From the NCBI GenBank assembly GCA_937127245.1, contig CAKZLU010000033.1:1-64000 (forward strand): DNA of 64,000 nt. Reading direction: 5' to 3'. A program made the translations under genes and the position numbers. This document shows, piece after piece, positions 1-64,000 of this stretch (positions are counted from its first letter, which is position 1; each line of letters starts with the position of its first letter). Under the pieces are notes generated by a model. It made no database searches. It was not told the DNA's origin and saw only the letters and a list, made by a program, of their open reading frames with translations. This DNA comes from an uncultured Actinomycetes bacterium (GTDB lineage Bacteria > Actinomycetota > Geothermincolia > Fen-727 > JACVIW01).

Positions 1-414
1 CGTGGCGGGATTCTTGGAATTTCTCGCGGGACAAGGAAAGAGCACATAGTTCGCGCCGCGGTTGAGGCAATCGGGTATCAAACGCGCGACGTGCTTGAAG
101 CGATGAGGAAAGACTCGGGCATCGAGATAACCTCCTTAAGGGTTGACGGGGGAGCTTCGGTAATGGATGCGTTGCTTTCTTTTCAAGCCGACCTTATAGG
201 GGTACCGGTTGACAGACCGCAGGTAACGGAGACTACCGCCCTTGGCGCTGCTTACCTTGCGGGTCTTGCTGTCGGGGTTTGGAAAGGAACAGAAGAGCTG
301 GAGAGTATATGGAAGGTTGAGAAATCCTTTGCCCCAAGTGGGGATGGCGAGATGGCGGAGATTAAGTACCTTGGCTGGAAAAAAGCGGTGGAAAGAATCC
401 TTTACGGCAGCTAA
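1..414 (+). CDS. glpK: Glycerol kinase, C-terminal part (5' end outside window)
   Basis: The frame is open from base 1 and ends with TAA at 412-414, giving the last 137 residues of an FGGY-family sugar kinase. The motif GILGISRGTRKEHIVRA, followed by LRVDGGASVMDALLSFQADL and then VTETTALGAAYLAGLA, is the characteristic C-terminal ATP-binding half of glycerol kinase, which phosphorylates glycerol to glycerol 3-phosphate in the cytoplasm. The usual length is about 500 residues, so roughly 360 lie upstream of the window. No glycerol facilitator or dehydrogenase is visible on this side. Another FGGY kinase cannot be fully excluded, but the TETTALGAAYLAG signature fits GlpK well. Confidence 0.9.
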   Translation, partial: RGGILGISRGTRKEHIVRAAVEAIGYQTRDVLEAMRKDSGIEITSLRVDGGASVMDALLSFQADLIGVPVDRPQVTETTALGAAYLAGLAVGVWKGTEELESIWKVEKSFAPSGDGEMAEIKYLGWKKAVERILYGS

Positions 415-801
415 AAGACAAGGTTTTGAGTTTAATTATGCCAATGTGCGGCATCCCATCTGCCAGCTTTGTTTTGTACTTCTTTGCAAGTTTACGTTCG
501 AAAATATATAAGAGAACCGACTTGCCTTGTTTTGTGCTCATTAAATGACTGACGCGTTCTTTTGATTTAATCCGCCTTGAGTTTTTGCCACGCCACGTTC
601 GGTACCACTTATTATCGGTAGTCGCCAAATATCACACCTTCGTATGGTCAGGAGTAACTTATAAGTTTGATTTTCAATTCCTCGGATTCAGTATAGATTG
701 TTCATTTCCGAAAAAGTTAATGGTGACATTGGAAAACGTAATTTAAACCGGCGGCGTTATCTGGATCGATTCCTTTTCGTATCGAGGAATGGGAGTTCAA
801 G
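415..801. other. Intergenic region, no gene recognised
   Basis: This 387-base AT-rich gap lies between glpK and the flavoprotein gene. Short open frames here overlap glpK or lack a Shine-Dalgarno site and resemble no family I know. I see no tRNA, no clear terminator hairpin and no convincing -35/-10 pair. It presumably holds the glpK terminator and the promoter of the next gene. Confidence 0.5.
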
Positions 802-2142
802 ATGGCTAAATCATGTAAGCTCTACGATGTGATTGTTGCCGGAGCAGGCATTGCAGGCTCGCTTTTCAGCGCAAAACTGGCAGGTAGGGGATATAAAGTC
901 TTAATGATAGACAAATCGAGCGGTCAGGAAGATATACAAAACCGCTTAGACCTTGTGGAATGTCAGCTTTTGGAAATTGCAGGCGTTGAATTGCCATCCG
1001 AGCTGGATGAAGTCCCCCCTTTGTCCAATGCTGAGCTGGGACCATCGAAATCAACGTATAAATTCGAGTTGAACGATTGCGCATACAGAATGATCGAGAG
1101 AAATCCCTTCCTGAGATATCTGCGGAAACTGGCCTCAGAAAACGGGGCTGAGCTTATCTACGGGTGTAAGGGGGTTAAACCGACTGTTGAAAGCGGTTTC
1201 GTTACCGGACTTGCTACGACAGAGGGAATTTTCAAATCGAGGATCACGGTTGACGCTACTGGAGCCGAGCGGGCGCTTTTGAAAACCATGCCGCTCGGGA
1301 TGGGGTTACCCAGAAGAATTCCCTCAAGTGATTTTGTCACGCTTTATTCTCAGGCATGGCTTTCTCAATCCGAGGACCAAGATTATGGCAATTCGAGAGG
1401 AAAGGTCAGGTACTACCTTTACGGCGGGGGCAGTTTCTCAAGGTCAATAGTTGAGGAGAACGGAAAGAAGATATTTGAGGTGGAAATCGGTTTTCGCGGG
1501 CTTGAGTCTCACAAAAAACCGCCCGACATGATTCTGGACAAAACGGATTATCCGTCTCTTGAAATCGGGGGCACTTTGTTTAGAAGCACCGGGGTTGTTC
1601 CCACCAGAAGACCGTTGGACTCGATGGTCTGCAACGGCTTTATGGTGATGGGGGATTCAGCGTGCCAGGCGATGCCAGTTTTCAGCAGAGGTATTGGAGG
1701 GGCGCTCATCGGTGCTAATTGTGCTGCCGAAGCGGCCTCGTTTGCGCTTGAGGTTCAGGATGTAAGTATAGATGCTTTATGGTCATACAACTATCTCTTC
1801 ATGAAGGAAATAGGGGCTCGGCTTGCGGCATTGGACACCCTAAAGGCATTCGTTGGAAATTTGTCAGATTCGCATCTTGAGAAGGCTTTCAAGAAGGGAT
1901 TAATCGATAAGAGTTTTGCGAGCGCCATGCTTTCGGGGAATTTCGAGGCGAGGAGTTTCTTCAAGCTGGCGAACTGTATCATCAAGAATATCGCGGACGC
2001 CGCTTTTTCGCTGAAATTTGACGCGGCGATGAGAAGGGCTGAAGGAGTTTACAAGCACTACATCGATTATCCGAAAGAATATGATCCCCTCACTTTCAAA
2101 GAGTGGTCTCATACCGCTCAATATATTTTCAAAAGCCTTTGA
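802..2142 (+). CDS. FAD-dependent geranylgeranyl reductase-family oxidoreductase
   Basis: This 446-residue flavoprotein has an N-terminal Rossmann FAD motif (GAGIAGSLFSAKLAGRG, about residues 14-30) and the second FAD motif GDSACQAMPVFSRGIGGAL near residue 285. The arrangement is that of the geranylgeranyl reductase/FixC group, whose members reduce isoprenoid double bonds or oxidise electron-carrier partners. The substrate cannot be read from the sequence. The ATG at 802 follows GGGAG at 791-795 with good spacing. The gene stands alone, with no isoprenoid genes beside it in the window. A halogenase or monooxygenase of the same fold is a less likely alternative. Confidence 0.72.
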   Translation: MAKSCKLYDVIVAGAGIAGSLFSAKLAGRGYKVLMIDKSSGQEDIQNRLDLVECQLLEIAGVELPSELDEVPPLSNAELGPSKSTYKFELNDCAYRMIERNPFLRYLRKLASENGAELIYGCKGVKPTVESGFVTGLATTEGIFKSRITVDATGAERALLKTMPLGMGLPRRIPSSDFVTLYSQAWLSQSEDQDYGNSRGKVRYYLYGGGSFSRSIVEENGKKIFEVEIGFRGLESHKKPPDMILDKTDYPSLEIGGTLFRSTGVVPTRRPLDSMVCNGFMVMGDSACQAMPVFSRGIGGALIGANCAAEAASFALEVQDVSIDALWSYNYLFMKEIGARLAALDTLKAFVGNLSDSHLEKAFKKGLIDKSFASAMLSGNFEARSFFKLANCIIKNIADAAFSLKFDAAMRRAEGVYKHYIDYPKEYDPLTFKEWSHTAQYIFKSL

Positions 2143-2371
2143 GGTGAGGGCTTCTGAGCGCGAACTGGCTTCTTTCTGGTTTCACTGTCCAAAATTTAAC
2201 CGCTCCCTCGATTTCATTAACTCTCAATGATTTATCTACCTATCTCTATCAATGATTAGTGTTTTTCCCGCGCTTATTTTTAGCAAATCTATTCTGAGCA
2301 AGACTTAGGGCACTTCACTTAAGGCGGATTCAGGGTTTTTCAACAGTTTCCTCAGAATTCAGCGGTTGCTG

Positions 2372-2399
2372 TTGATTTTTGTTTTGGAGTATATATAAT
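2372..2399 (+). promoter_or_regulatory. Sigma-70 type promoter of groES-groEL
   Basis: A -35 box TTGATT (2372-2377) and a perfect -10 box TATAAT (2394-2399) are 16 bases apart. The CIRCE element begins 5 bases downstream, so the start point lies inside the operator, as usual for HrcA-controlled heat-shock promoters. Confidence 0.75.
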
Positions 2400-2403
2400 A
2401 CTG

Positions 2404-2430
2404 TTAGCACTCTTCCCCTGAGAGTGCTAA
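2404..2430. promoter_or_regulatory. CIRCE operator (HrcA-binding site)
   Basis: TTAGCACTC at 2404-2412 and GAGTGCTAA at 2422-2430 are perfect inverted repeats separated by 9 bases, exactly the consensus CIRCE element. CIRCE is bound by the HrcA repressor, which releases the chaperonin genes on heat shock. The hrcA gene itself is not in the window. Confidence 0.97.
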
Positions 2431-2454
2431 TAAAAAATGTAAGGAGGGATGGAA

Positions 2455-2760
2455 ATGGATCTTGAGCCGTTGGGAGACAGGGTTATAGTCGAGCCCGGAG
2501 AAAGCGAAGAGCGGACCGAGAGCGGGATCGTGATACCGGACACCGCCAAGGAAAAGCCCCAGGAAGGAAAGGTAGTGGCGGTTGGACCTGGTCGCTACGA
2601 GGAAGGCAAGCTCATTCCGCTCGATGTAAAGCCGGGTGACATTGTTATCTTTTCTAAGTACGGTGGAACGGAAGTCAAAGTAGGAGGAAAGGAATATCTC
2701 ATATTGAGCGAGAGGGATATCCTCGCGAAGCGTAAACCATCTGGAAAATCAAAGAAATGA
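2455..2760 (+). CDS. groES: GroES co-chaperonin
   Basis: This 101-residue protein is the 10-kDa cap of the GroEL chamber. It starts [14 protein letters not shown] and carries the mobile loop ([20 protein letters not shown], about residues 20-39) followed by [15 protein letters not shown] longer frame begins at 2449, but that ATG touches the ribosome-binding site AAGGAGGG (2441-2448). The ATG at 2455 has correct spacing and matches family starts, so I use it. It forms an operon with groEL 17 bases downstream, under the CIRCE-controlled promoter. Confidence 0.97.
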
Positions 2761-2774
2761 TGAAAGGGGGGTAG

Positions 2775-4388
<1,614 letters not shown>

Positions 4389-4422
4389 TTTTATAAACCG
4401 CATGAAGGTCTGAAAAAGGGTG

Positions 4423-4459
4423 AAGCGCCCGCTCGTAAGTGCGGGCGCTTACCTTTTTC
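4423..4459 (+). terminator. Rho-independent terminator of groES-groEL
   Basis: AAGCGCCCGC (4423-4432) pairs perfectly with GCGGGCGCTT (4441-4450) around an 8-base loop. A short T-rich run (ACCTTTTTCT) follows. Confidence 0.92.
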
Positions 4460-4477
4460 TGGTTCTTTAGTTATATG

Positions 4478-4508
4478 GTGACAGATATACTTGGGTTTCA
4501 TCTGTCAC
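4478..4508. repeat. Inverted repeat between groEL and guaB3
   Basis: GTGACAGAT (4478-4486) and ATCTGTCAC (4500-4508) form perfect 9-base arms around 13 bases. No T-run follows, so a terminator is unlikely. It may be an operator or an RNA hairpin upstream of guaB3, but no regulator can be named. Confidence 0.4.
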
Positions 4509-4647
4509 ACCTGAAAACGAGAAACTGGCATTTCGAGAGGTGAGTTCGAACAAGTCAGGTGAAATCATAGCTGGATTGTTTATCACAAACTTCCTCTATG
4601 ATTAAATAGATAAAACGCGCGTTGCCGACTATTTAGAGGGGGTCAGA

Positions 4648-5808
4648 TTGGAAGTTGAAATAGGTTTAGGCAAAAGCGGTAGAAGGGCGTACGGTCTTGA
4701 CGACATTGCCATTGTACCCTCGAGGAGAACCCGGGATCCAGAAGATATAGATATATCTCTGCAGCTTGGACCATACAGATGGGAACTGCCTTTCCTGGCC
4801 TCCGCCATGGACGGAGTGGTTGACCCTGACATGGCCGTGGCGATAGGCAAACTTGGCGGGGTTGGAGTATTGAATCTTGAGGGACTTTATACGAGATATG
4901 AGGACCCTTATCCGTTACTCAAGGAAATTGCTTCCCTTCCCAAGGATGAGGCTACCCGGGGAATCCAGAGAATATACAAGGAGCCGGTAAAGCCTGAGCT
5001 AATTTACGAAAGGGTAAGAAAGATAAAAGAGTCGGGCGTCATTACAGCGGCATCGCTTACTCCACAACGGGTAGAACAGTATCACAGATACGCCATAGAG
5101 GCTGGTCTTGACATCTTGGTCATACAGGGAACAGTAGTAAGCGCTGAACACCTTAGCAAAAACAGGGTTCCTCTTGACCTTTACAAGTTTATCTCCGAAC
5201 TGGATGTGCCGGTCATAGTTGGGGGTTGTGCTTCTTACCACACGGCGCTTCATCTGATGAGAACGGGCGCGATCGGTGTGTTGATAGGTGTTGGTCCGGG
5301 ACACGCTTGCACAACCAGGGGTGTTTTAGGCATTGGGGTGCCGCAGGCTACCGCGCTGGCGGACGCCGCGGCGGCAAGGGCGAGAGTGCTGGAGGAATCC
5401 GGACGCTACGTCAATGTGATAGCGGACGGCGGCATAAGGACGGGCGGCGACATCGCCAAGTGCGTTGCTTGCGGTGCCGACGCGGTTATGATAGGCGCTC
5501 CAATCGCGAGGGCATACGAAGCTCCGGGGAAGGGGTACCACTGGGGCATGGCCACTTTCCATCACGAACTTCCCCGAGGCACCCGAGTTTACGTCGGACA
5601 GGTGGCAAGTCTCAAGGAAATACTGATCGGTCCCGCTTTTGAGAACGATGGAACTCTTAATCTATTCGGGGCTTTGAGAACTTCAATGGCAACTTGCGGG
5701 TATGCGACCATTAAGGAATTTCAGAGAGCGGAGGTAATGGTTGCGCCCGCCATACAGACTGAAGGAAAGTCCCTGCAGAAAATCCAGGACGTGGGCATGG
5801 GCAAGTAA
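4648..5808 (+). CDS. guaB3: GuaB3 family IMP dehydrogenase-related protein
   Basis: This 386-residue protein matches the GuaB3 branch of the IMP dehydrogenase/GMP reductase family. It begins EIGLGKSGRRAYGLDDIAIV, followed by PSRRTRDPED, and has the nucleotide loop GPGHACTTRGVLGIGVPQ with catalytic Cys221, then IADGGIRTGGDIAKCVACGADAVM. It has no tandem CBS domains, unlike true GuaB. GuaB3 proteins are common in Actinobacteria and Cyanobacteria. From memory, a cyanobacterial member has been reported to act as a GMP reductase, so IMP dehydrogenase activity should not be assumed. It starts with TTG after AGAGGGGG. guaA follows 139 bases downstream. Confidence 0.87.
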   Translation: MEVEIGLGKSGRRAYGLDDIAIVPSRRTRDPEDIDISLQLGPYRWELPFLASAMDGVVDPDMAVAIGKLGGVGVLNLEGLYTRYEDPYPLLKEIASLPKDEATRGIQRIYKEPVKPELIYERVRKIKESGVITAASLTPQRVEQYHRYAIEAGLDILVIQGTVVSAEHLSKNRVPLDLYKFISELDVPVIVGGCASYHTALHLMRTGAIGVLIGVGPGHACTTRGVLGIGVPQATALADAAAARARVLEESGRYVNVIADGGIRTGGDIAKCVACGADAVMIGAPIARAYEAPGKGYHWGMATFHHELPRGTRVYVGQVASLKEILIGPAFENDGTLNLFGALRTSMATCGYATIKEFQRAEVMVAPAIQTEGKSLQKIQDVGMGK

Positions 5809-5820
5809 CTCGTTTCTCTG

Positions 5821-5839
5821 GAGAGGCTGGAAACCTCTC
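5821..5839 (+). other. Small hairpin between guaB3 and guaA
   Basis: GAGAGG (5821-5826) pairs with CCTCTC (5834-5839). The upstream TCTCT (5814-5818) could instead pair with GGAGAG, so two mutually exclusive foldings are possible. A weak T-rich stretch follows. It may be a weak terminator or an attenuator, and the evidence is only base pairing by eye. Confidence 0.3.
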
Positions 5840-5947
5840 AATTGGTTTTGTCGGAAAGCAGTAAAAATATCTCTTTTCTTCCTGGTTTTCACCGTCCGAG
5901 TGTGCATAATGTCGTAACTTGAAATCTACAGAGCTTGGAGGAAAGAT

Positions 5948-7489
5948 TTGAGCACAGCGCATGATTACAAGGTTCTCGTCATTGATTATGGCGCACAGTA
6001 CGCGAGGCTAATCGCGCGGCGCGTGAGGGAATGCAAGGTTTACAGCGAGATCATCCCTCACGATACCTCGGTTGATGAAATAAGAAAAATGAAGCCTAAC
6101 GGGATAATTTTAAGCGGTGGTCCCTCGAGTGTTTATGCCGCGGGCGCGCCTGGCGTGGACCCGGAGGTTTTCAGGCTCGGGATACCTGTGCTTGGCATCT
6201 GCTACGGAATGCAATTAATGGCGAAAATTCTTGGCGGAACGGTTGAGAGGACTGAGACGAGAGAGTACGGAAAAACTACGATGACCGTGGTCTCCGAGGG
6301 AGTTCTTTTTGACAATCTGCCGCTCGAGCAGGTTGTCTGGATGAGCCACAGCGATACGGTAACCAAGCCTCCTGTGGGGTTTAACGTTACCGCAAGAACT
6401 TCAAACTCCCCGGTGGCGGCGATGGAAGCCCCACAAATGGGTCTGTACGGGGTGCAGTTTCACCCCGAGGTCGTTCACACTCCCTACGGGACTGAAATCC
6501 TGAAACGTTTCTTGTTTGACGCTTGCGATTGTTTGCCCACCTGGACAATGAGTTCAATCATTGAGGATGCTGTAAGAGAAATACGCGAGAGAGTGGGCAG
6601 AGAAAGGATAATCTGCGGGCTTTCAGGTGGTGTGGACTCCTCCACGGCGGCGGTGCTTGTCCACAAAGCGGTGGGAGACCAGCTGACATGCGTTTTTGTT
6701 GATACCGGGTTGTTGAGACTTGGGGAAGCTGAGGAGGTCATCGAGACTTTCGGGAAACATTTCGAGATGAACCTCGTTCACGTCGATGCTTCCGAAAGAT
6801 TCTTGAATCGCTTGAAAGGCGTAGTTGACCCAGAGGAAAAGAGAAAAATCATAGGAGAGGAATTTATAAGGGTCTTCGAGGAGATAGCAAAAGATTTGAA
6901 GGACGCGAAATTTCTCGTGCAGGGAACCCTATACCCCGACATAATCGAAAGCGGTACGAGAGACGCGGCGAAAATCAAGTCACATCACAACGTTGGCGGT
7001 CTTCCCGAAGACATGCGTTTTGAGCTTATAGAACCATTGAGGGAGCTGTTCAAGGATGAGGTTCGCGCGGTTGGCGAAGAGCTCGGTTTACCGGAGGAAA
7101 TAGTCTGGCGACAACCGTTTCCGGGACCCGGTCTTGCGGTAAGAATCATAGGCGAGGTGACGGGGGAACGGCTGGAGATACTCAGGAAGGCGGACGCCAT
7201 TGTCATTGAAGAGATAAAACGAGCCAATCTCTACAGACAACTATGGCAGTCTTTTGCGGTTCTGCCATGCATTAAGTCCGTCGGGGTGATGGGAGATGAG
7301 CGTACGTACGCTTATCCAATTGTCGTCAGGGCCGTGACCAGCGAGGACGCCATGACCGCGGATTGGGCAAGAATTCCGCACGAGGTTCTCGAAAGAATTT
7401 CAACAAGGATCATAAACGAAGTTGAGGGCGTGAATAGGGTAGCCTACGATATCTCGAGCAAACCCCCGAGCACAATTGAGTGGGAATAA
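5948..7489 (+). CDS. guaA: GMP synthase (glutamine-hydrolysing)
   Basis: This 513-residue cytoplasmic enzyme converts XMP to GMP using ATP and glutamine. The N-terminal class I amidotransferase domain has the nucleophile motif [10 protein letters not shown] and the His/Glu motif QFHPEVVHT. The ATP-pyrophosphatase domain has the PP-loop [12 protein letters not shown] near residue 220. The C-terminal dimerisation domain ends KPPSTIEWE, as is typical. The start is TTG, preceded by GGAGGAAAG. The stop lies three bases before the ATG of the helicase gene, suggesting co-transcription. Confidence 0.97.
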
Positions 7490-7491
7490 AT

Positions 7492-9645
7492 ATGGCGAAG
7501 GTCCTCGGCGAAAACATCGAATCAGTTTTTCGTGACTGGCAATTGAACGAGAAGCAACGCGAAGCTGTCGAACACATGGGAAGTCCCCTTCTGATTCTCG
7601 CCGGGGCCGGAAGTGGCAAAACGAGGGTCCTCACCTACAGAATCGCAAACCTCATAAGATTTCATGGTGTTAAGCCCTCGGAGATACTTGCGATAACCTT
7701 CACTAACAAAGCCGCTCTTGAAATGAGGGAAAGGGTCATTTCCCTTGTCGGCATTGCTGCCAGGGACATGACGATATCCACTTTTCATTCCGCATGCTCG
7801 AGAATCTTGCGAAGTGAAATAGAGAGGCTTGGTTACTCATCTCGTTTTCTCATCTATGACGAAGCCGACTCCATTCGACTGATCACGTCTTGCCTTTCGG
7901 AACTCGGCTACGACAAGCGGCAGTTTCATCCCCGCGGATTGCGCTCTTATATAAGTTTTTTTAAAAACGAGATGATAGATCCCGATATCGCGTCCTTGAA
8001 CGCGGCTAACCCGTTTGAGCAGGTCGCGGCTGAAACTTATTCCCTTTATCAGCAGAGGCTCAAAGAAAACGACGCGCTTGATTTTGACGACCTTCTGCTT
8101 CTCGTCATAAACCTGTTCGAAATTTACCCTGACGTTCTCAAGAAGTATCAGAGACGCTTCAAACACATACTTGTGGACGAGTACCAGGACACAAACATGC
8201 CGCAGTATTTGCTGGTCAAACTTCTTGCCCAGGGACACAGGAATCTCTGCGTGGTTGGTGATGACGACCAGGGCATATATTCATGGAGGGGCGCAGATAT
8301 AAGAAATATACTGGAGTTCGAAAAGGATTATCCGGACGCACGGGTGATAAAACTTGAACAGAACTATCGTTCCACTTCGACAATACTCGAGGCGGCGGGC
8401 GCCGTGGTAAGATGCAACCGCTCCCGAAAGCCGAAAACACTCTGGACTGAGAATCCCCCCGGTGAAAAGGTTAAAGTCTGCGTTGTTCCAGATGAGCACA
8501 CGGAAGCGTTCTTTATAGCGGAAAAAATCAAGAGGCTCGTTGGAGACTCAAATGCCCGATACAGCGATATTGCTGTCTTTTACAGAATTCACGCCCAGTC
8601 ACGCGTCATCGAGGAGATAATGGTAATGGAGGGCATTCCCTATAAAATATTTGCGGGCATAAGGTTTTACGAGCGCGCGGAAATAAAGGACATAATTGCG
8701 TATTTGAAGGTCACTCACAATCCGAAAGATTCGCTCAGTCTGAAGAGAATTATTTATGTTCCCTCAAGAGGCATAGGTCGGAAAACCGTGTCAATCGTTG
8801 AGGAATACTCAAAGAGGACTGGTCTTTCTTTTTTTGATGCTTTAAAAGATGTTGATAACATTCCCGCGCTCGGTCAGGCGGCAAAGAATAGGATCAAGGA
8901 TTTTGTCAAACTGATTGAACATTTTGTCGATTTCAGCAGGGAAAACGGCGTGGATGAGCTGATAGAAGAGATATGGGATAAGACCGGATACATGGCGGAA
9001 CTTGAAGCGGAAAAGACGATCGAAGCTGAATCAAGAATTCTAAACCTTAAGGAACTTCTCAACGTGGTGGTGGATTTCAGGAATCAATATGGTGCCGCAA
9101 CTCTTGAAGATTTCCTTGAGCGAGTGGCGCTTGTCAATGAAACTGATGATTATGACGAGAAGGGTGGATATGTTTCTCTCATGACACTGCATAACGCGAA
9201 AGGCCTGGAATTTCCCCATGTGTTCATTACTGGCATGGAAGAGGGGCTTTTCCCGCATTCTCGTTCGATGGAGGACTCAAGCGACATTGAGGAAGAGCGC
9301 AGGCTTTGCTATGTGGGAATGACAAGGGCCAAGAAAGGGCTTTATCTAATTCGTTCACTTACAAGAAGTTACAGGGGAGTTCCGTTTTCCTCGATGCCCT
9401 CGAGATTCCTGCTCGAGATTCCCGACAATTTTATTGAGGAGATCTCATGGTCTTCTGCGGAGGAGAAGGCTTTTCCCTTGCTTGATTTGCGCGAGGGCGA
9501 TGTGGTGCTTCATGAAATGTGGGGGAAGGGAGTCGTGCTTGAGGTCAAGGGGGAGGGAGATGATGGAGAAGTGAGGGTGGATTTTGAGACTGTTGGCGTA
9601 AAGGAGTTGATGCTGAAGTATGCACCATTGAGAAAGTTAACTTAA
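7492..9645 (+). CDS. pcrA: ATP-dependent DNA helicase, UvrD/PcrA family
   Basis: This 717-residue superfamily 1A 3'-5' helicase acts in DNA repair and replication-conflict resolution. Visible motifs in order are Walker A AGAGSGKTRVL, the Walker B stretch VDEYQDTN, GDDDQGIYSWRGA, TLHNAKGLEFPHVFITGMEEG and RRLCYVGMTRAKK. The C-terminus holds a Tudor-like segment (HEMWGKGVVLEVKGEG) seen in PcrA proteins, which bind RNA polymerase. The frame can be extended to a GTG at 7480 overlapping guaA, but the ATG at 7492 gives a conventional start just past the guaA stop. Confidence 0.95.
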   Translation: MAKVLGENIESVFRDWQLNEKQREAVEHMGSPLLILAGAGSGKTRVLTYRIANLIRFHGVKPSEILAITFTNKAALEMRERVISLVGIAARDMTISTFHSACSRILRSEIERLGYSSRFLIYDEADSIRLITSCLSELGYDKRQFHPRGLRSYISFFKNEMIDPDIASLNAANPFEQVAAETYSLYQQRLKENDALDFDDLLLLVINLFEIYPDVLKKYQRRFKHILVDEYQDTNMPQYLLVKLLAQGHRNLCVVGDDDQGIYSWRGADIRNILEFEKDYPDARVIKLEQNYRSTSTILEAAGAVVRCNRSRKPKTLWTENPPGEKVKVCVVPDEHTEAFFIAEKIKRLVGDSNARYSDIAVFYRIHAQSRVIEEIMVMEGIPYKIFAGIRFYERAEIKDIIAYLKVTHNPKDSLSLKRIIYVPSRGIGRKTVSIVEEYSKRTGLSFFDALKDVDNIPALGQAAKNRIKDFVKLIEHFVDFSRENGVDELIEEIWDKTGYMAELEAEKTIEAESRILNLKELLNVVVDFRNQYGAATLEDFLERVALVNETDDYDEKGGYVSLMTLHNAKGLEFPHVFITGMEEGLFPHSRSMEDSSDIEEERRLCYVGMTRAKKGLYLIRSLTRSYRGVPFSSMPSRFLLEIPDNFIEEISWSSAEEKAFPLLDLREGDVVLHEMWGKGVVLEVKGEGDDGEVRVDFETVGVKELMLKYAPLRKLT

Positions 9646-9686
9646 ATTTTGCCCCTCAAAATCAATTCAATTTCAAGAAATTCTAA

Positions 9687-10196
9687 TTAGCTGCTCCCGC
9701 TTGCTTTTTCGATAAGTTCCTCTATCTGCGCCCGGTCAGGATGGTCTGGTTGAATCTCAAGCGCTTTCCTCAGGTATGGAACTGCTTCTTGTCTCTTATT
9801 CATGTCATAGAGCGTGGTTCCCAGATTCACAAGGGCGCTAACGTTTCTTGGGTCGATTTCGATTGCTTTCTTGAAAGATTGAACCTCTTTTTCCCTGTAT
9901 TTGGGATTATTTGTTGTGCGGTATTTCATCCTGTAAGCCATTCCCAACAGGTTGTGAGCTTCAGCGCGCAGTGGATCCTTTTTTGCCGCTTTTGCGTAGA
10001 GGTCAATTGCGCGGTCATAATTTCCTTCTTTGAAGGAACTGCTTCCCATGCGGATGAGTTCGTCGGCGCTTTGCGTCTCACCGAACAAAAATATGAGACC
10101 GGGAATTAGCGTTGCCGTCATTGCAAGAACGATGGAGAACGCGATGAGCGCCCTTATCTGGAATTTCCTTTTCTGACTTGCTTTCATTTTATTCAT
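9687..10196 (-). CDS. Membrane-anchored TPR protein
   Basis: The 169-residue product starts MNKMKASQKRKFQIR, followed by one hydrophobic segment (about residues 16-37). Three tetratricopeptide repeats follow: ADELIRMGSSSFKEGNYDRA, AEAHNLLGMAYRMKYR and VSALVNLGTTLYDMNKRQEA. The basic residues before the membrane segment predict a cytoplasmic N-terminus with the TPR array outside the membrane. TPR arrays are protein-binding scaffolds, and no partner is evident. A longer frame from a TTG at 10241 lacks a ribosome-binding site, whereas TTGGAG lies 8 bases before the ATG at 10196. It converges with pcrA. Confidence 0.75.
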   Translation of the reverse strand: MNKMKASQKRKFQIRALIAFSIVLAMTATLIPGLIFLFGETQSADELIRMGSSSFKEGNYDRAIDLYAKAAKKDPLRAEAHNLLGMAYRMKYRTTNNPKYREKEVQSFKKAIEIDPRNVSALVNLGTTLYDMNKRQEAVPYLRKALEIQPDHPDRAQIEELIEKASGSS

Positions 10197-10621
10197 ATTG
10201 ATACTCCAATCCATCCTTGGGATGAGAAGAATATTATCCAATCAGTTTGCGCCGGGCAAACTAACCGAGAGTAGGAATGCTGCAAGCGAGGCGGTTTCAT
10301 TTCGTCGAATAACCATTTTAGCCTTTGATATGTTTACTATGTTAAAACTTTCAAACTTTACTCACTTTTATTTAAATAAAGGGAACCAAGTAAACGGTGA
10401 GCAAATGATTGCACTTCATCTGAATCTTAGATTCAAATCCGTCGAGTGGACGCCTCTTTTCCTATTTTCTGGTTGCGCAGCGCATTGATAGAATTGAGTG
10501 GAGGCAATTTTCGAGGACTCTCGGTTTCGGCACACCCTGTGCGAGGAATTCCGGCGAGATAACAAGGTATTTCTCAAATCGAATGGTTTTGGATTTCCAA
10601 GAAAGCGTGTGGAGGGTGAAA
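10197..10621. other. Intergenic region with an AT-rich palindrome
   Basis: This 425-base divergent region lies between the TPR gene and yjbQ. It contains a perfect 14-base AT palindrome at 10367-10380 but no convincing gene or RNA. Promoters for both flanking genes must lie here, yet I cannot assign -35/-10 pairs with confidence. Confidence 0.45.
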
Positions 10622-11020
10622 ATGGAAAGATTTAACGTTCGAACAGGTTCACGCACGGATTTCGTTGATATCACCGGTGAGATTTCAAAAGTGGTTTCAA
10701 AGGCAGATACTCAAAAGGGGATTTGCCTCGTTTTTGTGCCCCATACCACTTGCGGAGTGACCATAAACGAAAATGCTGACCCGTCTGTCAGAGCTGATAT
10801 CGCTGAAACGCTTGAAAAGCTTATCCCATGGAGCGGACCTTACAGGCATCTTGAAGGGAATGCCGCTGCGCATGTCAAAGCATCACTTGTCGGGAGTTCA
10901 ATCGCCGTTCCCGTGGAAGACGGAAGGCTCTGTCTCGGTACGTGGCAGGGGATCTATCTATGTGAGTTTGACGGGCCTCGGACTAGAAATGTGTATGTCC
11001 AGCTATTGAGGAGTCTGTAG
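10622..11020 (+). CDS. YjbQ/UPF0047 family protein
   Basis: This 132-residue protein covers the whole UPF0047 family. The conserved core is VFVPHTTCGVTINENADPSV near residue 40, then GNAAAHVKASLVGSS, then LGTWQGIYLCEFDGPR with the invariant TWQ and D-GPR positions. Some members show weak thiamin phosphate synthase activity, but the physiological role is unresolved. A longer frame begins at 10583, but the ATG at 10622 follows GTGGAGGG with good spacing and matches family starts. No thiamin genes are nearby. Confidence 0.9.
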   Translation: MERFNVRTGSRTDFVDITGEISKVVSKADTQKGICLVFVPHTTCGVTINENADPSVRADIAETLEKLIPWSGPYRHLEGNAAAHVKASLVGSSIAVPVEDGRLCLGTWQGIYLCEFDGPRTRNVYVQLLRSL

Positions 11021-11262
11021 TAGTTATTCATATTTAATGAATATTGCCGGTCTTGCGTTCTCTCTATGAGGAAAAGATATCATTAGGAAAGCATAAGCGC
11101 GCTACTTTTGCTCCAGCCGGGTCAAAGATTTTGTTGAAGTCTTACTTAACCTGTGTTAGTTTTTATGACAATCAAATGCTCGTTGGATGAAAGCGGGATG
11201 GTTTATTCCATCCCTTTTTCTTGCAAACTGGGTGAAGAGATGAGGTTTATACGGAGGCTTAA

Positions 11263-12408
11263 ATGGATTTCGGTTTAACGGAGGAACAAGAACTCTTCAG
11301 GAAAACGGTAAGGGATTTTGCCGAAGCCGAAATTGCGCCACGCGCTGCGGAACTCGACGAGAAGGGAGAATTTCCGTACGACATCGTGTCCAAAATGGCG
11401 GAGCTTGGACTTTTGGGATTGCCTATCCCTGAGGAGTACGGGGGATGTGGCGCAGACATGGTGACTTATTGCATAGGCATAGAGGAGATATCTCGCGTTT
11501 CCGCTTCACTCGGGATCACTATGGCAGCGCACACCTCTTTGGGTTGCATGCCCATATACCTCTTTGGTAATGAGGAGCAGAAGAGAAAATGGCTTGTTCC
11601 CCTCGCGAGGGGAGAGATGCTGGGCTCATTCGGTCTTACTGAACCCGAGGCTGGATCCGACGCGCGAGCCACGAAAACTACCGCTGTGCTTGACGGGGAT
11701 GAATGGGTGATTAACGGGACAAAGGTTTTTATAACCAACTCTGGAACAAGAATTTCTGGCGTGGTTACGATAACCGCGGTTACCGGGGAGAATGAAAAGG
11801 GCAAGGAAATCAGCAATATAATAATTCCCCACGGCACGCCCGGTTTGGAGATTGCCCCGCCTTACAGAAAGATGGGCTGGCGGTATTCCGATACTCGAGA
11901 GCTCTCTTTTGTCGATTGCAGGGTGCCAAAGGAAAACCTTCTCGGTGAGAGAGGGGGCGGGTTGCGTGCTTTTTTGAGGGTGCTTGATTGCGGTAGAATT
12001 GGTGTCGCAGCGCTCTCTGTTGGTCTTGCCCAAGCCTGTCTTGAAGAGTCGGTAAAATATGCAAAGGAAAGAGTGCAATTTGGTGAGCCGATAGGCAAAA
12101 AACAGGGTGTCAGTTTCAAATGCGCGGACATGTACATGGAGGTTGAACTTGCGAGGCTTGCCACCTATAAAGCCGCTTGGGTTGCTGACCAGGGAAGGAG
12201 ATACACTCGAGAGGCTTCTATAGCGAAGCTTTTCGCCAGCGAAACTGCTATGCGGGCGGCAAGCGCCGCTGTCCAGATACACGGCGGTTACGGTTATATT
12301 GAGGACTACCCCGTTTGCAGGTATTTCAGAGACGCAAAGATTCTCGAGATCGGGGAGGGCACCTCTGAGATTCAGCGTCTTGTCTTAACAAGGCATCTTG
12401 GTCTTTAG
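11263..12408 (+). CDS. Acyl-CoA dehydrogenase
   Basis: This 381-residue FAD enzyme introduces the alpha-beta double bond into acyl-CoA. Family motifs are LTEPEAGSDARA near residue 130, KMGWRYSDTRELSF (substrate-binding region), GGYGYIEDYPVCRYFRDAKI and the C-terminal EIGEGTSEIQRLVLTRHL, whose Glu in GEGT sits where the catalytic base of short/medium-chain enzymes lies. It lies just upstream of a thiolase and about 1.6 kb before a second acyl-CoA dehydrogenase. The chain-length preference is not readable. The ATG follows ACGGAGGC. Confidence 0.95.
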   Translation: MDFGLTEEQELFRKTVRDFAEAEIAPRAAELDEKGEFPYDIVSKMAELGLLGLPIPEEYGGCGADMVTYCIGIEEISRVSASLGITMAAHTSLGCMPIYLFGNEEQKRKWLVPLARGEMLGSFGLTEPEAGSDARATKTTAVLDGDEWVINGTKVFITNSGTRISGVVTITAVTGENEKGKEISNIIIPHGTPGLEIAPPYRKMGWRYSDTRELSFVDCRVPKENLLGERGGGLRAFLRVLDCGRIGVAALSVGLAQACLEESVKYAKERVQFGEPIGKKQGVSFKCADMYMEVELARLATYKAAWVADQGRRYTREASIAKLFASETAMRAASAAVQIHGGYGYIEDYPVCRYFRDAKILEIGEGTSEIQRLVLTRHLGL

Positions 12409-12516
12409 GGGAAGATTGGGCCTGATGAAAAATTCCAATGCTTTATACGTGACCGGGTTCTGACAACAATCTATGGGTGAAAATTACTGCGAGGTAAACG
12501 GAAAGGGAGGTTCTCT

Positions 12517-13710
12517 ATGATGGGGGAGACAGTAATAGTTGGAATGGCAAGAACTGCGTTTGGAAGGCTTGGCGGTGCGATCGCCGAGTTGACTGCCATG
12601 GATCTCGGCACGGTGGTTATTCGCGAGGCCTTAAACCGCGCAGCGATTGAGCCGGAGCAAGTTGATTATGTGCTGATGGGTCAGGTTATCACCGGTGGGT
12701 GTGGGCAATTGCCTGCAAGACAGGCGGCTTTAAGGGCTGGTATTCCTCTTCATATTCCGTGCATAAACATAAATAAAGTTTGCATTTCGAGCATCAGCGC
12801 GCTGGTGATGGCTGACCAAATGATTCGTGCCGGTGACATAGAGATCGCGGTTACGGGTGGTATGGAGAGCATGAGCCAGGGTTACTACTATATCCCAAAG
12901 GCTCGTTTTGGTTACAGGATGGGGCATGGCAAGATTCTCGATGGAATGATTCACGACGGGCTGTGGTGCGCTATCAATGACTGGCATATGGGAGAGGGAA
13001 CTGACAGGGTGGCAGAGGAGTTCGGAACAAAAAGAGAAGACCAGGACCTTTGGGCCTACCGAAGCCACATGCGAGCGGCAGCCGCGCAGGACTCGGGGAA
13101 ACTGGCGGAAGAAATTATTCCGGTTGAGTTAAGGGGGAAGAAAGAAACAGTCATTTTCGATAAAGACGAGCATATAAGACGTGATACCTCCATCGAAGCG
13201 CTTGCAAAACTCAAACCGGCATTCAGGGAGAACGGAACCATTACGGCTGGTAACGCCTCGGGCATAAACGACGGTGCGGCCTGCATAGTTGTCACGTCAA
13301 GAAAGAAAGCGGAAGAACTCGGTCTGGAGCCTCTTGCCACCGTGATTTCTCACGGAATGGTCGCCGACAAGCCAGAATACCTCGCAACCGTTCCTGCGAA
13401 CTCAATAAAAGCCGCTTTGAAGAAAATCGGTAAGAGCGTTTCGGATTTGGATCTTATTGAGATAAACGAAGCTTTCGCTGCGGTTTGCTGGCATTCATGC
13501 AAGATGCTTGATCTGAACCCAGAGACAGCTGAGAATGTGAACGTCAACGGGGGTGCGATAGCCCTGGGGCATCCAATAGGCGCGAGTGGTTCGCGCATCG
13601 TCATGGCTTTGGTTAACGAACTTAAAAGACGTGGCGGCGGACTTGGGGCTGCGGCTATATGTGGCGGCGGCGGACAGGGAGACGCTGTGATATTGGAAGT
13701 TGAGGGATAA
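12517..13710 (+). CDS. Acetyl-CoA acetyltransferase (thiolase)
   Basis: This 397-residue type II thiolase condenses or cleaves acetoacetyl-CoA. The nucleophilic Cys89 lies in NKVCISSI. The downstream active-site motifs are EINEAFAAV, GGAIALGHPIGASGSRI (catalytic His) and ICGGGGQGDAV (second Cys). The start has two adjacent ATG codons after AAAGGGAGG. Its position between two acyl-CoA dehydrogenases suggests a short-chain beta-oxidation or butyrate-type pathway. Hydroxyacyl-CoA dehydrogenase is not in this block. Confidence 0.95.
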   Translation: MMGETVIVGMARTAFGRLGGAIAELTAMDLGTVVIREALNRAAIEPEQVDYVLMGQVITGGCGQLPARQAALRAGIPLHIPCININKVCISSISALVMADQMIRAGDIEIAVTGGMESMSQGYYYIPKARFGYRMGHGKILDGMIHDGLWCAINDWHMGEGTDRVAEEFGTKREDQDLWAYRSHMRAAAAQDSGKLAEEIIPVELRGKKETVIFDKDEHIRRDTSIEALAKLKPAFRENGTITAGNASGINDGAACIVVTSRKKAEELGLEPLATVISHGMVADKPEYLATVPANSIKAALKKIGKSVSDLDLIEINEAFAAVCWHSCKMLDLNPETAENVNVNGGAIALGHPIGASGSRIVMALVNELKRRGGGLGAAAICGGGGQGDAVILEVEG

Positions 13711-14000
13711 AGGACCCGCGCTCTGAGTTGTTTTGTTTTTTCGGTTACGCCGGGTAGGCAGTTTAGGCTTTTTGAAGGCTTGCCGTAAGCGCCAGAGTTA
13801 TTCGATGAAAAGAGCGTGAAAATGCAGCAATCTGTTCGTCAGGTGTTTGGATAATTTTGTTCCCAAATGCTTTCGATATGGGCGTTGTTTATGACTTATA
13901 ATTTTTGGGTCGCATTTTTGCTTATGTGGAAGAAGCTTGAGCTTTTTGGGAATATTTAAAAGTAAATGAGTGGAAATCTATTTGACTCGGAGGTGGAATA

Positions 14001-15143
14001 ATGCAGTTTGACCTCACTGAAGAACAAAAAATGTTCAGGGATTCAATCAGGGAACTTGTCAAGGAAAAGGTTGAGCCACGAGCTATGGAGATTGACGAAA
14101 AAGGGGAGTTCCCATGGGATATCGTTGAGATTTTCAGGGAAAACGATATTCTTGGTCTTCCTTTTAGTGAGGAGTACGGTGGACAGGGGGCTGATCTTCT
14201 GACCCTTTGCATAGCGATGGAGGAGATAGCCAAAGTCTGTGTAAATTCGTCGCTTATTTTGGGTTGCCAGGAACTCGGTTCAACGCCGATAAAGATAGCG
14301 GGCTCGGAAGAACAGAAGAAAAAGTATCTTCCTGACCTTGCGAGCGGCGCAAAGCTTGCAGCGTTCGGTTTGACTGAGCCCGAGGCGGGTAGCGATGCGG
14401 CGGCCATGAAGACAAGGGCCGATAAGAAGGGCGACCGCTATATTTTGAACGGAACCAAGTGCTTCATCACGAATGGCGGGGTAGCGGACACTTACTCAAT
14501 ATTCGCTATGACTGATCCCGATAAAGGGGTTCGCGGAATTTCAGCTTTCATCGTGGAAAAAGACTTTCCGGGATTCACTTTCGGAAAACACGAGAACAAG
14601 ATGGGAATCAGAGGTTCTGTGACAAGGGAACTTATTTTCGAGGACTGTGAGGTTCCCGCCGAGAATCTCCTCGGAGAGGAGGGCAGGGGTTTTGCCGTAG
14701 CGATGATGACGCTTGACAGGACGCGTTCAACGATTGGCGCGCAGGGTGTCGGAGTGGCGGCCGGAGCGCTTGATTTCACGATCAACTACATGAAAGAGCG
14801 CGTTCAGTTCGGTCGCCCGATAGCGGCTCTTCAGGGTCTTCAGTTCATGGTTGCCGATATCGCGATGATGATAGAGGCTGCTCGTTCGCTCGTCTATCGA
14901 GCCGCCACCGCGGTTGAAAAGAAAGAACCGGGTTTTTCCGCGCTTTCCGCGATGGCGAAGTGTTTCGCCACAGACACCGCCATGAAGGTGACGACCGACT
15001 GTGTTCAGTTGATGGGTGGTTACGGATATATGAAGGATTACCCGGTGGAGCGAATGATGAGGGACGCGAAGATAACTCAGATATATGAGGGAACCAACCA
15101 GATTCAGAGGGTTGTTATCTCAAGACACCTATTCGGCAAGTAG
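14001..15143 (+). CDS. Acyl-CoA dehydrogenase (second copy)
   Basis: This 380-residue FAD enzyme has the family motifs LTEPEAGSDAAAMKT, KMGIRGSVTRELIFEDCEVP, QLMGGYGYMKDYPVERMMRD and YEGTNQIQRVVISRHLFGK, where the Glu of YEGT is the expected catalytic base. The YEGTNQIQR form and ITNGG (about residue 155) resemble butyryl-CoA/short-chain dehydrogenases. It is clearly paralogous to the enzyme at 11263. The ATG follows CGGAGGTGG. It converges with rarA, whose stop is 20 bases away. No EtfAB genes are present in the window. Confidence 0.95.
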   Translation: MQFDLTEEQKMFRDSIRELVKEKVEPRAMEIDEKGEFPWDIVEIFRENDILGLPFSEEYGGQGADLLTLCIAMEEIAKVCVNSSLILGCQELGSTPIKIAGSEEQKKKYLPDLASGAKLAAFGLTEPEAGSDAAAMKTRADKKGDRYILNGTKCFITNGGVADTYSIFAMTDPDKGVRGISAFIVEKDFPGFTFGKHENKMGIRGSVTRELIFEDCEVPAENLLGEEGRGFAVAMMTLDRTRSTIGAQGVGVAAGALDFTINYMKERVQFGRPIAALQGLQFMVADIAMMIEAARSLVYRAATAVEKKEPGFSALSAMAKCFATDTAMKVTTDCVQLMGGYGYMKDYPVERMMRDAKITQIYEGTNQIQRVVISRHLFGK

Positions 15144-15163
15144 AGCAATAGGCTCACCCGCTG

Positions 15164-16489
15164 TCATTGCAAACCGAGTTTTTTGCGCCAGTTTTTCAGA
15201 CGTTCGGATATGACTTTCTCGTAACCCTGGTCTGTGGGTCTGTAATATCTTTTCCCCTCCAGTTCCGGGGGCATATGTTTTTGACTGACGAGGTGCTCGG
15301 GATAGTCGTGGGCATACTTGTAGCCTTTTCCGTATCCCAATTCCTTCATTAATCTTGTCGGCGCGTTTCTAATATGTAAGGGCACCGGAAGAGCCCCGTA
15401 TTCTCTGACGTCACTTCTGACCTCTCCGTATGCTATGTATAGTGAATTGCTTTTCGGAGCGGTGGCGAGGTAGGTCACAGCCTGGGCAAGTGCAAGATCA
15501 CACTCGGGCATTCCGACGAAGTGGCAGGCTTGCATGGCTGATACAGCAACGACGAGAGCTTGAGGGTCGGCATTCCCAACGTCTTCCGAAGCGAAACGGA
15601 TAAGGCGCCTCGCGATGTAGAGAGGGTCTTCACCCGCTTCGAGCATTCTCCCGAGCCAGTATAGGCTGGCGTCCGGGTCGGAATCTCGAAGGCTCTTGTG
15701 CAGCGCGGAAATCAAATTGAAATGCTCTTCTCCGGCCTTATCGTACAGAAAAGTTTTTTCCTGCGCTGCTTTCTTAACTATTTCTGCGTCAATCCTGAGT
15801 TTCTTACCGCTTTCGGTCGCGAGGAAAGCCGCAAGTTCGAGCAGATTCAGGGCGATTCTCGCGTCACCGTCGGCGATCCCAACGATAATATCAATTGCTT
15901 CGTAATCCACTTCCAGGTTTAGTGAACCAAGTCCCCTCTGTTCATCCGAAAGCGCGCGTTCCAATATCCTTCGCAGGTGGTGCGGTTCGAGTCTTTTCAG
16001 GACATAAACGCGTACCCGCGAAAGCAGAGGGGAAATAACCTCAAATGAGGGGTTTTCCGTCGTCGCTCCAATCAGTATTATGGTGCCGTCTTCGACATGG
16101 GGAAGGAAAGCGTCCTGCTGGGCTTTGTTGAAGCGGTGGATTTCATCCACGAACAGTATTGTTCGTCTGTTGTAAAACTTTCTCGTGTCTTTTGCCGCCT
16201 GTATTATTTTCCTTAGTTCGGGGACGCCCGCTGTCACGGCGCTAAACTTGACAAAATCCGAACTTGTGGAGTTAGCGATTATCCGGGCAAGGGTGGTTTT
16301 ACCCGAGCCCGGAGGTCCCCAGAATATCATTGAGGATATGTTATCTTCCTCGATTGCCTTCCTTAAAGGCTCGCCCGGGCCAACAATTTCCTCCTGGCCC
16401 TCGAACTCTTCAAGGGTGCGTGGCCTCATCCTATCCGCCAACGGGGTCCCCTGTTGTAATTCATCTGTCATGGAGTCAAAGAGGTCCAT
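15164..16489 (-). CDS. rarA: Replication-associated recombination protein A (RarA/MgsA AAA ATPase)
   Basis: This 441-residue AAA+ ATPase acts at stalled replication forks. It starts [20 protein letters not shown], then [16 protein letters not shown], and contains Walker [13 protein letters not shown] and the Walker B motif [20 protein letters not shown], with sensor [10 protein letters not shown]. The C-terminal half carries the MgsA tetramerisation region ([20 protein letters not shown]-like), ending before a conserved [11 protein letters not shown]. It is separated by two bases from the upstream BtrH-like gene on the same strand, so the two are probably co-transcribed. Confidence 0.95.
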
Positions 16490-16491
16490 TT

Positions 16492-17538
16492 TTATACCCC
16501 AAATTGGGTAAGGACTGTCTCGACCGATTCCAGAGCGGAGCGCTCATCGGCGTAAATTTTCGAGGCGATTGGCGCCGCAAGCTCAATAGCCTTTTCAGGT
16601 TCGTTTGAGAACTCTTTGAATATCATGCACATTTTTGTCCATTCGTTGCCGATGGATATGAAATGGTTTCCTATATCCTCGAGCCGCTTTTCCGGCAGGA
16701 CATTCGATGCTTCGCGGAGAAACCTCCCGTAGATTCTTCTGAAATTGCCTCCGTACCCGGTTCCCCCTTTCTCGGCAGTCACGTAAATGTTCTTGCATAA
16801 GAGAACCACTTTCTCTTTTTCAAACTCATCAAGCCAACAATTCATGTTTTCAGCCAGGAAGCGCACACCCTCAATTCCCCGGACCATGAGAGCACCATCG
16901 TGGCTGGTAATTGTTTTCTCCGCAGGTAGCCTCAGGTTATATTTCACCACCTTGACAAGGGCTTGGATAATTGCCTCTCTAAGAGGTTTCAGATTTTCAG
17001 GTACCCTGAATCGGTAATATGTATTATCCGCCGGCTGGGGAAGAAACCTGGCCGATCTTGCTTTTCGAAGGCTTTCGATGGAGCATTCCTGAATTTGGTC
17101 TCTATCATTATCAGCTACGTACGCTATTTCTTTTTCCTCGTCATATCCGACAATGACTATCCTATGGCCGCTGAAATGGACTTTGGCTCGAAGATAATCA
17201 AGATAGTAAACATCGGCGTGAACCATCACCGGTATTCCCGAGTCAATCATAGCCTTGACCTCGAGCCATCCGCGCTCTTCATCAATTCCCGATACAACTT
17301 CCATGTCGATTCCTAAGTGTTTCGTAAAATGTTCCTCGAGATTGTATATTCGCCCGCCCACATAAATAGGCGGGTTCATATCGGCATTCTTGTAATACAC
17401 AAATCCGAGTCCAACTCCTATTCCGAAAACCATTTCCTCCGTGAGTTCATGCCCGTAAAAGCTAAGCATGTCCCGCAGAGCGGTGCTGCTGCAGTGACCC
17501 CCCGGCCTGTGCGGAAACTCAATTAATACGCGAGCCAA
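16492..17538 (-). CDS. BtrH N-terminal domain / DUF4872-type protein
   Basis: This 348-residue protein begins with the BtrH-type motif HRPGGHCSSTALRDMLSFYG, in which Cys16 is the likely nucleophile. The motif HFSGHRIVIVGYDEE and the following VADND supply candidate His and Asp residues. BtrH is an acyltransferase that moves an acyl group from a carrier protein during butirosin synthesis, and the fold resembles papain/C39 peptidases. The C-terminal half is the helical DUF4872-like region. No aminoglycoside, peptide or carrier-protein gene lies nearby, so the substrate is unknown. GGAGG precedes the ATG. rarA follows two bases after its stop. Confidence 0.7.
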   Translation of the reverse strand: MARVLIEFPHRPGGHCSSTALRDMLSFYGHELTEEMVFGIGVGLGFVYYKNADMNPPIYVGGRIYNLEEHFTKHLGIDMEVVSGIDEERGWLEVKAMIDSGIPVMVHADVYYLDYLRAKVHFSGHRIVIVGYDEEKEIAYVADNDRDQIQECSIESLRKARSARFLPQPADNTYYRFRVPENLKPLREAIIQALVKVVKYNLRLPAEKTITSHDGALMVRGIEGVRFLAENMNCWLDEFEKEKVVLLCKNIYVTAEKGGTGYGGNFRRIYGRFLREASNVLPEKRLEDIGNHFISIGNEWTKMCMIFKEFSNEPEKAIELAAPIASKIYADERSALESVETVLTQFGV

Positions 17539-17727
17539 TTAAAACCTCCTTCCCTTATCTATCCTTTGTATATATTTTATGGCAATAAAACGTTAAAAAG
17601 CTGAGACTCTACGTGTCTTGCCATAAGGAAAATTTTGTCCGCTATCTGATGTTGGATGGATTGCTCCAATCGGGTTCCCGTATTGGTGTGCGCTTCGAAC
17701 GTTTTAAGGATAGGTCAGGATATCGGG

Positions 17728-17733
17728 TATAAT
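17728..17733 (+). promoter_or_regulatory. Possible -10 box of the tail-anchored protein gene
   Basis: A perfect TATAAT lies 83 bases before the ATG at 17817. The only -35 candidate (TTTAAG, 17703-17708) is 19 bases upstream and poor, so the assignment is weak. Confidence 0.35.
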
Positions 17734-17816
17734 TTGATTTCGTTGAGGAATCAAATAAGGCTCGGAAAATTCAAAACAAATCCACCTGTTATTTTCGAAC
17801 CTTGTTGGAGGTTTTG

Positions 17817-18347
17817 ATGGAGGACTCGAGTAAGAACAGTCTGTTGGGTCCGGACGATTGTTCATCGAAAAATGATACCTCCGAAAAGGGTTATAAGGTT
17901 GCCAAGAGGAATCAAGCTCAACCCCTTGATCGTGCGCAGACTGATTCAAGCGGGTTTGGTGAGTTCGAAACCAGCCACAACGCTGAGAGCGCGGGCGAGG
18001 GTGTTAGCGGCAAAGAAACTATAGACTATTCCGCTAAATTCACAGTTAGCTCCGAGCTCGCTGAGCCTCTGAAACTCTTTCAGGATGAAGAATATCCTCG
18101 TGTGATTATGGACGGCAGCAAGACAGCGAAGCACTACGCTGAACAGATGCGCTGGGGTGACGATTTCGTGGCCAGAATTGAGGCGGCAAGGGTTGACAGA
18201 CACTCTGAAGATGTTGACATGGCTCGACTTGAATTGCTGCGGTCCGACGAAGATATCCGTCGGAAATTCACAATCGCGCTAATGATAGTTATGGCGGTGC
18301 TTCTTGCTGGAATTGCGGCTGGAGCCACGGCAGCCATTTTCCTTTGA
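17817..18347 (+). CDS. Predicted tail-anchored membrane protein, function unknown
   Basis: I do not recognise this family. The 176-residue product is rich in Ser, Glu and Asp for the first 90 residues, has a charged middle (RWGDDFVARIEAARVDRHSE) and ends with one hydrophobic segment, FTIALMIVMAVLLAGIAAGA, at the very C-terminus. That layout predicts a cytoplasmic domain held to the membrane by a C-terminal anchor. The ATG at 17817 follows TTGGAGG and is preferred to the upstream TTG at 17802. The next gene, convergent, encodes a membrane PP2C-like protein. Confidence 0.6.
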   Translation: MEDSSKNSLLGPDDCSSKNDTSEKGYKVAKRNQAQPLDRAQTDSSGFGEFETSHNAESAGEGVSGKETIDYSAKFTVSSELAEPLKLFQDEEYPRVIMDGSKTAKHYAEQMRWGDDFVARIEAARVDRHSEDVDMARLELLRSDEDIRRKFTIALMIVMAVLLAGIAAGATAAIFL

Positions 18348-18398
18348 GTCCAAGGGGAAGAATGGCAAATCCGCTCCAAGATACTTCGACTCCGATTC

Positions 18399-19727
18399 TC
18401 ACTGTTGCAAGGTCGCTTTCACAAAATCGCTTCTGACGTATCCTTCGATTATTTTTCTTTGTCCCCCAGCGTGAACATATCCTTTTATTTTGTACCATGT
18501 TTTCCCGTCAGGGGATGTCGTCCTCTCGGTGATGGTTACCGTTTCTCCCTTTGCCAGCAGACCGAGAACAGTCGTTTGAGTTCCCAGAGCGGATCTAACT
18601 CGCACACCGCTTTCGGTTACGGTGGCACTTATACCCGTTTGAGCGTTTGCGGGATTTTGAGTCTGTGTTTGTTTTGTATTTTCCGCGTTCGCTTCAGGTG
18701 GCTCTGTCTTAATGACATCCTGGCTTTCGGTTCTTTCCGTGGGTTCTGTTGAGATTCCTCTGTTTTTTCCCATGAAGGCGTCGGTTATTCTCCAGCCAAT
18801 GGCGAAGCCAAAGGCAAATAGTAGAAAAAGCACAATGGCGAGGGTGAAAGTCACCAGGGCTGAGGAAATTTTGCTTCTCGTTTTCCGCCTTTTCCGCGAA
18901 ATACCATTGCCTCGCTTGGTGCTGGCGCTTAAGCTCTGGATGTTATATTTCCAGGCGATGATTGTTGCGCTTGAGTCTGAATTCCTCCGGCGGGCAATAT
19001 TCTCAAGTGCTCGGCAGGCTCTTGCAACATTAATTGAAGAGAGGAACACTTCGGCAATTTCTTTTTCTTTTACAGAACGGCACATTCCATCAGAGCAGAT
19101 GATCAATATGTCCCCGGGAGTGAGTGCGACCTCGTTGTATCCGGGAAAGATTTTTTCTTGCCCTAAAAGACTGTCCGTTGGCGCGGCCCTTGGTTCCCCA
19201 TTTTTCTTTCCACCGTTGAGGGGAGAGGTAAGGTTTTCAAAAAGGGGAAGCGTCTCATCTTCTTCTTTTTGCGATCCGTATGATTTAGATGGTGTTAGAT
19301 CGAAAAGTCTGTCATCATGAAGCAGGAAGATTCTGTTCTTTCCAATGTGACCAATGAAGGCTGAGCTTCTCGTGGTCAGCGCTAAAGTAAGAGACGCGGA
19401 GATAGCCCTTTGCGTGTTGCCTTGCTCTGTCTTTTCCCGCAATGTCGAATTGACCTCTTTGATCGCGGAAGAAATGAGGCTCGATATGTTTTCTCTTTTG
19501 AGGTCCTCGCTGGTGATCGCGACAGGCTGTAACTTTTCGTACAGATTTTCAAGGATCGACCTGCTTAAATCCTCATTCAAAACGGGTGTATCGTGAACGT
19601 CAGCGATCCCGAGGAATGAAGTGACCGGAACCGGTATTCTCCGTTCAAGGAAATTCGAAATGATGAAAGACTCTGCCTTCAGTCTATCAGGGTTAAAGTT
19701 GCCAGATCCGCATCTTATCGCGCTCAA
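18399..19727 (-). CDS. Membrane PP2C-like phosphatase with extracellular SH3 domain
   Basis: This 442-residue protein has an N-terminal PP2C-like domain (about residues 1-265), one membrane segment (SSALVTFTLAIVLFLLFAFG, near 295), a low-complexity Thr/Glu/Pro linker and a C-terminal bacterial SH3 domain (VTESGVRVRSALGTQTTVLG, then KTWYKIKGYVHAGGQRKIIE). PP2C enzymes remove phosphate from Ser/Thr of proteins. The late metal motif LIICSDGM is intact and DSSATII resembles the usual DN motif. However, the early DGMGG motif reads ADVHD and GDSR reads GKNR, so catalysis may be impaired. SH3 domains of this sort often bind cell-wall peptides, suggesting a wall-sensing role. No Ser/Thr kinase is in the window. 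Confidence 0.72.
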   Translation of the reverse strand: MSAIRCGSGNFNPDRLKAESFIISNFLERRIPVPVTSFLGIADVHDTPVLNEDLSRSILENLYEKLQPVAITSEDLKRENISSLISSAIKEVNSTLREKTEQGNTQRAISASLTLALTTRSSAFIGHIGKNRIFLLHDDRLFDLTPSKSYGSQKEEDETLPLFENLTSPLNGGKKNGEPRAAPTDSLLGQEKIFPGYNEVALTPGDILIICSDGMCRSVKEKEIAEVFLSSINVARACRALENIARRRNSDSSATIIAWKYNIQSLSASTKRGNGISRKRRKTRSKISSALVTFTLAIVLFLLFAFGFAIGWRITDAFMGKNRGISTEPTERTESQDVIKTEPPEANAENTKQTQTQNPANAQTGISATVTESGVRVRSALGTQTTVLGLLAKGETVTITERTTSPDGKTWYKIKGYVHAGGQRKIIEGYVRSDFVKATLQQ

Positions 19728-19900
19728 GACGCTGTTCCCCTTATGATTAACGCTAATCGTTCATCCATAAATAATGAAGATAAGAAAATCTTCGGTTCTA
19801 ATTTTAATATCCATTAAATGAATTTTTGGAGTGTCACTGATACTGTCGGTTGGATTATGGCCGTCAATTCTTCAAACAAAACTCTTTTTGCAAACCAGGC

Positions 19901-20587
19901 TCATTTCCCTGAAAGCGCAAATACTGTATCAAGTTCTACCGTGCCACTGATTTTAAGGTTGCCCTCGGATATTTGGATTGATGAAATGCGGTACGGCAGG
20001 TTTTTTCGTACGACATATATGGGCGCCTCCTCAAAGGCTCCCCTTATGGAAATGGTTAATTCTTTCCCGACTGTCACTGCGCCCACTTCGATATCCTCGG
20101 GTATAAAGAAAACGAATCTTCCCGACTGGGGCTCGAGTTTCCCGCTTGCGGTCACGTTAACCGAGCCAAAAGATGTTCTTATTCTTCCCACAAAAAAGCT
20201 CATATCGTCCTTGAGCTTTACCCTCCCCTCCACAAGCCTGTTGCTTTCAACGGTAAAGAAACGGTTTATTTCCTCCTCCGATAATATTGCTGTGAATCTT
20301 CCCTCTGGCCATTCGTTAGACTCGAGTGTGAGGGTGATGAATTTAAAACCTTCAAGCTTTGCGCCGTCGAGATGTATTTTGAGCTTGTCGTATTTCTGGA
20401 ACGCGAGCTTAAGAGCCGGGAACGCTCTGATGGTAACCACGACGTTATCGATATCCGGGTACTTCGCGTCTATTTTTTCGCGGACATAGCGCACCGCGAA
20501 CATGGGAATTATTATTTCGCTTACGCCCCAGAGGAGCACAAATACCAGAAAGGTAATGAGAAATATTTTGGTACCTTTTCTTCTCAA
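19901..20587 (-). CDS. DUF2993 (LmeA-like) membrane-anchored lipid-binding protein
   Basis: This 228-residue protein has one N-terminal membrane segment (IFLITFLVFVLLWGVSEII) followed by an exported domain of the DUF2993 type. Its hallmarks are a long amphipathic beta-rich body with AFPALKLAFQKYDKLKIHLD, then LSEEEINRFF, then VKLKDDMSFFVGRI-like strands. Mycobacterial LmeA of this family binds phospholipid and supports lipomannan elongation. The function here is inferred only at that level. The start codon overlaps the stop of the upstream ATP-grasp gene by 4 bases, so the two are translationally coupled. This is odd because their functions seem unrelated. Confidence 0.72.
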   Translation of the reverse strand: MRRKGTKIFLITFLVFVLLWGVSEIIIPMFAVRYVREKIDAKYPDIDNVVVTIRAFPALKLAFQKYDKLKIHLDGAKLEGFKFITLTLESNEWPEGRFTAILSEEEINRFFTVESNRLVEGRVKLKDDMSFFVGRIRTSFGSVNVTASGKLEPQSGRFVFFIPEDIEVGAVTVGKELTISIRGAFEEAPIYVVRKNLPYRISSIQISEGNLKISGTVELDTVFALSGK

Positions 20588-21330
20588 GTTTTTCCCTTTT
20601 TGAATTTTTCTCCCGCTGGGTCCTGAATTATTTTTTTGTTCTCGCCGCTTGCAAGTATAACAAGCGCGTCCACCGCCACAGGCTCGCCTTCTTGAGTGAG
20701 AATCAGAGGGTTAACGTCCACTTCTGATATGTAGTTCTGCTCAAGACCGAGCCTTCCGAGACCTACGAGCGCCCTTGCCAGCTTCTCTCTGTTGGCTGGA
20801 GCCATTCCCCTGATTGATTCAAGTATCTTTTTTGCCTTAATGTCTTCCATCATTTGATAGGCGTCATCCACGTTTATTGGAGCAACCCTGAAGGAAGTAT
20901 CTCTGAGGATTTCAGTGAATATTCCTCCAAGTCCAAACATGACACACGGACCGAACTGAGGGTCCCTCACGAGGCCTATCGCAAGTTCCCTTGATCCCTT
21001 TACCATTTCTTGAACAAGGATCCCCTCGCTGTCCTCACCTTCAAGGTTTCTCGTAATTGTTTCAAAGGCTTCCCGAACCTCGTTATCGTTCTTAATGCCA
21101 ACGGCGACAAGGTTCCGCTCAGTCTTATGGGTTATCTTCCACCCGCACGCTTTTAAGACAACGGGATAACCCAGTTCGGATGCCGCTTTCACCGCTTCTT
21201 CCGCGCTAGCGACAAGGAATTCTCTTGTTATCGGAACATCATATTTTTCAAGAAGAATTTTTGATTCATGTTCCGAAAGCGCATTCTGACCGTTACTCAA
21301 AGCTTTTTCAATAATTGGATCTGTTTTCAT
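20584..21330 (-). CDS. ADP-forming acyl-CoA synthetase, ATP-grasp (beta) subunit
   Basis: This 248-residue protein is the ATP-grasp domain of the acetate-CoA ligase (ADP-forming) family, comparable in length to the stand-alone beta subunits of archaea (about 230 residues). Recognisable parts are LSEHESKILLEKYDVPITRE, then GYPVVLKACGWKITHKTERN, the GILVQEMVKGSRELAIGLVR strand, the glycine loop MFGLGGIFTEIL and the C-terminal SEVDVNPLIL. Such enzymes turn acyl-CoA, ADP and phosphate into acid and ATP. The gene overlaps the CoA-transferase B gene upstream by 4 bases and sits in the BKACE/CoA-transferase operon. The matching alpha subunit is not adjacent; a candidate lies at 58280. Confidence 0.87.
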   Translation of the reverse strand: MKTDPIIEKALSNGQNALSEHESKILLEKYDVPITREFLVASAEEAVKAASELGYPVVLKACGWKITHKTERNLVAVGIKNDNEVREAFETITRNLEGEDSEGILVQEMVKGSRELAIGLVRDPQFGPCVMFGLGGIFTEILRDTSFRVAPINVDDAYQMMEDIKAKKILESIRGMAPANREKLARALVGLGRLGLEQNYISEVDVNPLILTQEGEPVAVDALVILASGENKKIIQDPAGEKFKKGKT

Positions 21331-22121
21331 TTCACCCTTCCAATAATATATCCGTCCGGGTCAACTTCTTCTCTTAACACTCTAAGCTCTTCCTCGGTGG
21401 GTGGTGGAGTCGTCTTGAGGTCATTTGCGACGAGCAATTCAAACTCACAGTTTTCCTGAACCTGCTCGAGTTCGACCCCAGGATGTAGCGATTCCACCTT
21501 CATGCGGCATGTCTCTTCATCATAACCAAGAATACAAAGATTCGTAATTACCTTATAGGGTCCTGATCCCTCCGGAAGCCCCGCGCGCTCACGAGCACCC
21601 TTTCCAGTTAGATATCCCGGTGTCGTGACAAAGTCAAGTTTTTTGACGAAACGCCGCCTGTCCATGGGGGTTATCACAATGGTTTTCCAGCAGAGACTTC
21701 CAAGGTCATTTGCCCCACCGCTTCCCGGAAACCTGACTTTTGGATTTTGGTAAATGGCACCTATCATTGTCGAGTTGAGGTTACCGTACATGTCAATTTG
21801 GGCGCCGCCGAGGAAAGTGTAATCAACCATACCCCTTTGGCACGTTTCCATCACGTCGTTCATAGTGCTTGCCATAATGGCTCTGTAAGAAGTTCTCGAA
21901 TCTCCCACAGATATTGGTAACCCGGGCATCAGAGGCGCCACCCCTCCCGCCTCAAAGATTGCTATGATATTTGGGGCATACAATCTTTGGGCGAGCAATG
22001 TGGACGCCATCGGAACGCCCGTCCCCACCTCAACAGTCGAGTTGTCCTCGAGGACTCTTGAGCCGACACAGATTAGAAGCTCTAAGGGATTGTAGTCGTT
22101 GTTGTTATTTGATTTGCTCAT
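21327..22121 (-). CDS. CoA-transferase, subunit B (glutaconate CoA-transferase family)
   Basis: This 264-residue protein matches family I CoA-transferase beta subunits of the glutaconate/IpdB type. It has VEVGTGVPMASTLLAQRLYA near the start, then IFEAGGVAP, then GMVDYTFLGGAQIDMYGNLN and PGSGGANDLGSLCWKTIVIT. It works as a heterodimer with the A subunit upstream, moving CoA between acids, or hydrolysing a CoA-activated ring product as in IpdAB. I use the ATG at 22121. A GTG at 22154 extends the frame, but its perfect AAGGAGG site overlaps that codon, so neither start is ideal. It overlaps the ATP-grasp gene by 4 bases. Confidence 0.87.
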   Translation of the reverse strand: MSKSNNNNDYNPLELLICVGSRVLEDNSTVEVGTGVPMASTLLAQRLYAPNIIAIFEAGGVAPLMPGLPISVGDSRTSYRAIMASTMNDVMETCQRGMVDYTFLGGAQIDMYGNLNSTMIGAIYQNPKVRFPGSGGANDLGSLCWKTIVITPMDRRRFVKKLDFVTTPGYLTGKGARERAGLPEGSGPYKVITNLCILGYDEETCRMKVESLHPGVELEQVQENCEFELLVANDLKTTPPPTEEELRVLREEVDPDGYIIGRVK

Positions 22122-22175
22122 ACCGCTTGTCTGCCATAAAAATGGCCTTCGCACCTCCTTAACGTTTTTTGATAA

Positions 22176-23222
22176 TCAAGCCGATTGTTTCTTAACCTTG
22201 ATTCGGGATTTCATTTGCTGCGCTCTTTTTTGGAAAATAAGATTTTCCAGGTTTCTTAATTCTGTCATCTTTCTCAATCCGCCGATTTTCTCGAGATATC
22301 CCTCGAAATTCTCCACATTATATATGTAGTCATCCAGAAACTTTTGTGTGCCTTCTTCTGTCTTGACGGTCTCCAAATACATTCTGAAGAAATCCTCATC
22401 AAACCAGTATTCTCCAGGCATGTTTCCCGGATGGCTACCGAAAGGTTCCTCGATAACCGCGTCAACACACCAGTAGGGAATAGTTGTCATTTGAGGATTC
22501 TTTCTAATCTCCTCGTTTGGGATAAGTTTTTCAGCGGATATAATGACTCTCTTTGAGGCTCTTGCCAGGTAAGGGTCAGAGATCAGTATCCCGTCTATTT
22601 GGCAGTTTCCGTAGATATCTGCTCTATGAACGTGAATTATGCCTACGTCGGGATAAAGAGCCGGAAGGGCGGCAAACTTCTTGCCCGTAAACGGACATCT
22701 AATCGTTTTGGCAGCCGAACGCTTAAAAGTGTCGGTGCCGAGCATGTTCCTTGACGGAACAAATGATAGCCCTGCGGCGCCAGCGTAGAAACGCCATGCG
22801 AGTGCGCTGTTTGACCAGTCTGTTTTCTTTATCTTGTTGCTTTCAAAAGCGCGTCTCGCGCTGGCTGAGAGACCTCTGATCTCATAACCGACGACATATG
22901 AGATGTCACAGCGGTTCAGACATCCTGCGGAAGCCAATATGTCGCTGTCGTATATGGAGGTATGACCTGCCATGCCGAGGTCCCGTTTTTTCTGTCTGAT
23001 AATTTCATAAAGTACGGCGGTCGGGATTCTCACATGACCGAAACCGCCAACGGCGAGATAGTCACTGTCTCTGACGAGTTCGCGTACTGCGTCCTTTACG
23101 GTCGTGACCTTATTAACAAGACCCCTCTCTTTGGTTTTAAAAAACGCTCTTGCTTTGTCTGGATCTGGGTCGCAGAAAAGTTCCTCTAATCCCTCTTCAA
23201 TGTCGATAAGCTCTTGGTCCAA
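22176..23222 (-). CDS. CoA-transferase, subunit A (glutaconate CoA-transferase family)
   Basis: This 348-residue alpha subunit has the family core GGFGHVRIPTAVLYEIIRQ, then RCDISYVVGYEIRGLSASAR, FYAGAAGLSFVPSRNMLGTD and IIHVHRADIYGNCQIDGILI. The IpdA/GctA branch fits best. The start is TTG at 23222, with GAGGTG 8-10 bases upstream. It pairs with the B subunit 54 bases downstream. Position behind a BKACE gene suggests that a BKACE product or an upstream keto acid is activated or released as its CoA ester. The exact acyl pair cannot be told from sequence. Confidence 0.87.
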   Translation of the reverse strand: MDQELIDIEEGLEELFCDPDPDKARAFFKTKERGLVNKVTTVKDAVRELVRDSDYLAVGGFGHVRIPTAVLYEIIRQKKRDLGMAGHTSIYDSDILASAGCLNRCDISYVVGYEIRGLSASARRAFESNKIKKTDWSNSALAWRFYAGAAGLSFVPSRNMLGTDTFKRSAAKTIRCPFTGKKFAALPALYPDVGIIHVHRADIYGNCQIDGILISDPYLARASKRVIISAEKLIPNEEIRKNPQMTTIPYWCVDAVIEEPFGSHPGNMPGEYWFDEDFFRMYLETVKTEEGTQKFLDDYIYNVENFEGYLEKIGGLRKMTELRNLENLIFQKRAQQMKSRIKVKKQSA

Positions 23223-23443
23223 TCCTCAACACCTCGCTATAATCCGATTTACCTTATTTTCAGACAGACTTATGCCTGTTTGGGCACTCACGCTCGAAAT
23301 AGATATCATAAACTACTGATTGAGTAAAGTTTTCCGAGATGCGCCAATGAACAGAAAAGAACGGAAAATATTCATTCCCGGGCTGTTTGGAAATCTAAAT
23401 TTCTGACCCTATTGACTTGTCGCTTGCAAACATTTAACAGAAG

Positions 23444-23470
23444 AAAACCCCGCACGGGGCGGGGTTTTCA
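23444..23470. terminator. Bidirectional rho-independent terminator after BKACE
   Basis: AAAACCCCGC (23444-23453) pairs with GCGGGGTTTT (23459-23468) around a 5-base loop. A-run and T-run on opposite sides let it act on either strand. It lies 20 bases past the BKACE stop, so the CoA-transferase genes probably need read-through or their own promoter. Confidence 0.9.
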
Positions 23471-23489
23471 AACAGGTTTGCGTCAATGG

Positions 23490-24359
23490 TTATAGTTTCT
23501 TGAGATTTAGCATCTCCCGAGCCTCGTCAGGAGTGGCAACTTCTCTATCAGCAAGCTTGGCAATTTTGACCGCTTTCTTGACTTGTTCCCAGGAACCCTC
23601 GGCAAGCTTACCTTTGCTTACCCAGATATTGTCCTCAAGCCCAACCCGGATATGCCCACCTATAGGCGCCGCGTACATGGCTCCCATAAACTGGGCGGGA
23701 CCAACTCCGCAGGTGCTCCAGGTGGCGTCTTCCGGTATTGTGTCAAGGAAAAGCGAGAAGTTTCTGGGCGAGAATGGCATTCCTCCGAGTACTCCCCATA
23801 CGAACTGGAAATGCAGGGGTTCCTCGAAAATGCCCTGATGTCTCACGAACAGAACATTATAAAGTCCACCCATATCGTAAATCTCAAGTTCAGGTTTGGT
23901 GCCGCACTCCCTCATTGTTTTGGCATAGTTAACCAGCATATCGAAGGTGTTCTCAAATATTATTTCATACAAGACTTTGTGTTCTTTCCAGTCTCCCACA
24001 GCGAAGTTCATGCTGTTCGTGTTAAGAGATGCCATCTCGGGTTTGAATGCCTCCACCACAGATATTCTTTGCTCTTTCGTCGCTCCGATCCCGATCGCGG
24101 TACTGAGGTTGATTATAAGCGGCGTCTCGTTCCTTATTCCCTCAACTATCGCCCCTAATATATCCAGATCAGCTGTTGGTAGCCCAGTTTCGGGGTCTCT
24201 CGCGTGAATGTGGACGATCGAAGCACCTGCCTCATAGCATTTTACGGCTTCAGCCACGAACTCATCTCTCGTGTAGGGTACGTTTGGATTTTGGTGTTTC
24301 ATTGTTGCCGCGCCTGCCAATGCTGCCGTGATAATTACTTTGTCGTGCTTTGCTGCCAT
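23490..24359 (-). CDS. Beta-keto acid cleavage enzyme (BKACE, DUF849)
   Basis: This 289-residue TIM-barrel protein matches the BKACE family. It has KVIITAALAGAATMKHQNPN, the zinc-ligand motif SIVHIHARDPETG with His-x-His near residue 50, INLSTAIGIG, YDMGGLYNVLFV and PIGGHIRVGLEDNIWVSKGK with a late conserved Glu. BKACE enzymes cleave a beta-keto acid with acetyl-CoA to give acetoacetate and a new CoA ester; the founding member acts on 3-keto-5-aminohexanoate in lysine fermentation. No lysine aminomutase genes are in the window, so another substrate is likely. CoA-transferase genes follow on the same strand. GGAGGTGG precedes the ATG. Confidence 0.93.
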   Translation of the reverse strand: MAAKHDKVIITAALAGAATMKHQNPNVPYTRDEFVAEAVKCYEAGASIVHIHARDPETGLPTADLDILGAIVEGIRNETPLIINLSTAIGIGATKEQRISVVEAFKPEMASLNTNSMNFAVGDWKEHKVLYEIIFENTFDMLVNYAKTMRECGTKPELEIYDMGGLYNVLFVRHQGIFEEPLHFQFVWGVLGGMPFSPRNFSLFLDTIPEDATWSTCGVGPAQFMGAMYAAPIGGHIRVGLEDNIWVSKGKLAEGSWEQVKKAVKIAKLADREVATPDEAREMLNLKKL

Positions 24360-24656
24360 TTAATACCACCTCCATCGAGAGCTTGCGGAAAGTAATTGTA
24401 TTTATATCAAAAAATATGTATTGACGGAAGGTTATAAAAAAAATCGTTAGCAACTGAAAGCGGGTACTCACCCCGGTTTTCAATTCTTATGGAGGTCTTA
24501 ACGACAAAAGAGAGCATCAAAAAGGATTCAGGCGTTTTCTTGATAAAGGATAAGTGGGGCAAAAATATTCCCGTATTGATTTTTTGGAAAGGCATTCTGA
24601 CCCAGGTAAGGATTAGAATATATATACAGGCTTTTAAGACTTACTTTGGAGGACTC

Positions 24657-26852
24657 ATGTTGACCAGTCTTTCCGAAAACGCGATCAAAGTTCTCGAAAG
24701 AAGATACTTAGCGAGGGACGAATCAGGAAAAATTATTGAGACCCCGGAGGAAATGTTCGAACGCGTAGCGCGTGCCATTGCGGAGGCTGACAGGCCGTAT
24801 CGCGGAGATAGCGGTGTAAAACGTTCTTTCCAGACATTTCTTGAAATGATGGTCTCTTTAATTTTTCTTCCAAATTCTCCGACCCTTATGAACGCAGGAA
24901 GACCACTCGGGCAACTTGCCGCCTGTTTTGTTCTGCCTGTTGAAGACAGCATGGAGGGTATTTTTGAGGCCGTGAAGAACATGGCTTTGATACATAAATC
25001 GGGGGGAGGGACGGGTTTCAGTTTCTCGCGCCTGAGACCTCGAAATGATGTTGTTATGTCCACAAGAGGAATCGCGAGCGGACCTGTTTCTTTCATGTCG
25101 GTTTTTGATGCTGCAACTGAAACGGTTAAACAGGGAGGCACGAGGCGGGGCGCGAACATGGGCGTACTGAGAGTGGATCACCCGGATATCTTGGATTTCA
25201 TCCACTCCAAGGAGGCATCGGATAGACTCAACAATTTCAACATTTCGGTCGCTCTCACCCGTGGTTTCATGGAAGCTTTAGAAGAGGGGCAGGAGTATGA
25301 GCTTATCAATCCGCGGTCGGGAGAAGTGACGGGAACCCTCCGCGCTTCGGATGTTCTCGAAGAGATCTCGGCAACTGCCTGGAAATCAGGTGAACCGGGC
25401 ATGATTTTCCTTGATAGGATCAACGAGCACAATCCAACTCCCGCTCTCGGGGAAATCGAGAGCACAAATCCGTGCGGGGAACAGCCGCTTCTACCTTTCG
25501 AATCCTGCAATCTGGGAAGCGTTAACTTGTCTCTTATGGTGAAGAAGGAGGGCGATGACTTATCTATTGACTGGGAACGTCTCGGGCTGACCGCGAGGGA
25601 AGCTATTCGCTTCCTTGATAATGTTATCGAGGTCAGTAAATACCCCCTTCCCCAGATAGAGGAGAGGACCTTTTTGACCAGAAAAGTCGGACTTGGTGTC
25701 ATGGGTTTTGCGGACCTTCTGATCAAACTGGGTGTTCCCTATGATTCTGAGGAAGCGGTGGCGATTGGGGAAAGATTAATGTCGTTTATATCAAATGTCT
25801 CAAAGGATGCCTCCATTGAACTGGCAAAAGAGAGAGGCGCTTTTCCCGCTTATGAATCAAGCGTATATCCAGGTAAGGGCATCCCCCCGTTGAGAAACGC
25901 CACCACCACAACGATAGCTCCTACCGGTTCGATAAGCATAATAGCGGGTTGTTCGAGCGGCATAGAACCCATTTTCGCCGTGGCATATGAGCGAAGGGTC
26001 TTGGACGGTGAAAGACTTCTGGAAATACATCCCGAATTTCTAAGAATAGCCCGCGGTAGGGGCTTTCACAGCGAGGAGCTCATGAGTTTGGTTGCCGAGA
26101 GAGGTTCGATAGGTGAGATTAAGACAGTTCCCCATGAGGTGAGGCGTTTATTTGTGAGTGCTCAGGAATGCGCCCCCGAGTGGCATTTGAAAATGCAGGC
26201 CGCTTTCCAAAAACATACCGATAACGCCGTAAGCAAGACCGTGAACTTGCCTGAGGATGCGAGCGTGGAGGATGTGAAAAACATATACCTTGAGGCATAC
26301 AAGCTTGGTTGCAAGGGAGTAACGATTTACCGCTACGGTAGCAGGCCAGCACAAGTGCTCTACCGGGGCTACGGCGTGCCTTACAGAGGGATAAGACCCC
26401 GGGAGCGACAAAAAGTCACCTCCGGCAGAACGGAGAAGTTCAAGATAGGGTGCGGCAACCTTTATGTCACCGTAAACTCAGACGACCACGGCATATGCGA
26501 GGTATTTACCTCGCTCGGTCGCGCTGGTGGTTGTCCCTCTCAGTCGGAAGCCACAAGCAGGCTCATATCCCTTGGTTTGCGTTCCGGGATTGATATTTCC
26601 GAGATTATCGAGCAGCTTAGGGGAATCAGATGTCTTTCCTCGATAAAGAGCAAGCAGGCGGAGGTGCTTTCGTGTCCGGATGCGATAGCGAGAGCCATAA
26701 AACGGTATCTTGAAGAGAACGGAATCATGCTCCCTCCCCTTGAGGAAGATTTTTTTATGGTCAGGTGTCCTGAGTGTGGAATGAAAATGGAACTCGAGGG
26801 AGGATGCAGAGTCTGCCGCTCATGCGGGTTTTCCCGGTGTGGACCTGATTGA
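24657..26852 (+). CDS. nrdJ: Adenosylcobalamin-dependent ribonucleoside-diphosphate reductase (class II)
   Basis: This 731-residue enzyme makes deoxyribonucleotides without oxygen, using adenosylcobalamin to form the thiyl radical. Motifs include LPNSPTLMNAGRPLGQLAAC, GGGTGFSFSRLRP, TRRGANMGVL, the active-site stretch ESTNPCGEQPLLPFESCNLG (with the N-x-C-x-E core) and the C-terminal zinc-like tail CPECGMKMELEGGCRVCRSC carrying redox cysteines. There is no N-terminal ATP cone. The frame is open to 24489, but the ATG at 24657 has TTTGGAGG 4-11 bases upstream and matches family starts. It fits the B12-rich metabolism of the region. Confidence 0.95.
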   Translation: MLTSLSENAIKVLERRYLARDESGKIIETPEEMFERVARAIAEADRPYRGDSGVKRSFQTFLEMMVSLIFLPNSPTLMNAGRPLGQLAACFVLPVEDSMEGIFEAVKNMALIHKSGGGTGFSFSRLRPRNDVVMSTRGIASGPVSFMSVFDAATETVKQGGTRRGANMGVLRVDHPDILDFIHSKEASDRLNNFNISVALTRGFMEALEEGQEYELINPRSGEVTGTLRASDVLEEISATAWKSGEPGMIFLDRINEHNPTPALGEIESTNPCGEQPLLPFESCNLGSVNLSLMVKKEGDDLSIDWERLGLTAREAIRFLDNVIEVSKYPLPQIEERTFLTRKVGLGVMGFADLLIKLGVPYDSEEAVAIGERLMSFISNVSKDASIELAKERGAFPAYESSVYPGKGIPPLRNATTTTIAPTGSISIIAGCSSGIEPIFAVAYERRVLDGERLLEIHPEFLRIARGRGFHSEELMSLVAERGSIGEIKTVPHEVRRLFVSAQECAPEWHLKMQAAFQKHTDNAVSKTVNLPEDASVEDVKNIYLEAYKLGCKGVTIYRYGSRPAQVLYRGYGVPYRGIRPRERQKVTSGRTEKFKIGCGNLYVTVNSDDHGICEVFTSLGRAGGCPSQSEATSRLISLGLRSGIDISEIIEQLRGIRCLSSIKSKQAEVLSCPDAIARAIKRYLEENGIMLPPLEEDFFMVRCPECGMKMELEGGCRVCRSCGFSRCGPD

Positions 26853-26865
26853 TTTTCCCGGAAAA
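26853..26865. repeat. Short palindrome right after the nrdJ stop
   Basis: TTTTCC (26853-26858) and GGAAAA (26860-26865) are perfect arms around one base, directly after the stop codon. A second, wider inverted repeat (ACTGTGGAG 26870-26878 and CTCCACAGT 26925-26933) follows. No T-run follows either stem, so their role is uncertain. Confidence 0.35.
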
Positions 26866-26983
26866 TTCCACTGTGGAGTCATTTACTCTCCGAGACCCTT
26901 GCGATGAGCCCTATTGATTTTTTTCTCCACAGTTTCTATCTTATGTTTCTGATTGAGAATTGCCGTTTTCGGAAAGGGCAAGT

Positions 26984-28252
26984 TTGAAAGATATAAAAAC
27001 TATTGAACCAGAGAAAGAATGTTCGGCTGCTCGGGGTGGCGATGCGGAAACCGAAGTGGAGTCAATTCCGGTTTACCGTCCGCCTTTGAAAAAAATCCGC
27101 CGTTTTTTCTATCGTAATTTAGGTCCGCCAAGGATGCCTCTGGCTTTTTCCCTCGGTTGCTTTCTTGTCGAGAGGTTTCCGCAAAGGATTCCGTTTACGA
27201 AATACGCATCCCAGGATCACTACACGTTCTATATTCCTCCCTTTGGGACGAAAGCGTATCGCAGAGTGATAAAAGGGGGCATTTTAAGGGACCTTGATCT
27301 CGGCGGTGGTCCATCGGCCGTCACACTTGCCATCACGGCAAGATGCCCTTGTTCCTGTTACCACTGTTCGGCAGACCGGCGTTCCCGTAAGAATGAAATG
27401 AGTACCGAGGCGGCAAAAGATGTTATTAGGCAGTGTGTTGAATTGATGACTGGAAGCATCGTGCTAACCGGCGGGGAACCAATGATTAGGGAAGACCACC
27501 TTGAGCTCATTTCATACATCAGGGACATGGAAGCCACACCGCAGATGTTCACAAGCGGGTATTTTCTCGAAAATTCCCGGGTTGAAATGCTCAAAGAGGC
27601 CGGGCTGGATGTGTTATTCGTTAGCCTCGATAGCCCGATTGCGGAGGAGCACGATTTAACAAGAGGTATAGAGGGTCTTTTCTCAAAAGCATGCCAGGGT
27701 CTTAAATACGCTGCTCAGATCGGAATCAGGACCGGCATAAGCACTTTCGCCACTCACGAGTCCGTTTCCAGAAAATATCCCGAGTTGTTCTTCAGGCTCG
27801 GAGAAGAGCTCGGTGTTTCTGAACTCACCATATTTGACGTAACCCCGACCGGAAAGCTGATTGACAAAGAGGAGATGTTGCTTACTTCTGAAGAGCATAG
27901 ATATCTTTCAGACCTTCAAGAAGGTCAGTTCATCAGAAAAACGGGTCCAAAGATTGTCACCATGTCGTATGTTAATTACCCATCCATCATCGGTTGTTTC
28001 GGGGCGAAATATCAGATACATATAACACATGACGGTTACGTAACACCCTGCGATTTCACCCCTCTTCATTTCGGGAATGTGCTTGAAGAGCCGCTGAGCG
28101 TGATTTGGAACAGGATGAGAGCGCACCCAGAATATAGAAAAAAGACCGTTTCATGCAGGATGCAGGACCCAGAGTTCAGAAGGCGGTATATAAAGAAGAT
28201 TCCACCCGACGCGCAGCTTCCTTACCCAATGGAAAGAATACCAATGGAATAG
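26984..28252 (+). CDS. Radical SAM protein with SPASM-like C-terminus
   Basis: This protein of about 422 residues contains the radical SAM signature CPCSCYHCSADRRSR (CxxxCxxC) near residue 118, the SAM-binding stretch SIVLTGGEPMIREDHLELIS and, later, a Cys-containing region VTPCDFTPLHFGNVLEEPLS typical of SPASM-type maturases and heme-modifying relatives. Such proteins modify peptides or cofactors, and the substrate is not evident. Two TTG starts are possible. I prefer 26984, preceded by GGAAAGGG; the longer one at 26960 has no ribosome-binding site. It has no precursor-peptide gene beside it. It converges with priA, 109 bases from its end. Confidence 0.8.
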   Translation: MKDIKTIEPEKECSAARGGDAETEVESIPVYRPPLKKIRRFFYRNLGPPRMPLAFSLGCFLVERFPQRIPFTKYASQDHYTFYIPPFGTKAYRRVIKGGILRDLDLGGGPSAVTLAITARCPCSCYHCSADRRSRKNEMSTEAAKDVIRQCVELMTGSIVLTGGEPMIREDHLELISYIRDMEATPQMFTSGYFLENSRVEMLKEAGLDVLFVSLDSPIAEEHDLTRGIEGLFSKACQGLKYAAQIGIRTGISTFATHESVSRKYPELFFRLGEELGVSELTIFDVTPTGKLIDKEEMLLTSEEHRYLSDLQEGQFIRKTGPKIVTMSYVNYPSIIGCFGAKYQIHITHDGYVTPCDFTPLHFGNVLEEPLSVIWNRMRAHPEYRKKTVSCRMQDPEFRRRYIKKIPPDAQLPYPMERIPME

Positions 28253-28361
28253 AAGGTCTACTTTTCATGACGCAGGCCTAACCGTCAACACATAAACAGG
28301 TTCGTTTTCTGACACTCGCCCTCGGTTTGTCCGCAAACCTCTTGCCATGTTTGCCTGAAAT

Positions 28362-30845
28362 TCAAAGAAGTGAGACCGGATCGGCGTCAATTGAGATTTT
28401 GAATTGTGAAGGCAGCGAAAAACTTCGTGAATAGTCTCTGAATCTGGCCATAGAATTTCTGATAGATTGAGAAACCTTTTCTATTTCGGGGCATTTTATG
28501 AGGATATGCCACCTGTAATTCTTCTTTATTTTTGTCAGAGGTGCTGGAGCGGGACCCAGTATTGTCAAACCTCTTGATTTGAGGTCGGTCTGAAGGACCT
28601 TCTTTAGCCTTTCGGAGCATACTGCGGCAGTAGACATATCGGTTGAGCTCACGACAATGTTTATCAATTCCGAAAATGGTGGGTAAAGCGCCTCCCGCCT
28701 TTTCTTGATTTCAGACTCAAGAAAACTAACGCTCCCGTTGGCGACCGCTTTGATGACCGGATGCTCCGGGTTGAAAGTCTGGATTATCACTTGACCCGGT
28801 CTTAATCCTCTTCCCGCTCTTCCGCTGACCTGTGTGAGAAGCTGATATGTTCTCTCTGAAGCCCGGAAATCTGGAAGACTCAAAGCTGTATCGGCGTTGA
28901 TGACCCCCACAAGGGTCACCGATGGAATGTCCAGACCCTTGGCTATCATTTGAGTTCCAATAAGAATTGGCGCTCTGCCTGATTTAAAAACTTCCAAAAG
29001 CCGCCAGTGCGCGTTCTTGCCTCTTGTGGTGTCAGTATCCATTCTAACGATTGATACATCTCCGAGATGCTTACGTATTTCTTCCTCCACTCGTTCGGTA
29101 CCCGCTCCATACCCTTTTAGATTTTTTGCGGTCCCGCATGAGGGACATGTATCGTAAGAGGGGACTGTTCGTGAGCAATGGTGGCACATAAGGAGATTGC
29201 CTTTGAAGTGATAGCAAAGACTCACTTCGCAGTCTTCGCAGCTTGGAATATATCCGCAGGCCCTGCACTGGAGAAAGTTTGAAAAACCCCGCCTGTTGAG
29301 GAAAAGTATCGCCTGTTCTCCCGCGATCAGTGTTTTTGAAAGAGCGTCCAGCAACCGCGGCGAAATTATCGGTACCCCGCCTGCGCCGCCGACCTGTCGC
29401 ATGTCAATCACTTCCACATCAGGAAAAGGTTTTCCGTCTATTCTTTCGGGTAGAGTGAGGTGCGTGAAGATTCCGGCGCGCGCTTTGTAGGATGATTCAA
29501 GTGATGGGGTAGCGCTGCCAAGTATAACCACGGCGTTGGAGAGAGCGGCGCGCTTGATGGCCACTTCTCGGGCGTGGTAGCGCGGCGATGAATCATTTTT
29601 GTAAGAGGGTTCATGCTCTTCGTCGATCACGAACAGGCCGATGTTCTCAAGAGGAGCGAAGACAGCTGAGCGGGCACCAATTACCACGCTTTTTTTTCCG
29701 TCTCGTATGGAACGCCACTCATCGAAGCGCTCACCGATTCTGAGCGCGCTGTGTAGCACCGCGATCTTGCCTGGGAATCTTGACTCAAACCGCTCAACGG
29801 TCTGAGGCGTAAGGGAAATTTCCGGGACGAGGACAATTGCGGTTCTGCCGTTGTTGAGCACTTTTTCTATGGACCTCAAATATACTTCGGTCTTTCCTGA
29901 GCCGGTCACCCCTTCCAGTAAAAATACACGGTGTTTTTGGGATTCTATTGCCTGGCAAATCCCTCGAAAGGCATGGGACTGGTGGAGGTTAAGTGCGGGC
30001 GTTGCCTGTTGTTTTATAAAAACGGGATAATGTGGTTTTCTCTTCACTTCCGCTTCTGAAAATGTTACGATTCCTCTTTTTTCCAAAGACTTAAGACTTG
30101 ACGATGCGGAACTGGATCTGCCAGTTAAGAATTTTTTGGGAGCCTCACCCCCCGCTGCAATGAGTTTGCGGATTAGCTCCTCCTGTCTTTTACCCAGCCT
30201 AAGGTTGTTTATCTCCTCTTCCGGCACGGCGAGTTTGACATATGACTCAAAACATACGGATGCGCTCGGTTCTGAAAGAACGAATCTCCTCTTCACGATC
30301 CCGGAATTTTCGAGAGTGTTTATAAGGCGGGTCGCCCGTGGACCCATGTGCCTTTTCAGTGCTTTGCTCTCAATGACGCCGCCAGCACATGAGATCACGT
30401 CCACAACGCTTTTGAGTTCTGGTCTTAGCGTGTCAATGAGCATGTTTCCAAAAACTCCGGATTCAGATTCATCAGCGAGTTCAATTAACTCTTTTATTTT
30501 TCTAACCCTGCCAGGGGGAATTATGAGTCGCAGGGCGGAGGAGAACGTGCCAAAATACCTTTCGGAAATCCACTTGCACAGCTCCCTGGTTTTTTCTCCA
30601 AAAACAGGAGGTTCCTCTAAAACAGAGATAATGCTTTTGAGATGCTTTTCAACAGTCTTTTTGGGAAAATCTGTCACAAAACCGATAACCTCACGTCCAT
30701 GAAAGGGGACCACAACAATTGTGCCTATCGTGATTTTTCCCTTCAGGTCGGAAGGAACTGAATAATAGAATGGTTTATTAGTTTCCAAGACCGGCAAATC
30801 TATTATCACTTCGGCTATGTCTTTTTGTTCAGCCGTGGTTCTCAC
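28362..30845 (-). CDS. priA: Primosomal protein N' (replication restart helicase PriA)
   Basis: This 827-residue helicase reloads the replisome on repaired forks. The N-terminal DNA-binding domain is followed by Walker A LLEGVTGSGKTEVYLRSIEK, the DEEH motif FVIDEEHEPSYKND, GSATPSLESSYKA, the zinc-binding cysteines CRACGYIPSCEDCEVSLCYH with CHHC and CPSCGT, and the late motifs GTQMIAKGLDIPSVTLVGV and QVSGRAGRG. The GTG at 30845 directly abuts its GGAG site, and an internal GTG 12 codons later is possible. The gene diverges from the regulated operon at 31158. Confidence 0.95.
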   Translation of the reverse strand: MRTTAEQKDIAEVIIDLPVLETNKPFYYSVPSDLKGKITIGTIVVVPFHGREVIGFVTDFPKKTVEKHLKSIISVLEEPPVFGEKTRELCKWISERYFGTFSSALRLIIPPGRVRKIKELIELADESESGVFGNMLIDTLRPELKSVVDVISCAGGVIESKALKRHMGPRATRLINTLENSGIVKRRFVLSEPSASVCFESYVKLAVPEEEINNLRLGKRQEELIRKLIAAGGEAPKKFLTGRSSSASSSLKSLEKRGIVTFSEAEVKRKPHYPVFIKQQATPALNLHQSHAFRGICQAIESQKHRVFLLEGVTGSGKTEVYLRSIEKVLNNGRTAIVLVPEISLTPQTVERFESRFPGKIAVLHSALRIGERFDEWRSIRDGKKSVVIGARSAVFAPLENIGLFVIDEEHEPSYKNDSSPRYHAREVAIKRAALSNAVVILGSATPSLESSYKARAGIFTHLTLPERIDGKPFPDVEVIDMRQVGGAGGVPIISPRLLDALSKTLIAGEQAILFLNRRGFSNFLQCRACGYIPSCEDCEVSLCYHFKGNLLMCHHCSRTVPSYDTCPSCGTAKNLKGYGAGTERVEEEIRKHLGDVSIVRMDTDTTRGKNAHWRLLEVFKSGRAPILIGTQMIAKGLDIPSVTLVGVINADTALSLPDFRASERTYQLLTQVSGRAGRGLRPGQVIIQTFNPEHPVIKAVANGSVSFLESEIKKRREALYPPFSELINIVVSSTDMSTAAVCSERLKKVLQTDLKSRGLTILGPAPAPLTKIKKNYRWHILIKCPEIEKVSQSIRNSMARFRDYSRSFSLPSQFKISIDADPVSLL

Positions 30846-31004
30846 CTCCAGCTTTTAAATTATATAGCCTGCCTGTGACTCAGTTTTTGATTTGTTGAAG
30901 TGTTTACCGGGTGTTTTTGGATTTCAATCGCTTCACTGCATTAGAAAATCTCAAGGTAGCCTATTATCCAGTCGTGAGTAGCGTTTTTACTTTCTTAAAA
31001 AATA

Positions 31005-31034
31005 TTGACATACCGTTTTTGGGGAAAATAAAAT
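31005..31034 (+). promoter_or_regulatory. Strong sigma-70 type promoter
   Basis: A perfect -35 TTGACA (31005-31010) and -10 TAAAAT (31029-31034) are 18 bases apart. The -10 box forms the left edge of the palindrome at 31029-31060. It would drive the operon starting at 31158. Confidence 0.8.
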
Positions 31035-31060
31035 ATGGGTGACTGGTCACCCATATTTTA
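31029..31060. promoter_or_regulatory. 32-bp palindrome, probable repressor operator
   Basis: The 15-base arms (left arm TAAAATATGGGTGAC) are perfectly complementary around a central TG. The palindrome covers the -10 box and expected start point of the promoter at 31005, a classic repressor position. The right-arm sequence GGTCACC plus ATTTTA recurs at 35148-35162 upstream of the TetR gene, suggesting that this TetR protein binds here. Confidence 0.7.
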
Positions 31061-31157
31061 AGAGGAAGAAGTTTTGTTGCAGAGGACATCGCATGTATCA
31101 AAGCGATGGAAGAATGAAGTATCCAAATTCGAACAACATGAAGGGGAGATGATTGAT

Positions 31158-31712
31158 TTGAGCACGCAACCTGGAAAAGTCACTTGGGAAAACCTCAGAG
31201 AGGAACTTCTCGACCTTCCAAAGGAGAAGCTCGTTGAGTTGATAGACATGTGGGTTAGAAACTATTGGACGAAACAAAATTACTGGATTGTTTTCACTGA
31301 AAGGGATTTTGGGTCTGAGACTGCCGCAAGACTTGATGGAGAAATATGGGAAAAAACCGGAAGGGCCCAAGCTTACAGATTAAAACGCATATTAAATTTG
31401 GGAGATGATGTCGAGAGCCTCGCAACCGTTCTGAAGTTCTGTGCTGCACAATGGGTGAATTCCGGGTTCGAGTGGGAATTTCTTGAAATAACTGATCGAA
31501 AACTCGTTTTTCGGGTCAACAAGTGCCCCATGGGCACATACAGAAAAGCCAACAATCTGCCTTTGTTTCCCTGTAAGATTGGTTCTCCCCCTTTATATGA
31601 AGCCATTGCTCATGCGGTGAACGAGAAATTCAAAGTAACCTGCCTTCACGCTCACCCGGACGAGCCAATCGAAAACGTGATGTGCGAGTGGGAGTTCGTT
31701 CTTGCTGATTGA
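31158..31712 (+). CDS. DUF6125-like protein of unknown function
   Basis: The 184-residue product resembles the DUF6125/ATC-hydrolase-like group. It begins with a helical segment (WENLREELLDLPKEKLVELI), then NYWTKQNYWIVFTERDFGSE, and ends with a Cys-rich half: VLKFCAAQW, FRVNKCPMGTYRKANNL, FPCKIG, then VTCLHAHPDEPIENVMCEWE, which could bind metal or a thiol substrate. The TTG at 31158 has AAGGGGAG 9 bases upstream. An ATG at 31149 is in frame but touches that site, and the frame is open to 31074. It is first in the operon with a CoA-transferase and a permease. The family assignment is by recollection and uncertain. Confidence 0.55.
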   Translation: MSTQPGKVTWENLREELLDLPKEKLVELIDMWVRNYWTKQNYWIVFTERDFGSETAARLDGEIWEKTGRAQAYRLKRILNLGDDVESLATVLKFCAAQWVNSGFEWEFLEITDRKLVFRVNKCPMGTYRKANNLPLFPCKIGSPPLYEAIAHAVNEKFKVTCLHAHPDEPIENVMCEWEFVLAD

Positions 31713-31739
31713 GGTCAGTTTTAACAAGAGGAGGCGATA

Positions 31740-32963
31740 ATGGAAAACAGCAGACCATTGGAAGGCGTAAAAATAGTTGATCTGACATGGGTTTACGCCG
31801 GTCCCTTTTCAACTCTCCTGTTAAGTGACCTGGGCGCAGAAATAGTTAAGCTTGAGGCGCCGCCTATTGGAGACTACACACGGATATTACCGCCCTTCAA
31901 TAATGGGTGGAGCGGCTATTTCTATATGCTCAACCGTGGTAAAAAATCCATTACCCTTAACTTGAAAAATGAAGAGGGAAAGAAGGTATTCCTTGCTCTG
32001 TGCAAGCGTTTTGATGTTTTGACCGAGAATTTTGTCCCTGGCACTCTTGAAAAGCTTGGTCTCGCCTATGACACAATTCACGAAGCCAATCCGAGACTTG
32101 TGATCGCGTCGATAAGCGGTTTCGGAAGTTACGGACCGTATTCGCAACTACCTTGCGTTGACCCAGTGGCGCAAGCGATGGGTGGACTTATGAGTATGAC
32201 AGGATATCCTAACATGCCTCCCGTGAAGACAGGTCCCGCAATCGCTGATGCTCTTGCTGCCTTGTTTCTTGCTGTAGGCATACTTTCGACTCTTCGAAGA
32301 AGGGACGCGACCGGGAAAGGCCAAAGGCTCGAGGTGTCAATGATGGACAGCGTCTTTTCGGTTCTTGAGGAAAGCGTGATTAGGGCAAGCATCACTGGGG
32401 ACCCGCTGCCGGCGAGGGGAAATACAGACCCTCTCGGAGCGCCTTGGGATGCGTTTCCAACAAAGGACGGAAAATGGGTCATGGTCTGCAACCTTGGTAC
32501 TGATAGGTTTGAAACACTTTACCGCCACATTGGTCGAGAAGATATCGTTGAAAAATATAAAGGCGATTCGGTTGAGGCCGCTGAGGCCAGGTCCCGGGAC
32601 CTGGCATATATCAACGGTGCGTTTGCTGAGTGGACAAAAACTCAGACGGCTGAAGATCTTCTGGAGTTTCTCTATTCTCTCGGAATTCCTTGCGGTGAAG
32701 TTAAGGACGTAAAAGAACTGCTTGAGGATTCGCACCTTAGAGAAAGAAATATGGTGATTGACGTTGAGCATGAAAAACTTGGAAGTGTAAAAACTTTCAA
32801 CACCCCAATAAAGTTTTTCACCGCACAGGCGGGAGTTGGAGGGGAAGAAGACCTCGTTGATGCTGAGCTCGGCGAACACACCGAAGAAGTTTTATCAAGC
32901 GAACTTGGTTTGTCCGTTGAGGAGATTTCAAATTTGCGCAAGTCGGGAGCAATTTGGGCGTAA
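31740..32963 (+). CDS. Family III CoA-transferase (CaiB/BaiF type)
   Basis: This 407-residue enzyme moves CoA between acids. Motifs are GVKIVDLTWVYAGPFSTLLL at the N-terminus, DLGAEIVKLEAPPIGDYTR, NRGKKSITLNLKNEEGK and ISGFGSYGPYSQLPCVDPVA, with Asp141 as the expected catalytic nucleophile that forms an acyl-aspartyl adduct. DDVKELLEDSHLRER-like C-terminal sequence (KDVKELLEDSHLRERNMVID) is also typical. The gene lies between the DUF6125-like gene and an amino-acid permease, in an operon probably controlled by the TetR protein. An imported amino or organic acid could be its substrate. AAGAGGAGG precedes the ATG. Confidence 0.93.
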   Translation: MENSRPLEGVKIVDLTWVYAGPFSTLLLSDLGAEIVKLEAPPIGDYTRILPPFNNGWSGYFYMLNRGKKSITLNLKNEEGKKVFLALCKRFDVLTENFVPGTLEKLGLAYDTIHEANPRLVIASISGFGSYGPYSQLPCVDPVAQAMGGLMSMTGYPNMPPVKTGPAIADALAALFLAVGILSTLRRRDATGKGQRLEVSMMDSVFSVLEESVIRASITGDPLPARGNTDPLGAPWDAFPTKDGKWVMVCNLGTDRFETLYRHIGREDIVEKYKGDSVEAAEARSRDLAYINGAFAEWTKTQTAEDLLEFLYSLGIPCGEVKDVKELLEDSHLRERNMVIDVEHEKLGSVKTFNTPIKFFTAQAGVGGEEDLVDAELGEHTEEVLSSELGLSVEEISNLRKSGAIWA

Positions 32964-33000
32964 ATACGAGGAGGCTTGTCTAAGGGAGGGGGAATAGAGT

Positions 33001-34422
33001 ATGGAGAGAGGAGAGGGTAGCGGAGAGCTTGTGAAAACGCTCTCAAGATGGGAACTCCTTGCGATTGGTTTAGGCGCTGTAATTGGATGGTCTTGGGTTA
33101 TTTACGCGGGAATGTGGAGCTCAAAAGGAGGAACTCTCGGGGGTATTTTGGCGTTTGCGATTTGCGGCGTCCTTTGCAGCTTGATAGGGCTTGTTTACGC
33201 TGAGTTGACATCCGCTTTCCCGAGGGCGGGTGGCGATGTGGTATTTGCATTCGAGGGTATAGGCGAGAGAGCGGCGATTTTCGTCTCCTGGGCAATGGTT
33301 CTTTTGTGGGTTGGTCTGATTACGATTGAGACTCTTATGTTTCCGGTTATTCTTGAGGGATTAGGAATGAAAGTTCCTGAATTCGGTAAATTGTACAGTT
33401 TGGGTGGAACCTCTATTTATCTTAGTTATCTTCTAATTTCGCTAATCGGAAACGCTTTCTTCGCTTATATTAATTTCAGGGGCGTCAAGATCTCGAGCGT
33501 GTTCCAAATGATTGCTGTCGTGGTTCTCCTCTTGGCCGCTTTGTTCTTCGTTTTCAGCGGCGTTATAAAAGGTGAGCCGAGTAACGCCAAGCCGCTTTTC
33601 GGAAGCCTTGGTGGTATTTCGCTTGTTTTTCTAATGGTGCCCGGTTTTCTCTCAGGATTCAATGCAATACCTCAAGCTTCAGAGGAAGCTAAAGTGCCTA
33701 ACAGGATACTTGGCGCTTCTGTCATCTACACTGTATGGGGCTCCGTTCTCTTCTACGTTGCGATAATTCTCGGACTTGGGTTCGCCGCTAATCTTTCTAT
33801 GAGATCCGCAGAAGGGCTTGTGGTTGTTGATGCGGTCGGAAAACTGTTCAACGGTTCAGGGATTGCGAAATTCTTTGTGACGTTTGCTGCGCTGTTCGGA
33901 ATGTTGACAACCTGGAACGCTGCCTACATGGCGGGAAGTAGGCTGATTTACGGTCTTTCGAGGGCGAAATTCATTCCGGAAAATCTTGCCGTGATTAATC
34001 CGAAATACAGGACGCCTTCAATAATTATCCTGATTCTATTTGCCTTCAGCACATTGTTCTGTTTGCTGGGGACAAGCAAATCAATATACGTGGGAATAGT
34101 GAACGTTTTCTCTTTGTTCCTCGTGGTGACCTGGTTTTTGGTTTCTATCGCGTTTTTGAGACTCCGTTACAAAAGACCCGAACTGGAAAGACCCTATAAG
34201 GTTTCCGCGGGAAAACTTATCGGATATATCGCGACAGTATTTTCTGCTCTCTACATCCTGGTTTACACACCCTTAAGTCCAGGAGGCTTAAGCGGCTATG
34301 AATGGCTTGCCGTGGGGGTAATAATTGCAGTCATGTTGACCCTTTATTTTGCCTGGAATACCAGGAAGGGATATTTGCCAACCGAAGAACGCAGAATTCT
34401 TTTAAGAGGCGATAATATTTAG
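33001..34422 (+). CDS. APC-family amino acid permease
   Basis: This 473-residue membrane protein has about 12 hydrophobic segments and the APC N-terminal signature LSRWELLAIGLGAVIGWSWV (the GAVIG helix 1 break). Helix 3 contains ERAAIFVSWAMVLLWVGLIT, and PGFLSGFNAIPQASEEAKVP holds the conserved E-E region of helix 6. It imports or exchanges amino acids, and the specificity is unknown. It begins 37 bases after the CoA-transferase, and a strong terminator follows 24 bases after its stop, closing the operon that starts at 31158. Confidence 0.9.
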   Translation: MERGEGSGELVKTLSRWELLAIGLGAVIGWSWVIYAGMWSSKGGTLGGILAFAICGVLCSLIGLVYAELTSAFPRAGGDVVFAFEGIGERAAIFVSWAMVLLWVGLITIETLMFPVILEGLGMKVPEFGKLYSLGGTSIYLSYLLISLIGNAFFAYINFRGVKISSVFQMIAVVVLLLAALFFVFSGVIKGEPSNAKPLFGSLGGISLVFLMVPGFLSGFNAIPQASEEAKVPNRILGASVIYTVWGSVLFYVAIILGLGFAANLSMRSAEGLVVVDAVGKLFNGSGIAKFFVTFAALFGMLTTWNAAYMAGSRLIYGLSRAKFIPENLAVINPKYRTPSIIILILFAFSTLFCLLGTSKSIYVGIVNVFSLFLVVTWFLVSIAFLRLRYKRPELERPYKVSAGKLIGYIATVFSALYILVYTPLSPGGLSGYEWLAVGVIIAVMLTLYFAWNTRKGYLPTEERRILLRGDNI

Positions 34423-34446
34423 TTTTAGAAACTATCGATTGTCTCC

Positions 34447-34482
34447 GGGGCAACCTTCTTTCTGGTTGCCCCTTATTTCTTC
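34447..34482. terminator. Terminator between permease and tetR (convergent)
   Basis: GGGGCAACC (34447-34455) pairs with GGTTGCCCC (34464-34472) around an 8-base loop, followed by TTATTTCTTC. It ends the plus-strand operon. Its right edge touches the tetR stop codon. Confidence 0.88.
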
Positions 34483-35072
34483 TCTAATCCGGTAAATATC
34501 ATGTCTTGAATAGTTCCCGTAATGTTATCAAGACTCGCTTTGGATTTGAAAAGCGGCTCGTAGAAAGCAATCAGCAGTTCATTTAGACCCAAAAGCACGT
34601 AAGCAGCTGTCCTTGGATCTACTTCCCTGAATATTCCTTTTTTTATGCATTCTTTGACAAGGTCTTGTATAAGTTTGACATACTCTTCGAATACGGCAGC
34701 AGCGGTCTCTGAAAAACGCTTGTTGTCGGCGAAAAATGAGTTTATCCAAAGCTGGGCGAGTTCCTTTCGGCGTACGCTCACGATGATATCTACTTTAAGC
34801 ATCTCTTTCAGGGCTTCATATGGATCTGGATTTGAATCAATGATTTCACGGGCTTTTTCCATCCAGAGCTTATTGCTTTGGTTAAGTGCCTCAACATATA
34901 AGTCTTCCTTACTTTTGAAGTACAGGTAGATGGTTCCTTTTCCAATCCCGCTGTTCTCGGCAATCTTGTTTATATTAGCCCCGGTGAATCCTTTAGCCAC
35001 AAATTCTTTTATCGCTTCTTCGAGTATTTTCTTTCTTTTCGCTTCTCTTGCCGAATTGTGTCCAGAACTCAT
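34473..35072 (-). CDS. TetR-family transcriptional regulator
   Basis: This 199-residue repressor has the TetR DNA-binding domain: AREAKRKKILEEAIKEFVAK, then GFTGANINKIAENSGIGKGT with IYLYFKSKEDLYVEALNQSN. The C-terminal part is the helical ligand-binding domain. The frame is open to 35153, but the ATG at 35072 (MSSGHNSAREAK) gives the normal length. Upstream lie TGAC-GTCA palindromes (35129-35142) and a copy of the half-site of the 31029 operator, consistent with autoregulation. It is convergent with the CoA-transferase/permease operon it probably controls. Confidence 0.9.
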   Translation of the reverse strand: MSSGHNSAREAKRKKILEEAIKEFVAKGFTGANINKIAENSGIGKGTIYLYFKSKEDLYVEALNQSNKLWMEKAREIIDSNPDPYEALKEMLKVDIIVSVRRKELAQLWINSFFADNKRFSETAAAVFEEYVKLIQDLVKECIKKGIFREVDPRTAAYVLLGLNELLIAFYEPLFKSKASLDNITGTIQDMIFTGLEKK

Positions 35073-35400
35073 ATCATTCCATCCCAGTTTCTTCTCGTTC
35101 CGAGCGGAATCCCGCAGGGCGCAAATGTTGACTGATCGGTCATTAAGGGTCACCTCATTTTACACGAAACCTATGGAAAGCGAAAATCTGGCGTTGCCTT
35201 ACAAAACTCGACATCTCGACTCGGAGATTGTGAATTCGGCGCTTGTTCCTGCCGGCATTTTGATTAAGGCTTTTGCTTTTCCTGAAAATAGTCTTCACAT
35301 TGTTTATAAGACAGCAATGATTAAGCATGGTGTGTACGGAAAACGGTAAAATGCTAATATATTTCGGAGAAATTGGGAGTTTTAGAGAGGTGGGGTGCAA
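35073..35400. other. Divergent control region between tetR and the lipoprotein gene
   Basis: This 328-base region holds the TetR-type sites listed separately (35129-35142 and 35148-35162). It also holds a possible extended -10 box TGCTAATAT (35352-35360) before the lipoprotein gene, with no good -35. Short open frames here have no family resemblance or ribosome-binding site. Confidence 0.45.
35129..35162. promoter_or_regulatory. Probable TetR operator region upstream of tetR
   Basis: TGACTGATCGGTCA (35129-35142) is a near-perfect palindrome. GGTCACCTCATTTTA (35148-35162) resembles the right arm of the 31029-31060 palindrome. On the minus strand it includes TAAAAT, a possible -10 box of tetR. 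Confidence 0.55.
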
Positions 35401-36015
35401 ATGAGACGGTTTAGAATTCCCATGGCAATTCTTTTAGGTTTCTTCACAGTCGCCTTATTGGTTGGCTGTGGTGGTGGAGGTAAGGGCGAGAGCGAGTACC
35501 AGACCCTTCTTAAGAGAGCGAAACGAATATTCAACGGCGCGGAGGTGAAATGGAAGGACCTCAAAGAACGAATAGCGAAGGTGGAAGATGGAAACACGAA
35601 GGCGGTAATGGCGGCGCTTTCGGGTAATCTCTCCGGTTTCGAGCCTGGCAAATCACCGGGGCTTGCTGATTCAGGAAGAGCTTTACTTCCGGATATCGAT
35701 TCCTTGAAGCTGGAGTACCAAAAACTTATTGACCCTAAGATTGAGCAGTACAAGGGTATTGACAGTTATGTGCAATACGCTAAAGCCATGATCAAGGCTC
35801 TTGACATTCAGAAAGAGGCGACCAACAAGGGAATAACATTTCTGGGGAAGCTCGACCCATTGATCGCCGCGGGGAACGTTCAGGCGCTCAAATCCACGGT
35901 TGACCAGTCAATTCAGTCAGGTGAGGTTCCTGAGATACAAAGGCTACAGAAGGAAGCCAAAGACGCGTTCGAGAAAGCCGAGCAGATAAAGCTTGAGCAG
36001 TCTTTAGGTTCTTAA
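35401..36015 (+). CDS. Lipoprotein of unknown function
   Basis: The 204-residue product starts MRRFRIPMAILLGFFTVALL and has the lipobox LVGC with Cys23, followed by a glycine-rich linker, so it should be lipid-anchored outside the cytoplasm. The mature part is almost entirely helical and charged (YQTLLKRAKRIFNGAEVKWK, then LKSTVDQSIQSGEVPEIQRL), suggesting a coiled-coil bundle. I know no family for it. The ATG at 35401 follows GAGAGG, and a GTG two codons upstream is less likely. It is a single-gene unit with its own terminator. Confidence 0.75.
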   Translation: MRRFRIPMAILLGFFTVALLVGCGGGGKGESEYQTLLKRAKRIFNGAEVKWKDLKERIAKVEDGNTKAVMAALSGNLSGFEPGKSPGLADSGRALLPDIDSLKLEYQKLIDPKIEQYKGIDSYVQYAKAMIKALDIQKEATNKGITFLGKLDPLIAAGNVQALKSTVDQSIQSGEVPEIQRLQKEAKDAFEKAEQIKLEQSLGS

Positions 36016-36060
36016 AACGTAAGAGAAATTTTCGAAGGATTCTTTTCGGGCGATGATAAG

Positions 36061-36094
36061 GCGGGGAGAAAAAAATGGTTCTCCCCGCTTTTAG
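36061..36094 (+). terminator. Rho-independent terminator of the lipoprotein gene
   Basis: GCGGGGAGAA (36061-36070) pairs perfectly with TTCTCCCCGC (36079-36088) around an 8-base loop, followed by TTTTAG. Confidence 0.92.
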
Positions 36095-36206
36095 CTAACG
36101 GGAATCTTCAAACACTTTTTGATTTTGATAGGAGATATTTTAGGGTATGCCATAACCCGCAAGCCATTACGAGTAATCATTGGGCTTTTCTGCAGGGAGG
36201 ATATTC

Positions 36207-37199
36207 ATGGAAGGCGAAAGCGATATCGGAGCAATCATAAGAGACTTGAAGAGCTACCCTGGTTACACACGGAAGCGGGTTATAGGACAGTGGGTGAACG
36301 GTCTTCTTCAAAAAGCATGTGAAATGCCTCTTGCGGATGTCATACCGATAGGGGACGACACCGGTGGTGTAAGATTTGGAGACGAGTACCTATTATGTTC
36401 AGCAGAAGCCATCTTTCCGCCGCTTTTCGATGACCCTTATTTCGCGGGTTTCTGTTCTGTTGTTGTGTGCGTGAATGATATCTACGCCATGGGCGGTCAT
36501 CCGCTCGGCATCCTACTCGTTGTCTATGCGGGCGGTTTTGACGACAGGACAAGGGGGCTCTTTATCGATGGCTTTTCTTCAGGGCTCAGGCATTATTCCC
36601 TGCCACTTCTGGGTGGGCATACCAGCCCTGAGGGCGAAGAGCGTTTTGCCGCGGTTGCCATTGTTGGTCTCGGAAAGCACTTACTTAGAGGTGATGGTGC
36701 AAAGGCGGGAGACGAAATAATTGTCGCTGTTGACCTGGACGGGAGAAAACACCCCTCCTACTACGCTTGGGATACGGTCATGGGAGCTTCGCCTGATGAA
36801 ACCCAAAGTAAACTCTCCGCGCTGAGCAAAGTGTCCAAGAACCATCTTTGCACTTCATGCAGGGACATATCCAATCCGGGCATTATAGGTACGCTGGCGA
36901 TGCTGCTTGAAGCTTCCAGTTGCGGAGGAAGAGTCTGTCTTGAGAGGATACCTGTGCCACAGGGCGTGGAACTTAACTGGTGGTTGAAGGCTTATCCCTC
37001 TTACGGCTTTGTCCTCACTTGCCCTCCCGAAGAGGTAAACCGGGTATCAGGGATTTTTGATGACTCCAATATCGCGTGCGCGACGATAGGAGAGGTCATT
37101 AGAGAAAAGGTTTTTTACCTGAGCCTCTCTGGCGATGAGAAAGTGTTCGTTGATTACCGCAAAGAGAGCGTTACCGCGATCAGGCACTTCGGCGCTTAG
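36207..37199 (+). CDS. AIR synthase-related protein (PurM/SelD/HypE superfamily)
   Basis: This 330-residue protein has the two-domain AIR synthase fold. An N-terminal ATP-binding domain has IPIGDDTGGVRFGDEYLLCS and VCVNDIYAMGGHPLGILLVV, followed by LLGGHTSPEGEERFAAVAIV and a C-terminal domain with RDISNPGIIGTLAMLLEASS. It resembles the sll0787-type AIR-synthase relatives, which occur in nitrilase gene clusters, but none of those partners are here. ThiL, SelD or HypE activity cannot be assigned. The ATG at 36207 has GGGAGG 6 bases upstream. It is preceded by a terminator and followed by convergent membrane-protein genes. Confidence 0.72.
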   Translation: MEGESDIGAIIRDLKSYPGYTRKRVIGQWVNGLLQKACEMPLADVIPIGDDTGGVRFGDEYLLCSAEAIFPPLFDDPYFAGFCSVVVCVNDIYAMGGHPLGILLVVYAGGFDDRTRGLFIDGFSSGLRHYSLPLLGGHTSPEGEERFAAVAIVGLGKHLLRGDGAKAGDEIIVAVDLDGRKHPSYYAWDTVMGASPDETQSKLSALSKVSKNHLCTSCRDISNPGIIGTLAMLLEASSCGGRVCLERIPVPQGVELNWWLKAYPSYGFVLTCPPEEVNRVSGIFDDSNIACATIGEVIREKVFYLSLSGDEKVFVDYRKESVTAIRHFGA

Positions 37200-37208
37200 C
37201 GAAAAAAC

Positions 37209-37955
37209 TCACCAGCCCGGTTTGATATGTCCACGATTTGCGACTGCCCACAGAACAGTAATGATTGGCGTCATCACGGCTCCAAGGGTTACGCATCCAA
37301 GAGCTAATCTGAAAAGAAATACCCTCCGCAGTTCTGGCCAAGTAAGATTCCTTGTGGCTTTTTTACTTTTCACGAAGAATTTGCGAAGGGTTCTTTGCTC
37401 GAGCGTGGAAAGGGCGGGCGTGTCTTTTCTTTCCATTATTGTGGCTCTGTAGACGAGCGTGAAGACAAACACGGCAAGGAATACGTACAGAAGATTGAAA
37501 ACGGGAATATCGAGGAAGTAGAAGTTCTTTGCGTTCCACACCCACCAGTGGTTTGTTATTCCGACCGGCTCGGCGAGGAGGTAGAAAATTAGCGCGATGC
37601 AGCCAGCTATCGATGATCGGACATATGGATTCTGCTTACCAGCGGTTGACTCAGCGATTATGTAAGAAGAAGCCACCGTTATTGTCCACAGAATAAGCGC
37701 GGCGAGAGGAACAACACCGAGCCATATAATGTAGCCACCGAGCGGATAATGTTTATAGTAATTGTTAATCGAATACCAGTAATAGTTCTTCAAACCGCAA
37801 ATGACGAACGTTGTCTCCAGCGCCAGTCCGAAAAGGAAGGAGCCGTACGCGAACGCACGCGCTCGGCTTCTACCCAGAGTTCTGATCAACCCGTAGTAAA
37901 AAAAGGGAAAGAGAATAAGCATACTTGCGTCAAATACAATCGTGTTGGCTTTCAA
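37209..37955 (-). CDS. Multi-pass membrane protein (possibly carotenoid-synthesis-like)
   Basis: The 248-residue product has about seven hydrophobic segments. Sequence such as FLFGLALETTFVICGLKNYY and KNFYFLDIPVFNLLYVFLAV faintly recalls the DUF422/CruF carotenoid membrane proteins, which keep an xxIPxxN motif in this position. However, the conserved Glu-rich motifs of that family are not clear and no carotenoid genes are near, so I leave the function open. It starts with TTG, overlapping the stop of the upstream gene by 4 bases, with GAGAGG 8 bases before, so the pair is translationally coupled. Confidence 0.6.
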   Translation of the reverse strand: MKANTIVFDASMLILFPFFYYGLIRTLGRSRARAFAYGSFLFGLALETTFVICGLKNYYWYSINNYYKHYPLGGYIIWLGVVPLAALILWTITVASSYIIAESTAGKQNPYVRSSIAGCIALIFYLLAEPVGITNHWWVWNAKNFYFLDIPVFNLLYVFLAVFVFTLVYRATIMERKDTPALSTLEQRTLRKFFVKSKKATRNLTWPELRRVFLFRLALGCVTLGAVMTPIITVLWAVANRGHIKPGW

Positions 37956-38575
37956 TGGCTTTTCCTCTCTCTGCGTATTCGGCCGATAGCAATGCCGCCT
38001 ATGATGGCTATTGCGGCTGTGAGCAAAATAAGGTACAGTTGAAATCCTCTTTGGCTTATTGATCTGGCAAGATTTGAAAGGTTACCTATGCCTTTCGTCT
38101 GAAGTGGGAGAACCTTTTTCTTTTTCTTCTGTTTCTCAGTTTTCGTTTCTTCCGATGCTTTCCCTTCGGGTGCGGTTTGTGGCTTCTGCGGGGTTATTTT
38201 CACTTCTCCAGGTTGCTGGTATAAAGGAGCCATCGACGGGAATTTGATTTTCTGGTTAAGAGCAATTAAATTATTCTCCTCCGCACCCAAGGAAGTGGGA
38301 ATTTCGGACGCTAAAACGGGAAAATCATTTGATTCATCCGAAAGCACGCTTGGAATTGCACTTTTTTTGCTCTGGCTCGGCTTCTCAAGTATATTCTTGG
38401 GATTTCTCGCAAGTTCGACAGATATAAAACCAAGCACAAGCAGCAAAAGAGCCACAAGAATTGAGATAATGAGAGCGATCGTCGCACCCCTTTTTACCAT
38501 TTTCCTGTTCGGTTCCTCTTCTATCAGGTTTATGAATGATTTGTACTGCTCGAGTTCTATACGTTTATTGGCCAT
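37952..38575 (-). CDS. Bitopic membrane protein with low-complexity linker, unknown function
   Basis: The 207-residue product has two membrane segments, ATIALIISILVALLLLVLGF (near residue 32) and LYLILLTAAIAIIGGIAIGR at the C-terminus. They are joined by about 110 residues rich in Pro, Ser, Lys and Glu (KPQTAPEGKASEETKTEKQK). Both ends are predicted to be cytoplasmic, with the linker outside. I know no family. It is coupled to the membrane protein at 37209 by a 4-base overlap. The upstream AAGGGA lies 10 bases before the ATG. Confidence 0.6.
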   Translation of the reverse strand: MANKRIELEQYKSFINLIEEEPNRKMVKRGATIALIISILVALLLLVLGFISVELARNPKNILEKPSQSKKSAIPSVLSDESNDFPVLASEIPTSLGAEENNLIALNQKIKFPSMAPLYQQPGEVKITPQKPQTAPEGKASEETKTEKQKKKKKVLPLQTKGIGNLSNLARSISQRGFQLYLILLTAAIAIIGGIAIGRIRRERKSH

Positions 38576-38815
38576 TGTTTCTAAGTCCCTTTCTCAAGTC
38601 TTAATCGAAGTATACCAATCTTCCTGCTATTTTGGGGCCTGTGAATTTCATATTATAACGGTGGTTAGCGCGAAGCGGTCAACCTGGCATGATTTTCTGA
38701 CCGGTACGAAAAGCGAAACGGTTTGCGTAGATGCCGTAACCCTCGTTTCATCTGCCGACGGGGATTTAATATATAATTGCCCTGATTGAGTTAATAAATT
38801 TCGTCTTCTTGACGG

Positions 38816-39241
38816 GTGGAAGTCTTGGTTGGTTCGAAAAACAATATTAGGGTTTTGCTTGCCAAAGTGGGGCTTGACGGTCATGACAGGGGTGCCTTGA
38901 TTGTTGGTCAAGCCTTAAGGGATGCCGGCATGGAGGTTATTTACACGGGACTTAAGCAGACCTGCGAGTCTGTGGTGGAGGCTGCAGTTGAGGAAGACGT
39001 GGATGTGCTCGGAATAAGCATTCTCTCTGGCGCTCATATGGCGCTGATTCCGATAATCACCCAAATGCTCAAAGACAGGGGCGCTGAGGATATCAAGGTT
39101 ATTGCGGGAGGCATAATACCCAGAGATGACGCGCAGGAACTTGTCAGTAAACACGGTGTCAGGGCGGTATTCGGGCCCGGGACTGATACCAAAGAGATAG
39201 TGGAATTTATCGAAAAGATTGTAAAAGGTGAGAGAATTTGA
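38816..39241 (+). CDS. Cobalamin-binding small subunit of an acyl-CoA mutase
   Basis: This 141-residue B12-binding domain matches the C-terminal part of methylmalonyl-CoA mutase made as a separate subunit. IRVLLAKVGLDGHDRGALIV contains the DGHDRG motif, whose His23 replaces the cobalamin base ligand. LGISILSGAHMALIPIITQM and then VIAGGIIPRDDAQELVSKHG complete the S-x-L and GG motifs. GTG 38816 is used; TTG 38825, with GGGTGG before it, is an alternative. It overlaps meaB by 4 bases and heads the operon that ends with the mutase large subunit at 45254, its probable partner. Confidence 0.9.
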   Translation: MEVLVGSKNNIRVLLAKVGLDGHDRGALIVGQALRDAGMEVIYTGLKQTCESVVEAAVEEDVDVLGISILSGAHMALIPIITQMLKDRGAEDIKVIAGGIIPRDDAQELVSKHGVRAVFGPGTDTKEIVEFIEKIVKGERI

Positions 39242-40209
39242 GCGATCTTATTGATTCACTGTACAGAGGACTTCTTCAGGGGGACAGAAGATCAGCCGCT
39301 CGACTCATAACAATGATTGAGAATGGTGACCCGCTCTCAATTGGAGTCGTGAAGGAACTCCACAGGCACTCCGGAAAAGCGCAAATAGTTGGGCTTACCG
39401 GGCTTCCCGGTTCTGGTAAGAGCACCCTTGCCTGCGGGCTTGCCAAGAAATACAGGGAGTACGGCAAGACCGTTGGAATAATAGCCGTTGACCCCACAAG
39501 CCCTTTCACCGGTGGCGCGCTTCTCGGGGACAGAATAAGAATGCAGGAACTGGCCGGAGACCCAGGCGTGTTCATAAGGAGCATGGGCTCAAGAGGCGCT
39601 CTGGGCGGTCTTGCCACCGCTACCAATGACGTGATCAATATCCTGGATGCTTTTGGAATGGATGTTATCATCGTGGAGACTGTTGGTGCTGGGCAGGTTG
39701 AGGTTGAGATTGTGAAGTACGCCCATACCTGCGTGGTGGTCACAATGCCGGGCGGGGGGGACGAAATCCAGGCGATAAAAGCGGGAATACTTGAAATCGG
39801 TGATATATTTGTTGTCAACAAGGCGGACAAAGAAGGCTCTTCCCGTACGGTTGCCGACCTCGAGATGATGCTCGAGATGAAGCCCGGATTTGACGAAGCG
39901 CCATGGAAGCAACCTGTCATTCAGACGGTTGCTACGAACAGTCAAGGAATTGATGAGTTACACGAAGCGCTCGATAATCACTGGCGCTTTCTTAACGAAA
40001 CGGGAAAACTTGAAGAAAAGACCTCCGAAAGAATGAAAGCTGAGTTAATAGAAGTGCTGAACTCAAAGGTTTCAATTGCCGCAAGCAAGGCGCTCTCTGA
40101 AGATCCAAAATGCAGGGAGGTCCTCACCAGACTCATAAAAAGAGAGATTGATCCTCACAGCGCTGCGGACCAGGTAGCCAAGTATCTAATAAAGGGTGCT
40201 TCGCAGTAA
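39238..40209 (+). CDS. meaB: MeaB/ArgK-type mutase-associated GTPase
   Basis: This 323-residue G3E GTPase protects and reloads adenosylcobalamin mutases. Walker A is GLTGLPGSGKSTLACGLAKK (near residue 52). Further motifs are IIAVDPTSPFTGGALLGDRI, MDVIIVETVGAGQVEVEI (switch II) and IFVVNKADKEGS (NKxD). The start is TTG, overlapping the stop of the B12-binding subunit gene, so translation is coupled. Its location with the mutase genes identifies the client as the large subunit at 45254, and perhaps also the mutase at 62771. Confidence 0.95.
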   Translation: MSDLIDSLYRGLLQGDRRSAARLITMIENGDPLSIGVVKELHRHSGKAQIVGLTGLPGSGKSTLACGLAKKYREYGKTVGIIAVDPTSPFTGGALLGDRIRMQELAGDPGVFIRSMGSRGALGGLATATNDVINILDAFGMDVIIVETVGAGQVEVEIVKYAHTCVVVTMPGGGDEIQAIKAGILEIGDIFVVNKADKEGSSRTVADLEMMLEMKPGFDEAPWKQPVIQTVATNSQGIDELHEALDNHWRFLNETGKLEEKTSERMKAELIEVLNSKVSIAASKALSEDPKCREVLTRLIKREIDPHSAADQVAKYLIKGASQ

Positions 40210-40231
40210 ATCTCTTAAGGAAATATGCGGC

Positions 40232-41578
40232 ATGAGTCTTACAAGCGGTACCTGGATAATACACGCGAAAAAAGCGTTAAGGGAGATCGTTGCTGACCCT
40301 TCAAGAATTAGTGACGATCCGGAGGTTCTCATTTCTTATCTCGAACCGGGAAACGAGTTTCCAAACCTTTTCGCTGTGGTCTTCCCAAGGTCTGTGGAGG
40401 AAGTGAAACTGATACTCTCCTGCGCAGGATCTTTCGGGTTTTCCATATGCACTCCTCTGCCGTGGGGACTTAACCCACCTCGACTGGGATGTGTTCTGGA
40501 TTTCCGGTTCATGAACCGAATTTTGAGCATTGATGAAAGAAATCTTTTCATGGAAATAGAGCCAGGTGTAACTTGGGAGCAGGCGCTGGATGCTTTGAAG
40601 AATCTAAATATAAGAATAGCTTTGCCCGCCGCCGCAATGTCTCCATACGTTCTTGATTACGCGATGAACATGGGCGTTTATCTCTCAAGCGTAACGCACA
40701 AGACGCGCCAAATAGCCACGTTTCATGCTATCCTGGCGGATGGCAGGGATTACAGAAGCGGTTCTGATGCTCTTCCCACCTCAACAGCTCACTGGCGCGA
40801 GGACGGTGGCCCGAATATAAGTAAAGTATTCTTTGGTTCTTGGAACACGTTCGGGATAGTTGTGGGAGCTTTTCTATATCTTTATCCCCGTTTCGAGGCT
40901 CGAAAGGTTCTTCAGTTCGGGTTTAACACCATTGACGGGGCGCTAAAAGTGGCTGCTCGAATATCAAGAGGGGAGATTCCCTTAGAAATTGCCGTTCTTT
41001 CCCGATCAAGAGCGCTTATGAAAGCCGGGATTTCCGAAGAGGGAGAAAATCATTCTCCTCCCTGGGTCATGCTTCTTGGGCTTGAGGGAACTGAAATTCT
41101 CGTCAGCTATTATGAAAAGAGAACCCTTGAACTCATTGAGTCTCTCGGCATAAGCACGATGGACGTGCCGAAGCGTATTTCGGAAAAACTTGATTCCTCT
41201 CTGGTGATACCGTGGTATTCAGGAAGATTTTCCTTAGGGTTTTACACGAACTTGAGGTCGGCAAAGCGTTTCTATTATCTCGTAAGAGACAAGTTAAAAA
41301 GGACAGGGGAGCTTTCGCTTGCCGTCATACCGATATCAGGTGGTGCATCATGCTTTATGCACTTTGAGATAATTAACCCCGCCGAAGATTTTGAAAGGAT
41401 AATAAAGCCTTTCTTGAGGCGACTTGCGGATGAAGGCGCTTTCTTCCCGGCTCCAACAGGACCTCTTGCTTCTCACATTCTCGGGAAGCAGCCTGAATAC
41501 AAGAATCTGGTGAAAAGCATCAAGGAAGTCTTAGATCCGTTATCCATTCTGAATGCGGGTCAAATCCTGGAGGTATAA
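40232..41578 (+). CDS. FAD-binding oxidase subunit, GlcE-like
   Basis: This protein of about 448 residues belongs to the PCMH-type FAD-binding family, but the binding motifs are reduced: FAVVFPRSVEEVKLILSCAG, then ICTPLPWGLNPPRLGCVLDF and RNLFMEIEPGVTWEQALDAL are recognisable, while the glycine-rich STGG loop is missing. The C-terminus ends SIKEVLDPLSILNAGQIL, as in GlcD-type proteins. The set FAD (this), Fe-S (41580) and FAD (42830) parallels glycolate oxidase GlcDEF, in which the weaker FAD subunit is GlcE. The ATG at 40232 has AAGGAA upstream. A longer frame from 40196 overlaps meaB. Confidence 0.8.
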   Translation: MSLTSGTWIIHAKKALREIVADPSRISDDPEVLISYLEPGNEFPNLFAVVFPRSVEEVKLILSCAGSFGFSICTPLPWGLNPPRLGCVLDFRFMNRILSIDERNLFMEIEPGVTWEQALDALKNLNIRIALPAAAMSPYVLDYAMNMGVYLSSVTHKTRQIATFHAILADGRDYRSGSDALPTSTAHWREDGGPNISKVFFGSWNTFGIVVGAFLYLYPRFEARKVLQFGFNTIDGALKVAARISRGEIPLEIAVLSRSRALMKAGISEEGENHSPPWVMLLGLEGTEILVSYYEKRTLELIESLGISTMDVPKRISEKLDSSLVIPWYSGRFSLGFYTNLRSAKRFYYLVRDKLKRTGELSLAVIPISGGASCFMHFEIINPAEDFERIIKPFLRRLADEGAFFPAPTGPLASHILGKQPEYKNLVKSIKEVLDPLSILNAGQILEV

Positions 41579-41579
41579 G

Positions 41580-42800
41580 GTGTCCGATATCACAAGGAAC
41601 CCGTATAATCCCTTGCTTCAGGTCCAGAAGGATGCCTACCGGTGCGGCAAATGTATGCTGTGCAAATGGATAGACCATTCCATTATGAGGGATTCTAAGT
41701 TCGCTGAGATTTGCCCTTCCGGCTCTCGTTTCAAGTTCGAATCATATTACGCCTCCGGAAAGCAGGAAATCGCCAGAGGGCTGCTTGATGGGTCTTTAGA
41801 TTATTCCGAACGCCTGCTTCACATACTCTACACATGCACCGAGTGTGGCGCATGTCAAGCAATATGCTCAAATATATGCGACAGGAACCCATTAAAGACT
41901 ATTGTTGCCTTAAGAGAGAAGGCATTCAGGGATGGAGTCGCTCCCATTAAAGAGCATGAGCCGCTTTTCTCTTCTATGAGGAATTACGGCAATCCGTGGC
42001 AGCAGCCATCTTACAGGAAGAACAGGTGGGCAAAGGGGTTAAATTTACTTGATGCCACAAGGGAAAGGGTTGATTTCCTTTACTTCACTGGTTGCACAAC
42101 GGCATATGACCCTGTATTAAAAGAGACGGCGAAGGCGACTGTTGAAATTCTCTCAGCCGCTAATTTAAAAGTGGGTATTTTGGGGGAGAATGAGCCATGT
42201 TGTGGAAGCACCATGTTAAGGGTTGGTGATTTCGAAAGCTTCAGCGCGCTTGCCCATGAGAACATCGGGATACTGAACAAGATTTCCACGGAGAAGATTG
42301 TTACTTCCTGCGCGGGCTGCAATTCCACCCTCAGAGAGGATTATCCGGAAATCGGAGATCTGAAGGCACGGGTTTTTCACTCGGTAGAGTTTATAGCTGA
42401 CCTCTTGAGGGAAGAAAGGCTGGTTTTCGAACGCTCTCGGAAAGCGCGGAGAAAGAGGTTGGTTACCTACCACGATCCGTGTCATTTGGGCAGGTATTGC
42501 GGGATATTCGACGCGCCCAGGGAAATAATCAGAGCAATTCCTGGTCTTGAGCTTGTGGAGATGCCTCGGAACATGGAAAACTCATTTTGCTGCGGTGCTG
42601 GCGCGGGTGTCAGGATTGCTTTTCCTGATTATGCGTTATGGGTTGCCGAGCGGAGGGTAGAGGAGGCGTTGAGCACGGGAGCTGAGTTGCTCATAACGGC
42701 ATGTCCTTTCTGCGAGCAAAATCTCTTACAGGCTGCTCAAGGAAAAATCCCTGTTGTTGACCTCATACTTCTTGTAAGGGATACCATGTCCCAGGCTTGA
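41580..42800 (+). CDS. Fe-S oxidoreductase, GlcF/HdrD/GlpC type
   Basis: This 406-residue subunit carries N-terminal cysteine clusters for iron-sulfur centres (CGKCMLCKWIDHS, CTECGACQAICSNICDR) and two CCG domains in the C-terminal half: CCGSTMLRVGDF, CAGCNSTLREDYP, then YHDPCHLGRYCG, CCGAGAGVRIAFP and CPFCEQNL. Such subunits pass electrons between a flavin partner and a membrane or soluble carrier. The GTG at 41580 has GGAGG 6 bases before it and lies one base past the previous stop. It is paralogous to the protein at 56788 (shared RNYxNPWQ motif). Confidence 0.9.
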   Translation: MSDITRNPYNPLLQVQKDAYRCGKCMLCKWIDHSIMRDSKFAEICPSGSRFKFESYYASGKQEIARGLLDGSLDYSERLLHILYTCTECGACQAICSNICDRNPLKTIVALREKAFRDGVAPIKEHEPLFSSMRNYGNPWQQPSYRKNRWAKGLNLLDATRERVDFLYFTGCTTAYDPVLKETAKATVEILSAANLKVGILGENEPCCGSTMLRVGDFESFSALAHENIGILNKISTEKIVTSCAGCNSTLREDYPEIGDLKARVFHSVEFIADLLREERLVFERSRKARRKRLVTYHDPCHLGRYCGIFDAPREIIRAIPGLELVEMPRNMENSFCCGAGAGVRIAFPDYALWVAERRVEEALSTGAELLITACPFCEQNLLQAAQGKIPVVDLILLVRDTMSQA

Positions 42801-42829
42801 GGTTTTAAAGACCTGTAGCGGAGGCTTTT

Positions 42830-44362
42830 ATGGCAAGGCGCGTTTTTGATACCTCGATAAAGCGGGTATATGAGGAAGTTGCCGAGGAGCTCAAAAAGAT
42901 ATGCGGAAAGGAATGGGTCTCGGGGGACGACGCCGTCCTGATAGCTTATTCGAGAGACCAGAGTCTTGAGATTGCAAAGTTCCCAAATCTCGTGGTGCTT
43001 CCTGAAACAACCGAGGAGGTTAGCGCAATTTGCAAGACCGCATATTCGTATTCTGTGCCCGTGACGCCCTGGTCAACCGGGGCGAATGTAGGGGGAGGTT
43101 GTATTCCACAGCGCGGAGGGATTATATGCGACTTAAGAAGAATGGACAAGATTGTCGATTTCGATGAAGAGAACATGTCCGTTACCATCCAGCCTGGCGT
43201 GACCTTCGGCAGGGTTTTCGTTGAGGCGGAAAAGAGGGGTTTAAGAAACATTTGCCCGAGCGCTCCCGCATCAGTCTCGATGCTGTCAAACTACCTGGAC
43301 AAGGGAGTATTCCAGATATCTAACAGATATGGGGTTGGCACTGATTCGATACTTGGACTTGAAATCGTTCTCCCTGATGGCTCAATAGTGAGGACAGGCA
43401 GCCTTTTCGATGAGAAATACGGGAGTATATGCGCCGAAGGACCAGGTCCTGACATATCAGGAATATTTCAAGGCTCAATGGGCGCATTTGGTATCTGCAC
43501 ACAAATGGTAGCGAGGCTTTATCCCTTATATCCGTATGAGGACATGGTCGTTGTCAAGTTCGACGAGGATGACCTTGAAGGTGTTAAGGAATTCCTGAGA
43601 AGAATCGCACGTGAAAACTGCACCCTCGATACCCTTCTCTTTCAGGATGCTTATCTTGGAATGGGACTCGGGGCTAACCAGGATGCCGCAGAGATACTGA
43701 GTATTCAGGTTCCCAGGCAGAACGCGATTATTTTTTACGGAGGTCAGACCGAGGAGGAACTGAAAATAAGAAGAGACCAGATAGACAAGGTGATTAAGGA
43801 GACCGGAGCACAGCTCGCTCCGGAGGGGATGCTTGAATTAATGAAAGAACTCCTTCCCTGGCGGAGGGTCTTCAAGATAATTCAACTTACTCCGAGAGTG
43901 CAGAGAATGACCGGTTCTTTCGAGCTTTTCTGGTTCAATATATCTATGGATCAAGCGCCTGGAATTGCCCGCGCTTTTCAAAGACTTGTAAGAAAATATT
44001 TCGCGCCCGCCGATCCCGAGAAATCAGACCGTCCTTTTCCGCCCGAGGAAGTCACCTTTTACCTTCAGCCACTCGAATACGGAAGGACGGGTATGCTCGA
44101 AATGGACGCTTACCCCAATCAAGGTGAGCCTGAGGGGGTCAAGAAGGGGCTAGCGCTTGCCAGGGAAGCCATTGAAATGATATGCGCCGAAGGTGGTTTC
44201 TTCGACAGACCCTACGGTGGGGAGGGTTCGGGGTTTGGGTGGATACAGACACCACTTTTGGGCACGTATTACGAAGTGTTGAAAAGCCTCAAGAAGAAGA
44301 TTGATCAAAAGAACATCATGAACCCTGGTCGGATGGGTATTCCATCGGAACCATTTGAGTAA
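42830..44362 (+). CDS. FAD-binding oxidase, GlcD-like
   Basis: This 510-residue flavoprotein has a full PCMH FAD-binding domain: LVVLPETTEEVSAICKTAYS, VPVTPWSTGANVGGGCIPQR, GIICDLRRMDKIVDFDEENM and VTIQPGVTFGRVFVEAEKRG. The C-terminal NIMNPGRMGIPS is also typical of the vanillyl-alcohol oxidase/GlcD group. Family members oxidise 2-hydroxy acids, phenols or aldehydes. The operon context suggests a 2-hydroxy acid or a product of the mutase pathway. It is the better conserved of the two FAD subunits and likely the catalytic one. The GCGGAGG site is 5 bases before the ATG. Confidence 0.9.
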   Translation: MARRVFDTSIKRVYEEVAEELKKICGKEWVSGDDAVLIAYSRDQSLEIAKFPNLVVLPETTEEVSAICKTAYSYSVPVTPWSTGANVGGGCIPQRGGIICDLRRMDKIVDFDEENMSVTIQPGVTFGRVFVEAEKRGLRNICPSAPASVSMLSNYLDKGVFQISNRYGVGTDSILGLEIVLPDGSIVRTGSLFDEKYGSICAEGPGPDISGIFQGSMGAFGICTQMVARLYPLYPYEDMVVVKFDEDDLEGVKEFLRRIARENCTLDTLLFQDAYLGMGLGANQDAAEILSIQVPRQNAIIFYGGQTEEELKIRRDQIDKVIKETGAQLAPEGMLELMKELLPWRRVFKIIQLTPRVQRMTGSFELFWFNISMDQAPGIARAFQRLVRKYFAPADPEKSDRPFPPEEVTFYLQPLEYGRTGMLEMDAYPNQGEPEGVKKGLALAREAIEMICAEGGFFDRPYGGEGSGFGWIQTPLLGTYYEVLKSLKKKIDQKNIMNPGRMGIPSEPFE

Positions 44363-44397
44363 ACATCCGGTTTGTGAATTGACCAAAAGGAGGACTG

Positions 44398-45171
44398 ATG
44401 GGGGAAGTCTGGAAAATAGAAAAGAGGGACAATGTGGCAATTCTCACGATCGATAAACCACCATTGAATCTTGTTGTTGTGGATGAAATTTATGAGTTGG
44501 GTGAGAAGATTAACGAATTAAGGATGGATGATAATGTCCGCTGCGTGGTTGTTACCGGAACGGGAAAGGCATTTATCGGCGGGGCAGACGTCAGCCAATT
44601 TCCAAAAATGGACCCGACAAGCGCAGCTTTTTCTTTGAAATCGGGTCACAGAGTGCTCAGGGAAATCGAGGAGATGGAGAAAGCAGTTATTGCGGCGGTT
44701 AACGGTTTTGCCCTCGGAGGCGGATGCGAGGTGGCCCTTGCCTGCGATATCAGGGTATGCTCGGAGAGCGCTAAATTCGGTCAGCTGGAGATAAATTACG
44801 GGATCATACCTGGATGGGGGGCGACTCAGAGGCTCGCGAGGATCGTTGGCTACGGGAGGGCCCGAGAACTGATTCTTACCGGCAGGATGATTGACGCACG
44901 CGAGGCATACCAAATAGGACTTGTGTCTCAAGTGATACCGGATGACAGGCTGCTTGATGAGGCGTTGAGCCTCGCAGGAATGCTGGCAGAGAAACCCCCC
45001 ATAGCGGTCGCGCTTGCAAAGGAGATGCTAAACGCATCAACGGAGTGCTCTCTTCCGGTTGGAGGTGGCTATGAGGCTCTTTCATGCGCGATAACCATGG
45101 GCACGGAGGATTGTTCTGAAGGGGTTAGGGCCTTCATCGAGAAGAGAAAGCCGGATTTCAAAGGAAAGTAA
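44398..45171 (+). CDS. Enoyl-CoA hydratase/isomerase family protein (crotonase)
   Basis: This 257-residue crotonase has the oxyanion-hole motifs VVTGTGKAFIGGADVSQFPK and VIAAVNGFALGGGCEVALAC. It also carries the expected active-site region KFGQLEINYGIIPGWGATQR, in which a Glu corresponds to a catalytic residue of hydratases. It hydrates enoyl-CoA or catalyses another crotonase reaction. It lies between the GlcD-like gene and the mutase gene on the same strand, implying that the mutase substrate or product passes through an enoyl- or hydroxyacyl-CoA stage. The AAGGAGG site is just before the ATG. Confidence 0.93.
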   Translation: MGEVWKIEKRDNVAILTIDKPPLNLVVVDEIYELGEKINELRMDDNVRCVVVTGTGKAFIGGADVSQFPKMDPTSAAFSLKSGHRVLREIEEMEKAVIAAVNGFALGGGCEVALACDIRVCSESAKFGQLEINYGIIPGWGATQRLARIVGYGRARELILTGRMIDAREAYQIGLVSQVIPDDRLLDEALSLAGMLAEKPPIAVALAKEMLNASTECSLPVGGGYEALSCAITMGTEDCSEGVRAFIEKRKPDFKGK

Positions 45172-45253
45172 ACTGCGGGAAAGTTCTCATTGGGATTTCA
45201 ACGGTTCAGACCGAGCAAATACTTTACTTTACTGATTCAGGGGTGCGAAAGAG

Positions 45254-46942
45254 ATGACCAGGCATAACGATAACACGGAAAATTTGAGAGCCGAGAAGGA
45301 AAGATGGGAGAAAGAGACCCTGTCCCGATCGATCGAGGTCCTTCCTGAACGAAAGGAGAAATTCGAGACGGTTTCGGGAAGAGTTATAGAACGCCTGTAC
45401 GGACCTTGGGATATCGAGGACCTCGATTACATGAAGGACCTGGGATTTCCCGGAGAATACCCTTTTACGAGGGGTATCCACCCATCGATGTATCGAGGGC
45501 GGCTTTGGACAATCCGACAGTTCATGGGTTTTGCAGACCCCGATGTATCAAACAGGAGGCTCAAATACCTGATCGAGAAAGGCGCGCCCGGACTTAATGT
45601 GGCTTTCGATTTGCCAACGATCCACGGTCTGAATTCCGATCACCCCCTCGCGAGGGGTGAGGTGGGCAGAGACGGTGTTCCTATCGATTCGCTTGAGGAC
45701 ATGGAAAGGCTTTTTTCGGGGATAACGCTCCAACAGGTAAGCACATCTCTTGTAATTGCCTATCCGCCTGTTCCCTCAATGTACTTTGCTCTGGCATATA
45801 AGCAGGGGGCTGATTTTCGTAAACTCAGGGGAACCTTCCAAAACGATAGCATCTGCCGTGATGTCGCGGCGAACGTCAGGGTACTTCCGCGTAGAGCGGA
45901 ACTCAAACTTTGCGCAGATGTCGTTGAATATTGCACTCTCAATGTCCAGCTTTGGTATCCGATAAGCATCGTTGGCTATCAGATAAGGGAAAAAGGGTGC
46001 ACCGCTGCTCAGGAAGTAGCCTTTACCTTAAGTGAGGGGATCGAGTTCGTCAACGCATTCCTTTCAAGAGGTCTTGATATTGACAGTTTCGGCCTGAGGC
46101 TCACCTTCATGTGGAATGCTCATAATGATTTCTTCGAGGAAATTGCCAAATATAGAGCGGCAAGAAGGATGTGGGCGCGCATTATGAAGGAGCGTTTCAA
46201 GGCGAAGGACCCGAGGTCGATGATGATGAGATTCCACACGCAGACAGCCGGATGCTCGCTGACCGCTCAGCAACCTCTCAACAATATAGTCAGGGTCACG
46301 ATTCAGGCTCTTGCGGCGATACTGGGTGGTACCCAGAGCTTGCACACAGACTCCTATGATGAGGCGCTTGCGCTTCCGACGGAGGAATCCTTGAAAGTTG
46401 CGGTTAGGACGCAACAAATTATCGCTGAGGAAAGCGGGGTGGCAAACACTGTCGATCCCCTTGCGGGCTCCTATTTCGTGGAGAAGCTCACAAACGACAT
46501 AGAAGAGGAAGCGTGGGAATACATAAAAAAGATCGACGGGGTCGGCGGCATGATCGAGGCTGTGGAAACGGGTTACGTTCAAAGGGAGGTTGCCAGGGCT
46601 GCGTGGAAGTATCAAAAGGCGGTGGAAGAAGGAATTCAGGTGATAGTGGGTGTAAACAAATACGCTGAAGAGAAAGAACCAGAGATAAACATACTGAAAA
46701 TAGGAAATGAGATAGAAGAAGCTCAAAGGAGCAGGATAGCCTCACTTAAGAAGAAACGTGACAACGATAAATGCCGCCGTGCGCTTGATAAACTTCGCCA
46801 GTCGGCTTACAGGGACGAAAACCTTTTTGAACCAACAATGGAAGCGGTCATGGCTTATGCCACTTTAGAAGAGGTGTGGGACGTTTATCGCGAGCGATAC
46901 GGTGTATTTAAAGAATCTGCGCAAATGGTCGAGTCCATTTAG
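45254..46942 (+). CDS. Divergent adenosylcobalamin-dependent acyl-CoA mutase, large subunit
   Basis: This 562-residue TIM-barrel subunit aligns end to end with methylmalonyl-CoA mutase large subunits ([80 protein letters not shown]). Three key active-site positions differ. Tyr89 of the standard enzyme is Phe90, Arg207 (carboxylate binding) is Ala206, and His244 (thioester carbonyl) is Gln243 in IVGYQIREKG. SMTMNGA is changed to SLVIAYP. The substrate is therefore not methylmalonyl-CoA or isobutyryl-CoA in the usual form and is unknown. Its B12 subunit and MeaB are encoded 6 kb upstream in the same operon. GAAAGAG precedes the ATG. Confidence 0.88.
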   Translation: MTRHNDNTENLRAEKERWEKETLSRSIEVLPERKEKFETVSGRVIERLYGPWDIEDLDYMKDLGFPGEYPFTRGIHPSMYRGRLWTIRQFMGFADPDVSNRRLKYLIEKGAPGLNVAFDLPTIHGLNSDHPLARGEVGRDGVPIDSLEDMERLFSGITLQQVSTSLVIAYPPVPSMYFALAYKQGADFRKLRGTFQNDSICRDVAANVRVLPRRAELKLCADVVEYCTLNVQLWYPISIVGYQIREKGCTAAQEVAFTLSEGIEFVNAFLSRGLDIDSFGLRLTFMWNAHNDFFEEIAKYRAARRMWARIMKERFKAKDPRSMMMRFHTQTAGCSLTAQQPLNNIVRVTIQALAAILGGTQSLHTDSYDEALALPTEESLKVAVRTQQIIAEESGVANTVDPLAGSYFVEKLTNDIEEEAWEYIKKIDGVGGMIEAVETGYVQREVARAAWKYQKAVEEGIQVIVGVNKYAEEKEPEINILKIGNEIEEAQRSRIASLKKKRDNDKCRRALDKLRQSAYRDENLFEPTMEAVMAYATLEEVWDVYRERYGVFKESAQMVESI

Positions 46943-47002
46943 GGGTGGGCTCGTTTCCGCTTTTTCTGTACATACCTTGGTCTTCGTAAAGGAAGAAAGC
47001 AA

Positions 47003-47027
47003 CGGGCGCTCTTTATTAGAGCGCCCG
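47003..47027. terminator. Hairpin between convergent genes, probable terminator
   Basis: CGGGCGCTCT (47003-47012) pairs perfectly with AGAGCGCCCG (47018-47027) around a 5-base loop. No T-run follows on either strand, but the position between two convergent genes suggests termination. Confidence 0.6.
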
Positions 47028-47060
47028 CGCACTTGCCGTATTTTCAATCCACCATCCTGC

Positions 47061-49103
47061 TTATTTAGTGACCGTAAAACTCTTTCCTGCAGAGGTACCG
47101 CCAGATGTGGCTACTGTAACGTTCACTTTCCCCGATACACCTGATGGAACCTTCACCTTTATTTGGGTGTTAGACCAGGAAACATACGATGAGGCTTTTA
47201 CGCTCCCGAATTTCACGTAAGACGAGCCGCGGCTTGAGCCGAAGGCGCTCCCGCTCAACGTGACGGTTGTATCCTTCTTGCCGGATGTCGGAGAGATGGA
47301 TGATATGTTGGGTTTTACGCTGAAGGTTTTTGCGGCTGACGTACCGCCAGATGTGGTCACTGTAACGTTCACCTTCCCCGATACACCTGATGGAACCTTC
47401 ACCTTTATTTGCGTGTTCGACCAGGAAACATACGATGAGGCTTTTACGCTCCCGAACTTCACGTAAGACGAGCCGCGGCTTGAGCCGAAGGCGCTCCCCC
47501 CTAAGGTTACGGTCGAACCCTGTGTTCCTGATGTGGGCGAGGTTGATGTTATATTAGGCTTCACGCTGAAACTTTTCGCGCCACATGTCCCCCCCGGCGT
47601 AGTGACTGTCACGTTCACCTTCCCTGATACACCTGATGGAACCCTCACCTTTATTTGGGGGTTCGACCAGGAAACATACGATGAGGCTTTTACGCTCCCG
47701 AACTTCACGTAAGACGAGCCCCGGCTTGAGCCGAAGGCGCCCCCGCTCAACGTGACGGTTGTATCTTTTATTCCTGATGTGGGCGAGATTGAAGACAGGA
47801 TCGGGGTAGGAGCAGGCTCCTTGCGGTAGATCTGAAAATAGCCACCGGTGCCCCCTATGATATTTGTTGCGCTGGACGGGAACGCAACATAGTCATTGTT
47901 TCCCGTGATAGAAGCTTCGTACGCATGATCGTTTCCGACGACACCCGTAGCAGTGGTTGAACAGCATGAGATGTAACCTGTGGCGATATCTTTGTGATAC
48001 ACCTGCGTCTTGTTGGTTCCCGGATTGACGCCAAAGTTGGTAGAAAATGAGCCGAACGCCACACGGGTACCGTCAGAGGAGAGTGAAGCCCCGAAACTGC
48101 AACCTCTGCCCACAGTCCCCGCGGAGGACCTCGAGCAGCAGATCAGTTGACCCGTATTGTGGTTCTTACGGTAAACCTGCCTGAAACCGCCAGAATCCAC
48201 CCCAAGGTTTGTTGCCCACGAGTGGAAAGCCACATATGAACCATCCGAAGATATTGAGGGTTCGAAGGATTGATAACTCCCAACCGTTCCAGTCTGTGTC
48301 GCGGATGAGCAAAGAATCTGGCCGGTTTCCATATCCTTTCTGTAAACCTGGCGCATGCCGCCGGGGTCTACCCCGAAGTTTGATGCCCAAGATTCAAACG
48401 CGACGTACCTCCCGTCAGAGGATATTGATGGACAGTTGCTGTCGTCATTTCCCGGATCGCCGAGTGAATCTATTGAGCAGCAGACAATGTCTCCTGTTGC
48501 AAGGTCCTTGCGGTAAATTTGAGACATTCCATGATTATCGATCCCGAAATTGCTTGCCCACGACTCGAATGCCACGTATCTTCCGTCAGACGAGATCGAT
48601 GGCCCGCTGCTGTCATTGTTGCCGGGGACGCCTGCTGCCTCACTCGAGCAGCAGACGATGTCGCCCGTTACCAGGTCCTTGCGGTAAACTTGCATCGCAT
48701 CGAAAGGATCGACCCCGAGGTTGTAGGCCCACGACGCAAACGCCACATACCTCCCGTCAGATGAAATCGCGGGTAAACCGCTCTCATCGTCTCCGACCTC
48801 CCCCCCGCTATTGGTCGAGCAGCAGAGGATTTCCCCTGTTGTGATGTCCTTTCTGTAAACTTGGGCACAGTAACCAGGGTCAACCCCGAGGTTGGTGGCG
48901 GCGGAACCGAAAGCGACGTACCTTCCATCTGAGGAAATACAAATCCCTCCACTGTGGTTATTTCCCGGTTGTCCGGAAGCATTCGATGACGCGCAAGTGA
49001 TGTCCCCAGGTGCGGGATAGGCAGTTTGAAAACATAGAGTGGTGAGAAGCAAGAAAAGAAAGATAACCGCAAGACCGCACGCCCCTTTAAACATCTTTTT
49101 CAT
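47061..49103 (-). CDS. Secreted beta-propeller protein with three TIG/IPT domains
   Basis: This 680-residue exported protein has a signal peptide (KKMFKGACGLAVIFLFLLLT, cleaved near residue 31). Seven repeats of a PD40/TolB-like blade follow, each carrying the pattern ISSDGRYVAFESWASNFGVD and then VYRKD-TG-CCS. Three C-terminal immunoglobulin-like TIG domains occupy about residues 436-680. The repeated Cys pairs could form disulfides outside the cell. A seven-bladed propeller is a binding platform, and no enzyme motif is seen. The TIG copies are nearly identical, suggesting recent duplication. The gene stands alone between convergent and divergent neighbours. Confidence 0.82.
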   Translation of the reverse strand: MKKMFKGACGLAVIFLFLLLTTLCFQTAYPAPGDITCASSNASGQPGNNHSGGICISSDGRYVAFGSAATNLGVDPGYCAQVYRKDITTGEILCCSTNSGGEVGDDESGLPAISSDGRYVAFASWAYNLGVDPFDAMQVYRKDLVTGDIVCCSSEAAGVPGNNDSSGPSISSDGRYVAFESWASNFGIDNHGMSQIYRKDLATGDIVCCSIDSLGDPGNDDSNCPSISSDGRYVAFESWASNFGVDPGGMRQVYRKDMETGQILCSSATQTGTVGSYQSFEPSISSDGSYVAFHSWATNLGVDSGGFRQVYRKNHNTGQLICCSRSSAGTVGRGCSFGASLSSDGTRVAFGSFSTNFGVNPGTNKTQVYHKDIATGYISCCSTTATGVVGNDHAYEASITGNNDYVAFPSSATNIIGGTGGYFQIYRKEPAPTPILSSISPTSGIKDTTVTLSGGAFGSSRGSSYVKFGSVKASSYVSWSNPQIKVRVPSGVSGKVNVTVTTPGGTCGAKSFSVKPNITSTSPTSGTQGSTVTLGGSAFGSSRGSSYVKFGSVKASSYVSWSNTQIKVKVPSGVSGKVNVTVTTSGGTSAAKTFSVKPNISSISPTSGKKDTTVTLSGSAFGSSRGSSYVKFGSVKASSYVSWSNTQIKVKVPSGVSGKVNVTVATSGGTSAGKSFTVTK
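47064..47798 (-). repeat. Three tandem near-identical TIG-encoding repeats (about 245 bp each)
   Basis: The last 245 codons consist of three copies of an 81-82 residue TIG unit (common core GSSRGSSYVKFGSVKASSYV). Similarity is high in the DNA as well as in the protein, so the array is young or is homogenised by recombination. Confidence 0.9.
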
Positions 49104-49623
49104 CTCAACCCCTTTCCTCGCCTTTTTGTTCAGCGGCCATGTAGAGGTTGGTTAGGGGCATTCTTTGCGTTTCGCGCCAAAGATTGTGCTCAAAATCAAT
49201 CTCTTTACGCCGAATTATTGGCGATTTCCGATGTCCTTACATTTTATGTTTTCAGTATCGGCATTGTAAGCGGTAATCTTTAACAATTTAAATCCGCTTG
49301 CTCGAAAATCATAAGCTTTTTATTCAGGTGGATTCGCTCGCAGTAAAAGTAACGCTTGAAACCTGCAAATTTCACGAGGGTTTTCTGGATCAAAATTTCT
49401 CGGCGTGAGCTATCTCAATTCTGCATGTGAGGGCACTGGATCAATATTTTCATGGGCGCGTAAGTATTGGGGGTGCAAAGAGTCTGTGAATGTCAGATTG
49501 GGTTGGCTTTCTAACAGCTTATAACAGTAAGCATGTTGAAAAGAAAGGTGTTTCTGATATTTTGTTTGATATCATTACCATTACGCAAAGGCGGTATTTC
49601 AGGTTATTTGAGAAAGGGTTAAT
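49104..49623. other. Long intergenic region, nothing recognised
   Basis: This is 520 bases between the divergent propeller gene and the SDR gene. The sequence is AT-rich with stop codons in all frames. I find no tRNA, no recognisable riboswitch and no clear hairpin. Promoters for both flanking genes should lie here. Confidence 0.5.
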
Positions 49624-50367
49624 ATGAGAGACCTTTCCGGGACGGTTGCTCTCGTTACCGGCGCGTCGCGCGGTATAGGGAGGGCGATCGCAATTGAACT
49701 TGCCTCGCAAGGCTCTAATGTGGCGATCAATTTTAAGAGTCGCCAGGACCTCGCGCTTGAGGCCCTATGGATGATTGAGGAAGCTGGCGGTCGGGCAAGC
49801 GTTTTCAGGGCTGACGTTAGCGATCCGGATGAGTGCTCCGGGCTCGTGGAGAGAGTCGTGGAGGAGTTCGGAACCATTGATATTCTTATAAATAACGCGG
49901 GAATATGGCGGGCAAGTTTAGTAGAAGATGTTGAGCCAAAGATTTTGGAGGACATACTTTCCACCAACCTGAAGTCTCAATTTTATCTTGCGGCCAGGGT
50001 TGTTCCTTTCATGAAGAGGTCGAAATGGGGCAGAATAGTAAACATATCCTCGGTAATAGGGGTTACGGGTTTCCCAGGGGATACTGTTTATGCGGCGAGC
50101 AAAGCGGCGGCATTTGGTTTTACCAAGGCGCTAGCCAAGGAACTTGTGAGATGGAACATTACCGTTAACGCCGTTGTGCCCGGATTCATAGAAACCGATA
50201 TGTCCCATGAAGTCAACGAAGAGGTCAGAGAAAAAATCTTGAGAACAATACCGATTCGACGGTGGGGAAAACCGGAAGAAGTGGCTGACCTTGTGGTTTT
50301 TCTTGTCGAGAAGGGTTCTTACATAACGGGACAGTTATTTGTGGTTGACGGAGGATACACAATCTGA
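49624..50367 (+). CDS. SDR-family oxidoreductase, FabG-like
   Basis: This 247-residue short-chain dehydrogenase has the NAD(P) motif VTGASRGIGRAIAIELASQG, NNAG (ILINNAGIWRAS), catalytic Ser in NISSVIGVTG and the YxxxK pair in YAASKAAAFGFTKALAKELV. It ends ITGQLFVVDGGYTI. It probably reduces a 3-oxoacyl group or oxidises an alcohol, and acyl-carrier versus CoA substrate cannot be distinguished. It starts the cluster with ferredoxin, aldehyde-oxidoreductase-like and HdrA genes. Confidence 0.92.
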   Translation: MRDLSGTVALVTGASRGIGRAIAIELASQGSNVAINFKSRQDLALEALWMIEEAGGRASVFRADVSDPDECSGLVERVVEEFGTIDILINNAGIWRASLVEDVEPKILEDILSTNLKSQFYLAARVVPFMKRSKWGRIVNISSVIGVTGFPGDTVYAASKAAAFGFTKALAKELVRWNITVNAVVPGFIETDMSHEVNEEVREKILRTIPIRRWGKPEEVADLVVFLVEKGSYITGQLFVVDGGYTI

Positions 50368-50406
50368 CAATGATTCCCGTCATGAAAGTTTAACCGGGGG
50401 GAGAGA

Positions 50407-50754
50407 TTGAGGGTTAAAGCAAGGGCGATTGTGTGCACGGGTTGCGGTCTTTGCGAAATAGCCTGTGGGTATCACAGGGATGAGGCTTTTTCTCTTCTTT
50501 CATCGAGCGTGATGATTTATAGGGCGGAGGAAAAGAAGAACTATTTTGCCGTTATCGTCAAGACCGATGAAGACCTCTTTGTTGGCAGACCTGAGGGCGA
50601 GCAGGTCATGAAGCTCGGGGAACTACAGAAAGCAGGTGGAGGCGCTTCCGCGAAACCCATTCTGATCAGGGAATCCTGCGATATGTGCGAGGGAAGAGAG
50701 GAAGGTCCCCTTTGCGTTAAAGCGTGTCCCCGCAACGTCCTTTTTGTGGAGTGA
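50407..50754 (+). CDS. Four-Fe-four-S ferredoxin-like electron-transfer protein
   Basis: This 115-residue protein has an N-terminal cysteine motif CTGCGLCEIACGYHRDEAFS and a C-terminal CDMCEGREEGPLCVKACPRN, which resembles the two-cluster electron-transfer subunits that serve tungsten aldehyde oxidoreductases. The central 50 residues are a spacer rich in charged residues. The start is TTG after GGGGGGAG. It ends 10 bases before the aldehyde:ferredoxin oxidoreductase relative, its probable electron partner. Confidence 0.82.
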   Translation: MRVKARAIVCTGCGLCEIACGYHRDEAFSLLSSSVMIYRAEEKKNYFAVIVKTDEDLFVGRPEGEQVMKLGELQKAGGGASAKPILIRESCDMCEGREEGPLCVKACPRNVLFVE

Positions 50755-50764
50755 GGGTTACACC

Positions 50765-52021
50765 ATGGATTATATGTACTCAGGCGATCTGGCGATAATT
50801 GACCTTGAGTCGGGCGAGGTGGATTTCCGCGAGTTCACCGAGCTTGACGATTACGGTCCTGGTTTTTCTTCTTGCCTTGCGGTATTCAAAGAATATGAAG
50901 AATCTGACCCAGTCGTAATCGGTTCGGGTCTTTTCACCGGGACGACGGTACCGGCAAGCTGCCTTGGATTTGTACTTGCCAAAGATTCTGATTCCGACAG
51001 GGTATTCACCGTTCCGTTAAATCTTTACGCTGGCGTTGAGGTCAAGTTTTCAGGCTTTTCCGCTGTGGCAATTATCGGTAATGCTTCCTCACCGGTTTAT
51101 GTATGGCTCCATGACGGTGTGGCGGACGTGTTAGACGCCTCAAATTTTGCCTCTTCCGACACATGGAATACGACGGATTTGATCCGGTCGGAAATGGGCG
51201 ACAGACTGGTGCAAGTGATATCCTGCGGGCCTTTTGACAATAGTCACCAATTCCCGAAATCCGCAAGTATTAACTACTGGGGAAGCTTGGATCCGGGGCA
51301 TGTAGCCGCCTCATTTTTCAGGAAGAATCTGAAGGCGGTGGCGATCAGGGGGCTCGGGATGATAGACGCCGCAGACCCCGATGCCTTTTTCTCAAGTTCG
51401 CTTGAATTTCTTAAAAGATGCAAGCCCGAAAATGGCTTTGCGCTCTGGAATGAGCAAGCTGCAAAGATAGATGAGTGGGTCATGCCGCTTGTGCACAGAT
51501 ATCGTTCCTGCTACGGATGCCCGATGGCTTGTTTTCCCTTTCTGAAATACAGAGAGCAACCATCGGTTTTATCCTCAGAGGGGGTGGAGGAGCCGGGCAT
51601 TCTCCTTACGGCTTACCATGCTCTCAAACTGTTGAAGGAAAAGGGATTCAATCCCAAGGAGGCTATGGGCGTTCTGGAGGCGTGCTTGAAGATGGGGCTT
51701 GAGGCTATTGCCCTCTCAAGCGTAATCGAGCCCGATGCCATAAAGGCATCTGAAAACATAGTCGAAACCGTGAAAACAATCCAGAAAGAAAATAGAATTG
51801 CGATTGCGCCATCCGCAATGTTTGCTAACTGGTATTCAGGTGAGGAAAACAGCGCATTTTGGGAAACGCTGAATAGAGCCGCCTACACCCTTGGCATTTG
51901 CCCCATATTTCTCATCAAATCCGGAATAGACATAAGCGAGTTTTACCGATTAAGCGGTCTGGCATGCCAGACTGATTTTGACCAAGAAAGCGTCGATGCC
52001 TCGATCAATCGGCTTATTTAA
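50765..52021 (+). CDS. Short, divergent aldehyde:ferredoxin oxidoreductase-like protein
   Basis: This 418-residue protein aligns with the AOR family but is about 180 residues shorter than usual. It keeps the N-terminal strand SGDLAIIDLESGEVDFREFT, the G-x-TG loop (GLFTGTTVPA), RKNLKAVAIRGLG and the Fe-S motif CYGCPMACFPF (Cys249, Cys252, Cys256), with a possible fourth Cys379 in LGICPIF. The GGRG-type and GRAAGRGGLGAVMGS-type tungstopterin motifs are lost, so metal-pterin binding is doubtful. The start at 50765 has GAGGG upstream. It lies directly after a ferredoxin and before an amidotransferase-like gene and hdrA. Confidence 0.72.
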   Translation: MDYMYSGDLAIIDLESGEVDFREFTELDDYGPGFSSCLAVFKEYEESDPVVIGSGLFTGTTVPASCLGFVLAKDSDSDRVFTVPLNLYAGVEVKFSGFSAVAIIGNASSPVYVWLHDGVADVLDASNFASSDTWNTTDLIRSEMGDRLVQVISCGPFDNSHQFPKSASINYWGSLDPGHVAASFFRKNLKAVAIRGLGMIDAADPDAFFSSSLEFLKRCKPENGFALWNEQAAKIDEWVMPLVHRYRSCYGCPMACFPFLKYREQPSVLSSEGVEEPGILLTAYHALKLLKEKGFNPKEAMGVLEACLKMGLEAIALSSVIEPDAIKASENIVETVKTIQKENRIAIAPSAMFANWYSGEENSAFWETLNRAAYTLGICPIFLIKSGIDISEFYRLSGLACQTDFDQESVDASINRLI

Positions 52022-52038
52022 TAGCGGGATTTATCCTT

Positions 52039-53436
52039 ATGAGCTCTCGTTTTGAAAGGGCCGCAAGATACCCTCTGTTTACCTTATATAGAGAGCTCTT
52101 TGCGCGCGCTTTAAAGGATGGAAACCTGCTGGCGCCAGGGATTGCGGTTTACACAGGGAGCGGGGCGTCCCACTCGTGGATATGGTTTGCTGACCTTTTT
52201 GAAAGGCTCTGTCTTTACGATATCTCTTTCTTATCCGAGACTGATATTTTTTCCGGTGCTCTTAACGGTAAGGACGCTTTCTTCATAGGAGGTGGCGACA
52301 CGCTCGAAATGGCTTGCGCCCTAGGGGGAAAGGGCGCAAGACTTATCTCAAATTTCGTGGCAAATGGAGGTTTCTATTACGGTTCGTGTGCGGGCGCTTA
52401 TCTTGTGCTGTCAGGCGTTGACGATGGTCCTTTCAAACCTTTCAATCTGTTTCCAGGGAATATGCTTAATGTGATGAAAAACCCACCACCGCCTCGTTGT
52501 CTTCAGCATAAGTACACCGCGCCGTATGGAGACAGATATGTGTTTCATCCCGTTTACGGGGAGGTTGTGATAAAAAAGCGCGAAGCCGGAAAGGTTCCGC
52601 TGATTTTCCAAATTTCAAACGGAATAGAGGCACCTCTTTTCGGCGGACCGGTGATTGATTCCTACGTTGAAGACCATGTTATCGCGTTATATGGGATTAA
52701 GAGAACGAGGGCAGCATTCCTGTGGGAATTTCAGGAGGCGGCGAGGTTTCTCGAGGGAAAACCAGCCGTGTGCGCGGCGCCTTGCGGAAGCGGTTTGGTT
52801 TTTGTCAGCGGTCCACATCTTGAACATCCGCTTTATCCCGCCGCTTCCTGCGTCATCGCGGAGGCGCTTTTCGCGCACCTAAATGTTTATAGAAGCGGCT
52901 GTTTTTTGGATGACGTTCAGTTTCCAGAAATTGAATTTTTCAGCGGGTGGAAATACAGTGAAAGCGTGTTCGAGGTAGCGAAAAACCTACACCCCTGGGC
53001 ACAACAGCCTTCCACCTCGAGTCGTGAAAATAACCTCAAGAACGTGATTTATTCTCTAAAAAGAGTTTTGAGTAACGCAAGGATTGTGGCCTACGGTCTT
53101 GAGAAAATGCCAGTTGCATGGAAAATCGGGCTTAAGGTTTGGGAGCCTGAGAAAATCAGGATGCTCTTAGAGACCGCATGGGTAAGAGTTTCATCAATGA
53201 GCCGCCGTTTGATTTGGGATTCTTACACCGAGCGTCTCGAGAATATCACAGAGATGTACTCGAGAATCACTTCCGAATTGAAAAATTTGCTTTTTCTCAT
53301 AGAAAAGGGCGCAGATTCAGACCTTGAGGTCCGAGCACTTATTGGTGAGCTGAAGAAAGTTACCGTGGCTTTTCTTTCGCTATACTTCGAGGTACTGAAA
53401 AACTCGTTCCAATGTGGACTGCCGCTCAACGGATAA
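52039..53436 (+). CDS. Glutamine amidotransferase-like (BPL_N-type) protein with helical C-terminus
   Basis: This 465-residue protein has an N-terminal class I amidotransferase-like domain (residues 30-290). GIAVYTGSGASHSWIWFADL is followed by FFIGGGDTLEMACALGGKGA, the nucleophile elbow GGFYYGSCAGAYLVLSGVDD with Cys117, and FVSGPHLEHP with a candidate His-x-Glu pair. This matches the domain also found at the N-terminus of biotin protein ligases. The last 150 residues are helical and unrecognised. No synthetase partner is fused, so the nitrogen acceptor is unknown. It sits between the AOR-like gene and hdrA, 17 bases after the former. Confidence 0.7.
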   Translation: MSSRFERAARYPLFTLYRELFARALKDGNLLAPGIAVYTGSGASHSWIWFADLFERLCLYDISFLSETDIFSGALNGKDAFFIGGGDTLEMACALGGKGARLISNFVANGGFYYGSCAGAYLVLSGVDDGPFKPFNLFPGNMLNVMKNPPPPRCLQHKYTAPYGDRYVFHPVYGEVVIKKREAGKVPLIFQISNGIEAPLFGGPVIDSYVEDHVIALYGIKRTRAAFLWEFQEAARFLEGKPAVCAAPCGSGLVFVSGPHLEHPLYPAASCVIAEALFAHLNVYRSGCFLDDVQFPEIEFFSGWKYSESVFEVAKNLHPWAQQPSTSSRENNLKNVIYSLKRVLSNARIVAYGLEKMPVAWKIGLKVWEPEKIRMLLETAWVRVSSMSRRLIWDSYTERLENITEMYSRITSELKNLLFLIEKGADSDLEVRALIGELKKVTVAFLSLYFEVLKNSFQCGLPLNG

Positions 53437-53514
53437 TTTAAGGTGCTGACCTTTTTCTATTGATGGGGCTGGAGCGCATTATTATCAGCAACTGGGATTG
53501 AAGGGGGATATGGT

Positions 53515-55485
53515 TTGAGAGTCGGTGTGTATATCTGTCACTGCGGAATGAATATTCAAGGGGTTTTGGATTGCGAATTTCTCCGGGAGCGCTCCTCGAA
53601 ACTTGAAAGCGTCTGCATAGCGTGTGAAATTCCATACCTTTGTTCGGAGGAAGGACAAAAGACCATCGAGCGAGATATTAAGAATGAAAGGCTTGAGCGC
53701 GTTGTTGTCGCTGCATGCTCACCACGCTTACATGAACCCACGTTCAGGGAGGCGCTTAAGCGAGCCGGGTTAAACCCGAACTTCCTGGAAATTGCCAACA
53801 TCAGGGAGCAGTGCTCCTGGGTGCATGAAGGGGGACCAGCGGCGCAAGAGAAGGCGCTTTCGCTTATAAGGGCGGCTGTCTCAAGCTCGATTTACAAAGA
53901 AGAAATTACACCGGTGGTTTTTCCGGTGACGCAATCTGCTCTTGTGATAGGCGGTGGCGTCGCGGGGATGAATTGTGCGATCGCAATCGCGAACGCAGGC
54001 TACGAAGTCTTTCTGATTGAACGTTCCTCCACATTAGGCGGGCATATGGTTCAACTTGACAGGACGTTTCCCACTATGGATTGTGCCGCGTGTATAGTCA
54101 CTCCTCTGATGAGCGATGTATTCAATCATCCAAGGATTCATGTATTCACCTTGAGCGAGATTGACTCACTTGAGGGATTCAAAGGCAATTTTAGAGCTCG
54201 AATCAGGCGCAAGCCGAGGTACGTGAGAATTGAGAGATGCGACGGCTGTTTGAAGTGCGCGGAAGCCTGTGTTCTTAAAGACAAGATACCGGATTCATTC
54301 AATCTGGGATTGAACAGAAGATCGGCTGTTTACATACCCTTTGCCCAGGCGCAGCCCGCTGCGGCTGTTGTTGATCCTCAAAATTGTCTGATTCTTGCCA
54401 AAGGCAAGTGTTCTTCGCCTTGTTTGGAAGCATGTGACCGTCGCGCGATAGATTTTGACATGACCGAGGAGGTCATCGATATAGAAATAGGAGCGGTGAT
54501 TGTCTCCACTGGCTTTACGATTTTCGACGCAAGTGAGATACCCCGCTACGGGTTTGGGAGGTATCCGGAGGTAGTCAACGCTTTGCAGTTCGAAAGAATG
54601 CTTTCAGCCTCCGGTCCGACAGACGGTCGCGTTCTTCTGCCGGATGGGAAAGAGCCTCGGTCGATAGCTTTCATACACTGCGTTGGGTCAAGAGACGAAA
54701 GAACCCATGAGTACTGCTCGAGGGCATGCTGCATGTTCTTGATGAAACAAGCAGTAAGTGCTCGACAACTTTTGGACGCAATGGTCTATGAGTTTTACCT
54801 AGACATAAACGCTTTCGGCAAAGGACATCAAAATCTATACAAGCGGGCAAGACAGGAAGGTGTCCTTTTCGTAAGGGGGAGGGTAGCTGAAGTTGTCAAA
54901 TTGAGGGGTGAACTGAAAGTAATAGCGGAGGACACATTGATTGACAAAGTAATTGAGGTGCCGGTTGACATGGTTGTGCTCGGAACGGGGCTACGCCCGC
55001 CTGAGGATACTGGCAAACTTGCAAAAACACTTAGGATTCACACAGATCCTGATGGTTTCTTCCAGGAAATGCACCCAAAGATGCATCCTTTGGAGACGAA
55101 TGTTGAGGGCATAATGCTCGCGGGTTGCTGTCAGGCCCCTAAGGACATAACCGACACGGTGGCTCAAGCGCAAGCGGCGTCCGGTAAGGCGCTTGAAATC
55201 CTGAGTTCGGATTTCATGACTGCTGATGGGCCTGTGTGCCGCACCGATGAATCTTTATGCGTGGGCTGCGGGATGTGTGTTTTGGTTTGCCCGTTCGAAG
55301 CGGTTGAGTTTGGTGATAACAAAAAGGCAATCATTAAAGAAGCTGTCTGTCGCGGGTGCGGCATATGTGTTGCTGCCTGTTTTTCGGGCGCGATTAACAT
55401 ACCTGAATCGAATGATGAGCAGATACTGGAAAAAATCAAAGCTCTTTGCGCTTTCAGGGAGATTTCGGAGGCAAAAAAGATTTAA
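53515..55485 (+). CDS. hdrA: HdrA-like heterodisulfide reductase subunit A
   Basis: This 656-residue iron-sulfur flavoprotein starts RVGVYICHCGMNIQGVLDCE and has the conserved AACSPRLHEPTFREALKRAG and NIREQCSWVH segments. FAD binding is at VIGGGVAGMNCAIAIANAGY (near residue 143), and DRTFPTMDCAACIVTPLMSD follows. Cysteine clusters include CDGCLKCAEAC, CSSPCLEAC and CVGSRDERTHEYCSRACCMF. The C-terminus has two 4Fe-4S motifs (CVGCGMCVLVCPFEAVEF and CRGCGICVAACFSG). HdrA bifurcates or confurcates electrons between ferredoxin, NAD(P)H and a thiol-type partner. HdrB/HdrC are absent, but an HdrD-like gene lies 1.3 kb downstream. The start is TTG after GGGGG. Confidence 0.93.
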   Translation: MRVGVYICHCGMNIQGVLDCEFLRERSSKLESVCIACEIPYLCSEEGQKTIERDIKNERLERVVVAACSPRLHEPTFREALKRAGLNPNFLEIANIREQCSWVHEGGPAAQEKALSLIRAAVSSSIYKEEITPVVFPVTQSALVIGGGVAGMNCAIAIANAGYEVFLIERSSTLGGHMVQLDRTFPTMDCAACIVTPLMSDVFNHPRIHVFTLSEIDSLEGFKGNFRARIRRKPRYVRIERCDGCLKCAEACVLKDKIPDSFNLGLNRRSAVYIPFAQAQPAAAVVDPQNCLILAKGKCSSPCLEACDRRAIDFDMTEEVIDIEIGAVIVSTGFTIFDASEIPRYGFGRYPEVVNALQFERMLSASGPTDGRVLLPDGKEPRSIAFIHCVGSRDERTHEYCSRACCMFLMKQAVSARQLLDAMVYEFYLDINAFGKGHQNLYKRARQEGVLFVRGRVAEVVKLRGELKVIAEDTLIDKVIEVPVDMVVLGTGLRPPEDTGKLAKTLRIHTDPDGFFQEMHPKMHPLETNVEGIMLAGCCQAPKDITDTVAQAQAASGKALEILSSDFMTADGPVCRTDESLCVGCGMCVLVCPFEAVEFGDNKKAIIKEAVCRGCGICVAACFSGAINIPESNDEQILEKIKALCAFREISEAKKI

Positions 55486-55544
55486 GTAGTTCATATCGCA
55501 TGAATCAAACACGCGAATCTTCTGGAATTGATAAGGATGTGTCA

Positions 55545-56564
55545 GTGAGGAATCCAAAGCGTGAAGCTTCAACCTGCATAAGAGAAAGGCGGCGGGCCAT
55601 TTCTTTCGCATGGGCGGTCTTCGTTGCGCTGATGACGCTTCTGTGTGGAACTTTCCTGCCGTCATCCTGCGGGAAAAAAGAAGAGAGGAGTCCGGGGGTA
55701 AATTTCGGTTATTTGCAGGGGGATATCTATGGCCTGCCGTTTGTAATTGCCAGGGACAAAGGCTTTTTGTCAGATGAGGGGCTGGAGTCAACCCGAGATG
55801 TCACATTCGATTCCGAGGCTGAGGAAATGGGAGCTTTCTCTGCAGGGGAAATTCACATTGGATATGCAAGTATAGATACAGTGATCACGTTCTTTTCGAG
55901 GAAAATGGCCGATGTAAGGATAGCCGCTCAAGTAAACAGCGGCGGAATGGCTCTTGCTGTGCGCAAGGAGCTGGGGGTTCGCAGTATATCCGGGCTCATC
56001 GGTCGTAAGGTCGCAGTCCCGAGTCTTTCCAGCCTCGAGTGTTTCTTTTTGCGGGAGATATGCAGGAAAAAGAGGATCGGAATCGATGAATTAAGGATAG
56101 TGGTAATGAGACCTGATGATATGATTGAAGCGATTTCCTCTTTAAGAATCGATGCGTTCGTTGCGTCCGAACCACTACCGTCTATTGCCCTAAGGCAAGA
56201 AAAGGCATCTATTCTTTGTTACTCGAAAAACATCCTTAAAGGTTTTCCTCACCATGTAATCGTGGTTGACTCAACTTTTTACGATAATAATGCGGACCTT
56301 GTGAAAAGATTCATAAAAGCTTTTGCCTCCTCAATGAGATACATTAAGGAAAATCCGTACGAGGTTCTTGATATTGCAAGGATTCAAACGGGTTGTGACG
56401 AGAAAACCCTATCGCTTGCGTTTAAAAGCATCGTTTTTTCTTGGGAATTACGTTCGGACGGTCTTGAAGAGTACGTGGATTTCCTCACCCAGACCGGGGT
56501 AGTTTCTGAAAAGGAGGCTGGATCTCTGCTGCCAAGACTGATAAGCGAAAGGTTTTCACCTTAA
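55545..56564 (+). CDS. Orphan substrate-binding lipoprotein (NMT1/SsuA-like)
   Basis: This protein of about 339 residues has a signal peptide with lipobox FLPSSC, so it is a lipid-anchored binding protein. The mature part resembles NMT1/SsuA substrate-binding proteins: GDIYGLPFVIARDKGFLSDE, HIGYASIDTVITFFSRK, ISGLIGRKVAVPSLSSLECF and VDSTFYDNNADLVKRFIKAF. Such proteins bind small organic anions or pyrimidine precursors for ABC import. No permease or ATPase gene is present. I use GTG 55545 with AAGGA upstream. The frame is open to 55446, and an ATG at 55500 is possible. It lies between hdrA and the HdrD-like gene. Confidence 0.75.
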   Translation: MRNPKREASTCIRERRRAISFAWAVFVALMTLLCGTFLPSSCGKKEERSPGVNFGYLQGDIYGLPFVIARDKGFLSDEGLESTRDVTFDSEAEEMGAFSAGEIHIGYASIDTVITFFSRKMADVRIAAQVNSGGMALAVRKELGVRSISGLIGRKVAVPSLSSLECFFLREICRKKRIGIDELRIVVMRPDDMIEAISSLRIDAFVASEPLPSIALRQEKASILCYSKNILKGFPHHVIVVDSTFYDNNADLVKRFIKAFASSMRYIKENPYEVLDIARIQTGCDEKTLSLAFKSIVFSWELRSDGLEEYVDFLTQTGVVSEKEAGSLLPRLISERFSP

Positions 56565-56787
56565 TGCAAGTGGATCGCAAAATTGCAAGATGGTATTCGT
56601 TTGTTGAAAGATTTACGTGGCTTTGTTCCCGCAAACCGTTACATTTATGTGGTTTTTTGGTTTCTTTCTTGGGATCGGGAATGAATGTTTTATCCTGAGA
56701 TGTTAACCGTCAGGAAAGAGCCGGTCGTTATGGACAGATCCGACTCAGGAAAGTGGGGTCTAAGCGATATTTGGGTTTGGTGAGCAA

Positions 56788-57999
56788 TTGGAAGAAAGAA
56801 AAAATCAGCAAACGATTAAGTCCCGTAACGAATGCTTCAAACCGGATGTTTCCAAAAGGCAACACTTGATCTCTGAAACCGCCGAAGACGCCCTTTCTTG
56901 TCTCCAGTGCGGAGCGTGCTCGGCTTCATGTCCGGTCTGGAGGTTTTCGAGCCTTTCCCCGAGGCAAATAATGAGATTCATCTCGCTGGGGAATGAGGAT
57001 GAAATCATGCGGCAGGAAGCCCTCTATTACTGCTCCGCCTGTTATTCGTGCGCGATGAGGTGTCCCGCTGGAATCAAGGTGACAAACGTCATACGTGATC
57101 TGAGAAACGTAATGGTTGATAGACAAATAGGTCCCTTGCCTCCTCACTTAGAGCTTGTAGGCAGTGTAAGAAACTATGATAACCCGTGGCAGAAGCCCAG
57201 AGCGCAAAGAGACAGATGGGTAAAAAAGGCTCGTGTCAGAATGAAGGTTGTGCCGGGGGAAGAGGCGGAATTCCTTTATTACCCTGGATGTACCGCGGCC
57301 TACATCCCGGCTATCCAGAACGTGGCGGTGTCAGCCGCCAAGCTGCTTGACGCTTTGGGAGTAGATTTCGGTATCCTGGGCAAAGATGAGATATGCTGTG
57401 GAAGCACATCAATGAGAGTGGGAATGAGGGATTTCTTTATCCGTCAGGCTGAGAGAAATATCGAGAGATTGAACGCTTCTAAAGCGCGGGTAATGGTAAC
57501 AGCATGTGCTGGTTGTTACGGAATCATGAAGCTTGAGTATCCCAAATTTGGGGAACTGAATATGGAAGTGTTACATATCGTAGAGTTTCTTTCTCGCCTT
57601 TTGATGGAACGACGCGACCGGCTTCATCCTTTGGATTTGGCGGTTACATATCACGATCCGTGTCATCTCGCAAGACACGCGGGGGTCACCAAAGAGCCGC
57701 GAGAGGTCCTTTCGCTTATACCTGGTTTAAGGTTTATTGAGATGCCGAGATCCGGGGTCGATGGGCGCTGTTGTGGAGGTGGAGGGGGTTTGAGGACGGG
57801 GTACCCCCACATAGCGCATATGATTGCGTCTGAGAGGATAGAGGAGGCCGTTGAGGCAGGCGCGGAAGCCGTTATCACTTGCTGTCCGTTCTGCGAACTG
57901 AACCTCGGAGAAGCGAGTGCCGCAAGTTACGGCATAGAGGTTTTCGACATCGTGGAAATTCTTTGGCGTTCGGTCGGGGGTGATCTTTCATCGGTTTGA
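56788..57999 (+). CDS. HdrD/GlpC-type Fe-S oxidoreductase
   Basis: This 403-residue protein has two N-terminal 4Fe-4S motifs (CLQCGACSASCPVWRFSSLS and CSACYSCAMRCPAGIKVTN) and two CCG domains: CCGSTSMRVGMRD, CAGCYGIMKLEYPK, YHDPCHLARHAGVTKEPREV, CCGGGGGLRTGYP and CCPFCELN. The pattern is that of HdrCB fusions (HdrD) and GlpC. It probably takes electrons to or from the HdrA-like protein upstream. The start is TTG with GGTGAG before it. It is paralogous to the protein at 41580, sharing RNYxNPWQ and CCGSTxxRVG. Confidence 0.9.
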   Translation: MEERKNQQTIKSRNECFKPDVSKRQHLISETAEDALSCLQCGACSASCPVWRFSSLSPRQIMRFISLGNEDEIMRQEALYYCSACYSCAMRCPAGIKVTNVIRDLRNVMVDRQIGPLPPHLELVGSVRNYDNPWQKPRAQRDRWVKKARVRMKVVPGEEAEFLYYPGCTAAYIPAIQNVAVSAAKLLDALGVDFGILGKDEICCGSTSMRVGMRDFFIRQAERNIERLNASKARVMVTACAGCYGIMKLEYPKFGELNMEVLHIVEFLSRLLMERRDRLHPLDLAVTYHDPCHLARHAGVTKEPREVLSLIPGLRFIEMPRSGVDGRCCGGGGGLRTGYPHIAHMIASERIEEAVEAGAEAVITCCPFCELNLGEASAASYGIEVFDIVEILWRSVGGDLSSV

Positions 58000-58174
58000 T
58001 TTGCCCTGCAAATATTTAGAAACTCCAGTATAGCAGCCCCCCGCTTTCTCGGAGCAGTTAAGACCTCGAGTTTCTCTGCTAAATCCTCAAAAACCCCGTA
58101 AGACAGACCCCGTTCAACCATTGAAATTCATTGCTTCTGTTCGATTCTTTTCTATGTGAGGTTTCACCTTTATC

Positions 58175-58183
58175 TGTTATACT
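58175..58183 (+). promoter_or_regulatory. Possible extended -10 promoter of the ACD alpha gene
   Basis: TGTTATACT (58175-58183) is an extended -10 box with a near-consensus TATACT, 97 bases before the ATG at 58280. The -35 is poor (TGTGAG, 58155-58160, 17 bases upstream), as is common for extended -10 promoters. Confidence 0.35.
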
Positions 58184-58279
58184 TTGCGCGGTTACAAGGA
58201 AAAGATACCCGATAAGGGTAGAGATCATGTCAAAAGATGTTTAATTGACGGAAAGGCGAGTTCACATAAAGGGGAGGAG

Positions 58280-59662
58280 ATGCGTGAACTTTTTTATCCA
58301 GAGAGTGTAGCCGTCGTAGGCGCTTCTTCTGGCGAGAAGAACATGGGGAAGAATATAGTGGAGAATTTGCTCAACTGGGGATATAAGGGAAAGATTTTTC
58401 CGGTGAACCCTCGAGGGGAAGATGTTTTTGGCTTAAGAGGGTATAGAAGCATTCCGGAAATCGGAGAAAGGGTGGACCTCGCTGTCGCTTTTGTTCCCGC
58501 AAAAGCGGTGCCAGCGATAATGGATAGTTGCGCGGAGTGCGGAATCAAATGGATGGCGATTCCCTCCGGCGGTTTCTCGGAGTACGGACCTCAAGGAGAG
58601 GAACTCACTCGCGTTATCAAAGAAAAGGCAGAAAAATACAGTATTCGCTTTGTGGGTCCGAACGGCCTTACGATAATCAACACGGAAAACGGTCTGTGCC
58701 TGCCGTTTTTAACGCTTAAGAAACGCGAATACGGTCCAATCTCAATAATTTCTCAAAGTGGTGGCGTGGGATTAAGTCTCATAATGTTCCTCGACAATAG
58801 CTGCGTGGGCTTCAGCAAGTTCATTTCGGTTGGGAACAAGGTCAACATGGATGAGCTCGATTTCCTCGAGTATCTGGCAGAGGATGAAAGCACCAAGGTC
58901 ATCTGCATGTTCCTCGAGAGTGTCGTAAAGGGAAGGAGATTTTTAGAAGTCGCCTCAAGAGTGGATAAGCCCATAATTGTTTACAAGGCAAACGTTACCG
59001 AATTTGGCGCCAGGACCGCGGCAAGCCACACCGCCGCTCTTGCCAATAACGATGAGGTTTTAAACGGCGTTTTCAGGCAGGCAGGTATCATCAGGGTTGA
59101 CACCATTAAGCGGCTCATTGAGACAGCAAGAGGCTTTGCCCTTCCGCCGATAAGAGGGAACAGGGTTGCGGTCATATCCCAGGCAGGAGGATATACGGTT
59201 TTGCTTGCCGATGAGGTGTATAAAAAGGGCTTTGCGCTCCCGGGCTTTTCATCCTCGACAATAGAGGGTTTAAAGGCATATGTGAGATCAGATGTCATAA
59301 GGCTATCCAATCCGCTGGACCTCGGCGATATACACTCTGCGGACGCCATTGTCTATGCCATGGATAGAGCGCTCGGGGAAGAGCAAATAGACGGGGCGGT
59401 GGTGGTGCTTCTGAGGAGAGCGGACGCGAAATACACGGGCGCCTACTCGGCGCTTTCGCGCGAGATATACTCAGACATAGGCAGGATTATGGAAAAACAT
59501 AACAAGCCGATCGCCCTATGTTTGCTTACTCAGGCTGATTATTTGAAAAACGTTCAGCGCAGGATGTCATATCCTATATTCGAGACCCCTGAGGATGCCG
59601 TCACCGTTTTGGCTGCCCTGAGGGATTTCTATTCGCAGTCTAGGATTAACAGCAAATCATAG
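58280..59662 (+). CDS. ADP-forming acyl-CoA synthetase, alpha-type subunit
   Basis: This 460-residue protein has the CoA-binding Rossmann domain (RELFYPESVAVVGASSGEKN and GKIFPVNPRGEDVFGLRGYR) followed by succinyl-CoA-ligase-like domains with ISIISQSGGVGLSLIMFLDN. The phosphohistidine motif is GARTAASHTAALANN, and His250 corresponds to the phosphorylated His of archaeal acetyl-CoA synthetase (ADP-forming). The ATP-grasp domain is absent, so a separate beta subunit is needed; one is encoded at 20584 on the other strand. The frame is open to 58184, but the ATG at 58280 with AAAGGGGAGG matches family starts. Confidence 0.88.
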   Translation: MRELFYPESVAVVGASSGEKNMGKNIVENLLNWGYKGKIFPVNPRGEDVFGLRGYRSIPEIGERVDLAVAFVPAKAVPAIMDSCAECGIKWMAIPSGGFSEYGPQGEELTRVIKEKAEKYSIRFVGPNGLTIINTENGLCLPFLTLKKREYGPISIISQSGGVGLSLIMFLDNSCVGFSKFISVGNKVNMDELDFLEYLAEDESTKVICMFLESVVKGRRFLEVASRVDKPIIVYKANVTEFGARTAASHTAALANNDEVLNGVFRQAGIIRVDTIKRLIETARGFALPPIRGNRVAVISQAGGYTVLLADEVYKKGFALPGFSSSTIEGLKAYVRSDVIRLSNPLDLGDIHSADAIVYAMDRALGEEQIDGAVVVLLRRADAKYTGAYSALSREIYSDIGRIMEKHNKPIALCLLTQADYLKNVQRRMSYPIFETPEDAVTVLAALRDFYSQSRINSKS

Positions 59663-59727
59663 AACAACAGCCGGAATTTGATATCGTTTGAAATCTGGAA
59701 CTCCACCTAAGAGACAAATTTCTGGCA

Positions 59728-60480
59728 ATGTTTATCGAGCAGCTCATTCAAAGAACATCAGAATCGATAAGGATTGGTATTGGTAGCCCCGTTCCGGACG
59801 AAAAAGAGGATGAAATTTTAAAATCCCTTTCCTTTTGCGAGGTCAGAATCTTTCGCGATTGCGAGACTATTTTCTGCGCGCTTTTGGAAGGGTCGATTCA
59901 CGGTGCGGTAAGAGGCTCGCTTTCAGCCTCACCTTTCCTTGAAGCCTTCAGGATAGCAACTGGACACCGCCCCAGAAGGCTCGCTCTACTTTCCACCGCT
60001 GAGGGCAAACCATTTGTTTTCGGGCCGGTTGGCATAGACGAAGGTGGCACTATTCTTGAAATGGAAAAAATGGTGAGTTACGCGAAGATATTCTCCTCCA
60101 TTCTCGGGTGGGAGGCCAAAATTGCCGTGCTCTCCGGTGGAAGAGAGGAGGACATCTCAAGAAGTAAAAAGGTTGCCAAGAGCATAAGAAGGGGAGATGA
60201 AGTATCGAGGAGAACGGGCGCCAGGCATTACCATATCCTCATTGAAGATGCCTTGCGCTGGGCAAACTGCGTCATTGCCCCGGATGGAATATCCGGGAAC
60301 TTGATATACAGAACCCTCGTGCATCTCGGGGGCGGGGCTTCTTTCGGGGCTTTGTATTTTCCGATGAAGCTTGCGCTCGCAGACACTTCAAGGGCGGGTC
60401 CGAAAGAGGAATACGTTGGAGCCGTGGCCCTGACAAATATAGCCGCACAGATCGTTGCGGGAAGAGATTGCGGTTGTTAA
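59728..60480 (+). CDS. MtxX-like (methanogenesis marker protein 4) family protein
   Basis: This 250-residue protein resembles MtxX, also called methanogenesis marker 4, which has a phosphotransacetylase-like fold. Shared-looking segments are IAVLSGGREEDISRSKKVAK, then HYHILIEDALRWANCVIAPD and GISGNLIYRTLVHLGGGASF. The methanogen protein is of unknown function, though first proposed as a methyltransferase. Homologues in bacteria are expected to be rare, and I make the identification from remembered motifs. It follows the ACD alpha gene 65 bases downstream, so acyl-phosphate or CoA chemistry is a fair guess. The start is ATG 59728 without a strong ribosome-binding site. Confidence 0.65.
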   Translation: MFIEQLIQRTSESIRIGIGSPVPDEKEDEILKSLSFCEVRIFRDCETIFCALLEGSIHGAVRGSLSASPFLEAFRIATGHRPRRLALLSTAEGKPFVFGPVGIDEGGTILEMEKMVSYAKIFSSILGWEAKIAVLSGGREEDISRSKKVAKSIRRGDEVSRRTGARHYHILIEDALRWANCVIAPDGISGNLIYRTLVHLGGGASFGALYFPMKLALADTSRAGPKEEYVGAVALTNIAAQIVAGRDCGC

Positions 60481-60549
60481 AGACCTTCTGGGCCTGTTCA
60501 AATTATTGTTGTAAACCGTGATCGGCAAATCTTATCTATCTTCAAGCGC

Positions 60550-61656
60550 TCAGGGAAGAATGAACACTGGAGTGCCCACCGTGACCGCATTGAACAGTTG
60601 CATAGCGGCCCACTCGGACATTCTTATGCACCCATGAGAAACAGAGTATCCGAGCGAGGCCACATCTGGGGTTGAGTGTATTCCCACCCCGTTTCCAATT
60701 TCCATCCAATACGGCCCCAAGGGATTTCCTGGACCAGGCGGGATGGGTTTTAAGCCTTTGGCCCAGTCAGACTTAGGTGGATACCACGTAGGGTTTTTCT
60801 TCTTCTTTATGATGGAGAACTTACCCGTTGGCGTTGGGTATTGAGGGCTTCCCACCGCGACCTTAAACTCATAAATCAACTCTTCCTTGTCGTAGAGGTA
60901 AAGTTTGTGCTCGCTTAATTTAACCACGACAATTTTGCCGATTTCGTCCTCAGTTATTTCCGGCGTGACGCTCGAAGCCCTGATTTCCACAATTCTTTCT
61001 TTTGTTGCCAGTACTTTCTTAACATCAATTAACGTACGTTCCTCATCAACCACAAGGCCATAGCGTGAGGGTCTTATTATCGGACGTCCTTTGGACATAT
61101 CAATGCTCGCGCTTACAACCTGGCGATTTAAGCTAACCGCGATTTCATGAATTTTTTCGGAAAGCTTGTCCTCATCGTAAACAAGTGAAACGGGTATATA
61201 TTTCCTGATTTGTTTCCGTGATAAACTTCTTAACATTCTTTCAAGAATATTTAGCTTCCGTCCTGCCCAGTACGCTTCCTCGACCATCTTCTTTTCATCG
61301 ATTGATAGTCTTATTTCCTTTGGTGTGATTTCCGTTCTTTTTGAATCGAGCAACAGGATGAGAGGCTTTTTCAGCGGGTTGGAAATTTTCTCTCTGATTA
61401 TTTTTTGAGCCTTTTCCTTGGTCAATCCGCCCACATCTATGCCGGCAATTTTCACGCCCTTTGATATTTTTCCTGCGTTTGCAATGTCCTCGATGAGTAG
61501 ACCGGCAAAAATCATGGAAAAAATCAAAGCGAAGACCATGCCGCTTATTGCCATAATAGCTTTTCCGGGCTCCGGGTTTTTAATCCCCAAACGTCTCTTG
61601 GTTTTTAAACGGCCTCTATTTTGTTTGTCTTTCCCGAAATTTTCAGTGATGCTCAA
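60550..61656 (-). CDS. L,D-transpeptidase (YkuD) with peptidoglycan-binding domain
   Basis: This 368-residue wall enzyme has a cytoplasmic basic N-terminus, a membrane segment (AIMAISGMVFALIFSMIFAG, near 43), a PG_binding_4-type domain (GVKIAGIDVGGLTKEKAQKI) and a YkuD catalytic domain. That domain carries GIHSTP, followed by VSHGCIRMSEWAA with His341 and nucleophile Cys343. It forms 3-3 crosslinks or attaches proteins to peptidoglycan outside the membrane. The start is TTG with AGAGGA close upstream. It converges with the MtxX-like gene. It supports a cell with a thick wall. Confidence 0.92.
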   Translation of the reverse strand: MSITENFGKDKQNRGRLKTKRRLGIKNPEPGKAIMAISGMVFALIFSMIFAGLLIEDIANAGKISKGVKIAGIDVGGLTKEKAQKIIREKISNPLKKPLILLLDSKRTEITPKEIRLSIDEKKMVEEAYWAGRKLNILERMLRSLSRKQIRKYIPVSLVYDEDKLSEKIHEIAVSLNRQVVSASIDMSKGRPIIRPSRYGLVVDEERTLIDVKKVLATKERIVEIRASSVTPEITEDEIGKIVVVKLSEHKLYLYDKEELIYEFKVAVGSPQYPTPTGKFSIIKKKKNPTWYPPKSDWAKGLKPIPPGPGNPLGPYWMEIGNGVGIHSTPDVASLGYSVSHGCIRMSEWAAMQLFNAVTVGTPVFILP

Positions 61657-62246
61657 GTCCTCTTGTTTGTACCTCCCAATGATTTATGCGGTCCGATGCC
61701 AGAAATGGATTATGCGGAAGAACTTGTCTCATTTCAAGTATAATCCTCAACGTTTGGACGGGAATTTTTAGAAAGCGCAAGTATCATGTAAATTTAGGCG
61801 ATTCGCTTCTTTTGGTTTTATTCCGATATTTTTGATGAGCAGGGTTATCAGTCTGATTTTTTTCAAGATATTCAATTGGAGTTTACTCCATTTTCCTGGG
61901 GTTGCAAAAGGCAAGAATTGAACGTGTTTCTGGTATACTCTTATAGGCTTGAACGGGCATACAGCGTTTGTAAAGTGCCTGAGGACCCGGAGGATTTCCC
62001 CGGAAGGGGGATTTTAGTGGTTGGAATTCCTTGAGTTACTGACTGAACATACAAATGTATTTTCCGGTGCAAAGAGACGTGCGTGATGAACATGAAACAC
62101 TCTTGTTGAGGTGAACACGATTGCGGTCTTGTAACGTTGATTCTTGCTTCTTACCCTTCGGCATATTGCCTGAAATAAATTAAAGATTGTAATCGTTTTC
62201 GGTTTGATTCCGATCAGGCCTTAACAGATTTCAAGGGTGATGACAA
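61657..62246. other. Long leader/intergenic region upstream of the adenosyltransferase gene
   Basis: This 590-base divergent region holds an extended -10 box TGGTATACT (61931-61939), and alternatively TTGAAC (61918-61923) with TTATAG (61941-61946) at 17-base spacing, so transcription may begin about 300 bases before 62247. A small hairpin TCCCC/GGGGA near 61995-62009 lies in that leader. I looked for the conserved boxes of a cobalamin riboswitch and did not find them. Confidence 0.4.
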
Positions 62247-62768
62247 TTGGAAAAAGGGTTAGTGCAGGTTTACACGGGAGACGGTAAGGGTAAGACCACC
62301 GCAGCGCTCGGACTGGCTCTTAGGGCGGCCGGAAGAGGTCTTAAAGTTTTCATGGTTCAGTTTCTAAAAGGGAGGTTTTACGGAGAGCTTGAGTCAGCCA
62401 AGAGACTCGCAGACAGGATAACAATTGTGCAATCCGGGCTGGATAGTTTTGTGAAGAAGGGGGAACCGACTGACGAGGACATAAGGCTTGCGCGCAGGGG
62501 GCTATCTTTGGCTGAAAAAGCGATAAGAAGCGGTGAATACGATATCGTGATTCTTGATGAGGTAAACGTGGCGATTGAACTCGGGGTCCTCTCGGTTGAT
62601 GATGTGCTGCCTCTTGTGAAAGATAAACCCACCGGTATAGAGCTCGTTCTTACCGGCAGGTACGCTCCGAGTGAGTTTCTCGAAATAGCGGACCTCGTAA
62701 CCGAGATGAAATGCGTGAAGCATTACTATGATTCCGGAGTAAAGATGAGGGAGGGAATCGAATACTGA
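62247..62768 (+). CDS. cobO: Cob(I)alamin adenosyltransferase (CobO/BtuR type)
   Basis: This 173-residue enzyme transfers the adenosyl group from ATP to cob(I)alamin, making the cofactor used by the mutases and the class II reductase in this region. The P-loop is [20 protein letters not shown] at residues 8-27. [20 protein letters not shown] and [20 protein letters not shown] follow, then [20 protein letters not shown]. The length is normal. The start is TTG with AAGGGTGA upstream. The mutase gene begins two bases after its stop, so the two are translationally linked. Confidence 0.95.
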
Positions 62769-62770
62769 TT

Positions 62771-64000
62771 ATGGAATCTGAATCTTACCAGAGGGAGAAG
62801 AAAAGGTGGTATGAAAAGACCTATTCGGCCTCCTCGGAAAGGGACGCTGATTTCGTAACCGTCTCAGGGGAACCTGTCGATCTCCTATACGGACCTTCCG
62901 ACGTTGAAGACCTTGATTACATGAGGGATTTGGGATTCCCCGGTGAGTACCCGTTCACCAGGGGCATCAGAGGAAACATGTATCGCGGGCGTCTGTGGAC
63001 CATGAGGCAATTTTCCGGTTTCGGAACCGCGGAGGAAACAAACAGGCGATACAAATTTTTACTTGAGAGCGGGCAGACAGGTCTCTCTGTTGCTTTCGAT
63101 ATGCCCACAATTATGGGCAGGGATTCTGATGACCCCTTAAGCGAGGGGGAGGTGGGGCGCTGCGGTGTAGCCATAGATACCGTAGTTGATATGCAGACTC
63201 TTTTTGATGGCATCCCCCTTGGCAGGGTCACAACTTCCATGACAACCAATGCTCCGGCAAGCGTTCTTCTCGCTTTCTATCTGGTGACAGGTGAAAGACA
63301 GGGCGCCAGTTTCAGTCAGATGGGCGGCACCATACAAAACGATATCTTAAAAGAGTACATCGCTCAGAAGTCATGGATTTTCCCGCCCCGTCCCTCGCTG
63401 AGAATAATAACGGACATAATGGAATTCTGTTCAAGGGAAGTTCCGCGGTGGAACACAATAAGTATCAGTGGATACCATATTCGTGAGGCGGGTTCGACTG
63501 CCGCGCAGGAGCTGGCTTTTACGATTGCGGATGGCATTACATACGTACAGGCTGGAATCGATGCTGGTCTCGACGTTGACGATTTTGCCCCGCGCCTTTC
63601 TTTCTTTTTTAACGCCCACATTGATTTTTTCGAGGAAATTGCCAAATACAGAGCGGCAAGGAGAATGTGGGCAAGAATAATGAAAGAGAGATTCGGCGCG
63701 AAGAAGAAAGAGTCGCTTCTAATGCGTTTTCACACTCAAACAGCCGGGTGTTCGCTTACTGCGCAGCAGCCAGAGAACAACATAATTCGCACAGCGTTCG
63801 AGGGACTTGCCGCCGTCTTGGGTGGAACGCAGTCGCTACATACCAATTCTATGGATGAAGTCCTGGCTCTCCCTACCGAGAAGGCGGTGGAGATAGCCTT
63901 GAGAACGCAGCAAATTCTTGCCTACGAAACAGGCGTCGCAAATACAATCGATCCGCTGGCCGGGTCATATTACGTTGAGCATCTCACGAACAAGCTTGAG
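62771..64000 (+). CDS. Acyl-CoA mutase large subunit, isobutyryl-CoA mutase-like (3' end outside window)
   Basis: The frame is open from ATG 62771 to the window end (410 residues visible). It matches methylmalonyl/isobutyryl-CoA mutase large subunits: [71 protein letters not shown] and [20 protein letters not shown]. At the positions of Tyr89 and Arg207 of methylmalonyl-CoA mutase it has Phe81 and Gln199, the pair found in isobutyryl-CoA mutase, while His236 (His244) is kept. It is thus better called isobutyryl-CoA mutase-like. No B12-binding subunit is visible nearby and one may lie beyond the window. It is coupled to cobO. Confidence 0.88.

Follow-up and report, generated by a model that had tools for sequence, protein, structure and literature searches.

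A gene of the MtxX/Mmp4 family, thought to be a hallmark of methane-making archaea, was found in a conserved gene cluster of anaerobic actinobacteria in which the methane enzyme was not detected, and other methanogenesis marker genes come with it, suggesting that these markers probably do a job separate from making methane. The gene was analyzed in a window of 64,000 nucleotides (positions 1 to 64,000, forward strand, of contig CAKZLU010000033.1, assembly GCA_937127245.1) from an uncultured actinobacterium (Actinomycetota; Geothermincolia; Fen-727; JACVIW01). A sequence-only reading had proposed that it encodes an MtxX-like protein in a bacterium, located next to an ADP-forming acyl-CoA synthetase alpha gene (ACD-alpha) and an HdrD-like gene, and that the family may act in acyl-phosphate/CoA or Hdr-linked chemistry and not in methanogenesis as such. 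We confirmed the observation, including both neighbors. The interpretation was supported as well, although its acyl-phosphate part rests on fold and neighbor alone and is not shown. That reading missed an Mmp2-like gene located about 23 kb away in the same window, as well as the co-occurring marker genes described below.

The ORF starts with ATG, encodes 250 amino acids and contains both motifs on which the family call had been based. In searches against NCBIfam, TIGR03270 (MtxX/Mmp4) was by far its best profile (E 5.3e-48, 163.1 bits; residues 42–235 on profile positions 4–203 of 204). However, this score is below the curated equivalog cut-off of 190 bits, and none of the nine genomes of the host's class that gave a strong match passes it; thus, we regard the protein as belonging to a bacterial branch of the family rather than to the curated equivalog. 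The next family, phosphate butyryltransferase, had an E-value of 0.005, and phosphotransacylase (Pta/Ptb) profiles gave at most 16.1 bits against cut-offs of 282–410.5. A best match to an ordinary phosphate acyltransferase or to an unrelated family, which had been named in advance as the outcome that would overturn the assignment, was therefore not observed, and an ordinary Pta/Ptb identity was rejected. Pfam gave nothing at E ≤ 0.01. The similarity is far beyond chance, as 27 columns were invariant over 43 aligned bacterial and archaeal homologs. The host is bacterial: a GuaB3-family gene scoring over its cut-off lies in the window, and the seven bacterial relatives found by name are Actinomycetota.

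Among solved structures, the best sequence match was methanogen MtxX (MTH_231, PDB 9nzy; E 1.3e-28), whereas Pta (1qzt) followed at 0.025. An AlphaFold2 model built on the 43 aligned homologs had a mean pLDDT of 95.9. Foldseek ranked 9nzy first (8.8e-19), an entry titled 'Structure of Methanogen MtxX (Methanogen Marker Protein MMP4)' and released 2026-02-11, followed by Pta/Ptb at about 1e-10. VIA-align 2 gave Z 27.4 to 9nzy, 20.4–23.8 to Pta/MaeB/Ptb (1qzt, Z 23.8 over 241 residues, 2.5 Å), 17.7–18.6 to PlsX and 14.6–16.0 to PdxA. MtxX is therefore a short member of the phosphotransacylase (PTA) superfamily, with 250 residues against about 330 for Pta. The window protein shares with archaeal MtxX the motifs RGS/T, PVGIDEG, GGRxxDxxR, APDGxxGNLxxR and DTSR, and with the Pta/Ptb, PlsX and MaeB PTA-domain group the fold, the C-terminal motif and a Ser-Arg pair. 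Ser309, Arg310 and Asp316 are catalytic residues of Methanosarcina thermophila Pta. Ser221 and Arg222, which align with the first two, are invariant in 43 of 43 rows, but the Asp316 position (Glu in the window protein) is Glu in 26, Asp in 7, Gly in 5, Ser in 4 and Asn in 1, and gaps just before this column make it less certain, so that the residues alone do not settle whether the Pta site is retained; acyltransferase activity was not assayed. In addition, MtxX has invariant residues of its own, for example in PVGxDEG and GGRxxDxxR, which the Ptb-type sequences that we aligned lack as far as those alignments reach. It is also possible that MtxX is a non-catalytic sensor of acyl-CoA or phosphate that regulates the Hdr/ACD unit, as the PTA domain is thought to do in MaeB. 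The closeness of MaeB PTA domains (Z up to 23.8), the variable Asp316 position and the short length would be consistent with this. However, the 27 invariant columns, 11 of which are Arg, Asp or Glu, look like an active site conserved from methanogens to actinobacteria, the gene lies next to different genes in archaea and bacteria, and the genes that it travels with code for enzymes. We consider a sensor role unlikely.

The host genome (2.62 Mb, 51 contigs) contains one mtxX. Of 396 genomes drawn from the phylum, 12 matched at E ≤ 1e-3: the window's own genome, eight others with strong matches, all in its class, and three (designated G086, G186 and G305) that look Pta-type. Loci L010–L012 from the phylum search look like ordinary Pta/Ptb enzymes by length and sequence and were not counted as MtxX. 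A search of the class found mtxX in 9 of 31 genomes (6 of 19 among the more complete ones). The profile also gave matches below its cut-off in two bacterial controls, Deinobacterium chartae and Thermotoga maritima, which were not examined. A scan of genome contigs detected 493 relatives; of the best 80, seven are bacterial, all Actinomycetota and including Ca. Geothermincola primus, and 73 are archaeal. Other bacterial phyla were not surveyed, and additional bacteria are possible further down the list. One bacterial record (DYIU01000005.1, locus L018) is titled Acidimicrobium ferrooxidans; this name is probably wrong, as the contig appears to correspond to one from G056, a genome of the window's order. 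Most named relatives are metagenome bins, which raises the possibility of archaeal DNA in bacterial bins. However, conserved bacterial synteny had been set as the observation that would exclude such an artefact, and it was found: the same bacterial cluster surrounds mtxX in seven genomes, on a 203-kb contig in the host, and the bacterial proteins are 38–53% identical to the window protein and are not archaeal copies. An assembly or binning artefact is thus very unlikely.

In a careful tree of 50 MtxX sequences, the eight bacterial sequences formed one clade (support 97/85) which joined Methanofastidiosia-type sequences (100/98). A quick tree of 81 sequences agreed (89 and 97). It should be noted that both contained sequences chosen by likeness to the window protein, and that the direction of transfer is inferred from the breadth of the family in archaea.

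The genes around mtxX are listed in the table. By tblastn, HdrA, SsuA-like, HdrD-like, ACD-alpha and mtxX occur in this order on one strand, followed by an opposed L,D-transpeptidase, in loci L014–L019, i.e., in the six other mtxX-containing genomes of the order, and the window has the same order. In some of them, for example in L016, other ORFs lie between. Three genomes without mtxX (G030, G122 and G303) keep SsuA, ACD-alpha and the transpeptidase at the same place, with no HdrA, HdrD or mtxX in the stretch examined. The cluster in G240 lies on a 6-kb contig that ends at HdrD, and the contig of G321 is too short to tell. An AOR-like and a BPL_N-like gene recur beside the SsuA-like gene in G068 and G229 (loci L117 and L118). 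In Geothermincola (locus L029), mtxX is followed by CobO, the mutase, HdrD, two ETF subunits and HdrA.

Table. Features of the window and of selected relatives' loci (cut-offs are the curated NCBIfam values).
Position	Strand	Feature	Supporting data
20584–21330		Stand-alone ATP-grasp protein, possible beta partner of ACD-alpha	Matches the ATP-grasp part of fused ACDs; 37 kb from the ACD-alpha gene
36180–37199	+	Mmp2-like AIR-synthase-family protein, second methanogenesis-marker homolog in the window	TIGR03267 E 1.3e-81, 274 bits, cut-off 365, the best of all NCBIfam profiles for it; TIGR04049 sll0787 251 bits, cut-off 321
41553–42800		Second TfrB-like CCG protein, between two FAD-oxidase-like proteins (read by eye), near MeaB and a mutase large subunit	216 bits
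50407–50754		Small Fe-S-like protein	Next to the AOR N-domain protein
50744–52021	+	AOR N-domain protein, 425 aa	PF02730 E 6e-20; almost no AOR_C match (15.6 bits)
52039–53436	+	BPL_N (glutamine-amidotransferase-like) protein, upstream of HdrA	PF09825 E 2e-8; also upstream of HdrA in L014, L017, L018, L019
53515–55485	+	HdrA-like flavin/Fe-S protein	NF040770 HdrA2 E 2e-233, 777 bits, cut-off 1100
55446–56564	+	SsuA-family substrate-binding protein of an ABC transporter; lipobox-like N-terminus by eye; TTG start overlaps the HdrA end, uncertain	PF09084 E 7e-19; TIGR01728 108 bits, cut-off 163.5
56788–57999	+	HdrD-like CCG/4Fe-4S protein; best named family TfrB (CoM/CoB fumarate reductase B)	PF02754, two stretches; NF004898 TfrB 239 bits, cut-off 385
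58184–59662	+	ADP-forming acyl-CoA synthetase alpha subunit; TTG start uncertain; SHTAAL motif in the translation, where ACD-alpha carries its phospho-histidine	TIGR02717 E 1.3e-116, 390 bits, cut-off 567; PF13607, PF13380; directly before mtxX in the window and in L014–L019
59728–60480	+	mtxX/Mmp4 homolog, PTA-superfamily fold	See text
60550–61656	-	L,D-transpeptidase, 3' boundary of the cluster	PF03734 E 8e-30; same side in L014–L019
62247–62768	+	CobO-type corrinoid adenosyltransferase, conserved neighbor	PF02572 E 2e-65; in L015–L019 and L029
62771–64000	+	Methylmalonyl-CoA mutase-type large subunit, runs off the window	PF01642 E 2e-181; TIGR00641 over its cut-off
L043 2357–3343; L050 2910–3911		mtxX follows dph2 in two Thermoplasmatota genomes	Family tested in L043 only; L050 by sequence cluster
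L127 6166–7347		AIR-synthase of G068, between two families	sll0787 247 bits, Mmp2 220 bits

CobO and the mutase large subunit follow the cluster in six of the seven mtxX loci of the order (L014 ends before them). In some methanogens, mtxX is in one unit with MtrA and MtrH homologs (PMC3087415, PMC4632066). MtxX could thus serve corrinoid or C1 methyl transfer, as its old name says, and in the bacteria the B12-dependent mutase next door. However, its fold is that of PTA, and Mch was not detected in any of the 31 class genomes (controls matched in three archaea), so that an H4MPT-linked C1 role in the bacteria was rejected. G030 and G303, which lack mtxX, keep CobO near the same locus. No MtrA/MtrH homolog was annotated beside bacterial mtxX, where the corrinoid-linked genes are CobO and the mutase, and none of the archaeal neighbors that we annotated, which are a sample, was a corrinoid or methyl-transfer gene of this kind. 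No MtrH-like or other methyltransferase fold was among the listed structural matches, which does not by itself exclude one. This role appears unlikely.

We then examined which genes accompany mtxX in the 31 class genomes. An Mmp2-like protein scored E ≤ 1.3e-54 in 10 genomes, including all nine with mtxX, whereas the best score elsewhere was 2.4e-20, as expected of AIR-synthase-type paralogs; the profile gave matches in all 14 control genomes and passed its cut-off in two of them and in none of the 31. A radical SAM protein of the MSMEG_0568 type (TIGR04043) scored E ≤ 2.3e-79 in nine genomes, eight of them with mtxX. Four are over the cut-off and five below it, the window's genome among the latter, which leaves strict membership in this family undecided. 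Mmp11 (TIGR03280) was over its cut-off in 7 genomes, six of them with mtxX. The SsuA-like protein was in 14 of 31 at E ≤ 1e-15, including all nine. Six genomes have mtxX, Mmp2, Mmp11 and the radical SAM gene, and 21 have none of the four. Fisher p-values for mtxX against Mmp2, radical SAM and Mmp11 were 5e-7, 1e-5 and 7e-4, not corrected for relatedness and within one class. G000 and G262, of one genus, differ in three of the four genes together, though G262 is 86% complete. Mmp11 and the radical SAM gene lie less than 1 kb apart in all seven Mmp11 genomes, and in G273 Mmp2, the radical SAM gene and Mmp11 are consecutive. On the other hand, mtxX and Mmp2 share a contig in four of the nine genomes (G000, G056, G101 and G090), about 19–32 kb apart, and lie on different contigs in the other five. 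The window's own genome has no Mmp11 match and its radical SAM gene is on another contig, whereas G240 has Mmp2, radical SAM and Mmp11 but no mtxX was found.

The linkage is also seen in archaea. Among 73 archaeal loci, by BLAST over 70 bits, Mmp2 lies beside mtxX in 22, Mmp11 in 7 and the radical SAM protein in 2; one locus has both Mmp2 and Mmp11, so that 28 of 73 have one of the two. Families were confirmed on examples. Thermoplasmata locus L066 has NifB-like, Mmp2, MtxX and Mmp11 in a row; a few kb on lie an ORF that clusters with the SsuA-like proteins, one that clusters with ABC ATPases and, between them, one that reads like a permease (no profile was run on these three). L027 has MtxX-Mmp11-radical SAM, L046 has Mmp11-radical SAM-MtxX, and L078 has MtxX-Mmp11-Mmp2, the last cut by the contig end. 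An apparent run of all four genes in L027 was rejected, because the AIR-synthase there is ThiL, which also makes a false long branch in the Mmp2 tree. In Methanofastidiosia-type genomes (L024, L026 and L027), a protein weakly like BASS-type symporters (45 bits, cut-off 326, tested in L027 only) lies upstream of mtxX, with two ORFs between in L026. Against a strict link, Mmp11 is over its cut-off in only 13 of 32 archaeal mtxX genomes and gives no match in 6, the four Lokiarchaeota among them. Bacterial Mmp2 forms one clade (97), and bacterial Mmp11 falls with Methanofastidiosia and Bathyarchaeota (100), its own monophyly being weak (67).

An alternative is that the co-occurrence is only ecological or phylogenetic, i.e., the genes were kept by the same lineages but act apart, the AIR-synthase and radical SAM protein in a pathway like that of the Nit1C nitrilase cluster, which also has an AIR synthase and a radical SAM protein (PMC11049912). 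TIGR04043 and TIGR04049 are the families of NitD and NitF of Nit1C. The loose bacterial linkage of mtxX and Mmp2 and the Lokiarchaeota without Mmp11 are consistent with this view. In addition, the AIR-synthase of G068 (family f6) scores better as sll0787 than as Mmp2, and the radical SAM profile also matches in Synechococcus, so these two could have their own bacterial history. However, the partners here are MtxX and Mmp11, and no nitrilase was seen among the neighbors that we annotated (a genome-wide nitrilase search was not made). In archaea mtxX is directly beside Mmp2, Mmp11 or the same radical SAM family in Asgard, Thermoplasmata, Bathyarchaeota, Methanofastidiosia-type and Methanomicrobiales genomes, and the genes differ together between G000 and G262. 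Independent action is therefore possible but, in our view, unlikely.

Independence from methanogenesis is supported by the absence of Mcr-alpha matches in the 31 class genomes (both methanogen controls matched), together with the absence of Mch. Of 32 archaeal mtxX genomes, 13 have Mcr-alpha and 19 show no match; their completeness is unknown and some absences may be false, as the genome of L024 shows none although its Methanofastidiosia-type sister L027 has it. Because of the TfrB-like protein and the sulfonate-type SsuA, we also considered that coenzyme M might be made through ComA, but ComA was found in 0 of 31 genomes. This control is weak, since it matches in M. jannaschii and B. subtilis but not in Methanosarcina acetivorans, and coenzyme M by another route or by import is not excluded. 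A coenzyme B role was considered but not examined; mtxX is reported as a pseudogene in Methanosaeta concilii (PMC4153887), which speaks against an indispensable cofactor. Previous studies described MtxX as a methanogen protein of unknown function (PMC3087415; see also Adam et al.) and reported Ferroglobus as the only non-methanogen holder among those compared then (PMC4153887). Literature searches, judged by titles and opening abstracts, revealed no report of mtxX in bacteria, and the papers examined for Mmp4 concerned other things of that name.

Our data best fit a genuine bacterial MtxX, probably acquired once from an archaeal source related to Methanofastidiosia and kept in a lineage of anaerobic Actinomycetota as one part of a small module shared with archaea: Mmp2 (AIR-synthase-like), Mmp4/MtxX, Mmp11 (with a TiaS-kinase-like domain in archaeal examples) and the MSMEG_0568-type radical SAM protein. 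In this view, to which we assign a probability of about 0.55, the module works without methyl-CoM reductase and without the methanopterin pathway. MtxX would keep the phosphotransacylase fold and its Ser-Arg pair and interconvert one particular acyl-CoA and acyl-phosphate as one step of the pathway, the altered site pointing to a special substrate or a changed reaction, whereas the two ATP-type enzymes and the radical SAM protein would do other steps. In the bacteria, the product or substrate would be tied to an Hdr-type electron-transfer unit, an SsuA-type importer and ACD-alpha, which itself handles acyl-phosphates. The analysis directly establishes the homology, fold, clade, gene cluster, co-occurrence and lack of Mcr-alpha or Mch matches, and the linkage is well supported; the acyl-phosphate chemistry, the common pathway and the direction and number of transfers are inferences, and no substrate or product has been identified. 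It should be noted that the window's matches to TIGR03270, TIGR03267, TIGR02717, TfrB, SsuA and HdrA2 are all below the curated cut-offs. A four-enzyme small-molecule pathway is the simplest reading.

What is new here is that mtxX in these bacteria, where it forms its own clade and lies in a cluster with HdrA, SsuA-like, HdrD-like and ACD-alpha genes, belongs to a co-inherited set of methanogenesis-marker homologs outside methanogenesis. More tentatively, and weakened by the Lokiarchaeota that have mtxX without Mmp11, the four proteins may form an undescribed biosynthetic or degradative pathway for a small molecule shared by methanogens, Asgard and other archaea and a lineage of anaerobic Actinomycetota, which would serve Hdr-type electron transfer and not methane formation, so that at least three 'methanogenesis markers' would be misnamed. 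MtxX is used as a methanogen marker. A bacterial set without an Mcr-alpha or Mch match separates its role from methanogenesis, gives it partners and turns three marker proteins of unknown function into one testable pathway; it also warns that such marker genes alone do not prove methane metabolism in metagenomes.
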